A stretch of DNA of 64,000 nt from Aldrovandia affinis. Lineage: Eukaryota > Chordata > Actinopteri > Notacanthiformes > Halosauridae. Below the pieces are notes generated by a model that was not told the DNA's origin, ran no database searches, and saw nothing but the letters and a program-made list of their open reading frames with translations. Below, in pieces: positions 1-64,000 of the stretch. The position numbers and the translations under genes are program-made. The DNA lies in assembly GCA_029706075.1 (NCBI GenBank), contig JAINUG010000148.1, positions 1,820,939-1,884,938 of the forward strand, written 5' to 3'. Position 1 is the stretch's first letter; the number at the start of each line of letters is the position of its first letter.

Positions 1-147
1 ACCGCCGTTGTACCCTCACGCAAGGTGCTTCACCTGAATTGATTCTGTAAATATCCAGCTGTATAAATGGATTATATGTTGAGACATGTAAACTGTGTAA
101 GTCGTCCCCTGGTCTGCTAAATACGTGTAATGTAATGTAACGTCTGT
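1..147 (+). repeat. SINE 3' part, cut by the window edge
   Basis: The run 'gtaccctcacgcaaggtgct', 'tcacctgaattg', 'aatatccagctgtataaatg', then 'tctgctaaatacgtgtaatg' matches in order the 3' half of the SINE at 3703-3924. The tRNA-like head would lie before the window. Confidence 0.75.
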
Positions 148-1722
148 CTCACAGAGCATTGCGAGGCCGTGAGGCACGTTCCCATGTTGAATCCCATGTC
201 TATAACCAACTTCTTGATTTTATGTGACCCATTACTTCTAAAAGCATTTTTTTAAAAAAAAAAATACAAAAACGTTTTGGATGTTTGTATGCTGTTCTCT
301 GAAAATGTTCTAAGAATGTTTCTTGAGAATTAAAGCCTTTTAAAACCGCTTCTCCCCAGGGTCCTGGTGCAGTAGTACGCGCAGTGGCGCTCACTCAAGA
401 CGACGTGCCAGGGGTAGCTCTGTGACTGGAACCACCACTAAACTCCCTTCTCCTTTCCGTCGCACGATTAGCTGCGCTTTCATCCTGCGCTTGAGTAATG
501 CGCAGTGCGCTAAGAGCTGAGCATCAGTTCCTGAAACTCAATTCCCAGGGTGGCTTAAGTTTCCCCTTAATTCCAAAGCGCATTACTTTCTCCATATATA
601 TTTTATCACTTATATATTTATTTTTCTTTCATCCAGTGTTACTTACAGAGCCGTGCTGGCGAGATGCGGTAATTTAGCATCACAGGAGAAACGGAGCGGG
701 CGGTCGCACATCGATTGAGCGTCGAGATGAAAATGGAAGCTTGCGGCAGTTGTGCTAACTCACTCGTGGTTTGTGGCGTTTATCCTCGTGGCACTGCCCC
801 GTTTGAAGGATCCCTCATTTACTCAAGTGTTGCCTTTATTTAGCCACGTACCCGTAATCGCCCGCAGTGTCACCCAGGGAGGGGGAGGGGGGGGGAGGGC
901 AGGGGGTCGCGGATCGCGGTCAGCGGGACATCCATATCTTATTGCACATCAGTGATCCCCTCTGGTCAATAGAGCTCCCACCCACCCACCCACCCCTGAA
1001 CAAGCTGCACATGAAGTGTTCTCTGACTAAACGTCCGCGCGAGCTCAACTGGTGAACTGCGCGGTGAAGAGAAGCAGCGGCTTGAGATCAGTGTCACGGA
1101 GGAGAGCGCAGCACTCTCCCGACTTGACGGAGGAGGTTGCAGCAATGAGAACAAGCACACACAAGTTGGGTCTTCAGAATTGGTAGGAGGTAGGGGTAGA
1201 GCGACATAACTAAATCATATTAATGTGCATAGTGACCCTAATAATGATCTATGAGCGTACCCAGTATCAAAGTGCTTACATGCTAACATATAAGCTAACG
1301 GCTTGATACCGTACTGTGAATGTGAACAATGATGTGAAAGAGTCACATCGTATTTTTGGAGTGAAGGTGAAGTCTGAACAGGTGTGTCAGTTTGTAATGG
1401 AGCAGAAGTGTGATGTATTGGCTATCGAACTTATGAGGTTAAGTCTCCAGGTGGACTTTTGCGCCTTTGTGCAATGAAATTATCTTTAATTGCTTTAGTA
1501 AATATCCAGCTGTAAGCTCTGTAAACTGCACTGGGTGCGGGGGACTGCTGAGCAAAATAAAATAAATCAATTCTGAATATGAAAGTAATCAGCATATGCC
1601 TCGGGTACTTTGTAATTATTTCTGCTTTGCATCCTGCCTGCGTCAGTCAGACCAGCAGAACCGCTGCTGCTAATGCTAATCGCTCGTGATATTTCTCCAC
1701 CCACAAAAATTCCCAGGTCCCA
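148..1722. other. Intronic stretch without a gene
   Basis: No coding signal is seen. It holds a G-rich run at about 878-906 (several GGGG blocks, possible G-quadruplex), short CCCA repeats at about 978-996, and a weak piece of the SINE tail ('aatatccagctgtaag') near 1490-1545. Confidence 0.6.
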
Positions 1723-1916
1723 GTGGCCTGATCTAGGAGTAGGATGGTGGGGGTTTGGGGTCAAGTCCATTTCAATTCAGTCAGTTCAGGAAATGAGTTG
1801 AAATTCAATGAATGAATTTAAATATCCCCATAAAGTTCCATTACTTTTTTTTTTCAGTTAATTTTCTGAACTGACTGAATTGAAATTGAGTTGATCCCAC
1901 TCCTAGATCGGGCCAC
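1723..1916. mobile_element. MITE-like element with long terminal inverted repeats
   Basis: The left side reads GTGGCCTGATCTAGGAGT and later CAATTCAGTCAGTTCAG. The right side, reverse-complemented, reads GTGGCCCGATCTAGGAGT and later CAATTCAGTCAGTTCAG. The two arms of roughly 60-75 bases, about 85% alike by eye, enclose an A/T-rich loop. There is no coding capacity. A non-autonomous DNA transposon is the best reading; the superfamily is not determined because no clear target duplication was seen. Confidence 0.7.
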
Positions 1917-2207
1917 CTTGATTGCCCTCTGATGTTGTGTCGCACGGTAGTGTGAATGCCAGTGTGCCACTTGTTATATTACATAGTACTTATGGCTGCT
2001 CCTGTTGTTCTACACAAGGCACTTTGTAATGCTTTGTTATGCTCTGTGATTTGGAAAGGTTTCTTTTCCCCCGTGATCGTTAAGGGTGTATTTATATAAT
2101 AAATTATAATTGATTGTATGAGTATTGCTACAGTTCAGCTTGATGCTTTTCCGTGTTAGCCAATGCGTTGCTCATTATTCTGTGTTTATGCCCTTGTTCT
2201 TACAGCT

Positions 2208-2300
2208 CTTACGAGATGCACTTAATGTATCGTGCCACCATGATGGCCCTGTTTCAGGATAAGGGCGTCTGCCAAATGAATAAATAATAATAATAATACG
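2208..2300 (+). repeat. SINE/L2-type 3' tail fragment
   Basis: 'ggataagggcgtctgccaaa' followed by 'tgaataaataataataataa' is a diverged form of the GGATAAGAGCGTCTGCTAAATG tail seen in the SINE at 3703, ending in a TAA microsatellite. Only the tail is present. Confidence 0.65.
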
Positions 2301-2954
2301 GTACACCCCCCCCACCCACCCTCCAATTGGAACCTGTCTCCGTTTCATCCATTTCAATTATTCTACAGGTTTCCAGTGTATAAAATCGAATAACCCAAGA
2401 GACTGAAAAAGTGGCACGGTTTTCTTAATGTTCTGTTCATAGACAGCGGGGTGGGGAGGGGGTGGGGGTGGGGAAGCATGGATCGGTTCATGCCTTGTAG
2501 ATTCATTATTCTGCCAAATTAAATACCAGAGAATATCCATTTCCAATGTTCCCTCGCATTCTACCTCAGGTGATTGGAGAAGCAGAAATTAAATGGATTC
2601 CCTTTTCGTTCTGAATGACTCAGCCGCCACCAGCAGCCGTCTGGCTCAGGATTCGCTGTGCGTTAATGTGTGAGGCTTTGCATGAGATGACGCGTGCGCG
2701 CGCGCGTTCTAAAAATGCATAAGCAAATACATTAATACATAAATGATTACTGACGTTGTGGCTTCTCGGATTTTCCAAATGCGGCCCTTTGGAATATTAT
2801 GTAAATTCACAACGAAATGGCACAGTATGCGCCTTAACGCGCGGATGCAGTGAATGCAGTTTACTGAGTGTTTGACTTCAGCTCTTGTGAGCTGTGGACC
2901 TCCCTGGAGGACATGTAGTGAAGATGCTGAAGGTGAGCATGCAGTGGTGCTCAG

Positions 2955-2995
<41 letters not shown>

Positions 2996-3702
2996 TGGCG
3001 CTGAATAACGATGAATCACAGCTCTCAGGGTGGAAATTCAAAGGCTACGGTACATATGGAACCGTGTATGTGTTGTTACGAAAATCCATCGCCGTCTTCG
3101 CACCTTAATCCGATGGCGGGGATGTCCATGTCCAATGTAACCTATCAGTGTATTAGCAGGGCATGCTTTGTGCTTGAGGGAGATTCCAGTGTTCTTTATC
3201 ATCCTCTGATTGGCTAGCCCACGTTTAGTTTGTGTCAAGTTTCTCTTCTTGAGAAAGACAAGACAACCATCGGCGTGTGCTTGTTGTGAGATGAAGTGGT
3301 CAGGCTGGCGGTATATTTCCCACTTGCAGTGAGCAGCGCAGCACGGTCGCTTCTGGCTCACTTGTCGGGCAGAAAGAGTGACGTGAGCGTGATCGAGATC
3401 CGCAGGATGCCCCTCTACTCTCCTGACCTGTCAGGTGACTCTCGTGTCTCACATCAGGGGGAGGGGGCCCAAATCATCTCAACTCCGTAGCCATGGTCCC
3501 TTATGGATGTGAAGGTGTTATAATATTACTCATGGTAGAAATAATAATGAATATCATTATTTGATTGATAATAGTCATAGTAATCATGCTCATCATGATC
3601 ATAATTGGAGTAGTCATAATGATGGATTGTGTTTATGTAGCACTTGTCATCATGGATTTCCCAAAGGTCCTCCATCTGAATAGTACTAACCAAGCCCAAC
3701 TC
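2301..3702. other. Gene-free intronic stretch with a (CA)n array
   Basis: A GC alternation lies at 2694-2706 and a (CA)n array of about 18 units at 2956-2992. Short open frames across the CA array are artefacts of the repeat. No exon-like segment was recognised. Confidence 0.6.
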
Positions 3703-3924
3703 AGGCTTAGTAGTATAGTGGTTAGGGAGCTGGGCTTGTAACGTTAAGGTTGCTGGTTCAATCCCCAGTTGGGACACTGTAGTGGTACCCTTGAGCAAGG
3801 TACTTAACCTGAATTGCTTCAGTAAAATACAATCCATTTATTCAGCTGTATAAATGGATTGTAAAGAAATGTAAAACTGTAAGTTGCTCTGGATAAGAGC
3901 GTCTGCTAAATGATTGTAATGTAA
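3703..3924 (+). repeat. tRNA-derived SINE with L2-like 3' tail
   Basis: An RNA polymerase III A-box-like TAGTATAGTGG lies at 3711-3721 and a B box GGTTCAATCCC at 3755-3765. A body follows ('cccttgagcaaggtacttaa', 'attcagctgtataaatggat'), and the element ends in GGATAAGAGCGTCTGCTAAATG and a TGTAATGTAA tail. It is the best-preserved copy in the window and serves as reference for the fragments at 1, 4015, 21775 and 58585. Confidence 0.85.
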
Positions 3925-4014
3925 CTCCTACTCCAGCCATCTGACTGCACACAGTAACGGGTGGTGCTCTCATGGCTGCTGGCGTCAGTTTGGGGGCAGT
4001 GGGCACTCACACGC

Positions 4015-4240
4015 AAGTAACTGGTTAAGGAAACTGTCTTTGCAACCCAAAGGTTGGAGGATCCGTTCCTGGGCAGCCCACTGCGGCCGTACCCTGGAGG
4101 AAGGTATTTATATCGAATTGCCTCTGTAAGTGCAGCAGTGCAATATTGGATAATATGGATAATTATGTTAAAAAAACGTAAACTGTGTAAGTGAGCCCAC
4201 ACTAAGGAGTGTCTACTAAGCAAATACTTCATAATTTCAG
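4015..4240 (+). repeat. Degenerate copy of the tRNA-derived SINE
   Basis: The order of blocks is as at 3703: a B-box-like region, 'gtaccctggaggaaggtatt', 'gaattgcctctgtaag', 'ggataatatggataattatg', 'aaactgtgtaagtg', then 'gtgtctactaagcaaat'. Many substitutions suggest an old insertion. A pure A run of about 20 lies just after it (about 4266-4284). Confidence 0.6.
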
Positions 4241-5225
4241 TATTCGCAAAAATCATAACATGAGCAAAAAAAAAAAAAAAAAAAGGGTTGGATCTCCTCT
4301 CTCTCCCTGCTTCTAAGCTGAGGTCAGAGCAGGGCACTCCCAATTATTTGCGTAACCGCTGGACACGACCCCAGCAAGCTCACTTGGTGGGTGCGGAAAA
4401 AAAAAAAAGGAAGCAAGTAAACCCCTGGCTTGTAGAATTGGCTTTGGACTTGACTTATTCTCACCACAGCCCCTCTGTTCCAGAGCAATTTGCTATATGA
4501 TATGTGATATGATATGCATATATAGCTGTTGCTTTCATTCCGGTAGATGCGGGGGTCGCCTTACCAAGAGCCCTAAAGGATATGAAGGACGATACGGCGC
4601 ATTTGTTCTCGAGTCCTTTCCTCGCACGCTCCTGCTGCGGAGTGCAGATTGAGTGGATCGCACTGTGGCCACAGCCATTTATCAAGGATCTTGTTACTAA
4701 TGAACAGAACAAGAGTATTGAACAAATGCTTGAAAAGTAATTTGGAAGTTAATTTCAGTTCCAATCTAGTAGGAGACCCGAAGCTATTAGTTTTTCTGTA
4801 AAAGGAGAATCAGGAATTCACTGCGGCTTGTCCTGGGGAAGGACAGCGTTAGATTCAGCCTGACACGCTCGGGCGCTGCGCGCACTTCAGCTAATTGCCT
4901 GGTAGATGCTGTGGAACTCTTTGAATGTCAGTCGTTCTGCGGAAATTAAATGTTAATTTAAAGTGCATCTTGTTAGCGCCGTAACTATGGAATTACTCTG
5001 TAAGTATACAGAGCAAAAACAGGAAATGTGTGGACCACTGCATTCATTTTTTTTTTTTTTTATTCCTGTACACGCCATTTAATTTTCGCTTTTAGTCCTC
5101 AGAGGTGCACAAAGACCAATCATTCAAATACCGGTTAAAATATTGGAACGTAGGCTTTAATATTATCGTATAAATAATATGATGAAATTGGACTGCTGGA
5201 CTTTCAACAATTTACGTCACGCTTC
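4241..5225. other. Gene-free intronic stretch
   Basis: It holds A runs at about 4266-4284 and 4397-4408 and a T run at about 5047-5062. The remainder looks unique and shows no coding signal. Confidence 0.55.
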
Positions 5226-6144
5226 CACGGCCAGAAAGAGAAAACGAAAAAGGCCAAGGATGGAAAGAAGATCAATAAAAAGAAAGAAACGAGTGAATGA
5301 AGGGCCTTATGAGCGTGAGCCACCTATTCCCCAAAAGAACAGGAAAGGCGGATACTAAAGGAGGCTCCAAAAAGAAGTCCAGGGCTGTCAATTGCAACTT
5401 GATTGATCCAGTTCTTGTGAAGTTTTTGAAATGATGTGCTCATATTTGAAGAAATAACATCAGCTAAGATGTCAGTAGAACAAGTTCAAGTACCTGCAGT
5501 TATTAAACTCCCATTGTTTTCAGACATCAGTGCTGACGAGCCATCCAGTGAATTCGCTCTTTTTGTAGACCGCAAATTCAGTAAACCGTTCTTTGGATGG
5601 TAGTGCATTGTATTGCAAGGAAAGGAAATTATATCACTTTAAAGACACAAAAACCGAAGTCTGAGACGGACATCGGTGAGGAGGAAACAGCTGTGGGGAA
5701 AGAGCAGTGAGAGGCGACGTGATTTTAAATGATATGACAGAGGCACAGGAGAAACGCTTCTTCTCGTTGCGCTGCATGGCAAGAGGCTGATATGTTGACC
5801 TCATCCAGTGAGGTTACAATACACTGGAGCAGCTGGTGAATGCATATACCACTTTGGCACAACAGGTTCACGGCACGGACGCCACAACAAACCGTCAACC
5901 GCATATTAAATCGTTCAAAGAAGTAGCAGAAAAGTTGACAGGGTAGCGCAGCCCCGATCAATTGAAAAAGAAAACACGGTTCAGTCAACCAGCCAACGCA
6001 TTTCTGAAGGCTGTCTGGATTTTTTTGCCCGGTCCGGATGTGGAAAACCCACCACTCGATAATGTTTCTGTTCACGGAGTTGGGGAGGACTGTCACTCTG
6101 AACTCAGAAACGGAACGGTAAGGAAAACACCCAAATGTCTTTGA
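5226..6144 (+). pseudogene. Decayed protein-coding stretch, unidentified (pseudogene candidate)
   Basis: Several adjoining + strand stretches look like protein but are broken by shifts and stops. A Lys/Arg-rich start lies at about 5233-5300. Open runs follow at 5309-5434 (frame ending VLVKFLK) and 5436-5603 (55 codons, containing IFEEITSAKMSVEQVQ and KLPLFSDISADEPSSEF). A charged piece near 5642 includes ETDIGEEETAV. From 5731 to 6144 a single frame runs on with only three internal stops (5788, 5809, 5944); it contains EAQEKRFFSLRCMARG, NTLEQLVNAYTTLAQQVHG and FLKAVWIFLPGPDVENPP. The in-frame persistence between stops suggests a once-real coding sequence with at least two frameshifts. I do not recognise the family. 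It could be a processed pseudogene or part of an old mobile element. A GGTAAGG donor-like site at about 6116 is probably incidental. Confidence 0.45.
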
Positions 6145-9100
6145 ATTAATTCTGGGATGCAGTCTAAATCATATTTCCCAGCGGAAGGCCAAACGCGAGG
6201 CTACTTGTCAGTTGTTGCACTTCTCTTGGCACGGACAGAATTCATATCTTCTTATGGGCAGCTTTTCACACCTCACGATACAGTAAACCAAATGACGACG
6301 ATTCCTTTTAGCTTCTAATTTAGCTTCTAATCTAAAAGCACCGGGCCTTTTCCTTGACTTACAGGTGTGATATTCACAGCTGCCCCTGTTTTTATTTGTG
6401 TGCCCTTGCTTTAACGCCATAGGGCAGGCTGCTCATTTTAAATCAGCATTTCCATCCTCTTCAAAGAAAAGCTATTTTACATAAGTCTGATGATGTGACA
6501 AGTGCCAACGGACATAAACACTGCGCTGTCATTCTTCCCGTGCGCCTGATTAAGCGGTAATTGAATGATTAACTGAGAATATTGTCGCAATTACTTGATT
6601 GATTGTTTGACACACGGCTTGAAATGGATCCAAGGCTCCATCGACCCCTTGGTGCTGGAGGACTGAAGTACATGCATGATAAACAGCCCAAGATTTTATC
6701 CCGGCCCTAGTTATGAGCAAAGATACATCGGCCCATCAGTCACAAAGGGCCGTGTGGTAAAGCGTACGCATTTAAGGGGCTGAAACAACTCCGACAAGAC
6801 TGATGATATCACACCGCGCACATACGCCAAGCTGCTGATCCTTCAATTTGATTATATTTAATTGTCCTTGTGCTTAATCTCTTTGTTTTTTGGTGGGGGG
6901 GGGGTTTGTATAACTTTATTTTATCTTTATGTAGATGAATATACACACAGGTGCACGCCGTGATTTTGATGTACGACAGTCGCTCTCAAAGAATTGAGAA
7001 GAAGTGCTTCTCTGTTGTTCTTAGATGAGGGCGCAGAATCTGATTAATTGTCCTTCAGCTTTTGTTAAAGTGGAGGCGATCCCACGGTTTGGGAACGGGT
7101 GTTTTGATGAAGTGCCGTAGATGTGGCGTCTGAAACGCCCTCAATGCGAGGGCATTTTCCAAAGATTGGAGTTAATATCCTGGAAGTAATTACATCGCAC
7201 CCCGCACCCCACCCCACCCCACCCTCCACCAAAGCGGCAGATCCAACGTGCGCCTCTTTATCTTACAGTAGCCGTGCGAATCAAGCTGTTTAGAAAGCCT
7301 AAACCATCAATCACCCTTTCACGCTCGTTTGTCACGAGGATGCTTAAGAAAGGGAAATCAAATGTTGGTAATCAGCGGGCTACAGTTGCGTTGTTTGATT
7401 GAGTGTGTTTGTTGCCGTGAGCCTGTTGGCACTCATGAGCCGCTGATAAATAGTTACAGATTAAGAGGTGCGTTCCGGAAACCCAGATGAGAAGATCAAA
7501 ACCGCCGAGGGAAACGTTTGTCTTTCCCTTTTATGTGTTCATTCTGAGTCGCGCACGCCGCGCCACCGTGTTGTTAACGCTGAAAATGCGGTAATCGCTT
7601 AGCAGAATGCATGGCCTATGCGACGGTGGGCGTAGTCGGGGGATCGGACTGTCAGTGTGGCGACAGCTACCTGTGGAACAGCGAATCTTTTTTTTTTTTT
7701 TTTTTTTTTTTTTTAGCTGGTCTGCAGAAAAACGCTGAATAATTGAGCCCGTTTCTGGGAAATATCAGTTAGAACCCCACGGAAGTCACAGGGACACATC
7801 AGAACTGGCTTCCTTCACTTCAGTATTCAATAATAAAAATCAATTGTCACCGCAGATAAGGGACCGAACTCAAAAGGAAGCAAAACTATTTTTAAAAGTC
7901 GATTTCACGGTTTGAGCCTAGAAAGGTGACGGAAGAGAACTTGATTTAAGGGAAAGGTGACTAAACGCAAGTTTTCCCTGCTTGGCGGGGTCTAATGGTC
8001 CCGCTAAATGCCGTACCTGCTGGGCGAAAGCCTCTCGTCATGTATGCGGCAGGGCTTGGGTACGATCCCCGCGTGAAATGGAGGAAGGGGTGTGTAAATC
8101 AGGACAGGTGTCACCATTATCGGTGTAGCGGCTTTCCCCCTTTAAAGCCAGGGCTTAAGTAAGAGCCGCCCCTGGTTCCATTTCACAAACGGTCACATTA
8201 ACGCATACTCAAGGGTGATCCAGCAATATTGTCCCCCAGCTGGATCTCTGCTTGTTTGATGATGTTGCGTTTAAGTCTCCTTAATGCCGTCGAAGGCAGA
8301 GACGTTGCTCCGGGGGATCTCGGCGATAGGGAGGGGGAGCGTGACGTTTTTATTCGGCTTATTAAGGTTTAAATATGCTGTATTTACCTTGAAGAAAAAG
8401 TATGTCTTGTCGAGCAAATCATGGGAAGGGCCACGCGGTGAAATATCCACGGGTGCTGAAATCCTTCTCGCTCATCTCGCACTCGTAGCCAGTTTCCCCC
8501 TCAGGCCAGAAGCTCTTCTTCACTCTAATGAAATCTCTCCCCGCGATCACTTAATGGAAGATATATTTAAAGAATTTTTAATACTCCCTGATAATTCTTC
8601 AGAGAAAGATTACAGTTACCACAAGGGACCCGCAATCATATTCACATTTCGTAGCTCTCTCTTTCCGCCCCTTTGCTAATTCGCCCGGGTGATTCATTGT
8701 GAGGGCTTCGGAGGTAGAGGGGTCGCGGTGGCGGATGGCAACTCATTGCTCATCATTGCTCGACTCGCGGAGGCTCATTGCGTTTCGCCCCGTTCCCGGG
8801 GCATCCGTACACAAGGCGTTGTGGGAGGGGAAGAAGGGAGTGACCTTGGGGTGTTTATTGCAGTGGTTAGGAAGTTGTGTGAAAGAAAGAGAGAAAAAAG
8901 GCCGTCACTACAGACACAATCAGCAGTTTGTTGCATCATTTTAGCAGTAATGTAGAAAGAGATGGATGGTGGTGTTCGCTTTACCCTCTCATTCATGCAT
9001 TATAAAGAGAACGGGAGGGGGCACCCTGACTTATTTTGGGTGAAAAAAACGATGCACTCATGTGGAATAAGGTTTTTAATTTATGTGGTTAATTACCCGT

Positions 9101-9325
9101 TTGCATACAATTATGTGCTCGGCGTGATAAACTACGCCAGCTTATGTTACGTGTAGAGCACACAAATGATTATTCTTGCCGTAAGTTGTTCTTGCCGTAA
9201 ATTGTTCTTGCTGCAACTAATTCAGTTTGCTTCCAGATTATTGTCATTTTTTGTCATTTTTGTTCAGTTTTTGTTGTGCTCAGATGAGAGTAGGTGTTTT
9301 ACAAATGTGCATTTGTGTACACATA
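6145..9325. other. Gene-free intronic stretch, mostly unique
   Basis: No exon was recognised. Landmarks are a homeodomain-motif-rich block at about 6545-6620, G and C homopolymer patches at about 6892-6903 and 7200-7230, and a T run of about 30 at 7688-7714. A weak SINE-like block with 'ggtacgatccccgcg' lies near 8058. An open frame at 8284-8679 lacks any recognisable domain and is not annotated as a gene. Confidence 0.5.
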
Positions 9326-9497
9326 CACTACCGGTCAAAAGTTTTAGAACACCCCCATAACCTAAACTTTTTTTTTTAACCTCTGGCAGTTTACCGCTTA
9401 CCTTTGTACCATTTCAGGTTATTCTCTGGACTTGAACTGCTTAAATTTTATTAAACACTGGAAAATGGAGGTGTTCTAAAACTTTTGACCGGTAGTG
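9326..9497. mobile_element. 172-bp Tc1/mariner-type MITE flanked by TA
   Basis: The terminal inverted repeats begin CACTACCGGTCAAAAGTTTT and continue to AGAACACC(C/T)CCA on both ends, about 30 bases with a single mismatch. TA dinucleotides flank both ends (9324-9325 and 9498-9499), the target duplication expected of Tc1/mariner elements. The interior has a T run and no coding capacity. The near-perfect ends suggest a fairly young non-autonomous element. Confidence 0.88.
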
Positions 9498-11278
<1,781 letters not shown>

Positions 11279-11545
11279 TGAGTCTTTAAAGAGAGAACAG
11301 CCCCTCTGCAGGCGATCCGGTGTGCTCGATGAGTCCTTAATGAGAGAACAGCCCCTCAGTGCAGGTGATCCCGTGTGCTCGATGAGCCTTTAAAGAGAGA
11401 ACAGCCTCTCTGTGCAGGTGAGTTGGTGTGCTCGATGAGCCTTTAAAGAGAGAACAGCCCTTCTGAGCAGGTGATCCCGTGTGCTCGATGAGTCTTTAAA
11501 GAGAGAACAGACTCTGTGCGGGTGAGCTGTTTTGCTTGATGCAAA
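11279..11545. repeat. Minisatellite, about 53-bp unit, about five copies
   Basis: Units starting GAG(T/C)CTTTAAAGAGAGAACAG recur at about 11280, 11331, 11384, 11437 and 11490, a period of 51-53 bases. Each carries GTGTGCTCGAT near its end. Copies differ by scattered substitutions. Confidence 0.9.
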
Positions 11546-12116
11546 CTCTTGACCCGCAGGAATGGGAGAATGAAACGGCCGCCTCCCAGTGATGGTCACT
11601 GTTTTCAGTCCGTCTGTCTCATCTCCCATCCCGGGACCCCTGGACTCCCATCCCCCCCATCACGGCCATGCGTTTAAGGCAGAAAATGTCACGGGACATA
11701 AAAACACGCTTTGAAAACTTTCAAAATGCCATCTGTTGCACCGTGCATCTGGTGTAATTGCCTAGTTCCAAGAGTCACAGTCCCATATCCCAGCATCCTT
11801 TGTTTCTTCAATTTAAATTACCTTCCCTCTGGAAACGATCATTAAAGGGCAGTAAGTGTAATCGCCAGGATATTACTCTTTCACAAACGGATTGGCCATG
11901 GGCTCTTCTACTGATCGTTGTAGGGCCTTTCCTCTTCTCCTCGTCTTTAGTTTGCTTTCATGAAATGGTTAATTAAAGGTTCCAGTTTGTCCTCTCTTTA
12001 GAAAAAGTGTTAAAGAGAAGTAGAAATTCAGCAAGTGAGTAGTGTAGGATGCATGAAATTAGCATATGTCATCATTACCTTTCATCTCTCTGTCTCAACA
12101 GTGGGATATTTGTGCA
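11546..12116. other. Gene-free intronic stretch
   Basis: No coding exon or repeat family was recognised before the Tc1 element. Confidence 0.5.
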
Positions 12117-12865
12117 CAGTGGGTATAAAAAGTATTCTTCACATTTTATCTTCTTACTTTGTGGAATCAAAAGGATTTCATTGGGATTTTTTGCCACTGA
12201 TCAACACAAAATACTCTATAATGTCAAATAAATTAATTAAAAACATGAATTAATTGTTAATTAATTACAAATAAAAAAGCAGACAATAATTGATTGCATA
12301 AGTATTCACCTCTTTTTCTAAGAGATAAATAAACTCTTCTGCGATCAATTGTCTTCAGAAGTCACATAATTATTTGATTTGATTTGATAAGATTAGAAAA
12401 CTTTACTGTCCATCACATTCATGACAGAAAATTGTCTTTGACATGGGTTCATAAAAACATAAAACATAAACAGCAACAGTTAAGACAACAGCGCAGACAT
12501 GTGGGCTGTACCCTCCTCCGTTCATATTATCTGATATTAAATGCGCTACAAGGAAGTCAGAAAAAGATCATGCTGGAGTAAGCATAAAAATAAACAAAAT
12601 TAAATCTGGACTTTCTGCCCCCTGTGAGTCCACCTGTGTACAATTAAGGTGTTTCAAATGATGTGAGATGTCCTACATTTGGTTAGTGCATTTCCTAACA
12701 AGAGCTTCATCATGAAGACCAAAGAACATTCGAAACAAATACGAGAAAAAGTTTTTTAAAAGCACCAATCAGGGGAAAGATATAATGTTTAAAAGATTTT
12801 GAATGTCCCCTGGAGCACCGTTAAGTCCATGATAAAGAAATGGAGAGAACATTGGACAACTGAAT

Positions 12866-13392
12866 TTGCCTAGAACAGGTCATCCTCCAAAACTTAGCAT
12901 CCGTGTGAGAAGGGCACTTGTAAGGGAGGCCACCAAAAGGCCTATGGCAACTCTGATTCAGTTACAGTCTTCCGTGGCAGAGATGAGAGAAACTGTCCAT
13001 GGGACAACAATAGCCTGTGCACTTCACAAATCTGTGCTCTATGGGATGGTGGGAAAAAGAAAGCCATTGTTGAAGAAAAGTCACATGAAATCAGCCTAGA
13101 GTTTGCCAGATGTGGGAGACTCTGAAACCAGGTTGAGACCAAGATTGAACTGTTTGGCATTAACGTTAGGCGCTATGTTTGGCACAAGCTTAACACTGCG
13201 CATCATACCAAGAACACTATCCCTACTATGAAACATGGTGGTGGGAGCCTAATGCTATGGGGATGCTTCTCTGCTTCAGAGACTGGAAAACTTGTCAAAA
13301 TAGAGAAGAAAATGAATGGAGCAAGATATAGACAAATCTTGGAGGAACACTTGCTGCAGTCTGCAAGAGACCTGGGACTTGGGAGAATATGT
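12866..13392 (+). pseudogene. Broken Tc1 transposase, 5' two-thirds (outer element)
   Basis: The N-terminal helix-turn-helix region of a Tc1 DDE transposase is visible: RTGHPPKLSIRVRRALVRE, then ATLIQLQSSVAEM and GKRKPLLKKSHMKSA (12866-13099). After a shift, TKIELFGINVRRYVW, NTIPTMKHGGGSLMLWGCFS and EEHLLQSARDLGLGR follow to about 13391. There it stops at the junction with the inserted element. The normal next block, with the second catalytic Asp (usually QQDNDPKHT), is missing, so the copy is dead. Confidence 0.85.
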
Positions 13393-14558
13393 ACAGTAGA
13401 CTCCATTTTTATTCACACCCTTGATAAAGATAAACAAAAGAGATTGTATAAAATTATATTCTTTAATAATAATGCATTGGCATAAACCACAATCGGAACG
13501 GTTCACAAATTATAATTTTTTTCCCCAGAAAAAGCAAGAATCACAAATATTCACACCCCTGTTATCAGTACTTTGTGATTCCTCCCTTGGCCATTATAAC
13601 AGCAAGTAGTCGCCTTCTGTAGTGTTGTACGAGGTTAAGGAACTTCTTGGGGGGGGATCCTCAACCATTCCTCCATGCAGAATTGTTCTATTTCCTTCAG
13701 ATTCTTGGATTGACATTCATGGACTGCTTTGTTGAGTTCAAACCGCAAATGTTCAATTGAATTCAGGTCTGGACACTGAGATGGCCACATTAGGACATTG
13801 ATCTTGTGCTCTGTCAACCATTTCTTAGTTTCTATATAATGCCTTTGTCAGACCTCACTTAGAATACTGTGTGCAGTTCTGGGCACCGCACTACAAGAAA
13901 GATATAGAAGCTCTTGAAAAAGTCCAAAGAAGGGCAACTAAACTGATACCTGGTATGAAAGGTAAAAGTTGATGATGATAGACTTGATAGGCACTCAATC
14001 TATTTAAACTTAGCAAACGGAGACTTAGGGGGGATTTGATTGAGGTTTTTAAATTCCTAAAAGGGATTAACAAAGTAAAATACCAAAGATTTTTTAAGAT
14101 AAGTGGGGTCAGCAGAACAAGAGACCACAGGTGGAAATTAGTTAAAGGCAAATTCCACACAGATATTCGTTTTTCTTTACACAGAGAGTTGTCAATACCT
14201 GGAACAGCTTGCCAGGTCGGGTTGTAGAGGCAGAAACACTTTTCTATTCAAGTTATATTCAAGTATTCAAGTCCAGGCTAGATGTAGTACTAGATACTCT
14301 TTAGATTAGGACATGATGAGCCTAGATGGGCCGAACGGCCCGTTCCCATCATTATGTATTCTTATGTTCTTTTGTTCTTTGGACGTATGTTTGGGATTGT
14401 TGTCTTGTTGGAAGGTCTATCTGCGGCCAAGGTGTAGCTTCCTGGCAGAGGGAACAAGGTTTTTGGATGCAATGTCTTGGCACATGCTGGAATTTATGGT
14501 TCCATCTATTTTAATAAGGGCCCCAGGACCTGTGGAGGCAAAACAACCCCAAAGTCAA
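13392..14558 (-). mobile_element. Second Tc1-like element, 5'-truncated, inserted on the opposite strand
   Basis: One end is intact: TACAGTAGACTCCATTTTTA at about 13391, then TTCACACCC, starting next to a TA. Read on the - strand, the C-terminal transposase half is seen: HKINVLMWPSQCPDLNSIEH and NLKEIEQFCMEEW (13635-13820). On the far side of the CR1 insertion come CQDIASKNLVPSARKLHLGR and QQDNNPKHTSK (about 14381-14555). The N-terminal half and the other terminal repeat are absent. The relic at 30560-31461 shares its end sequence. Confidence 0.8.
13833..14377 (+). mobile_element. 5'-truncated CR1-like LINE inside the second Tc1 element
   Basis: It starts abruptly at TATATAATGCCTTTGTCAGA. 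It contains the C-terminal end of a reverse transcriptase ORF ([18 protein letters not shown]-type, then LIEVFKFLKGINKVKYQRFF) and ends in ATTCTTATGTTCTT-type 8-bp repeats, the usual CR1 3' signature. It splits GTTTC and TTTGG of the Tc1 transposase cleanly. It is very similar to 38217-38826 but lacks that copy's 59-bp insert and has its own frameshifts. Confidence 0.85.
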
Positions 14559-14559
14559 A

Positions 14560-14765
14560 GCTCAGACCTCAATCCCATTGAGAATCTGTGGAAAGATTTG
14601 AAAATTTCTGTTCACCAACGGTCCCCTTCCGACCAAATGGAGCTCGAGCAATTTTGTAAAGAAGAATGAGCGAAAATTGCAGTGTCCAGATATGCAAAGC
14701 CGGTTAAGACTTACCCAAATAGACTCACAGCTGTAATTACTGCCAAAGGTGGGGTGAATACTTAT
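14560..14765 (+). pseudogene. Tc1 transposase, C-terminal part (outer element)
   Basis: The outer element's reading resumes as SPDLNPIENLWKDLK, which includes the third catalytic residue Glu in the NPIE motif. MELEQFCKEE, a stop, then SRYAKPVK and LTAVITAKGGVNT follow. Together with 12866-13392 this gives most of a transposase, minus the block lost at the insertion. Confidence 0.8.
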
Positions 14766-14973
14766 GTAATCAATTAGTCTGTTTTTTTAAATCTGTAACT
14801 AATTAAGAAAAAGCTTTAGAGTTTTTTTAATTTTATTTGACATTATAGAGTATTTTGTGTTGATCAGTGGCAATCCCAAGTGATCAGTCCCAATTAAATC
14901 CATTTTGATCCCATGGAGTAAGAAAATAAAATGTGAAAAAGGCCAAAGGGGTGAATACTTTTTATACCCACTG

Positions 14974-15614
14974 TATCTCCCTATATACCAGCAACGTAAG
15001 AAACGACACTACACTGTCTCTCATTCAACCCTTATTTCTCCGGGTTACCGATATAATTCCCTCTCAACGGAGCGTGGTTTTAACTTGTGAACCCCGCTCT
15101 TCGACAGAATATTAAAATGCTCTTTCGTGGGCGATTCTTGATGGACGTGTTAATAACCGCCTTCTCATCTGACTAAAGGTTTTAAACCCCCCCATTTTTT
15201 ACCTGGTCCTCATCTCTAATTTCTGTCGTTATTATTTCTCCATTTCAAGTATGTCTTCCCTTCACCCCCCCCCCCTTCTCATCTTCCAATTATCGGTGTG
15301 TCCCGAAGGCTTGGCTGGGGGCGTGCGATCTCGGCTCTCCCTCACTTACGTCTCTGACGGACAGCTTAATTAATTTCCCTGTTCCGTGCGCTAACTTCTC
15401 CACGCTCTTTAGATTGGACTCGTGTCCGGGGTCCGTGTCTTTGCTTATTTGGCCGGAACGGGTCTCTCTTGCCAAGGTCAGAGCGGTGGAGTTGTGAAGG
15501 AGGGAGAGGGACCCTGGGTCTGCTCCCTTCCTGTGGAGAGAGGCACAGAGAGCCTCATCATTCATAACTACAGCCTGGTGGGCCCTCGGTGTAGTCGCCT
15601 CACTGGGAACAGAG
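14974..15614. other. Gene-free intronic stretch
   Basis: It holds C runs near 15187 and 15265-15274; otherwise unclassified. Open frames running into the GT repeat at 15615 are repeat artefacts. Confidence 0.5.
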
Positions 15615-15619
15615 GTGTG

Positions 15620-15659
<40 letters not shown>

Positions 15660-15704
15660 TGTGTGTGTGTGTGCGTGTGTGTGTGTGCGCATGTGCAGGT
15701 GCGC
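15615..15704. repeat. Imperfect (GT)n / (GTGC)n microsatellite
   Basis: Runs of GT are broken by GC steps (GTGTGCGTGTGT). A second short GT run lies at about 16033-16050. These border the left arm of the inverted repeat. Confidence 0.9.
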
Positions 15705-15740
15705 GTGCGCATGCATATGTTAGTGTGTACGTCTGCATCT

Positions 15741-15972
15741 ACCGGCCATCATCACTGCGCAAGCACACTTCAAAAGTATAGAGTTTGCTTGTATGAGTGA
15801 GTGAGTGAGTGTCTGTGGGCTCGTGCAGACATCGGCGCACGTGTCTGTGCGTGTGAACGTCCCCGCGCTCGAGTGCGCCTGCACGCACGATGCATGTACC
15901 GTACGCGCTTTTGACGCGTGCATATCCGCGCCCCGCGTGCGTTCGTGCGAGAGCGAGTGTGTGTGCACAAAT
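15741..15972. repeat. Left arm of a large inverted repeat
   Basis: Bases 15741-15778 are the exact reverse complement of 16995-17032 (38 of 38). After a short GAGT tract, the run from about 15797 (GTGTCTGTGGGCTCGTGC, ACATCGGCGCACGTGTCTG, CGCTTTTGACGCGTGCATAT, CCCCGCGTGCGTTCGTGCG) matches the reverse complement of the right arm. By eye this is above 90%, with an extra ~11 bases near 15885. Confidence 0.92.
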
Positions 15973-16743
15973 GTGCCTATGTGAGTGTTTGCATCTGTGT
16001 GTGCATGCATATGTCAGTGTGTACGTCTGCATGTGTGTGTGTGTGTGTGTTTGGGGGACGTTATCCCAAAGAGGCCGATATCTTACCTATAACTGGGTTT
16101 TAATGGAGTGAGATAGAGTGTCATGAGTTAATGCGTTCCTGTCTGAAAGCGCGCGGCCTGATTTCCCTTTCCTAATCAGCTTTCCTTGCGGCGTTCAGTT
16201 CAAACAATCAATGGCTGTTTGATTCCTTTATTAAAACGCCTTCATGAAAATGACTCTCAAAGGGCCCCCGCCCGCCCGCCCGCCCTCTCTCTCTCTCTCT
16301 CTAACTGACAGCGGTGCACTTCCACATCGCGACAGCGGCGGTGTCAGTGACGGCGGCGAATGAAGGAAAGTGCAAACACATTAATACCTCCATTAGGCGA
16401 AGCTCAGTCGGCCTCGGTTTGTGGCCGCCCACAATTAAGAACGGCGTGTGCCCGACGCGTTGTTTAACGGTAACCGGGGCTCCATTTTGTCTGCGCAACG
16501 ATGCGTGAGCGAGTGTTTACACTACCGGTCGACGGGAGCTCGCCGGCGTTTAGCGGGGCCGCAGCGCTCGTGCGCTCTGAAGGCCAGCCTCTTCGTATGC
16601 CGCTCCCGTTGGTAACTCAAAATGAATGCGGTGTGATTTCTCTTGTGATTTACGTGTTTACGGCGGCGGGGTAAGCCACGCCACTGCGGCTTTCCTTTCC
16701 GCCCTTTTGTTTCTGCCCGTCCGCACTCACGAGAACACACAGG
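15973..16743. other. Spacer of the inverted repeat
   Basis: Mixed sequence with no coding signal. It includes a CCCG/CT-repeat block at about 16265-16302. A 30-base direct repeat of 15709-15738 occurs at 16003-16032 (29 of 30 identical). Confidence 0.7.
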
Positions 16744-17032
16744 CGCGCACGCACACTCGCACGCACGAACGCACGCGGGGCGCGTATATGCACGCGTCAA
16801 AAGCGCGTACAGTACATGCAGGCGCACTCAAGCGCGGGACGTTCACACGCACAGACACGTGCGCCGATGTCCGCACGAGCCCACAGACACTCACTCACTC
16901 ACTCACTCAATCACTCACTCGCTCACTCACTCAATCACTCACTCACTTACTCACTCACTCACTCACTCACTCACGTGAGCAAACGGCACCTCTGTACTTT
17001 TGAAGTGTGCTTGCGCAGTGATGATGGCCGGT
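16744..17032. repeat. Right arm of the large inverted repeat
   Basis: This is the partner of 15741-15972, separated by about 770 bases of spacer. It is longer because its ACTC tract (16888-16974) has about 20 units against about four in the left arm. Contents include GCGTATATGCACGCGTCAAA, AGCGCGTACAGTACATGCAG and CACGTGCGCCGATGTCCG. Confidence 0.92.
16888..16974. repeat. (ACTC)n tetranucleotide array
   Basis: About 20 units with a few AATC, GCTC and TTAC variants, within the right arm of the inverted repeat. Confidence 0.95.
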
Positions 17033-17597
17033 TACTCCCACACATTCCCTCCTCATGTGAAACTGAGGCCTTAAATAAGGTGAGTGGTCTTGGCAGATGT
17101 ACGATGTGACGTCTGATTCAGTATATGAATCTTCTTGCAACCATGTTGCAGACAGCACAGATCCATATATATAAATATATATATGTATGTATGCCTCCTA
17201 ACACTGTATGTCGGGCTTGTGAGAGTGACAGCTCCGTGAAATCAGATTTATCGTTCGTGTAAACTGGGAAACGTGACCTAATTGAAGTAGTGCCCTATTA
17301 AAATGTATTAGTGGAATATGAATAGTAACCTATTAGCATTAATGTGTTTGAAATATGTCATTAATTAGAGGCCCGGTGTCAATCAGAATAGGGAGCCAGG
17401 TCCTGCTGTGTTATTTGGCCCAATGGGGATGCTCAGTGAGAGCACCTGTACCCCCTCTCTCTCTCTCTTTTCCTAATGCATTCCTTTCATCATCTGCAAT
17501 TTCAGACAAACAAACACTCTCTAATATGTGGCCTAGATTTTCCCCCACATACAGACTCTTCAACTCCCCAATCACTGTGCCCGTAATAAAGAGAGTT
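17033..17597. other. Gene-free intronic stretch
   Basis: An AT microsatellite lies at about 17166-17191 and a CT run at 17456-17468; nothing else recognised. Confidence 0.5.
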
Positions 17598-18011
17598 AAT
17601 TCTCTGTGCTGTAACGGGGAGCTCGTTCACTGTCATGTAACACTGAGAGAGCATTCACTGTGCTGTAACACAGAGATAATTCACTGTGCTATCACACAAA
17701 GATAATTTACTGTGCTGTAACACAGAGATAATTCACTGTACTATATCACAGAAATCATTCACTGTGCTGTAACACAGAGATAATGCACTGTACTATAACA
17801 CAGAAACCATTCACTGTGCTGTAACACAGAGATAATTCACTGTACTATATCACAGAAATCATTCACTGTGCTGTAACACAGAGATAATTCACTGTACTAT
17901 ATCACAGAAATCATTCACTGTGCTGTAACACAGAGATAATTCACTGTACTATATCACAGAAATCATTCACTGTGCTGTAACACAGAGCTCACTCCCTGTG
18001 CTGTGACAGAG
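17598..18011. repeat. Minisatellite with alternating 26-bp subunits (52-bp higher-order unit)
   Basis: Two 26-base variants alternate. One reads ATCATTCACTGTGCTGTAAC then ACAGAG; the other reads ATAATTCACTGTACTATATC then ACAGAA. The central part (about 17700-17975) is nearly perfect at the 52-base level, and the edges contain more diverged single subunits. About 16 subunits in all. Confidence 0.93.
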
Positions 18012-18304
18012 AGTGCTTACTCTAGGATCAGCTAAGACCAGCGTCCGATCAGCTAAAGATAGATCAGTGGGAGAGAACAGTCCCACGTACAGTACATGTT
18101 TTTGCACTTTGACAGTTACATGCCCCGAACACAAGGGCATCGCCTCCTTTTCTGATGTCTGCAGACCCTGTTTTTTTGTTTTTTTGCCACGCTGTGATGG
18201 GCTTTTGTGCTTCATCCGTATTCAGGAAGACATGCAGCTTTCAAATGTGTTCAAAGACCAATGATAATAGCGTAGCCTAGTTTTCCAGTTTTTTTAAACT
18301 TTAT

Positions 18305-18652
18305 TAGTTTTTTTTTGTTTCAGATTTTTCCTGTTTTTCTCCCAATTTAGTGGCCAATTATACCCTCTATTTATTTCACTGCCCCTCCCCTGGGAACTCG
18401 CTAATTCCTGGGGTCAAGCTAATTCCTCAAGGCCAGCTCCTTTAAGACAGAACTAGCCCCCCTTCATGCTGGCTCACCTTCCTCCCTCCCCCTGGGGCGG
18501 ACAGCCAAATGCCGCCCCCAATCGGGGCTCCCGGCCAGGGCCGATCTGGCACAGTCGGGTTTCGAACCACTACCGCAATAGGCAGCTCACACTCGCAAAG
18601 CACCAGTCAATGTGAGTGCATTAGACCACTACGCTATCCGAGGCCCCTGCCT
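18305..18652 (-). repeat. tRNA-derived SINE (second family), copy 1
   Basis: Read on the - strand it begins GGGGCCTCGGATAGCGTAGT with an A-box-like GATAGCGTAGTGG. A B box GGTTCGAAACC lies at 18558-18568 on the complementary strand. The body contains GGGGGCGGCATTTGG, GTCCGCCCCAGGGG and, near the end, TGGCCACTAAATTGGGAG and an A-rich tail. The 62278-62646 block has the same order of motifs. Confidence 0.8.
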
Positions 18653-18755
18653 AGCCTTAGTTTTGATCTAATTGTTTCTTGCATAGTTTTGAGTGTGGAA
18701 CAGTGTGCGCATGAGCATGAGCGTGTATGTGCCTGTGCACTGTTTTGACAGATCA

Positions 18756-18905
18756 GGGACCGTATTCATAAAGCGTCTCAGTAGAAGAGCTGATCTCAGA
18801 TCATTTTGGAATTTTAGCGCATAATGGATAAGGTTAGGGCATGGACAGGGAAAACCTGACCCTAGATCAGCGCTCCTCCTCCGAGACGCTTCAAGAATAG
18901 AGGCT
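18756..18905. mobile_element. MITE, about 150 bp, imperfect terminal inverted repeats
   Basis: The left end reads GGGACCGTATTCATAAAGCG TCTCAG. The right end, reverse-complemented, reads GAGCCTCTATTCTTGAAGCG TCTCGG; both continue to CTGATCT. This 'CGTATTCATAAAGCGTCTC' element is a type I recall as frequent in teleosts. AGATC-like flanks on both sides may be a target duplication. Non-coding. Confidence 0.7.
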
Positions 18906-19689
18906 CAGATCTCCTTAGTACCGCTATCCGGAAATATAATGAGAGAGGCTCTGTTCAGGATTTGTACAATGACGAGTGGAATTCTTTTCTTATCCCCTCT
19001 TTGTCTTCCTCTCTCTCCTCTGACTACCCTTCCGCTTCTTTCTCTTTCTTCTTTGGAATTATTGTCCCCCTGTCTTTTTACTTGCTCCTTTTTAGCAATT
19101 ATCGCTCTTCTGTCTTTTCAGGCAGAAATCGCAAACCTATCTGCCGGCTCCCTCCCGCCACTTCTCTCACTGGATCGCTGTTTGTTTGTTTGTGTGCCCT
19201 TGAGTACCGATGCAGTTTCATGTCAGCGCTGAAGTAAATAACTAAAGCAGGATGCCTTAAGCTGGTTTTAACTCTGCGATATTTGCGGGAGGGAGTTTGA
19301 TTCGGAACGCTGCACTCATTCAGGCGCAGGTTGTGCCAGGACTGCTGATGGACCGAAGCAGAACAATGTGAGGTTTGGTTGCCGTGAAACCCCACTGCCC
19401 CTACCCCCAAAAAATAAAAAATAAGTAAAAATAAAACCCCAGCAGAATTGGTTTGGCAACTTAGAGAGGACATTTCTCCACATGCTTATCAAGAGGAAGG
19501 GAAATGGCACAGACCGGCTTATGCAAGGAATCTGAAATGCGAATGCCCCCCCACCCGCTCTCCAGTGCAGTGCTTTACACCTTCATCTGTGATGACTCAC
19601 GCGGGTTACGCTTCATCCAATTATGGAGCTGGCAGCTTAATACCGTTACCTTGTTCAACGTGGGAATCAAATCTGCAAACTTCCCTAGG
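18906..19689. other. Gene-free intronic stretch
   Basis: A CT-rich block lies at about 18985-19060. Open frames here are Leu/Ser-rich artefacts of that composition. Confidence 0.5.
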
Positions 19690-19985
19690 GTTACAGCCCT
19701 AGTCACAACTCTATTTGCAGCCCTAGTTAAAACCCTGATTACAGTCATAGTTACAGCCCTAGTCACAATCCTATTCACGGTCATAGTTGCAGTCTTCGCC
19801 ACAACCATAGTTACAGCCCCAGTCACAACCCTAGTTACAGCCATAGTTACAGCCCTAGTCACATCCCTAGTTACAGTGACAGTTACAGCCTGATTGACAA
19901 CCCTAGTTACAGCCCTAGTCATAACCCTAAGTTACAGTTACAGCCCTAGTTACAGTTCCACTTACAGCCACAGTTCCATCACTGT
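19690..19985. repeat. Tandem array of about 12-bp CTAGTTACAGCC-type units
   Basis: CTAGTTACAGCC and CTAGTCACAACC variants repeat about 24 times with substitutions. Since 12 is a multiple of three, both strands stay open (Thr/Val/Ala-rich). These frames have no other coding support. Confidence 0.88.
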
Positions 19986-20536
19986 TTACAGCCCGAAGCT
20001 CTAACCACGTCTCTCACTGCTGATATAATTTAATACAAATTAGTGACTAAATAATTGAGAACGTTGATATCCGGAATGGCAGTTTAGCATTTAGTAGGCC
20101 ATGGCGCTTGGCCTCAGTACAGGCACAGTCAGAGTTCCCCTCCTGGGTAAAACAACAGAGAGTCTGGAGCCGCCATTTCCTCGCTCTGCCAGCGGTAAGA
20201 CCTGGCACCGCGGCGGGTGGCTCTCCGCTCCACCGCAGCGCGACGTTAACCAGCCTCAATCGCCTCCCCCAGACCCGGCAGATTGACCGGCTCCTCGCTA
20301 AGTCTCTCTAATGCAGTGATTCTCTCCCGGGGGGCCTCCGTGGCTGTGACTGGAGTGGATTAAGGCCTGCTCTCTAAAGCAGAGAGGAATGGCCTTTATT
20401 CCACAGGTTTGATAGCAATCATCCGGTCTGATTTGGGCCCTGTTTACAAACGGGATTCTGACAGCGACCGGGTTTCACTTTGGGGAGAAACCGATGGAGA
20501 CCAGAGTGGGGGGAAACGCCCTTTGAATGAACAGTC
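19986..20536. other. Gene-free intronic stretch
   Basis: No exon or named repeat was recognised; 20100-20290 is GC-rich. Confidence 0.5.
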
Positions 20537-21045
20537 TGACATTTTACATTTACATTTTACATTTCTTATCCAGAGTGACTTACAAGATGTGCATTAATAT
20601 ATGGTATGATCAATCATTGTACGCGCAAGAGATCAGCGCAGTAATACAGCAATAGAACTCATTGTTGACAGCTGCATACCATACCTGTAACACTGGGAAG
20701 GAAAAGGCTAGTAACTTTTAACAAAATCTTTGAGGAAGTTTTAAACAAGTATACATCTACAAAAGGCAGTATTACACATGTAGGCAGTGGTGATGACAAT
20801 AGGCTAGATGTACAGAGTTCAGTGGTAATGGAGTCTGAAAAGGTGGGGTTTGAGTCTCTTGCGGAAGATCACAAGTGATTCCGCGGTCCTGGCCGTGTGC
20901 GGAAGATCATTCCACCGCTGAGGGGTCAGGACAGAGAAGAGGCGAGACCGCGAGGAGCGGCTGCCAGGCGCCCGGAGGGGGCTGGGGTGTAGGGTGTGAT
21001 GAGTGTCTGGAGGTAGGCGGGAGCAGTTCCTCTAGCCGCTTATCA
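20537..21045. repeat. Dispersed teleost-type repeat, about 500 bp
   Basis: It starts with ATTTACATTTTACATTTC then TTATCCAGAGTGACTTAC, the reverse complement of the SINE/L2-type tail. It continues to a block with GGAAGATCATTCCACCGCTG, AGGGGTCAGGACAGAGAAG and GAGTGTCTGGAGGTAGG, which I recall as common in fish genomes. Class uncertain; no ORF. Confidence 0.6.
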
Positions 21046-22255
21046 AGAGGCTAGAGGAGTTTGATTTGTCGCACCTACCTGTATGCCATTGGCTGTGATG
21101 TTGCTGTTTGTTCCAGGTGTGATAGTGTTATATGACACACTCCTCTGTCATACTCTGCTCCCTCTGGAGTAGAAACTGCACACACCTGTGAGAGGCCTCA
21201 GTGCCTCAACTGATCGATTTTAGAATACATATCAGCCTTCCTTATAGTACTTCATAACGACTTGTTACATTTTCGCAAATACACGCAGAAATGATTATAG
21301 TAGAATTGAAAAACCTTTTACCCCATTTCTGCAAAAACTTCTGTCTGTTCATAGGGGAGCAATATCAAATTTGTAATAATTATTTCATGATTATTTCATT
21401 AGTTGTCAAGGGTGACTTTCATGATGGTTGATGTGCATCCATGCTGGAGGCAGGGATCGTTTTCCACCAAGGTTTTTTTTTCTTGTCGAGTGATATTAAA
21501 CCCCAGCAATTAAACCTGGCCGACCTGGTTCGATCTGGGCCAACCCGGTCTTATACGGGCCAAACCATGTAATGAGGGAGGAGTCCGTAAGCTGAGTGGG
21601 TACTCTCAGTTCGAAGAGTGCGAGTCATGTGACACATACTGTCTTTTAATCAGGGACACTTTGCCCTTGTTGTCATGGCAAATAGCGAAAAGCAGAAAGC
21701 ATTTTGAAGAGTGCTAGCATCTGAATAATATTTTCACAAAACAATATCCAATTTCTTTGACCCAGATTCGTGCACGGTTCTACTTTGTGCAGCCTTGTGA
21801 CTTCAGTGGTGAAGGACCTGAGATTGGAACTCAATGGTTGCAGGTTTGATAAGTTAAGAAGTAAAAATGTTATTTCAATCATCCTGGATAAAGGACTCTC
21901 ATACGGAAAGGCAAAATGTACAGGTCATTTTATTCCCTCTTTTTGGCTTGTTTGCTTATACATTTTTGTATTCCCCCCCCCAGCATATCGTGACAGGTAC
22001 AATCTGCAGTTGTTCATCTGCCAAGTGACAGAGGAGCAACGTGACACTTTGGAATTGTGGTTTATGCTGCCATTTCTGCTGTTTGGAGGCATTGCTGTCA
22101 CACATTATAACACTGCTGCCTTAATTACCTTCACAGTGGCTGGCATGGCGACTGCCTTTGAACTCGCACAGAGGGGAAAAACGAGTAAACAGGCCGGCGC
22201 CAGTACGGCGGAAAAGGAGAGAGTGCCGCGACTGCACTTACCCAGTCTAGCTTCA
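21046..22255. other. 3' end of the last intron
   Basis: A weak SINE relic lies at about 21775-21925 (GGTTGCAGGTTTGATAAG as a B-box region, then CTGGATAAAGGACTCTCATA as a worn tail). A C run lies at about 21973-21982. An open frame at 21770-22303 overlaps the exon in another frame and shows no domain. Confidence 0.55.
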
Positions 22256-22293
22256 CTAACTGTGTGGCTTTCTTTGTCTGTTTTGCTCCACAG

Positions 22294-22422
22294 GGACTCA
22301 TGATCCTGTTGCAGAATCTGCCCACCATGCACTGGGGTAACGAGGAAGTCAGCGTTCTCCTGGCGGAAGCCTACCGGTTGAAATTCGCCTTCGCCGACGC
22401 GCCCAACCACTACAAGAGATGA
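22294..22422 (+). CDS. tbc1d22a: Terminal coding exon of a TBC1D22-type Rab GTPase-activating protein
   Basis: This is the last coding exon of a TBC-domain protein; the family stimulates GTP hydrolysis by Rab GTPases in membrane traffic. The exon starts right after a CAG acceptor (ending at 22293), preceded by a T-rich tract and a CTAAC branch-point candidate at 22256-22260. It is read in phase 0 for 42 codons and ends in TGA at 22420-22422. Visible motifs are LLQNLPT, HWGNEEV and, at the C-terminus, LLAEAYRLKFAFADAPNHY followed by KR. From memory, this ending is shared by TBC1D22A and TBC1D22B and closes the TBC domain. The final KFAFADAPNHYK form and the very long upstream intron favour the A paralogue, but HWGNEEV is also B-like, so the paralogue call is tentative. 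The preceding exon was not found in the window. Family assignment is strong; the symbol is about 65% sure. Confidence 0.9.
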   Translation, partial: GLMILLQNLPTMHWGNEEVSVLLAEAYRLKFAFADAPNHYKR

Positions 22423-22785
22423 GAGTCACTCATGCCCCCGCAGAACTAAATTCAAGGTCCCCTTCCTCCCCCAGTTTCTCCAAACTGCACAGCTCCAGTG
22501 AGATTAGAAGTGTGCTTTTTGTATTCTGTGTACAGTTCTTAGCGAGAGCTCTTTAGTTCAGTCCGATATTAAAAATGTCCACGGTGGCTGCTGGTGAGCT
22601 ACGAAGGGGAAGCGGAGACGGAGGCAGAGAAATTACCTTCAAACTGATAATGTTCCTGAGCTATTTTTGAGAGGAATTAGCACGGCAATTAAAGTGAGAC
22701 GATTTCTTTTTGCTTAATTGCGTCTGAACATGTTGAACATCGCCTTTTGTGAACTTCACATTAAATAATCTTCGCTATAACAAAG
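22423..22785 (+). other. Probable 3' UTR of the TBC1D22 gene with two poly(A) signal candidates
   Basis: Sequence after the TGA stop has no coding character. ATTAAA variants of the polyadenylation signal lie at 22688-22693, followed by a T-rich stretch, and at 22760-22765. Cleavage 15-30 bases after one of them would give a 3' UTR of about 290-360 bases. Longer alternative UTRs cannot be excluded. Confidence 0.5.
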
Positions 22786-23389
22786 ATATCTGGTTGCTTT
22801 AAATAGATTTGATTGTTTAAAAATAAGAGACAAGAGGCTGCAAGGTTTTTTATACTTAAATGAAACGTTTTTGTAATAACCAAACCTACGTGTTTCAGTC
22901 GCACGCTCGTCAATCTCACGATACAGTCAGAAACAGATCCAGGATGATGATCAGAGGGAAGTGCTCTGCCTCCCGTTATGGTAGCTCCCCAGGCTTCTTC
23001 TGCTACGCACTCTATTGTCACCTGCGGCCTGTCCGACACAATTAAGCCAACCTAAGCCAACAAAAAAAAAAAAAAACATGTTTACAAAACCATGGGCAAT
23101 TTCCAACAGATCAATACCGCATCCCTGTCTATGCCTTCAAAGCGCTTTCTTGGCAAAAGTTTTCATAGAGTCTGATTGGTTTCAGGAATCATATTATCGG
23201 CCATGACAGGAGAAAGAGCTTGCTAATCTACAGCCGGCTGTCTGATTGGCCAGGAGCTGCAACCATGACATGGGTCAGAGAACCGGTTTAGAATAGTAAA
23301 CCGAAGCCAAGCAAGCCAAGATCTCACTCCTTTGCGCTGCTAGAAATGGCGAGCATATATGTGCGTCCACAAACACACAAACAAACACA

Positions 23390-23429
<40 letters not shown>

Positions 23430-26400
23430 GACAAACACTCCATATAAACGATCCTACACTGATAGGAGTGCTGTCTTCATCCTGAAAGTCAAGAATAAGC
23501 ATTACATCATGTTTCTAAGAATCCTCTGACGGCAGTGGCATATGAAACAGATCGCATCCAAGGCAACACAAAAGCACGTTTCATACTTTATAGCGAACCG
23601 TATTAAAATCATGGATGTTTAACTCCCCCCAGAAAAACCCTTCTCAAAACAAGTCTAATACTAACCCTTTTTTAACCAAGGACTACCTCAGGAACAAGTC
23701 GGGTTCGAGTCATCACTAGAGTGAACGTAGGAGGCTGTGGTGATCTGTCGCCACAGGACACCGAAGGCCATTTTAATTCCTTAAACACTAGTATTGTTCT
23801 ACAGAAGGATTTCTTCAGTTTGCCTTAACCTGGCTGATTCATGTTTTGCTGTTTGTGATAGGACACAGAGGTGCGATGCTCTTTGTTCGTTGTAGCGGTG
23901 GCATAGAGGTCTTGACATCCATACGAATTAGAAGTCACGGTGTGTGCTTTTTGAAAACTCCTGCCAGATAGCCCAGGATTAACCAATCAAGTTGCATGAA
24001 CCAGTCGCTGTTTCAGCGCCACGCTTGTGGCCAGTTCGCCCTTGAGACGATCATGTTTTTGGTGTTGGAAACACAGCGGGGGGGGAAACTTGCATTTTCT
24101 TTGAACATGACAGGCTTTTAATGTATGTGCCAGATTTACAGCTGATTTCCTATTCTTAGTGGCAACAAGCTGCACTTGACAAAGTCTATTTTTTCCATTT
24201 TGTATAAAGGTATATTCTTTCAATCTGCATTTTATTTTCATTGGGGTTTTTTGTTGGTTTTTTTTAACAACTGTTTACACGAGCCTATAATGTTGTGCCT
24301 AATACAGTGATACGGCATTATAGATATTTATTTTTCCTTTGTGATAATTCAAGATCCCCTGAAAATAGAGTGGAGGAAACTGATGAAAAAGATTTACGCA
24401 CTTGATCCTTGGAGTTGCATCAGCTAGCTGCCTTTTTGTTTCTCTTAGATGTGAAAAGCGTTTGCTGTACAGTATGAGCGTACGTCTCGCAGACTGTGAG
24501 CTGTAGGCGTACGGAATTTGGTTGCGCATCTCGCTGCACACCCCAGAATGCAAAGGGGCAGGCATCCCTGCTCTTAGTTGTGAGAATTTATGACTATTCC
24601 TTGCAATGGTTGTGAGGCACAGAGCTAAGCCTTTCATGCATTTAGAGATTATTAACTAGAATACATTTTCAAATAGCAGAAACTAGAATGCAAATGCATC
24701 AATTGTGTTTGCATAATGACAACGATGATCACGAGAATACAGATGATAAGATAGCATTGATTTTCAAATTTGATGGAAACAAAAGCTGTTGCCCTCAGAT
24801 AATAACCTCACCATATTCAATGATCATTTGAGCTGGACTGTATCCAGTTGGCATAGATGTATACAGCATCATTGCGTGCAGTTAAGTAGTGCGGCTGAAT
24901 CACCTGAGAGTGGCATAGCATTTACCCATGAACATGATCTTCAAGTTGCCATGGAGATTAAGTATTGTTTCCAAGGTTCCCGGCTCCCTTTCAGTCTCAC
25001 ACACACATGCTGTACATCAAAGTTTGCTTCTAGGGAAATGTTACCTCCACATTTTGGTGGTTTTTGAATGCATTTGAGTGTTTTTTTTTTTGTTGTTTTT
25101 TTGTTTTTGTTTTTTTACCTCTGACAAGTGGGAAGTGTTTGGAAATATAAAGATACCAAAATTAAGATGGGTTCTCCTGGCGATCCATATTGAAAAATCT
25201 GAAAGCGTGGCTTATTGCAGAAAAACATGTCCTTGAATTGAAATTATGTACAAAGTAATGCATTTTGAAACAAAGACCTGTAAATAGAAACAAATGTGTA
25301 AATAAATACTATATGACCGAACAAATTGTGTCAAAAGCCTCCTTATTCCATTAATTCCAGACACCAAGCATACAAATGCAGGATTTTCAAACAATTCTGA
25401 AACATAAGCAAATTATTTGCATATTAATAAACTTCATATGATAAAACAAGACACAGCAGTTATGTTGTACATCCTGCAGTTTGTATGTAAATGTGTATGG
25501 ACAATGTGGTCAGAGAAAGATTTACTTTTGTATTTTCACACTTTGTATTATGTGCATATTCATAAGGCATACATTGCATACAGGCATACTCCTAACATAA
25601 GAACATAGCTTTCCACTTTATAAAAACTAATTTGCTTTGTGACAACAATATACTGCAGTGTTGTGCACCATGATACGCCACATTTTGTCATGAGAATCGT
25701 TTCATTATTCACACATGCAATACATCGCTCTATGCTAGCTGCCATGCAGCACTTTGGTAGTTAATGAATACTTATGAGTGGTAAGACTTGAATGCGTCGT
25801 ATATCCTTGTGAAGTGGCGCAGCCACCATTCTTGTTTGTGACCTCTTTCTCATTCATGACACTGTAAACACCACACCCTGGTCAAATGCACATTTAAAGT
25901 ATTTCTGTTACTTTAAAATACTTATTATAAAGGTATTTTAAATTGTTTATTTATGAACACAAATTATTTAAATGTTTGAATAGTGTTTGGAAATACGTGT
26001 AGAAATTATTTGAACCTATTTGAATGAAAGCAATCGAAATTGATTGTGTTGGAAGTTATTGATGTAGTACATTTTTGAAATGCTGTTAGATGTCATTGAA
26101 AATAGCCTCATGCTTAGTGCCTTTGTGTAGAATTTCAGCCAACTTGATTGATAGGTCTTTGGTAGAATTAGAACCAACATTGATAGGTGTTATTTTAAGT
26201 TTGAATTACCGCATGCACTGGTGTTAATGTCCAAAACATATCTTTCAACCGCATTTTCATCATTCATCAACAGGAAAATAAGCGCTTCGAAACCTTCGAG
26301 AACATTCTTCAACAACTTGCGGAAAGGAGACATTTATCCATTTATATGTTCTAAAATTAGTCAGCAGGCTTGTAAAGCAAAATAGGTCACATCTTCAGTC

Positions 26401-29400
26401 TGAAGAATTGATAAAAGTGGTATTTATTTTCTAGCATTTTTCTATGGACTTAGAAAGCCTTTCATTGCTCCCACTGCTGTCCATGCTTTGTGGTTTTGTG
26501 CCATCTACAGATGCTACGGAAGCGATTTTTCTCCTAATCTCTTCATCAGAGTTATTTATTGAAACACGGTAGAGCAGGGATCGCCGAACGGACTTCGCTT
26601 CCCAATACAGAATGCTTAATTTTTACATGCGTGTTTTTGTATTGCTCTTGTTGGTTAATACCTTACCTTCCCACGGTGAAGGAGGTCATTCAAATCCCAT
26701 CAATTCAAGTGTATGTTCAGTTGTTATAGTAACAATAATTACAACATTGTAATGTGTTCTACTGCTGCATAAATAAATGACTTGTGATGGACTGTCGCTG
26801 TCCCTCAGGTACTGTGACATGGGTTTGGGTAATTAGCGTTTTAATATATGCAGTGCTGTGAGAAGGGAAGGGGGGGGGGGAAGGGGTGCCTCTTGTTTGA
26901 CTGACTGTTGTTTGCAGTAGCGCGTAATTAAGACCCGGAGCACTGCAGACCGTTTAAATAAACGGAAAGGCATTTGAAAATGCTTAAGAATGCGCAGTGT
27001 GACTAAAGGGGGAATACGCTGAATTGGGGATTTGACATTTAAAGTTGTCGCTTTTTTTTGGCCTCGACTGTGCGCGCGAAGATTGCCGTGGTTCCAGTTG
27101 CCACCTGCGAACGTCGCAGACGTCGTCACGGTCACAGAAGTCACAGTCCTCAGAGGAAGCGAGAAGCGTCGTTGTCGCCGTTGTCTTTCAGACCTGTGCC
27201 CCAGTAATCACAGCCAGCCCCCTGCTGCAAAACAAGCACACTGAGTCCCCCGTGCATTTGCATGATTATCCACATGACTTTTAAACTCGGAATCAACCAG
27301 GAAACAGACCCACTTTCTCCTCTGTCCCAAAATAGCTCCCAATGTCATCCGGCGTGCGCGGAAATAACCGCGAGGGCCTGTGACAGAAGTGGCCGTTGCT
27401 TTGCGATCTAAGAAGCCATCTGAGAATTTGGTATCGGATCATGCAAGCGATACGTGATAACGACATAGCGAAAATAGTTCACTTAAACTGTTATCTAAAG
27501 GAACGTGCCGTGACAATCGAGGAGGATATTGCAGCGTTAACCTTTGTCCTTACAACTCTCACAGTAATGTGATTCACAGAGGGCCGTCCCTTACCCTTCT
27601 CACAAACCTGCATTTCTGCAATAGAAAGTAGTAGCAGATCAGACACAGGCAGTCTGTTTAAACAGTGAATTGGCTAATAGTCTATTAATGGGAGACATAT
27701 GGGATATGAAAAAACACTTGTTGTGTTTTGTTCTAACTCGAGTGGGGGTACCTCAAAATCTGAGGGCCCCTCCTCCTAGACTATAAAGCCTGCATTACAC
27801 GGCCACACCTCTTGTAGACTCACAAACGTCACAAGTCTTCACTGCTCAGGTGCAAAATTTGTCATATTTAAATAGAAGGCTTAAATCGAAAGAAATGGAG
27901 CCAGAAATAAGCAACTGAAATATTCAGAATACAAATCATGCATTCATGTAGCCATACCATCCTAAGTTCCCTTTTCTGTGATTCCGATATTCAGGTTATG
28001 TAAACATTCAACTGAAATTAATGTTTGCTGCTCTTTCTCAAAATGAAAAAGGCAGAATTTTATAGCCATGGTCAATCTGATCACTGTGTTAAGTTTTGTC
28101 CTTAACTTTAAGTAAGAAATGTGAACGAGGATCTTTTTTGCTCTCCACGCCATTAAAAGTTCTGCAGACACTGAAATGAACAAAACACATTATGTAAGAG
28201 TTGAAAAGAATGATATTTCTTAAAATCCCACAATTAACTTAATCTAAATGATTGTACATACATAGAGCCATGTTGGTGTAGATTGAATACATCACTAAAA
28301 CTGTCTTAAGTGTCGAATCAATTAGACCCTCTTTGATTTGCTCACAGAACTAAACATGCAACCAGAACTGTTTTAGACCAGATTTGTAAACATTCCGAAA
28401 TCCCAGGGACACACAAAGTTGTCCTATCACTACATTAGTAACACGATCTTAATACAGTTTCACCTCCAATGTAAGACATGCAAATATGAATAAAACTCAG
28501 TTTAAATTGAAGAGTTAAGGGCTTTACTGCCCAGTTCACAGTATGTCCACCATGACTCTTAAACGTTTTCTTTTTGCTAACGGTTACCATAGTACCCCAG
28601 GGTATGTGTCTTTAAATACCATCCTCCCCAACTGGTGAGATGACAATGCATGTTTCTGGTTGAGAAAATCTTGGAGATTTCAAACAAGAGAGGAGAGAGC
28701 AGGTTACACAACGGTGTGCTGAGAGCTATTTTGCTGAGCACGACAAACACAATAGATTTGTGACTTATTTATGAATGAGAAATCTAGACCAGACACCTGC
28801 AGTCGTAAATGGGATGGACATTGCTGCAGCATGACCAGGATAAATAAATATCATAGTACTGCATAGAAAATGAAGCTGGAATATAAATTAAACCGTATAT
28901 TAAACCTCCGTAAAGCACTCATGACGGGAAACTAGGCTTTGTGAGCTACTGAAGCGGTCAATCACACGTAAGAACCAATCCAAAGGGAAACACTATACTG
29001 TTCTTGTATCTTGTTCCAGCAAATTGTTGTTGATGGTGAAATACCACCATTTAATGTTTTTATAAAGCTTTGTACAAAATGATTTGATTTCCTGGAGGCA
29101 GTCAGAGGGCTTTGAGGGCACATTTATAGAAGTCCCATTTCTAAAGACTTCAGCTCTAAATGCGAAACACTATCAAGACTAGAGCAGTATTTGCTGTGTG
29201 TGTTGATTTTCCATTTCAGCTGAACTGAATTAATTAGCTCTGATTGAGCTTTTAATTGAATACTGATCTGTGTTTAACATCTCTTAGGTATAAATTAGCT
29301 TTAAGTCTTGTGTGAAAGAAATTGGTTGTTGTAGGTGTGTATTTGGGTTTATGCAAGTTGCAAGTAGAAGGGCTCATTCTACTTTTTTCAACCATATTAT

Positions 29401-30559
29401 CCTAATTTGGAGAAGGAGTAGAGATGGCTGCTCTCAGCTGTTCCTCATCTTTCCCACAACCTGGGAGCCCTTCAGGACCTTGGACAGCAGCCTCACATAC
29501 AGGCCTTAGGCTCATCAGCAATTAGCTCAAGTTCTGCACATTCCTTCATTAAGCCTGTTAGAAAGGCATAGTTGTGCCTTGTGGGAGGGATCTGTTTCTC
29601 CACTCCAACCCTCTTTTTGGCCTGCTGCTATTTGGTCTTGTTAGTGATCAGAAGATGCATGTTTCCAGTTCCTGTTCTGATCCTTCACTGTTTGGTTTTC
29701 TTGTTGTGTTTTTTTCACCCATGGACAGGAATAAAACTGCCATTGGCCAATCACGTCATTGTTTTATGGTTGTTTTTCATTTATCGACTCACCACCTAGC
29801 ATGCAGGCCACATCATTACTGTGCCACCCCCATAACATTACATTTGATGTATCGCCAATTTGTTTAAGTGGGATACATTAACAGAAATAATGTCAATAAA
29901 TGGCTATACCTTTATCATGCTGTGAATACTTCCACCCTTCCGACCACATATTCATTTCACAAAGAATTATAAGATATATAAAAGTAATATAAAAGTAAGG
30001 TACCTTTCAATTGACTGCAAACCCATATCACTATGATTCATTTTTGTATGAAAACAGGCATACATAGTGTTCCCCGGGACTAGGGTTAAAAAGCATCCAA
30101 TGAACTCCACAGTATAAGACCAGCAGTAACACAACATATGCTCTACACAGTGAATATATCTGCTTATTCCTCAGATCCCTGGTTTCCCGTTTCTCCAGTA
30201 AGACCTAGAAATTGGAGAACTTATTCAGGCACAGACGTTTGCAATATTTACAGTTTGAAAAAATGACAGGAACTTTCACATGAGTGGCACTTAATATGTT
30301 GTTTGGTGTTTAATGATAATGCAGCATGACAGCATAGTTTGTCTTTTGCAGAACGTATGCACCGGAGCTCTGTAAACGTGAGAAAGATTCCCTCAACGAG
30401 CAGTTTCCTTCTCTCACATGCATCGAACATATATCCTAGCCCTGTCTCATTAATGCATCGTGTGTGGTGTGCGCCAGCGTGTGTGATTATCCTCAGCGCT
30501 GCAGAATGGCTTCTCGCTATCAGCTCCCGTCTTGAGACACCGGTTGGTATGGCTGCCTG
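22786..30559. other. Downstream gene-free region, largely unique
   Basis: No coding exon was recognised. Low-complexity items are an A run at about 23061-23076, (CA)n at 23393-23425, T runs near 24250-24265 and 25080-25116, and a G run at about 26870-26880. Motif blocks near 29215-29270, such as AATTAATTAGCTCTGATTGA, are of the kind often found in conserved non-coding DNA. Conservation cannot be judged here. Confidence 0.5.
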
Positions 30560-31461
30560 CTAGAGGACGCAAATGCATCTTGCCCACGCTCAAAGTGAAG
30601 CAGATGGCTTGGAAGGCCACCTCCATCCCAAAAGGCTTTTTGGAAGGGTTGCCAGAAAAAAAGCCTCTATTGAGGGTAATCAACAAAAATAAGCGTCTGG
30701 AGTTTTCTAAATGGCATTGGAAATCAGATTGGAACTGGGTATTATGGTCACATGAGACCAAAATTGAGCACAGCAGTGGTGGGTTTGGCTCTGGAAAAAG
30801 GATACTTTTGTTGAAAATGTTAGAGCTACAGTGAAATATGGTGGTCTAGTGGATATGGATATGGAAGGTATGGTGGATCTTTGATGTTATGGGAATGTTT
30901 GCATCTACTATCCTGGGACATTAAAGGTCAATGGAATCATGAACTCCAGTAAGTTGCAAGACATTTTAGTCAAAAGCCTGGTTCCCTCAGAAATCAGATT
31001 TTTGGCCCAAATTAATCTTTCAGCAAGACAATGATCCCAAGCATACCTCAAAATCATCCAATAAATGGTTAAAGACAATGACAGAAATTCCTGCTTTGCA
31101 ATGCCCATCTCAGTCTTGAGATGAGAGCAGTCCACAAACGCAGACCAAAGGATCTTGAAAGATTGTATGGAATGGTCAAAGACAAAGGTCAGAATGGTCA
31201 AAGTCTCATAAAACACAATATATGACTCAGTAGTTTCCTTGCGAGAGGAAGGTGCAAAAAGTACAGAATATAGGGATAATTGGGACATATCTTTTGGGGC
31301 GAAAAATATTTCAATCTGAGCAATTTTCTCTGAGCAATTTTATTAGTATAAAGAATATTTACCATACAATAAAGCAATATAGCCTGTTACCTGTATTGTT
31401 TCTTTTAAGAAGCCTTCTTTGCTCGTCTTTATAAGGGTGTGAATAGTCTTGGAGGGTACTG
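30560..31461 (+). mobile_element. Degenerate Tc1-like element, same family as the second element at 13.4 kb
   Basis: Scattered transposase motifs survive: INKNKRLEFSKWHW, LWSHETKIEH (30640-30770), then GTLKVNGIMNSSKLQDILVK (about 30916-30975) and a QQDNDPKHT-like block around 31020-31045. The right end TAAGGGTGTGAATAGTCTTG then GAGGGTACTG is a worn form of the 13392 end read in reverse. No matching left end was found. Numerous shifts and stops. Confidence 0.7.
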
Positions 31462-34400
31462 TTCTGGAGACGTGGAACAGCAGTGAACGGACGCCTTGAC
31501 AGACACAAGGACAGATGCCATAGGCGTCACACCTGCAGCGGGAAGCAGAGCTCCTGGCAGAGGGCAGAAGTCCCATGAGCCGGGGTAAGCGGGGCGGTCG
31601 GGGGACACTTTTTGTGAGGGGGGTGATGATAAGGCAGCTGAGGTCTGGGGAAGAGCAGTTCACTTCAAAGCCAGCTGCGCATGTGGGCGCTGCTTATCGC
31701 CTGATGAGTGTCTGCGGCGGTGCTTTAACCCGAGAATTCCCATGATCCTCTTCCACTCCCCTCCACTCGTCCCTATTTTTACCACACGCACACACACCTG
31801 CGCCCATGTCCCGAGCAGGAGGGACCACATTACTGCTGGTACTGATGGCCGACAGAGTGAAGGGGAACCTTCCCCCACACAAGCGGTTATTGCCAATGTC
31901 CCTTCAGTCGGGGTCCAGGGTGTTTTTACAGGAATGATTGAGCGGGAGAGGTTCAGAAGGAAAAACGTTAACATTCTAACTGGAAATCAATTTGAAATGA
32001 CTTCTATTTTTTATTTATTTTGTCCTTGGGTTGCACGTCCTTTATCGGCGCTTGACCATAATTCTGGTGCGGAGGGTTTTTCGGCCGGAGTCTGTAGTCT
32101 TACAGAGCAGAGGCCTCTTCGCGAGAGACGTGTAATAGCATATTGTGTTTGACGTGGCCGCGGGCTGAATGCATTCCGCAAGCCAAATGTCAACACGTAT
32201 TTAAATGTCCGTTCCTGAAATAACGCACGGGTCCTCAACGACGCTGTGACCGCTCAGACAACACACCGCTCAGCACACATCAGCGGGGGGAAAGGCGCGG
32301 TTTCCTCTGTGCGTGAGAAAAGAGCACGCATGGCCGCGCATGCCACGCTCAGGTTGAGAACGGGAACCTAATTCACCGGGAGCGCCATGGTCCCTGTGTT
32401 CATATGTAACGTACCGCTGGGTGTAGCCAGGCGGAGGGGGAGGTGACCGCCCGGAGTGGGCCGTGTACATTTTGGATGTGTTTGTTAGCGTGGCTACTTC
32501 CGCTTGGCTAGTTGGTCACACCGCTGCCCGCTCTGCTTTTCGCCTGCCTTGACATCCATCGACCCCGTTATGAGCCACCTCCTTATCGAGATCCGCCGTG
32601 CCCCACCTCTGATGTTGTCGGCCTTTTTGAAACAGTTTTGTGAGGAGGCCTCAGAGTCAGAACCCTGTTGGCGATTCATTATGCAGCTCACCTCGTTAAC
32701 GAATGTGATAAATATTCATCTTGTTTTCAGAAAGGCACTGCTGAATTTTAAGCGAAATTTTATTATAATCATAATATAATAATCATAAAATGCAGGCGGG
32801 GGCTTTTCACATGTAAGTACAGGATACGGTTAAATCTGTTTTGCAAACAATCGGTACGCCAGCCACTCCATTATGTATAGTTAATGTCTCACCCTGGCCT
32901 TGATTACCAACCACATCCATAATGGACAGGGTGTGAGGAGTAGGGGAGTGGGGAGGGGAAGAGAGGAGATGTAACCCTCCCACATGTTGGGGGGTGAGGA
33001 CAAGGTCAGAGGTCAAACAGGACCTCTGCGGTTATTATGACGCTTGATTTCACATGGGTAAGGATCAGGTTGGAGAGAAATGGGAAATGAGTGGTCAACA
33101 AAAGCGGGTTTACCCCTGAAAACATCACCCATAAGCTTGCAGACACACTCAACACCAAAAAGAAAATTGAGAGTACACTTTTAACACAGCAAGCATTTGA
33201 ATGTCTTACAGGGCTAAATAGACAAGCCACGTGAACTGGTGCTTTGACGTCGGTGATGATTTCAGCAAAGTGGAATGGTGACAGGGCTACTTGTCTTGAT
33301 GTGGATAGTTGTGAATTAGAGAGTGGAATGTGTCTCTGTGTACAGGATTTAATTTATTAGGGCTTGGGGTGGGGGGTGGGTAGAGTAATGTAGAGACAGG
33401 GAGGTTAGGGGGTGGGGAGTTAATTTGCTCCTGATTGGGGCCTTAAGTACCTGCTCTTGGCTGCACTGAACTGTGACCTGATTCTGGTGTGTCCTTGTTT
33501 CAGAGGTACGAGTTATCGGCTCCCGGTCCCGGCCGTGATGCAGGCTCTGGGTTTTGGGGGGGGGAGGGCGTGGTTTCCGCGTTCGCCATGCTCCGCTCCC
33601 CTCCCCTCTGGGCTGGAGGAGAACGTGTCCCGAGGCCCGCGGAGATTTCACGCCGCCCGCTTGCTAATAACCTCCCAAATCTCATCAATGGCGGCGCTTT
33701 TATCCGCCCGTCCCGTCCCGTCCCTCCCCTCTTAAACACGCATAATTGAATGTGATTAAAGAGGCTCTCAGATTAGTCCCCCCCCCACACGAACCCTCAA
33801 CGGCAGCGACTTCCTCGACAGTTTGTTTCAACTCTGCCTTTCATTAGAGGGACTCCGCGTCACCTTGTCGGAGATGTCTGAAGCACCCGGTGGCTGGCTG
33901 AGGAGCACAGCTTTCCCCAGCCTGTACATGTCTCCCCATAAACACTGGCTAAAGGCACACACACTTAAAATACCCTCCTAATGACTCAGGTTGCTTTTTA
34001 TAACTAGCGAAAAGGACAACGGCTCTGCTCTTAAATTGGGGTTTTCTGAATTGTTTTGTTTGAATTGCCTTTCATGTCTCCATTTATTCCCTGAAATCGA
34101 TGCTTAATGCTGAAATCGCACTTCATCATACTGAAGGGAACTTGAATAGGCTTAAAATGTCTAGATGCACCAGGGATATTTAAGAATGAAAGCTGGAACC
34201 TGGAGCTGAAGCTGAGAGCCTTCGCATCCTGGAGGGCATTTCAATTGTAGCCTCATCACCTTCTGTCTGCTCTCGGGTGTCTGTTTGGCATTGTGATGGT
34301 TAAATGCTTGCAGTTTTACATATTGGACCACAGTCAGAAACATGCAAATGGCACTGCTCAGAATCGCGTGATTCCAATCTGCTTCCTGGAGGATTTTTCT

Positions 34401-34817
34401 CATTCATTCTAGTTGATAATTGATTGTAGGATCTGAAATGGGTTCTAACTCATCGCCCACCTTGAGGAGTGTGGATAACTGCATGCTTTTACTGTGGGAT
34501 TTGTTTCCCAATCTACCTGTTCATGATAAGGACAGAGTCTTAATGCCTCTGTTTCATTTGGCTTTCACATTAGTGCCAGTAATAGAGTTCAGTGCATACA
34601 GGAGGGGCATGTGTGTGCTGATGGTATATATATATATACTGGTATATATACTGATCCAGCACAGCCTGGGTACTAGTCTACTCATTAATGATAGCCTTTC
34701 AGGCTGCATGTGGGTCTCTGTGGCTCAGTACGCTTAGATTGTTTTCAGTCTCCAATTCAGCCACAATTAAATCTTTCACCATGACATCAGTATTGAGTTT
34801 GAATGATATGTGAACCT
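31462..34817. other. Downstream gene-free region
   Basis: It contains a GC-rich patch at about 33505-33735 with homopolymer G and CCCGT repeats, a C run near 33779-33787, and an AT microsatellite at 34624-34656. No promoter or exon could be supported. Confidence 0.5.
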
Positions 34818-36070
34818 AAGAACATAAGAATACATAATGACAGGCCTTTTGGCCAATCTAGCCTTGTCATTTACCTACGATCTAGAGAATATCCAGAACT
34901 GCATTCAGCTTGGACATACCCCAAGCATCTCTGGTTGTCCTACGTGACCTGGCAAGCTGTTCCATGCATTGACAACTTTTTGTGTAAAAAAAAATACTTC
35001 CTGATATCAGTTTTGAATTTACTTTGAACTAATTTCAACCTGTGCCCTATGTATTTCACTTTGTTAATCCCTTTTATGAATGAAAAATATCAATCTAATC
35101 CTCCCCCTAGTCTCCTTGCTAAACTTGAATAGAATATGTCTTTCATACCAGAAACCAATTACAATACAATACACAGGTATTATATAACATCAATATAACC
35201 AATATAATCACAGGGTGGCAGGGGTGGCCACCATGCCAGGTAGTCAGTGGATTATACATTTATTGTTATTATATTATTACCAATAATCAAATAATACAAC
35301 ACATGAAAACAAAGTTAAACCAAAAATCTATAGTATAGGTAAAATAAAGAAAAGCCAGCACCAGTTTCTCCATATGGAAAAAACAGTCTACCTTTAGGCA
35401 TGGCAGGCTGTGCTTTTATAAAGTTCTAATGAAGGCAATGGCCAACACCTGTAGGTGAGGCCACTGCTGTCCAAGGTCCTGCAGTGCTCCCCAGGCTGTC
35501 AGAGGGAACAGGAATGCCTGACAGCAGCCTAAGGGGAGGCGCAGGCTTCTCCACTCCTCCCTCCCTGATTATATTTTTTGCTATATATCCCAGCCTCCTG
35601 ACGGCTTTTTCACTGCTACAGCACAATGCTTAGATCTTGACAGACTTTGATCAACTACTACTGCCAAGCCTTTTTCAAATTCAATGCATTCTAATTTTGC
35701 TTCTTGCATAAAATACATTACATTTTTATTTCCCGCATGCATAACTTTACATTTAGCTATATTGAATGCCATCTGCCAGGTTTCTGCCCACTTCTGGATT
35801 TTGTTTAAATTATCTTGGATTACATTAGTAGATTCCAAACTGTTGGCTAAACCCCCAAGTTTTGTATGATCTGAAAATGTAACGATTTTGGTACTAATAT
35901 CCCTATCAAGATCATTTAGCATGTCAATAAGGAAAAGCAGTGGTCCCAGTACTGATCCCTGTGGGACTCCACTGCTCACAGCACCTAGGTCTGATATGAT
36001 CCCTCCTACAGTTAGGTATTCTACCTTGCAGCTAATTTTGAATACACTCTGAAATAACCCCCTGGGAAAG
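34818..36070 (-). mobile_element. CR1-like LINE copy with dead reverse transcriptase, interrupted
   Basis: The 3' end on the - strand is the CATTATGTATTCTTATGTTC tail at 34818-34840. Upstream of it is the RT C-terminal region. The RT palm is at 35590-36060 and includes DLGAVSSGVPQGSVLGPLLF, then TFSDHTKLGG where the active-site FADD is normally found, then WAETWQMAFNIAKCKVMHAG. The second catalytic Asp is His here. A block of about 400 bases at about 35165-35570 does not match the element and looks like a later insertion. The 'TGATATCAGGAAGTATTTTT' segment is shared with the copy at 40665. Confidence 0.8.
35581..36060 (-). pseudogene. CR1-like reverse transcriptase palm fragment
   Basis: An open segment retains SGVPQGSVLGPLLFLIDML, NKIQKWAETWQMAFNIAKC and a worn VDQSLSRSKHCAVAVKK. 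These are conserved blocks of the CR1/jockey-type RT after motif A. It is incomplete at both ends and its active site is altered (SDH for ADD). Confidence 0.8.
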
Positions 36071-37315
36071 TAAGGCAATGTTGTAATAAATATCTTAATT
36101 GTTCTCATGTTCCACAGAGGAAACATGGTTCACTTTGTGCAAAGCAGCGGACAGTGGCCCTGTCCACATCACTGTTGTTCCAGATATCTCACTATTTAGT
36201 TCACTCCTTTTGCTTTCATTGGAAGGAACCAGGTTTAATAAAACAGGATTTGACTGTGGCGTATTCACGCATTGGTGCCAAACTGGGAATAGATAGTTTA
36301 CTTCTGGTTCAGTATCAATGCATGGATACACCAGAGCCTGATGATTCATTTGATTCATTTTTGTCAGTAGCCAATCAGTTTTCCTACACTAAGTCTGGGG
36401 GAAAGGTTGGGCTTGACATGGGACTGCTCTGCATATAGCCTGAAAGGCTAAAGCTACATCCCAAGCTGAGAACCTAGCTAGAGCCATATCCAATCCTGCT
36501 ATATTTATCACAATGCTTACCCTCACCACCTTACAACAGAATAATTGGTGCGGTCACTCATAATTTTATTTTCTGTTTTAGTCCAATCATATCATCAGAA
36601 ACCGTCATGGCATTATTGTGGACAAGGTGCTGGTGATTTAATATGCATGGGTTACTTTGATTGGTGGATCAAAGAATCGGTAACCTCATGACCACTTTCA
36701 GTCACTTGACATATTAAAACAGTTTTGTTTTGTGATCTGCCTAAGTACTCAAGTCCCCAGCTGAAACTGATAGGCAGTACAGATGGGTCATTGGCTTTAT
36801 TTTGTATTTTTTTGTCTCCCATGACCACGCTTGCGATGTAAAAACACTTATTCAATACAGACCCAAAGGCCCATTATTTACATATATGCAAATCAGTTTG
36901 CAAATCAGAGTACACAGAACAATGAATGAATGAATAGCATGCAACTCTGCAGCTGTTTGAAATAAACAATGCTTAAATTAACCTGACAAAGTGGTACAAA
37001 TTCAAGTATGTCTTTGTATTTGCATAAGGGCATACTGCCATAATAACAAATCATGCTTATTATAGTTCAATAGACTTGAATCATTGTATGTGTTTTATAC
37101 TGAAAACTAATAATCTAGTGAGGGGTGGGAACCTTGTTTCACTCCTGATTTCCTGTGCTGTACAAATAACAGCGAACGTCTTGTTGGCTTCTGGTGCAAA
37201 TTGTGCTGGAGGAAGATTTTTGAGAGTTCATCGCTGTAGGGGGTGAGGCAAGGGCTCTGGGCCAGTGCCACCAAATTGATTTGGTTGTGCCAAAATTTCG
37301 CAGTCCAACATAAAT
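36071..37315. other. Gene-free stretch between CR1 copies
   Basis: Short open frames on both strands at 36095-36438 show no domain. No repeat was recognised with confidence. Confidence 0.45.
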
Positions 37316-38826
37316 GATGAGTAATTGTAGTAGAAAAAGGAAAGTTAAGGATGAGGTTAAGTGCATTAAGAATAAGGAAGGAACTTTGGTTTATAATAAT
37401 AAGGATATTGCTAACACACTAAACAGTTACTTTGTTGAGAGCTTTACTAGAGAAGAGGTTATAAATATGCCTAAATGTATAGACAAGGTACAGAATGTTT
37501 TGGAGGACTTTGAGATAAGGGACATAGAAGTACTACAAAAACTAAGACAAATAAGGCAGCAGGCCCGGATGGCATATATCCCAGAGTACTCAAAGAACTT
37601 GGGGAAATTATATATAAACCATTGACAGATATTTTAATTCAATCCATAATGACTGGAAGCAGGGTAGTATAATTCCAATATATAAGAAGGGTGACCGTAC
37701 TGACCCAGGGAACTATAGGCCTGTCATGTAAAATGCTGGAATGTATTATTAGGGATAAGTTGGAATCATTCTTGAAAAATAATAGTATTTTAAGAGAGAG
37801 CCAACATGGTTTTCTCAAAGGGAGGTTATGCCTAACAAACCTCCTGGACTTTTTTTGAAGAGGCTACAAAGTGTGTTGACCTGAACCAGGCTTATGATAT
37901 TATATATTTGGACTTTCAGAAAGCATTTGACAAGGTACCACATGAGAGGCTCATTGCTAAAATGAATTCAGTAGGAATTGCAGGAATAGTTTCAGAGTGG
38001 GTTCATAATTGGCATGTGGGAAATAAAAACATTAGACAGGAGTATTTTATGGGAGGAGAAAAGTTAGTAGGTGTTCAATTTGAAAAAGACTTAGGAATTG
38101 TAGTTTATCAAAGCCTATCTGTATCAAAGCAGTGTGCTACAGCAGTGAAAAAAGCCAACAGGATGCTGGGATACATAGCAAAAAGTATTGAGTATAAATC
38201 AAAGGAGGTTATATTAATGTTATATAATGCCTTTGTCAGACCTCACTTAGAATTCTGTGTGCAGATCTGGGCACCGCACTACAAGAAAGATATAGAAGCT
38301 CTTGAAAAAGTCCAAAGAAGGGCAACTAAACTGATGCCTGGTATGAAAGGTAAAAGTTATGATGATAGACTTAAGGTACTCAATCTATTTAAGCTTAGCA
38401 AACGGAGACTTAGGGGGGTTTAGTTTATTCGACATTTTAGTTTAGTTTATTCGACATATCAATTTAAAATACATGTCAGACTTAGGGGGGATTTGATTGA
38501 GGTTTTTAAATTCCTAAAAGGGATTAACAAAGTGAAATACCAAAGATTTTTTAAGATAAGTGGGGTCAGCAGAACAAGAGACCACAGGTGGAAATTAGTT
38601 AAAGGCAAATTCCACAAAGATATTAGGACGTTTTTCTTTACACAGAGAGTTGTCAATGCCGGGAACAGCTTGCCAGGTTGGGTAGTAGAAGCAGAAACAC
38701 TTGGGGTATTCAAGTCCAGGCTAGATGTAGTACTAGATACTCTTTAGATTAGGACATGACGAGCCTAGATGGGCCGAACGGCCCGTTCTCGTCATTATGT
38801 ATTCTTATGTTCTTATGTTCTTATGT
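37316..38826 (+). mobile_element. CR1-like LINE copy with internal deletion
   Basis: In order: a pre-RT segment (IKNKEGTLVYNNKDIANTLN then SYFVESF, 37350-37450), worn RT fingers (GDRTDPGNYRPV-like near 37690), and RT motif A as LDFQKAFDKVPHERLI (about 37905-37950). The reading then jumps at about 38035 to the post-palm [37 protein letters not shown] and [20 protein letters not shown] follow. After a 59-bp insert come LIEVFKFLKGINKVKYQRFF and KSRLDVVLDTL. The end is TTCTTATG repeats. The catalytic ADD region is missing, so the copy cannot move itself. Confidence 0.88.
38419..38477 (-). mobile_element. 59-bp insertion with 13-bp target duplication inside the CR1 copy
   Basis: AGACTTAGGGGGG occurs at 38406-38418 and again at 38478-38490, whereas the sister copy at about 14020 has it once. 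The insert contains two TTTAGTTTATTCGACAT-type units. On the - strand it ends in ATGTCGAATAAACTAAA repeats, resembling the 3' end of a 5'-truncated non-LTR retrotransposon. Confidence 0.75.
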
Positions 38827-40664
38827 AATCATCTTTTAAGTTACCACGCCATTGTGTTCTGAAATTTGTATAGATATGCTGTGACATCACAGCAGGGCTC
38901 CAGACTAACTTTTTTCCTAGTAACCCTTGTGCCACCACAACCTTCCTGCATTTTACACATGACATGCATGAATAGCCACTATCCAGGAAAAGATGTGTGT
39001 CAATAGAAGTCATAAGGCTTTATGGACTGAAGTAATTCATCAGTAGGTGAATATGTGAGTTATATGTAAACATATCTACAAAAATATCAATACATACTCA
39101 ACATCTACAAATATACGAATATAGACCTATTTCAAGAATTATTTCTAATCCTCTATGTTATTCTTTCTCAGTTGCACATGAATTTACTAAATCGGTGCCA
39201 AATGAAAGAATATCTAAGAAGACATGGACCTTGGCATTTATGAATCAATTGCTAGTGTGTGTCCTCCTGAACTGTGTGAACATGTCACTGTTGGTTATGT
39301 CTCGACAGCCACTTTGCTATGTTTAGTCATGGGGCTTCTCCTTTCAAGAACCATGTGTTATGTCTGTTTATGGCCTGGCATGGCGCTCCTGCGCTCCTGC
39401 GCTCCTTCCACCTATCTTCCGGGTTCTGTGCTGTCAGGGAGCTCATCCCCGTGGATGTGGTGACAGCATCTTTTCATCACTGCGCAACAGAAAAGCCTAC
39501 AGCCTCCATTGATCGCAGTCCTGGACGGGCGGTGGCTTGTGCCTCTCCTCGCATTTTCCTCCGTCTCTGTTCCGTCCCTGTAATAAATGTCAAGTTTTAT
39601 TGATGAGGGGGTTGCTTATTAAGTATGGATTTTAGATTAATTATGCGGCGCTGTGAAGATGTCTTACTGTCCGTGGCATGTTTTCGAAGCCCTCAGAAAT
39701 CCTTGGAGATGTTCTTCGAACTGCTCGCGTGGCAATTTTCTTTTTTTTAATGCCATTTAGGACCCGCTCAGCATTTTCAGTCTGTAACATAAACCGGTCA
39801 TGTTTCGGCCTGTATTAAAATGTGCTCAACAGCTCAGATGACAGCATTTACAGTTTGAACATAAATAGTACAACTGGAGGATAAACACGCCATAACTTAA
39901 AAAAATAATTAAAAATCAAGGCCAGGCTCAACGCAGTGTATTCACTCCCTCCGTTGGAGCAGAGAGGAACAGATTGCTGTAGAACATTCCACATGCACTA
40001 GGGCCCTTTGTATATTTCATCTCCACTTAGTCTTGGAGTGGCGGTAGCATTGTGGCTTTACAATGAATCCCATTTTGGCTCTCCCCGAGTCAAGCCAAAT
40101 CACTTATCTCTCCCATTGCAGTATGCCAAACTATTTAGCAGAACCGCTGAATACCTTTTAAACATTTGTTGGCCATTACAGTGTTGGCACCCTATACGTG
40201 CAAAGCTGTATAATTTGGTGCAGGATGTCTGAACCTTGTCTCTCATGTTTGGACATTAATATTGAACAGTCTGACCAGATTGGTGCGCCACAGGGAGGAG
40301 TATGCAGCGTTCCTGGGGATGTAGTGGGACTGGGGCTGAAGGTGATCATGAGTTGTAAAGGTTATAGGGTTTCAGATAAGCAGCAGCATGAGCCATTTGA
40401 GGTTCATCTCTATTTGTTTGTTAATATACTGTATACTTTAACTCAGTAGCTTTCTCGTCAATTGTAGGCAGCCCCTTCAACTCCGTGATGTACAGGTATG
40501 CAAGTTGGAACAATCATCTGAAAACTTGGACAGATGTTAATAAATTGGAAATGATTGAACTGTGAACTGTGGAGGTTTGTGGGTATGTCTACAAAACATG
40601 TAATATTATAGTACTATAAATCTACAGGCAAAAAAATAGTTCAGTTCAAAATCATGTCAATTTC
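38827..40664. other. Downstream gene-free region
   Basis: No repeat or exon was recognised; open frames at 39224-39603 show no domain. Confidence 0.45.
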
Positions 40665-40838
40665 ATACTGATATCAGGAAGTATTTTTTCATGTAGTGGA
40701 AGCAGAGAACCTTATGGTGTTCAAAACCAGGCTTGCTGCAGGTCTGGATACTCTAGTCAGTAGGCAGTGGCAAGTCTAGGTGGGTAGAATAGCTTGTTCT
40801 CTGCGTCATATATTGTTATTAATATGTTCTTATGTTTT
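40665..40838 (+). mobile_element. CR1-like LINE 3'-end relic
   Basis: TGATATCAGGAAGTATTTTT begins the last RT segment (VEAENLMVF and AGLDTL readable). A diverged CTAGGTGGG block and an ATATGTTCTTATG tail follow. Closer to the 34818 copy than to the 38217 copy. Confidence 0.75.
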
Positions 40839-43484
40839 TCAATTCCAAAGATTTTCTGCACATATGGTGATTTTAAACATGAGTGACAAAACAACGTGCA
40901 CGAACAAGCTTTCTGAAGTGCTGTGACTTAATGCTTGAGACAATGTGCTGTGTATTAGGCCAGCAAATGGGAACCTGTGCAAGTGAGAGCCCTATCCTGT
41001 CACATAAGCATGACTGTGCAACCTTCCCCAGCATACTGTATGCATATACTCCTACCTACAGAAAGACTGCAGAAGAGGTGAAATAAAACCATATATAACC
41101 TTAGAATCTTATTTATGATAGAAATAGATTGCTGTACTGCATATTAATTCAAAATTCACAGTTAATATTATTCATTGTATTGGCTAAGTTCCTATCTCTG
41201 TCCACTGAATGCATTTCCATTGTTATGTTATTGTTCATTATTTTAACACATACATTTTATGTTGAGATATACGTTAACAGTATATTTGATGTTATTGATA
41301 TATGCTCCCATTGCTCAAATACCAAATAAAACCTTTCATAGCCTGTCAACTTGCCTTGGAGTCACATTCTTTTGATTAAATCTGATTTTAAAATAGGCCC
41401 CTGAAATATGGTTTTAGGCAGGTCAATGTTATTTAAGTGATGTATCTGTGCATTGCTTGCACAATATTGCAGCAGTTAATAGATGTGATAACTCCTTTTG
41501 TTTGTTTTCAAAAAATGTATTATTCTTTTACACATCCCTTTTGCCTTTATGTCCAAATAAAAAATGGGACATTTGACAATAGAACCATTACATTTATGCC
41601 CTGGCGACACCAGTAAATAACCACCAACTCCAAAGCTTCTGGGAGAATGTCATGAATTTTCTGAAACTTTTCAGAAATATACCATTATACCACTATATAC
41701 AGTATATTATGTATTGAACAGCGTAGTAGATTTGGATAAAGGGTCCCCCAGGAACACGATACTGCATCTCAACAGCACACAGGGCATTGCTCTAGTAAAG
41801 TAAAGAAAAAAGTTACATATTTCTGGTATCTTTTTATTGTATATCTCTATCCAGCTATACATACTTTATATATATAAACACTGTATATATATCATTTTAT
41901 AAAAGGGGAAAATACTCTCAGAAATTTCATATCTTTACAGCTGTGGTCCAACATCACTGTGCAGGATCACACCGTCCAAATGCAACGATCCATAACTCTG
42001 ACCTGACATCTGACAGCTGACGGCTGCGGACAGAGACCTGATGAAAGTCATGCTGCTCTCACTTATCCGAAGCTGAGAATGGCCTGGTGTGTGCAATGAT
42101 GTCCCAGAGAGCCCCCAAAACTGCTCATTTCACTAATAACCACATGTGGGCTATGGCCGTGGGACAGCGTAGCCTCGCTTAGCAACCCAGTGCGTTCCCA
42201 GGATCTCCTGTGTCCTCGGAATTAGGCAGACCTGTCACACAGCTGCCACTTCAGGGTGCTGAACGCTGCTAATAAAACTGCTACATTAGCAGTATTTCAG
42301 TTAAGTACTATGTCCTCAATTACATATTTAATAACATAATCATTGGGCCCGCATGAAATGTTTTCTTTATGTAATGCTTAGAGGGGAAAAAAAGGTTTCA
42401 GAGTAAAAATATAAATCGTTTAAAATCACAACCTATTCAGGGGACAGAGATCACCCTTTGTGACTATACAAGTTAATAAATGTGTTATTACTTAGTCATA
42501 TAGTAGGATTCATTTTAATATGATTATGAGTAAATGGGTAATAAATGTGTAATAAGGTTGTGGTTATAGGTATTCCACTTCATTTAGTCATCAGGCCATG
42601 AAATTATATCCAGTAATAAATATCAATGTTAGAATTAAACATGAATTAACAGAAAATCTGATATATTATAAAGTAATGTCATTACATGATGATTTAGAAA
42701 TTATTTCACATTCTAAAATCAATAAGTTCATTACCATTCAATTCACATTAGCTTGCTAAATGCTTAAACAAACAAAGCAGGCTAAATTAATAAGCAGCAA
42801 TGTGGTTAAGAACTGTTTTCTAACAGTATAAAAGGACCCTTAAAGTTGTGCTTCCCAGTCTCTCCCTGAAGACGAGCAGGCACAAATGCTCCCAATGCTT
42901 CAAACTCCCATTGCGCCAATTACACGAAAAACCGCTTGTTGCCATAAAAATGCACACTGCATTGTGTGTAAGCAAAACAAAGCCTTTTTGGGCTCTGTGG
43001 TTTTAAAAACGATTTAACTAAAAAGCATTAGCTAGTGCCTAATTGTGGAAATGTAAAAGGATGTACATGCAGTCATGCGGTTGGAGCAACACCCAGAGTG
43101 ACAAACCCGCTGGTTTCTATTTGATGGCCCCCTGCTTGGGCTCAGCACTTGAGAACTGTCTCCAGACTTTTTTCATCGTTATTCAGCGTAGCACTCAGGT
43201 ACTTATCCTGGAGTCACCTGAGGACAAGAGCAATCCCGGCCTGACTAAAATTGTATTAGCTCAATCTTTAGGTCAATCAGCAAACGCAGTGGCAACACAG
43301 CCGGCCACAATAGGGAGCCACGTTTCATACAGTAATTAATAGACTCATCGTGTCATTGCAGTAATGATTTGCAATGTTTGAAAATATCTATATTATGCTA
43401 AATTGATTGAATGTAACAGTCGGTTATACTTCTGTTTGAATTTGAAGAAGCTTGCGATGCTCCTCATTGTCAATGACTTTAACA
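40839..43484. other. Downstream gene-free region
   Basis: AT-rich, with TATATA runs at about 41867-41892. An open frame at 43043-43339 has no recognised domain. Nothing else supported. Confidence 0.45.
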
Positions 43485-43555
43485 CAGGGGTCTCCAACCC
43501 TGGTCTGGACAGCCACAGGATCTGCTAAATTACAATCTCACTGGCTGATGCAGTT
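43485..43555 (+). mobile_element. hAT-type MITE end fragment (tentative)
   Basis: CAGGGGTCTCCAACCCTGGT followed by CTGGACAGCCACAGGATCTG resembles one end of a non-autonomous hAT-type repeat common in fish. The other end was not found. Confidence 0.45.
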
Positions 43556-44103
43556 TTTATTTTTTGAATACTTATTTGAATGATGTTAACGTCTCTGCAC
43601 AGGGGAAGGGAACATATTAATTTGAAAAATGACAAAAAAGACATTCGTATGTTCAGCGTATGCCTGTGCACGTGGCCCGTGGAATCACATTTGAATGCGT
43701 GTCAACATTTCAGTGACTTCTTTTGATAGGCGAAAATGCTGAGATTTCTCCTGGTCCCCCGCAGTGACTGCATTGCTTTTGAGTCTATTGTTTTTTGTGA
43801 GAACGCGTATAGACAAGTCGGCTCCGGTGATTTCCACAGCCGCTCAAGCGGCCATTGACAAATATCATTTATGCCCGTCAATGCGAGAGCACGCAGGCCC
43901 CCTGCGGCTTTGTAAAGAGGGGGGGGGGAGGAGACGCGAGGCTATTAAACTCCTTCGAAAGAGAGTTCACTTGCAACGTGAGCTCTGGAATAAACGCTCT
44001 TATGGGCTCCAGGGTGGCAGAGGGAGAAAGATTATTGAGCATTACCAGTGGCATGAATTTGAGTGCCTTTGTGTTTGTATTGATATCATGAGACAGGGCA
44101 AAA

Positions 44104-44104
<1 letters not shown>

Positions 44105-44145
<41 letters not shown>

Positions 44146-44158
44146 GTGTGTGTGTCTG
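44105..44158. repeat. (GT)n microsatellite
   Basis: About 25 GT units with one GC interruption near 44140. Confidence 0.95.
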
Positions 44159-44404
44159 TGAACGCAGTGTACAGTAGCTTTGTCTGAATCAGAATTTGGT
44201 CAGCCCAGCCCAGCCACAAGGTTTACGTATTCTGTTCATGACATTATAAAATATAGCGCTCAATAGGAATGAGAATGTTATGAATTATCCATACTCACAA
44301 ATTATATCCATAATGTTATGTGTAGGGGTGCACCATTTTCTAACATACAAATCACCTGATCTGGATGTTTTTTCAAATCAAGAGGTAATAAAGAAAATGC
44401 CAAG

Positions 44405-44665
44405 AACTGGTGATGTTTAATGGTTCTTTAACTGCATATTTCAAAAGTCACTTTAATCATGTCTCTTTTATGCATATTTCATGTAAATCATAAAGAAAAA
44501 AATAATCTATCATAAACAAAAATCATATATATTATGAAATAAATCATAGCAGTAGCTCGTATCAATAGTTTTTGAGTCTGTTTAAACATGACTCTTTTAT
44601 GCATATTTTGTACATGCAAATCGACAAAAATCATAAATAATACATACAAATCATAAATATTATCA
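44405..44665. repeat. Partial tandem duplication, AT-rich
   Basis: CTCTTTTATGCATATTT followed by GTA(C)ATG and AAATC/ATAAA motifs occurs at about 44462-44492 and again at about 44593-44625, a shift of about 130 bases. Identity is imperfect. Confidence 0.5.
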
Positions 44666-44927
44666 GAGGCAGCTGGAAAGCTGGGGAGCTATTGAAAAAC
44701 ACGTTCCCCGACAGTCTTGCCACCAGTGCTGCCGGATTATTGATCAGAATCACAACAAATCCCCACAGTCTCTTCTAATGTAAAACAAGCACTCTTTCAC
44801 ACTACTACCATTGAAACTTTATATCTGTGATATTTCAAATGGTAACTCTTGTTATTTCTGCTAGCTTGATGTAGTACAGAATCGTATGTTTACATAGTAA
44901 TAAAGTAACTACATAAAGCATTTATGA

Positions 44928-45124
44928 GGATGGGCTCCCCCCTTTTTAGTCTGGTTCCTCCCAAAGTTTCTCCCTACCAAGGGAGTTTTTCCTTGCCACT
45001 GTTGCCTTTAGGCTTGCTTTTGTGGGGGTCTAGGCCTGGGTTCCCCCTCTGTTAAGCGTTTTGTGACAATTCTATTGTGAAAAGCGCTATACAAATACAT
45101 TTGATTTACATTTGATTTGATTTG
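44928..45124 (+). mobile_element. L2-type LINE 3' end
   Basis: The block GGCTCCCCCCTTTTTAGTCT, GGTTCCTCCCAAAGTTTC, GGGAGTTTTTCCTTGCCACT and then GTGAAAAGCGCTATACAAAT is the typical fish L2 3' UTR. It ends in ATTTGATTTACATTTGATTT repeats. No RT sequence is attached. Confidence 0.85.
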
Positions 45125-48100
45125 TATGGTAAAAATCGACCGATTTAGACTCATGACCCATTGTTTGCTGCACCCCTTGTTGTATTCTGTTGTTATTTCA
45201 GTTTCTTTGAATCAGTGTGTGAAATTGACCATTTCACTTAATATGGATATATGTCCATCTGCCCTGCTTATTATTGTGGTAATTCTGTCTAATTTGGTAA
45301 TAATTTGGTGCGTTTCTTTGTAATTGATGGCATTCATTGAACGTTGACACTTGAAAAAATGTAATTCTATGTTTCTTGCTCTTCAATTTAAATGTTTCGT
45401 TCTGGAATTCATCAAGCAGTGATTGCACATGTTTCAATGTGCAATTGTGCTTCTTGCACTGGAAGGAAATGTTCTGTTCTAATTTCACACACAGACTTCC
45501 AAAGCAATACATAATCTCCCCAATTATATATATATATATTATATTTGGTAATTTAGTCTTGGTTCTCTATTAACCTTGTCACACACTATTGTTTATGGCC
45601 TGTCAGTCATCTATTGATACATTCTAAACAGAATATGCTGTATTTATTGCGGTTAAATTGTGTGCTCTTAACAGAGATAAACATGAACGACATGTGGAAC
45701 AATTATTCACCAGTGCCAGAAGGTAATTTCATCCCTACTTAGTCCTCTTGTTTGAAAAATGTCATTCCTTCTGGGTGGAGGTTGTTCTGATCCGTTGAGA
45801 GGAATACCAGCGTCACCGCCTTTAATACTTAGCCACAGGATTATATTTGCCATTTCCAGATGGGCTGAAAGTTCAACGAAACCTTGAGTGGATTTTGAAG
45901 GCCTATGGTGCTGTTTCTTCAACTGCTGTCTCCATCTGATGTGATCTTTGCTGCTCAAGAAAGTGCAACGCTGCCTCGAGTAGTTCAGTGTTCAGTGTGA
46001 TTGGCAGGCTGACACTAAAGTTCATCTTCAGTTATTGCTTTAATATTGGTACGCAAATACAGCTGGGAAATGCACAGCACAAGTACACAATGCAAAAAAA
46101 GCATATCTGAATCTGGGTATTTTAAGCTGCCACTGGGCATTTTGAGCATGCACACAAAGGGGCAAGGCACAAGCTGGCTAGTAGTAAGTCTATAATGAGT
46201 TGAAGGAAAGGTGAAGGTGTGACATTAGTCAATCAGGTACAATTTCCACTTTCTATTTAAATGTATGCTTGCTTTACTACCACTGCACATCATAGTTGTT
46301 GCCTGCCTGTTGGTACAGCACATCTATTGTATGGCATCTATTATGGCTTTAATATGGTGATAAAATACATTTAAAGTGTTTTTGAAAATGGAATCCGTAA
46401 TTGCAGGTAAAGGTCATTCCCTGATGTTATGTGATGGTAAAGCTGATAACGTGAAGGCTGTAATTCAGTGTACCACCTGACCTGTCCAAACGTCTGAATC
46501 CCTTATTGATCATTTCAACAGTTTGCTCAGTAACACAATGCACCAACCGCACAGCTTAATAACACAACAGCCAGTGATCGAAAGCTTGCTGTCACAGAGT
46601 TGTGGGTTCAATGCCACGTTATCTGCAATATCTTTCATGGGAAACAATTGCATCCTAGCTGCCACCACCCAGATGGTCTGTCCTCGGGAAGGGTGTAGAC
46701 AGGACACAGTTGGCTAGGGTGAAATTCATAAGAGTCAGGATAATTGGCAGTCACGTGGCATACAGCATTTTGCATCACAAACAGCCTGAACATTTATAGA
46801 ATGGACCACACATATGGTTGACATGAATTATGCTGTTCAGTGGTATAACTCTTGTCACCCTCACCACAACAAGTGAGGTAAAGGGCCACAGTGACTGTGT
46901 TTCTAATCCCTGACAAACATCATATTTGATAGGTCTCAGAAATCACTCGTCAAGGCAGGTGGAGCTTGTTCCTGTATTATGTCTCTGTCTATGTTTAAAT
47001 ATGACAATACTTAGACATTTATATGATCCTGGCCCTCTGGTGTCTACTCTGACATTTTCTGGCAGTGTCTGAGAGTCTATTGCTGTTCTCTAACACCGAT
47101 GTCATTATCTGCTGTGTTCTCTGTTAATACATTCCCTGTCAGTTTTCTTAACCAACCAATGTCCAGGGTGAAGAGATATGGAGTACCTCTTCACACTTGC
47201 AGGTTGTTCATCACACAGATCCTCTCATCTCTAAGTCATCTGGATGGGCCGGTATTACAAACCAATGGTTTTAATGTATGAATCCCTATGCTATAAAGAT
47301 CAGTGGACCGGCACAATATTTGCTCTGAACAGATGCCCATGAACGTGTTGCTGCTATTCATGTTTAAGGTATCATATTAAGGGCTATTGGGTATCATGAA
47401 AGGTTAAGATTATGGTGGCTACCTTCGGAGAGCTGAGATGCCTACAATAGAAAAATGTAGGTTGGCCATCGGACTGTCTATGGAATAAAGCGATGATACT
47501 GTAAGGCCCCCAGATCTGGGTTCTGTTGAATACTGGCCTTTACCCCAGAAATACTAACTGGTGTGAAAAATGGGATTTTATCATCACATATTGTGAGTGA
47601 AACATTTGACTGACAATGAAAACATTTTGGAAAACTAATTTTAAGTTGTCTTTGAATTAGCATTTTTGATCCAGTGTTTGACTGTGAACATATGCTGTCA
47701 ACGTGTAGCAGTGTGTTGCAAACACATCAGATGAGAGCTATTGCTACTGCTGTCATCAAGAACAAGTGGAACACTACGCCAAGTCATCTAAAATCATGTG
47801 TGAAAATGTCACAGTCAACAGCCTTTGACAACTTCCCCTTTTCTTGATTCCCTGCTCACAAGAAAAACAAATGTGTGGTTGACACTGTGACAGAACAAAA
47901 GAGCATCAAGCAGGTTCCATAACGCTAAAATATGTTTTTGCTTTGTGGTGTGTCTTCTGATCAACCACTTGCTAATGCTAACGTAACTGTGTTGCTGTGA
48001 ATGTCTGCTTGGGAAACTTTTCTCCATGTGAGTTTTTCAGTAATCTGACACACAATACTTTTGACAGCTTGAGAAAGTGAAACTGCATGAAAGAAATACA

Positions 48101-50319
48101 TGCGTAATGCTTCCTTTATTACTCAAAGCTCAGGATAAAGCACAGTAGTGCTTAAATTGAATTCCCCCAAACCCTCCCCCCCATCTCTACTGACACCTGT
48201 GTCTTCAATAGGCTTTTTTTCTTTATTGTTTAATTCAGCAGTGGGTTAAATGGAATATCTCCACAGTTTCAAATGCCTCCGTTGGCCAAGACAGATACTC
48301 AAGATACATTTTACGTACTGTTCAAGGTTTCATTCAGCAGGAGGGTCTAACCCTGGAGGACTCTTTCAGGTGATAATGAGTTACCTGGCAACCACTTCTA
48401 TGCATGAAGGCAGGACTCTGACCAGGGAATGGATTTGCTTTGTTTGCATTTCATTGAGCAATTTCCAGCCCTGTTTAGGATAATTTTATATATATCCCAC
48501 AACCCACTCTTTTTCTCCCTCTTTTTGCACTTCCTAAATGCCAGGTTTAAATAAAGCAAACTCCACAGTTTCAAGACCAGCCAAATGTCAGGCTGATTTT
48601 CAGACTCTGTGGACGACATACTTGTTTCTCCATCCATGTGAAAGTTCTGTAATTATTCGTATTCTGTAAAAATCCGTATTTTGTTTGATTCATGCTGATT
48701 TTAAAATTCCTGGAACTGTTTTTGGAACACAACAAATGCAATCAATCTCAGTATTGCTGGTAAAGGACAAAGAAAGGAAAACACAATAACATAAAGAAAG
48801 ATAATTAAAATTCCTGGCAATTCAGCAGTATGCAAAATATGTACCTTAAAATGTCATGAGTATAGTCTGATAAGTACTACATTTCCCAACATGCACCATA
48901 GCCTGGTTAAGTGTTTGTTACTGGGCCTGATTTCACAACAGTTGATCTCACATTGGTTCAGATTCACACCGACACATTTACCCATAAGGGAAAAAAGCAT
49001 GAATAAATAACCTTTATTTTTTCACTAAAGAGATTAGGGAATACTTGTTTCTCCAAAAGGCCAGGACCTTGTGTCACAGTTCATTCGTTAACAGTATTCA
49101 GCTGTGAAATAAAAGTGTCAGTGCAGCATCCACAACAATAACATCATCTCTATTGAGCCAGCACCTCTGTTTGGAAGTTATTTTCCAGCATGTATTGATC
49201 AGTACAGCAGTAATTTACAGAAGTGAAGGAGATATTATCTGGATGAAACAGATATTTTTCTTTGGCTCCGGGTAGGCAGGGTAATGAAGCAAGGTGCCTG
49301 TGATTCAGAACGGATCATTATGGGGAGATCCAGCCCTGTTCATCTTGTTTGGACATCCTGACTGTTTAATGTCTCTATTGATATTGAGAATTATTTATTG
49401 TGTTACGTTTTCATCATCGAGTGTCCACGACATCAACAGCAATGGTCTGAATTTCATTACTTGCTGTAAGAATTGACTTATCGTGAAATAGAAACTGAGA
49501 GGATTCTTTCTGCATTGCCTTGCATCTTATCAACTCTGCCGCTATGCAGGAGGGGAAAAAAACCCGCCACAAATTAAACCTCTAAATATTTGATTAGATA
49601 AAGCACAATCTGCACAGAGAGATCTTGCACTGGGGGAGGTGAAATGCTATTCTCATTGTGTGGCATTCTATGGTTCACTCAGACCCAGTTTGTGTGGGAA
49701 TGGAAATCAACAGGCTAAAAACTCATGCCTTTTTATATGGAGAGAGTTTAAATAAATGTCCTGTTAAAAAATAGTATTTTGTCCGTGGTTGTCTTCTTGT
49801 CATGTTTCCGAGGACCTTGAGGGGCAACGATGGCACTGTGGATGGGACTGGCTGTGTCTTCTTTCCTTTTTTGAGGGAAAAGTGCTGCCTGTTTAATTAT
49901 GTAACACCTTTGTGGAATGGAAAATCCCTGTGTAATAAATGAGTGGCAGTACAGGAGAAGAAGTGATGCAGGCAACCCGCCTCTCCAGACACGGCACAGC
50001 TGAGTTCCTCCAGACGCCAGTGAACCGGAATGAATCAGATGCCATTACATCCTGGGGCATTTCAGTAGTAATTACAGTCTGCTCCCACGTTACAGCATCC
50101 CGCTCACAATTACCACTTTCAGATGATCCTCCCCACATTCTCTCTCTCCTGGATGAGGCCTGATTGCTGAAATTGTCTGAGTGATGTCCATTCTGATGTA
50201 ATTTACTGTTGAAAATTGTCTGCGTTAAAGAAGAAGCACATGTCCTTCCTATTTGTGACTGGCAATATACGTTCTAAGAGTTCATAAGAGTTATTAACAG
50301 GCCTGCAATGTTTTAGGTG
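45125..50319. other. Downstream gene-free region, AT-rich
   Basis: An AT microsatellite lies at about 45526-45540. Small open frames on both strands lack domains. A weak B-box-like TGGGTTCAATGCC near 46603 is not enough to call a SINE. Otherwise nothing recognised. Confidence 0.45.
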
Positions 50320-50565
50320 ATTTGGTTTAACTAACTAGCTAGCAAGCTCAATAACCATTTTAACACTACTACCCTAGAGCTAGTTGTAAATGCCAGCTAG
50401 CCATCAATTCCCTGACATAAATATTGTAACAGTACCCTGATGAACAATTAAGTTAGCTAGTGTAGTCCTGACCTATCCATAAATAACCAGGGCTATTTTG
50501 ATAAGCCTGCAGCTAAATTCAAAGTAGCTATCGCACTATTAGCTAGCTAGTTAGCAAGAACCAGA
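50320..50565. repeat. Cluster of TAGCTA/CTAGCT motifs
   Basis: CTAACTAGCTAGCAAGCT, CCAGCTAGCC, AAGTTAGCTAGTG and ATTAGCTAGCTAGTTAGC occur within about 250 bases. This is far denser than the surroundings and suggests remnants of a low-complexity or mobile sequence. Confidence 0.5.
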
Positions 50566-52017
50566 CAACCTCTACAAATGTAGAATAATATTTCCTTTCT
50601 TCATACATTGAATAAAGAGTTAATAATTGTGGAAAAAATATTCAGATGGCCAGCAATGAAAACTACTGATTGTCATCTTCAAATAGATGTTTGCATCTTC
50701 AGAGGAGTCAACATTACCAGCCTCCTGCACCTCCTTCTTGGTTGATGTAACTGCTATGACCAAGTCATACGTCAGAACCATTTTGCAGGGTACAATCTTT
50801 TTGAGTTTAGTAATGTGCCCATTCAAAATAAATAATACTGTACTTAACCCATGGACTAATGTATGCACTGCAACGAGTCCCTGGACATTTTCAGTGATGC
50901 ATTGGCAGTAACGCTGGCCTCCCTGAGATTTATACCTTAAACCTACTGGTCAGGGGAGTCAAGTTGTCAACAACTACGCCACACCACTACTGCTTACTCA
51001 TGCAATTTTAGGCAGGAAACAGAAATATCTTATATGTATTAGATTGAATTACAAATATATTAACAATTAATTAATAACCAAATATGTTCATATTAATTTC
51101 AAATATATTTGTGCTGTAATACATTTTAAACACTTTGTAAAGTGCACTTCTTTTGTATTCTTATCAAGCATTTGAGTAGCCTATACTACAGTAGGCAAAA
51201 GGGTTCCACAGAGCTCTGTTTTATTTATTGTGCTCTTTGTGTTGTCATGGCCACTCACTGTACACATATTCACTGTGCCACGTGGTCTCAATAAAGTGCT
51301 TTACCCAGCAGATAAATTCAAATAAAGCCAATGATGTCTATGACGCTTATGCTTTTCTTGTAAAATCTGCAACAGAGATGAAAATGAGCAGGCAGCAGAA
51401 CACTTTATGCAGCTGTCAATTTTATCGCCCAGTGCGTGGGTCAATACCCCCGTTCATTTCCTCTGTCATCAGTGCTAGTAAAGCATTGCGGATACTCTAA
51501 GACAACCATATTAGATGAAATTAGACTTCAGTTAGGGATCTCAATATTAGATTATTTGTTTGCTTAGCCGATTCGCACACCCATAGGGATTCACATATTA
51601 TCTGGCACCTGGATATTCAGATGGATATTTTCTGAAGCAATTTTGCTAAACAGGTTGTGAACCATTTTATATTTAGACTAGACTTATATTATATTTCCTT
51701 AACAACTATGGCAAACTGCTGCCCTGTTCCATTGTGATTCTGTTGTGATTACGTCCAACTGGAGGGTGCTCAATATGGTGAAGTCTTATGGCATTATACA
51801 GCACTGTCTGTCACTTCCGTTGTCTATAGCAGCAGCTGAATAACTAAGAGTTTGACATCCCTCTCATTTAGTTCTCTCCCATTGGAAACTCTGGACCCAG
51901 AGACAAAGGTGCATTCCTATTGTCCTCATCAATCAAAACAGAAAGCAGCTCTGCTGGTGTCCAATCTGATGAATAAGCCCTTACACCTGACAGTGGCATA
52001 TGCAAGACCACACATTC
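50566..52017. other. Downstream gene-free region
   Basis: Nothing recognised; AT-rich at about 51030-51130. Confidence 0.45.
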
Positions 52018-52270
52018 AAGCATGGATCTGCTGCCCCAAATGTAAATTTGGCAACACCACTGTCGCCTCAAACTAAAATTCACCACACTGTCACCTCAAA
52101 AGAAAATTCAGCCCACTGCTCATCAAAATATTGCCCCAAATGAACCCCTCTCTAGCCTCAAACATAAATAAAAAAAACAATGCACCCCACTGTTGTCCAA
52201 AATGAGTACACACCCGACTGTTGTGCCCATTGTCAATTGCCCTGTTGCCCTGGATGAAAAATCACCCCAC
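52018..52270. repeat. Degenerate tandem repeat, about 28-35 bp unit
   Basis: Units of the type CCCCACTGTCGCCTCAAA then AAAATTCA recur about seven times with strong variation (CACTGTCACCTCAAAAG, CCACTGCTCATCAAAAT, CCACTGTTGTCCAAAATG). Confidence 0.65.
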
Positions 52271-55200
52271 AGAAAATTTTGAATTATTATTTCATTATTC
52301 AAAATGAATCGATGTGAAAGTGCTACTTTGTTTGGCTTTAAATGTGATTAATAGACTCATGTACTTTTTATTTTGATCACATTGCTTACAAATATAGGTT
52401 TTTTTGCAAGTAGCAATTGTATGTATAAACACAAAACTATATTATTCAAAATGGCTAAATACATGATGAATATATTCGTTAAATGCATGATAATGTTAAA
52501 TACAATAATAAAACATAGCATAATATTGTTAATCTGTCTACATTTATATAGATCAAATACATGATCAACTTGTAGTAGAGGCTACTGAGAACAAGCATAT
52601 TGATAAAAATTATTTGCAAGTTTGCATGCAAACATTTTGTTTATAATACATATACTATGCCCATAACATTATTGCACTGTCTACATTTATTTGGATAAAA
52701 TACGGTCAATTAAATACATGAATAAAAAATTATTTTTTTGGAGAAATAGTAGTTGAGGTCATTGAGAATAAACATTGTATTTGAAAATAATTGTTTGCTT
52801 TGAAATAGTTTTTGTAACGTGCTTATACATTTTGGCCCACGACTCACTGGTGAGATTGTATTTGGGCCCACAACACCTAAAACCCTGGGCAAGCCTGTGC
52901 TAAAGTGATCCAAGCAGTCATTATTCATTTTCTGTTCGCTATCACCTGCTTGTAGTGTCACCAAGAGGATGCTTTCCTTTGCCTTTTTGTGAATTATTTA
53001 CTTTGCTGATGAGTGAAGCTGTTGTTATAATTGGGGTCAGTAACTTTTCATACCATATGTGTAGAAAAGTTATTTCAATTCACTGCATTTCTATGTCTAA
53101 CCATTCAATTGTCATTTGTACACTTCTCCTCTTTCAAAATGCTAAGTTCCTCTTTGCTCGGAGCTACCTGGTGTAATCTTGAGCCATTACCCTGCAGTTC
53201 TAATTAACGTCCAGAAACCCACTCGCTGAATCACAGTCATTATTCAATCAACTGTATCGATGGTGAAATGCACAGGGGTTAATGAAAATGTTCCAGCTGG
53301 CTGCCAGCACCATCGATCACTCTTTGACTGCGAGGCCATGGCTTCAAATTCAACCGAGATCCATTTCTTTATTTTGGAGAAAAGGTATCATCCTTATCGT
53401 TTTATAAACCTATTCAATTACCTCACCGCTGGAAAACGGCCATCATTCATGTGGAATAAGCCCTCTTTAATATTAATTTGAAATGCATCTAGTGGAAGAT
53501 GTTTAGACACTGGGGGCAATGAGGTGGACTGAAAGAACATCTCCTCTGGAATATTCAATCCCCTCTACTTCCAAGATAACATGAACGTTGATGAAACTTA
53601 AATGGCAGGAATTCCAAGAGCACAGAAAAAAATTTAATTAAAAACAATAATCCTAAATACAATCGTGCTAACCTATGGTAGAGCTTTCTGGACCTTGCCT
53701 TAGAAACAAAAGTTTTTTTGATGGCATACCTGCAGGCTAGATCTGAAATACATCATGATCTCTCAAAAGTAATGTTTTTTAAGGGAAATACACCTCAAAA
53801 ATGAGAGATGGACCCCGACCTTTTATTCTTTTATTCTTTAACGTGTTCATTAATTTTCTCGTGCCTTTTAAACCCTTCTAGCTAGCCTTTTCTTTGTCAA
53901 TACCTTTCATTTTCTTTGAAATGGACACACATACATTCTTTCTTTTTGACATTTCAACTAATACTCTGTAATGTTTTTGTTTTTGAGCGCAAGACATATA
54001 GCATTCTTTTGCTAGCAATTGTCACCTACAGGTGAAGCCATTTCTTACAATGCGCACATACATTAATTACATCACACCCACCCTTTAATATTGAGCAAGC
54101 TTCACAAGTTATCCGAATCCACAAGTTATCAGCAGAGGAGGTAGAAATTGCATTTATGTATGCACATACATTGTGTATTGTATGTTACATATCTAATTAC
54201 AAGGTAAATGTGTGTGCCACTACAGTAACATCCATTAATCAATGGTATTTGTTTTAGTATACAGTATAGTCCCATAATATGCTGACAAATTTAAAAAACA
54301 CATGCTACTACGGCAGCAAATTAATGTAATTAGCTTCAATAATATGCAGTTTTCTTGTTTTTTTCCTTGTTAGATAAGATGAAAGCAGTCAGTAAAAAGA
54401 AGCTGAATATTATTGTTGCTCTCTTTGTAAGTAAATGTAATGCAATTTGCTCTTTTTGTAAGTCTTTGCCCCTTCCTAACTAATTGTGTCAGTGGTCTGG
54501 CAAGATTCAAAACTAAGTTCCACAATTTTTATGCTCTTCACTAAAGACTAAGAGCTAAGAGGGAGACTAAAAAGGGTAGAGGCGTTTTTACATTTCCCCC
54601 GCTGTGCTGTACGCTTGTTTGGCTGAGAGCTGGACTCCCACTGTTTCGACTCGTAACAGAAATTGAGATGAAGCATTAAACTTTGCTCTGGCAGGAGACC
54701 CCCCGTTCCAAAAATAACCACTCCCTCCATCAAGCATGCTGAGCTGGGCTGAGGGACATGCCTGGAACTTCAATATGTTTTTAATGTCAACACATTTCAT
54801 GCACTGCAGTATCATACCAATAGCAGTGTGATGGATGAAATTTCGTTCTCTTCTTGAACAACCTTGTAAAATTATTTCCAAACAATTTTACAGTAGCTAG
54901 TAGGTGAGATAGACATGTGCGTTACTTTATGTACCTGTAGGACCACAAAGCCAAAGAACAGACATTAAAAGATAGAAAAGTGCACCCTAGGGAGGGCATT
55001 ATGTCATTTTTAAATATACAGTAATTTTACTGAATTCAATCAAATACTTGTCTGGCACAGGCAAACCTGTTTTGTAGTGTGTGTGTGTAGTGTAGTGTGT
55101 ACAAAAACACAGTGTATCCATCAAATAGCATAGTGGGGGAGGTATACTTTTAACCCTAGCTGGCTAGGGTAATAGCTACAGCTACAGTGCAGAGAAGAAC

Positions 55201-56273
55201 ATGTTGTTCAAGGGGGGTAGTTCCACACAGGCAGGATCAGACCAGTTTCAGGTAGCGAGGACCAGTCCAATAACAGGTTAAGGGAACCAGTATTCTAATT
55301 AACCATAGCAATCAAGTCAAGCATGACACATTTAACTCACATATGATGTAGATGCACAGATGTGATGGATTCATTCCGATGATTCTTCTTAAGCGGATCT
55401 GGGGGCAAGCAAGGAGCATTACATTGATCTGATTAGAACACAGTGCTGTGATTGATCTTATTTCAATATGACAGGGCATAAAATGCCTTTCCTGGCTGAA
55501 AAGATGACCATTATGTTACCGCCATCGTAGGTCATTTACATTTACAAGTGCCATAAAATGAGATGTGATGTGAGATAAAATTAAAAAGGGACTAACATAG
55601 ACTTGCATGCCAGCTGTGTGTCATGTCTGCCACATGGCTGGAAAGAGAGGTAACACTTGCTACTATTGCCAATGGCAAGTATAGATCAAATATTTCAATT
55701 ACAATGGAGGATTTACTCATCAGCTACCCTTGTAAAAATAGCTTCTCACAAACAATAAATAAAGGTTAATCACAAAAAAAAAAAAAAGGAATTATTGTAA
55801 TGAGATGACATATAGGCCTGTATGTTTTGATGTCCGACAGATGGCAGATTCCACTCTGTCCTGTCAGGGTGAAGAGGCCTAGGGACAGTGTTGGGTTGTG
55901 TCCTGGGACAGGATGTCCTGCCAAGCACCCTACCTGGACACGTCTGACCTCACCGATTGCATGATCCTTTTGATTGGATTTTAGATTACCTTTTTGTATG
56001 TTATGTTGATTCCATCAAATGGAAATTGAAATTTAGAATCATGGAGCTGGTTTGGGATTGAAGGGATTTAAATGCAGGATTAATTGAATTTGTAAATCTA
56101 CAGTGGTCCTCGGACTGATCCTATCTTTAATGTGGTCTCTGGTCTATGGGTATTGCATCAGTCCCATCATCATCTCAGATTTATGGCCCCACATTGCCCG
56201 ACTATATCCTCTATTTTGACCAGAATTTATCATGTGTATTTAAAAAAAATATATATATATATACGTATATATA
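52271..56273. other. Downstream gene-free region, AT-rich
   Basis: No exon or named repeat was recognised; a short GT/GTGTA patch lies at 55075-55101 and an A run at about 55775-55788. Confidence 0.45.
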
Positions 56274-56811
56274 CAGTACCAGACAAAAGTTTGGACACAC
56301 CTGCTGGAAACTAGGTTTATCTCATAAATGACAATGTTTTATACCATATACGTTTCTGTAAATACTTGAAAATGACAAAAAACGCATGTAACAATAAACA
56401 AAAGGAACATCAAAGCAATGGTCAAGAACATTTAATTGAAATTTGAATCTTGGATTCCTCAAAATAGTCACCCTTTGGCGTGAGAATAGCCTCACAAACA
56501 GGGGCCATTCAGTTAATAAGTTTTAGCAGGAAATCACCTGACATGTTTTCCCAGCTATCCTGCAGAAATTCCCAGAGAAACTTGTGGGTTGCTTTGCTTT
56601 GACTCTTCCTTTCCAGTTCTATGGGATTGAGGTCTGGACACTGGGCAGGCCAGGTCTTTAGTTTGAGTTGTCGTTCACGTTCCTCCTTCACCAGATAGTT
56701 CTTGCACAACTTCAAGGTGTGTTTCGGGTCATTATCTAGCTGAAGAATGAAAGAATGCCCAATTGGCTGTAATCCAGATGGAAGATGTGTCCAAACTTTT
56801 GACTGGTACTG
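56274..56811 (-). mobile_element. Internally deleted Tc1-like transposon, TA-flanked
   Basis: The ends are CAGTACCAGACAAAAGTTTG and, on the other side reversed, CAGTACCAGTCAAAAGTTTG, both continuing GACACA. TA flanks both sides (56272-56273 and 56812-56813) within AT microsatellite DNA. On the - strand, transposase pieces QLDNDPKHTLKLC and WPAQCPDLNPIE then FLQDSWENM remain. The first half of the gene is deleted. Total 538 bases against about 1.2-1.6 kb for full-length family members. Confidence 0.88.
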
Positions 56812-58584
56812 TATATATATATATTTGTAGGCCTTCTCAAACACTGCAATGCCCTCTATTATTTTGTATAATCATGCGTTGCCAGCCGCTGCTTCTTTTC
56901 ACTTTGTAGTCCGCTCCGTAGCTGCACAATCATTGCATCAGAGGAGTACAGCATCACAGAGGCACCGACGCCACTCTTGTCCCTCACTGAATGATGCCAC
57001 AACAATCCAAAGTCAGCACTGGCATGACCAGGACACAACACATCACTACCCTAACAAACTGTGTAGCAGGACAAACCACCCAGCAGCCCAAACTAAGTCC
57101 TCTTAAATGTGATGTTGGTCTATTTGAGCTATGCAGGCAGAGTGTAAGTACATATTATTAATAACATATATATAATTAATATCTTCCCCCCTGTTGTTTG
57201 CAATCCCCTCCCTCATCTCCCCCTCTCCCCCTCTCCCCCGTGACTCATGCATGACCTACCCCTGAAGACTGGCTGGTGGTGTGACTCTGGTAGGACTGAA
57301 CTTTGGAAACACACCTTGAAGGCTCCTGCTTGGCAGAAAGCAGACAAATACAAATTAGTCATTGACAAATTCAAGCAAGCTCATGCAAACAACCCCAGCG
57401 GCGACCAAAGTCTATTCAAAAGCAAATTATTCAGAGACAAAAAAACCCTCCTATGAATAATGTGCTATTCGTGTACAAGTATAAAATGCAGATGAAAACT
57501 GGAAGGAAAATGTGTGACACGCTCGCAAACAGCATGCCCATACACTGGTGTTCCCAAGCTGCATGTGCAATGTCCATGTATCTTTATGAATTGGATATGA
57601 TTGTATCCTCATAAAAGTTATAAAATGAGTGAGAAACAAACTCCTGTGCCTAAAATAACAAATCTCTGGGGGCGACAAGGATAGTGGATAATTCATCTTC
57701 ACTTGAGTGCTCCAGTGTAGCAAAGTTTGTACTGTGCACGGTCCCTCTTGAATTCATGTTAATAAATTCCACTGAAAACAAACAAAAGGAGATACAGAAA
57801 GAAAGGGACTGGTATTTTTATGACAAAAATGCATTTGTAATTGAACAATACTGAATATCGCAACAACAACAACAACAAAACATTTTTTTTGTCATTGTAA
57901 TGTCAAGTTAAGTTGGCCATTGTCTTGCTCACTTTTAAACTTCAAATTATTGATCACTGCTTTGTATAAAGGTCATTGCTTCAGAGACTGGCAGACCTTC
58001 AGCTATGATCAGGCTTGTTGCTCTTCTTGAACGCAACGTTTGAGGGATTGCCTGTCCGCTGTAAGGCATTCAATGCACAAATGTGCCTCTTCCCGAGACT
58101 CTTTTACAGGCAAAATGATCCTATTTCACCATTCCTGACAACATTCTCATGAAGACTAAATATTTTAACATGTACTTTTGACTGTACAACTGTGTGGGGG
58201 TCTAACTGTTATCCTGTAAAATGACCTTTTCCTGTGAAACTGTATTAATCTAAAACAATTGGAATTTTTTACACAAATAAACAAGTGGAAATCATTTCTG
58301 CTCTGTGTGCTATGTGGCTGACAGCGTGTACTGACTAGTGGTAAGGGAAAACAGTGATGACTGACAGGGTGCAGGTTTGGGTTGGGTATAACACAAAATG
58401 ACTGTGCCTTTGTGCAAAGTTACTCAGCTGAATACATGCATAATACCGAAATAATGTAGTCTGTGTACATGGCCCTGGGTCAGGGTTACTGCTACACAAA
58501 TTAATAATGTAATCTAAAATGAGGAAACTCCATTGTCTTCCAGCACCGACTATGAACCAGGAAATGCCACCTATTGACAGAAAA
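56812..58584. other. Downstream gene-free region
   Basis: CCCCCTCTC repeats lie at about 57217-57239 and CAACAA repeats at about 57860-57878. No exon seen. Confidence 0.45.
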
Positions 58585-58740
58585 GTAATCTGTAGTGTAG
58601 GTCTATTTATATGGCTGGATATTTACTGAAACTTTTCAGGCAAACTTACTTTGCTCAAGGATATAATGGAAATTCCCCACCTGAGATTTGAACTCGCAAC
58701 CTTACAGTTACGAGCCAGTTCCAGCACCACTACTAAAGTA
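58585..58740 (-). repeat. tRNA-derived SINE fragment
   Basis: Read on the - strand: GGTTGCGAGTTCAAATCTC as B-box region, then ATATCCTTGAGCAAAGTAAG, then TTTCAGTAAATATCCAGCCA and TATAAATAGA. The order is the same as at 3755-3850. The tail is missing. Confidence 0.75.
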
Positions 58741-61352
58741 CACCTGTGGGACACAGATGTCCCGGTGTTCAGCATTTCAAACTGATATCAGAGGTGTACT
58801 TTTGCACATTCAAGGCATCTATAAACTCTCATTTTGTCACTAAAAATGGATAAAAGTGACAGTATGAATTGAAGATGAATTCAGAGTGATGGCCATCTGT
58901 GATTTCGCTGACATGTGTGCACGAGAGCACAGTGATCTGCTGTCTGATTGGCCAGTGGGGCTGTCACTCATGATTTGTGTCAGGGAGAGAGCTGAGTCTT
59001 ATTTTGGTATTTAAAAACAATATATTCAGAACAGCTATGCAGTCCCACTAGGATATGATGATTCAGTTAAATGTACTTAGAATCTGATTTTCCATGCGCA
59101 CAGCAATAAAGCTTTGAATGTTGTCTGCTGTAGCTGCTCATTGCCATTTGGCTGCAGGCAAACTTTATGAAACTTAATGTGGGACTCTCAAATATTCAGC
59201 TTCTGAATTTTGTGCATGCCAAAGAATATAGTGTGCGAAATAAATTGCAATGAAAAGAACATTTAGAGGAGAAAATGTTAAGCATCTTGATAATGAACTC
59301 ATAAAGAGACTTTCACATTATTTCATTTTTCCTTTCTGTATAATACATCATTGATTGGAAATGAGCGTTGCGCATTTCGATGTGAGTATCTCGCTAACAG
59401 CTTGTAAGGCAACTTGTTACAGCCTTTCTCCAGTGAGCAGCCAGCCAGCCATTAAGTGTAATGTGCAATTAAATATTTATTTGGGCTCGGCTGCTGTATT
59501 CAATTACATTTACATATTTGGTGACTGCCTTTTCTGCGTTTGTCTCCTTATTTATTCATGGTCATATGACAGACTTCACGCCGTTCCACTTTCTCTTGCC
59601 CTTAGTCTTGCTGTACTGGACAGGGTTGAGCTCCATGCTTTATATGCAGTCCAAATTGAGCTAAATCAATCTTTAAAAATGTGTGGGGTACTCTGGCATT
59701 ACTGCTCATTTGCGTGAGTCTGCTGAACACTGCGGAAGTGAACGCCACGCTGAGGCTCTGAGCACCATTAAATGCAGGCAGCCTATACTCATGTATAATG
59801 CAGGCTCATTTGCGTGTAAGACGGTTGGAGTGCGGGGCTGAGCAGGGTAGAGGGTGGCGTGATCGCATCGCGCTGTTGGCCGTCGCGGACGAGCTCTCGT
59901 CTCGTGGTCTCAGGGGTCCAGCTGAGAGGATCGCTTCACCCCACGGGTGTGACAGACGACTGTGCTGAAGAGCGCGCCCGAGGTCGCGACTCAATGAACG
60001 GGCCTCGGGTAACCCGACGTTAAAGGCTCATCCGCCACGACATTAACGTTGACCGTGCGAGAAAGTCATCCCTCTGCTTTCTTAGAGAACGCGTCCCATC
60101 CGCGCCTGGAGTCTGATATGCATCTTGAATGAACGTGTCTACTGCGATGAAGGGAACAGCAGAGCCTATGAAACCGCTGTGCAACAAACGGGAGTTTGTT
60201 ATTTTCATTAAAAATGGATGACGATAGGACAGCATGGCTGAGAGTACAGTCCAGTCTTTGACTTATCTACTATACTTCCTAGTTCCCCATTTTACAACTG
60301 TCCTGGTGTGTAGTGTATTGTAACAATGTATGGTGTGTAGTGCGGTGGTGTATCATGGATGTCTGTCTCTTTTCAGTTCTGGTCCGGTAGCCTGTCCGAC
60401 TGCTACTGCAGCACATTCACATGGATTTATTCCATATTAGGCCTAGCGCGCCGCGAACCTGTAGGAGAAGCTCAGACGAGCTGAATGCTTGAGCCTTTAA
60501 AATGGTAAAAAGCCCACTGTTTACTATCAGCCACCCTGATGGCGCAAAACACATTCCTCCCCGCAAATTGATATGTGCGACTAGTTGAGCATGTGTGCGA
60601 AAGCGCGCGTATTTATTTATTTTCTGGCAGGCCACAGGAGGCCCTCGGTAATCTCGGCCATTTGATTGATTCTTGTCTCTCTCTTGTAGGATGGAGCCCT
60701 TGTGTACTTATGCTGAGAGAGGGGAGTTGCTTTCCAGGGGTGCTCTTTAAAGCTCAAATGGCTTCCGCACAGCCTCAGATGATAGAGGTTCCAGCTGTGC
60801 GGCTTCTAGGCGATCAGCTACGTGGATTCTAAGTCTGGTTATGGAATAATTGCGTTCTGTGCTGCGCTCATTGAATTCCGATATATTCTGGATCATGCAG
60901 AGGCAATACAAACATATATATATATATATTCATTATGTGGTGCCTTGACATCAGTTATTTCATGAACCCCGCTGCAGACCGTTTGCATTATACCCCATCC
61001 CCACCCATCCCCATCTTGTCTGATCAATATTTGGTCTTTGATATTGACCCTTTAACTAAAATTGTACTCGGTTTGAAAACAATTGCTGCAGAGAACAACT
61101 ATAAAAAGACAATAGCAGCAAAGAAACCTGTTTACTATAATATGGGACGGTACTGAGTGATAGTTTTTTGTACTTCGAGTGAGTACAATCTCTTCTGCAT
61201 CTGTCATACCCCACTATTACACTATTATGATTGTCCTGTCTGTAGTTGGGATGGAAAACATAGGGAAACTAAGCTGCAGTTGGAACCAGTGCTGGTGAGC
61301 CAGTATGGAGAATCATGCTCTGGACCAAGGAAAAACGAATCCCTAGTGTATT
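58741..61352. other. Downstream gene-free region
   Basis: It includes a GC-rich patch at about 59820-60080 and an AT microsatellite at about 60915-60930. Open frames at 59355-59717 and 60575-60832 lack recognisable domains. Confidence 0.45.
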
Positions 61353-61505
61353 ATAAGAACATAAGAACATAAGAATACATAATGATAAACCAAGTCCTGC
61401 CCATCTAGGACTTTCTGCCCTAATCTAAAGATATCTAGTACTGCATCTAGCCTAACTGAATAGGGTTTCTGCCTCTCTACTGGGTTGCAAGCTGTTCAGG
61501 GACAC
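61353..61505 (-). mobile_element. CR1-like LINE 3'-end fragment
   Basis: The + strand reads ATAAGAACATAAGAACATAA then GAATACATAATGA, the reverse of the CR1 3' tail with about three 8-bp repeats. The last codons of the RT and the CTAGATGGGC(A/C)GGAC-type block follow in reverse. A partial echo of this segment (GATAAACCAAGTCCTG, GACTTTCTG) lies at 61516-61563. Confidence 0.8.
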
Positions 61506-61574
61506 TGTGCTTTTATGATAAACCAAGTCCTGACTCAAGACTTTCTGATTGAGTCAAAGATGGTTTAAAGCAGT

Positions 61575-61850
61575 GATAACTGGTTAAGGGTCAGTCTGCT
61601 GGGTTGCAGCAGGGATTATTTATTACTGACAGGTCAGTTTATTGGGCTGAAGCAGTGATGACAGGCAGTAGCAGTTGACTTGGCTGAAGCAGCGATGACA
61701 GTGTCAGTTGATTTGGGTGAAACAGTGGTGACAGTACCAGTTGATTTGGCTAAAGCAGTGTAGACAGACAGTGTCGGTTGATTTGGCTGGAGCAGTGATG
61801 CCAGACAGGGTCAGTGTGCTGGTTCACAGCAGTGATGACAGACAGGGGGA
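61575..61850. repeat. Degenerate minisatellite, about 33-41 bp unit
   Basis: Units with GTTGATTTGGCTGAAGCAGT then GATGACAGACAG recur about seven times, with length variation. The best-preserved copies are at about 61665-61805. Confidence 0.75.
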
Positions 61851-62277
61851 GTCTGTGGGATTAGGACGATGATGTGGGACAGGAAGGCTTTGGCAGGAAG
61901 CCACGGAGAAGGCCGCCCCGAGGCGCCTGCTGTCTGGTACCCCAGCAGGGCAGCACTATGTGATGCCGCTCTCTCCTCACCGTGGCAACAGGCTCCTGAC
62001 ATGTAAATACTTCCCACGGGTAGCAAACTAAGCTGACCTTCGATCCCAGTCAAACACCACGCTCTGCCACTGACATCGCCTGCTGGAATGAGTCCAATGA
62101 AGGAGAGGGGGCGAAGACTGAATTTTAAATAAAACTGACTTTTTCTAATGGGGAATATGAGTGGCACACAATTTGCACTATGCTGCCAGCTTGGATATTC
62201 TAATTGAATACAGAATTTGGTCAGTTAGGACAGGATCCTAAATAGGATGAATTTGTTCAGTACTGTCAGTGGAAACA
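61851..62277. other. Gene-free stretch
   Basis: Nothing recognised. Confidence 0.45.
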
Positions 62278-62646
62278 GTTTTTTTCAGAATTATTTTCCA
62301 TTTTCTCCCAACATTTTTGGCCAATTGTACTGTGTTACAATTCAATTTACCCCCTCATACTGCGAGTTTGCCTCTGGGACTGGCAATGACAAAGAGGAAC
62401 TGAACCGCCCCCTCTGAGATGGAGCCTGCCAAGCCATCGACCATAACTCTGACATACACAGAGCCACTTGCACGCTAACTCATACCGGCTTCCCTCCCCC
62501 CTTCCCCTGGGGGTGAACAACCAATCGCCATCTCCAAACGAGACCCCCAGGCTACAGCCAGCCTGGCTCTGACTCAAACCCAGGTTCCAGTGGGATGCCT
62601 GCACTTAGAAGAAGTGCCTTTATCGTTCGCGCCACTCGGAGGGCCC
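62278..62646 (-). repeat. tRNA-derived SINE (second family), copy 2
   Basis: Read on the - strand it starts GGGGCCCTCCGAGTGGCGCG with an A-box-like GAGTGGCGCGAACG. The B-box region is GGTTTGAGTC (62571-62580 complement). Then come GGGGGTCTCGTTTGGAGATG, GGTTGTTCACCCCCAGGGG and, near the end, TTGGCCAAAAATGTTGGGAG with an A-rich tail. Motif order and length (about 370 bases) match the copy at 18305. Confidence 0.8.
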
Positions 62647-64000
62647 CAGCGGTAACAGTTTGAATGGATTTTGACATTGTTTTGGTGTACCGCTGTGTTT
62701 TACCGCATTACAGTTTTGATATAAACTGCTTATAAAACAATGACTTGGTGTAATTGGTATACTGTATGTATAGTATAATTGGTACGACAGGATGTAATTA
62801 CATAAGACCAAGACCTGGGCCTAGTCATACAAATTCTGTGGTGTGCACCACCAACAACTATTGTGCTCCACAGTTGAAATGAGCAGCCTGTGGTATTCAG
62901 TCTTAGCCAACTAGAACAGAGTTTCCTCTAAGGACGCCATTGCACACAATCACAGGTGTTCCGTGATGTTAATTATCTAATTATCTCTTGTTTCATAAAC
63001 CCGTTGTAATCGCACGAACAGTAACCACATCATCATCTGCTAGTTTACCCCAGCGAGCACATTCCCCGTTGTGACACAAAAAAAAGGAAAAAAAGATCAC
63101 GTACAGTAGTGTGGCAGACGATAAATTTAACCTTTAATGTGTGAGCGAAACTAGGTTAAACAGCTGAATTAAACCCTGGCGGTGGGTTGATGCGGTGCTC
63201 TCTCTTTACTTGCTCAGGGAACCGTGGCGTGCGGTGGCACGTTTTCTTTTTTTGCGCTCCTCTGGGCCGGCTGAAGTGTAATTGCCGCGGACGATAAACG
63301 GCAGACGCGCTGAGCTTGCTATCCGGCCTCTTCCTGCGCGGCAGACACCGGAGCGGAATGGCACGCAGCGGCAATTGCGAGGCTTTCTCGCAGGCTGCCA
63401 GGAGGTTGCCTCAGACATGAGAGTATGTTTATTTGCTGAATCGCATTCCCGTCTCTTCCCATCTTGCACGCGATGCAGGGGGAACTGATCGCGGAGTAGG
63501 GCGGCGGCTTGGTCGGATCGTGCGGTCATAAATACCTGTTAGACCCCATCATAAATACATCCTGTTGGAGGATAAAGCCATCGCAGGAAATCGGACAGTC
63601 ATCTGTAGAGCCCACTCACCACTCAGGCATGGAGGGCCTTCATCGGCGAATTGTGACACCAAATCAATACTCTGCTAAGCAGTGCCTGACTGGGGATGGA
63701 GCTGTGGCACGCTTCAGAAAAGCTCACGGGCAGGTGATTCCAGCCCCTCTTGCGCCTGTCACTGCCCACCGATGGCCAGACAGTGGTAGCCAGAGTCCGA
63801 CACATTTATGCTCTAACACTCTATTTTTCTCTAACAACAAATTCTTCACAATTTACTTAATAAAAAAAATAAAAATAATCCCCATTCAAAATACCTAATC
63901 GTATTTGTAGGCCTGTGCTTTCACTGGAACATCCTCTGTCAATTCACAAGGGCACACACCAACACTTCACCCCAACTGAGCTGTGCAGTCATTGCGCTGG
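62647..64000. other. Downstream gene-free region to the window end
   Basis: GC-rich patch at about 63180-63500 with no supported promoter or exon; open frames on both strands there have no recognised domain. AT-rich after 63800. Confidence 0.45.

Follow-up and report, generated by a model that had tools for sequence, protein, structure and literature searches.

A locus-specific inverted repeat in the genome of Aldrovandia affinis as a probable template-switch scar

The window, a stretch of 64,000 nucleotides from the genome of Aldrovandia affinis (C535:1820939-1884938), contains a large spaced inverted repeat. A direct repeat brackets the left arm and not the right arm, and the outer terminus of the arms was found only at this locus. 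The locus looks like a clear case of a mutational kind already known, an ordinary scar and neither a mobile element nor a known RNA gene. During replication or the repair of a break, the right arm was probably copied as its reverse complement ~1 kb leftward through two template switches. The inverted repeat had been pointed out in an earlier sequence-only reading of the window; the direct repeat around its left arm was absent from that reading and is the best clue to the origin of the structure.

Structure and divergence of the inverted repeat

The inverted repeat is real. When the left arm was aligned locally with the reverse complement of the right arm (Table 1), the score was 275 and the arm lengths were 243 and 297 nt, bearing out the ~230 and ~290 bases first claimed. 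The maximum scores of resampled pairs were 45, 62, and 81 at Markov orders 1, 3, and 4, respectively (300 pairs per order, 900 in total). End-to-end alignment of hand-chosen stretches a little longer than the local-alignment arms (15741-15987 versus 16724-17032) gave 216 matches, 11 mismatches, and 7 gap runs. The spacer between the arms (15984-16735) measured 752 nt, where ~770 had been proposed.

The outermost 38 bases are the same in both arms, as the sequence-only reading had it, and the earliest mismatch is at 15779/16994. When 11 differences were distributed at random over 227 columns, a clean run of at least 38 leading columns arose in 13% of 20,000 draws. The clean 38-base end is therefore not special in itself, and the idea that it has a special meaning was dropped. 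In the right arm, where an expanded ACTC tract was noted earlier, a CACT tract makes up most of the surplus length. Identity limited to microsatellite tracts had been named as one finding that would undo the inverted repeat. Blocks of 181 bases (87% identity) and 77 bases (86%) survived low-complexity filtering in BLAST, so the identity is not confined to microsatellite, and this possibility was ruled out. As far as tested, the earlier description of the repeat, as no named element and no simple repeat, stands.

Five of the 11 arm mismatches are of the CpG type, a CpG in one arm being paired in the alignment with TpG or CpA in the other. With CpG taken as ancestral, losses fall on both arms, three on the left (15827, 15962, and 15974) and two on the right (opposite 15870 and 15900), which indicates that the arms mutated separately. 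Separate mutation argues against a recent assembly duplication and also against complete homogenization of the arms. An assembly artifact is scarcely credible as the source of the inverted repeat: a chimera or folded read should give near-identical arms, whereas these differ by point changes and gap runs, with CpG-type differences on each. Assembly chimerism was rejected on these differences.

Table 1. Coordinates of the inverted repeat and associated features in the window
Feature	Position	Strand	Evidence and remarks
Direct-repeat copy 1, just outside left arm	15705..15740	+	Ungapped 33/36 match to 15999-16034
Direct-repeat copy 2, just inside left arm	15999..16034	+	33/36 ungapped; BLAST
Left arm	15741..15983	+	Putative inserted inverted copy of right arm; local and end-to-end alignment (latter to 15987)
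Right arm	16736..17032	-	Putative source segment; alignments; flanking direct-repeat score just 12
CACT microsatellite within right arm	16888..16974	+	TRF, alignment, genome-wide microsatellite matches; left arm has part only
CpG-rich spacer	16035..16735	.	CpG observed/expected 1.18 versus 0.55 in the window; single genome match barring low-complexity stretch
GT-rich microsatellite upstream of left arm	15615..15695	+	TRF; perhaps a site of fork stalling or re-annealing

Direct repeat around the left arm

The direct repeat has a 34-bp core with 94% identity and an E value of 1.6e-9 (BLAST, filtering on). Comparison of 60-base flanks gave a score of 58 around the left arm versus 12 around the right arm. 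Across the window, 2 of 1,270 segment pairs with the same spacing scored at least 50, namely, the left-arm flanks and a pair at 17651 that sits within a tandem array (17592-18013). The array begins 560 bases past the right arm and is built of 26-base units, with a higher-order period of 52 bases (94% matches). The two direct-repeat copies differ at 3 of 36 positions (8%) and the arms at 11 of 227 aligned columns (5%); on these small counts, the divergences are not grossly different, which fits one event.

Outside the composite of arms and spacer, no convincing target-site duplication was found at lengths of 3 to 15 with ends shifted by up to 3. The outer flanks carry near-duplications, of which CTA/TTA is seen by eye and TAC/TAC and CTACC/CTCCC appear solely with shifted ends.

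Twenty 10-kb control stretches of the same genome served to assess the frequency of such structures, with spacing of up to 2,500 bases. Spaced inverted repeats aligning over 150 or more bases were present in two of them, L013 (arms of 304 to 586 bases, 92 to 95%) and L030 (arms of 181 bases, 77%). Large inverted repeats are thus not rare in this genome, which lowers the interest of the locus. Two further controls, L026 and L027, contain imperfect palindromes that likewise align over 150 or more bases and have no spacer. Regarding a direct repeat around one arm, none of the six control pairs tested (from 17 rows) scored above 25, versus 58 at the locus. The arms in L013 lie in a region (3123-5996 of that control) with several inverted arms and 75-base repeats in both orientations, which resembles a cluster of foldback-type or nested transposons.

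Copy number in the genome

The assembly searched comprises 1.22 Gb in 2,576 contigs. The 37-base terminus occurs twice in it at ≤3 mismatches, both times at the locus, and the reversed-pattern control gave no occurrence. This count argues against a family of close copies in the assembly. Because the genome search passes over simple repeats and very common words, the absence of a match in it does not prove rarity. A left-arm query (15741-16030, including direct-repeat copy 2) gave 12 matches, with all nine first-look candidates scored: the query itself, two right-arm stretches, one at direct-repeat copy 1, and eight elsewhere. The eight have 74 to 79% identity and all fall in positions 197 to 290 of the query, its GT-rich inner end. 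The spacer query matched itself and twice more within its positions 233 to 268, a CCCG/CT stretch.

A right-arm query (16736-17100, the arm plus 68 bases beyond) gave 85 matches among the 40 of 616 candidates scored: itself, two left-arm stretches, and 82 around CACT (query positions 139 to 242). Since CACT dominates this search and 40 of 616 candidates were scored, uniqueness of the right arm is not established from it alone. Searches with the terminus, left arm, and spacer found no foldback-transposon family in the 1.22 Gb, in which strongly diverged copies could escape detection. The sequence-only reading had proposed that other copies of an arm be sought, many copies meaning a foldback transposon and one a local rearrangement; the terminus count supports the latter. 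On these searches, the inverted repeat is an inverted duplication at a single locus. Within the window, a match of 28 to 29 bases to both arms lies at 31783-31811 (89 to 90%; E values of 1e-4 to 3e-5 in BLAST); it counts slightly against strict uniqueness, is short and GT/CG-rich, and is probably due to chance.

Origin of the left arm

The direct repeat brackets the left arm only, which points to that arm as an inserted inverted copy and to the right arm as its source. From this arrangement we infer the direction of copying, a switching mechanism, an origin in a single event, and the ancestral state. The copied segment would be the right arm, about 297 to 309 bases, placed ~1 kb to the left. 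Read from left to right, synthesis would have abandoned its usual template at 15740 and continued on the opposite strand, from 17032 back to about 16724-16736, before rejoining the original template ~36 bases upstream of the departure point, so that those 36 bases would have been synthesized twice. In ancestral coordinates, the four switch points would lie in the order 4-1-3-2, the second switch landing upstream of the first. In the opposite reading direction, folding back of the nascent strand would give the same product, and GT/CA-rich sequence may aid the switch at the inner junction. Later divergence of the arms would reflect point mutation, CpG decay, and microsatellite change.

The locus is like the template switches of great apes in which point 4 lies before point 1, an order that yields direct plus inverted repeats according to the description in PMC7954356. 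As in that class, the putative insert reads as the reverse complement of sequence close by, and the direct repeat at the insertion site brackets the copy and not the source. Copied lengths in the gold-standard set presented there have a median of 12 and a maximum of 128, so that ~300 copied bases and a ~1-kb jump are large for that set and the length counts against a template switch; the same source gives the kilobase scale as the usual one for switching studies. Its cases also have a resolved ancestral state, whereas the ancestral state here is a reconstruction. By eye, the outer junction (between ATCT and ACCGG) shares no clear microhomology with what lies beyond the source, which likewise counts against switching. 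The inner junction is ambiguous for microhomology; its position in GT-rich sequence speaks for switching. The flanking repeat, moreover, adjoins GT-rich DNA, which readily undergoes local duplication, and could have arisen independently. Rearrangements attributed to microhomology-mediated break-induced replication or fork stalling involve switches over at least hundreds of bases and inverted pieces. Microhomology-mediated break-induced replication is usually described for large copy gains, whereas the locus would be a single small templated insertion.

Repair of a double-strand break would leave a product that looks identical. The left site would have been broken with staggered ends, whose filled overhangs would account for the direct repeat, and a patch copied or reverse transcribed from the nearby right arm would have been captured there before end joining; the little microhomology at the outer junction is consistent with such a course. 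The result would resemble class 2 of the two classes of templated sequence insertions described in PMC5110952, in that the insert is templated from elsewhere in the genome. As far as that description goes, class 2 insertions come without target-site duplications and templated insertions from distant regions, whereas the left arm has a 36-bp direct repeat and a local, inverted donor ~1 kb off; patch capture with end joining is for us an unlikely source of the left arm. A class 1 insertion, in which a LINE would have inserted an RNA copy of the right arm, would account for the target-site-like direct repeat of 36 bp, junction duplications in that class being of at least 5 bp, and LINE remnants do occur in the window (a UnaL2 3' element at 3866-3919 and reverse-transcriptase matches). 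Neither end of the left arm carries a poly(A) by eye, unlike class 1 insertions (PMC5110952), and the LINE route is highly improbable. It also has to contend with the length of the repeat. At 36 bp, the repeat is longer than typical LINE duplications.

In foldback and MITE transposons, long inverted arms flank a spacer, and the arms of the locus could in principle be the long terminal inverted repeats of such a DNA transposon. Elements of this kind may exist in the genome, given the inverted arms in control L013, and the small near-duplications at the outer flanks would be in keeping with one. Against this stand a terminus confined to one locus in 1.22 Gb at ≤3 mismatches, left-arm and spacer matches elsewhere that fall in GT-rich or CCCG/CT stretches only, and the lack of a convincing outer target-site duplication; a transposon would also leave the direct repeat around one arm unexplained. 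A foldback or MITE-like origin is very unlikely, and a foldback transposon was rejected on the terminus, the arm and spacer searches, and the outer flanks.

If the template-switch reading is right, the locus is a readable fossil of a large switch (~300 bases, ~1 kb away), in which both the inverted copy and the direct repeat can still be made out. Cases of this kind suggest that long inverted repeats, too, can arise by the mechanism known from short clusters of mutations; such repeats may be unstable DNA or may give rise to double-stranded RNA. A single case alone changes little, and the interest of the locus is modest.

Predicted RNA hairpin

The sequence-only reading proposed folding of the region as pre-mRNA, and the resulting hairpin is predicted to be thermodynamically sound. 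The plus strand folded at -698.4 kcal/mol, with 203 of the 243 left-arm bases paired with the right arm, compared with a mean of -472 (standard deviation, 12) when the left arm was resampled in 20 trials. The minus strand gave -704.7 versus a resampled mean of -487 (standard deviation, 11; 20 trials). A transcript, if made, would thus be expected to fold into a long hairpin. Any such inverted repeat folds in this way, and folding is therefore not evidence of function.

At gathering score, Rfam gave no match in the region, its sole hit in the window being the UnaL2 element (60.6 bits); five weak matches all lay under their cutoffs, and no tRNA was found in the window. A known RNA gene was rejected because the region lacks a match at gathering score. 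The arms could instead belong to a selected long-hairpin RNA locus, with the CpG-rich region transcribed and the arms forming edited or diced double-stranded RNA. The extent of pairing and the folding energy agree with this idea, whereas the similar folding expected of any inverted repeat of this size, the empty Rfam search, and CpG-type differences on both arms speak against it, and it is most improbable. It is hardly more probable that one replication error gave a CpG-rich segment, which may bear a promoter, a hairpin of ~200 pairs and that this segment would, if transcribed, be a ready-made gene for long double-stranded RNA. If true, this would be a route of origin for hairpin RNAs with stems far longer than the template-switch events reported in PMC7954356 (maximum, 128) and PMC8794818.

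Genomic surroundings

The sequence between 15.1 and 17.2 kb, which overlaps both arms and the spacer, is strongly CpG-rich, with an observed/expected ratio of up to 1.4 in a scan of 635 segments of 500 bases (step, 100). Among segments with a G+C content of at least 0.5, ratios of at least 1.2 occurred only in those starting at 16101-16501, against 0.55 for the whole window. Judged by its composition, the stretch 15101-17200 may be an unmethylated island or promoter.

The locus had been placed in an intron. A Pfam scan of 20 of the 123 listed open reading frames (at least 80 amino acids) gave matches for five, all to transposase or reverse transcriptase, of which two exceeded the curated cutoff; all five came from one batch of 10, and the other batch of 10 gave none. 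No host exon was found among these 20 open reading frames, which leaves the intron without support and not established.

Reverse-transcriptase remnants occur in the neighboring sequence. A Tc1-like transposon spans 12116-14974, with inverted ends at 12116-12310 and 14753-14974 (195 and 222 bases, 77%) and transposase matches in open reading frames at 12836-13099 (above the cutoff) and 14310-14669 (below it). Inside this element, 13833-14379 resembles 38221-38822 (90 to 95%), which suggests a nested retroelement fragment. A short MITE-like inverted repeat lies at 9324-9499, with 35-base arms (97%) and 106 bases between them, and an imperfect palindrome, a 144-base self-complementary stretch (71%), lies at 1756-1899.
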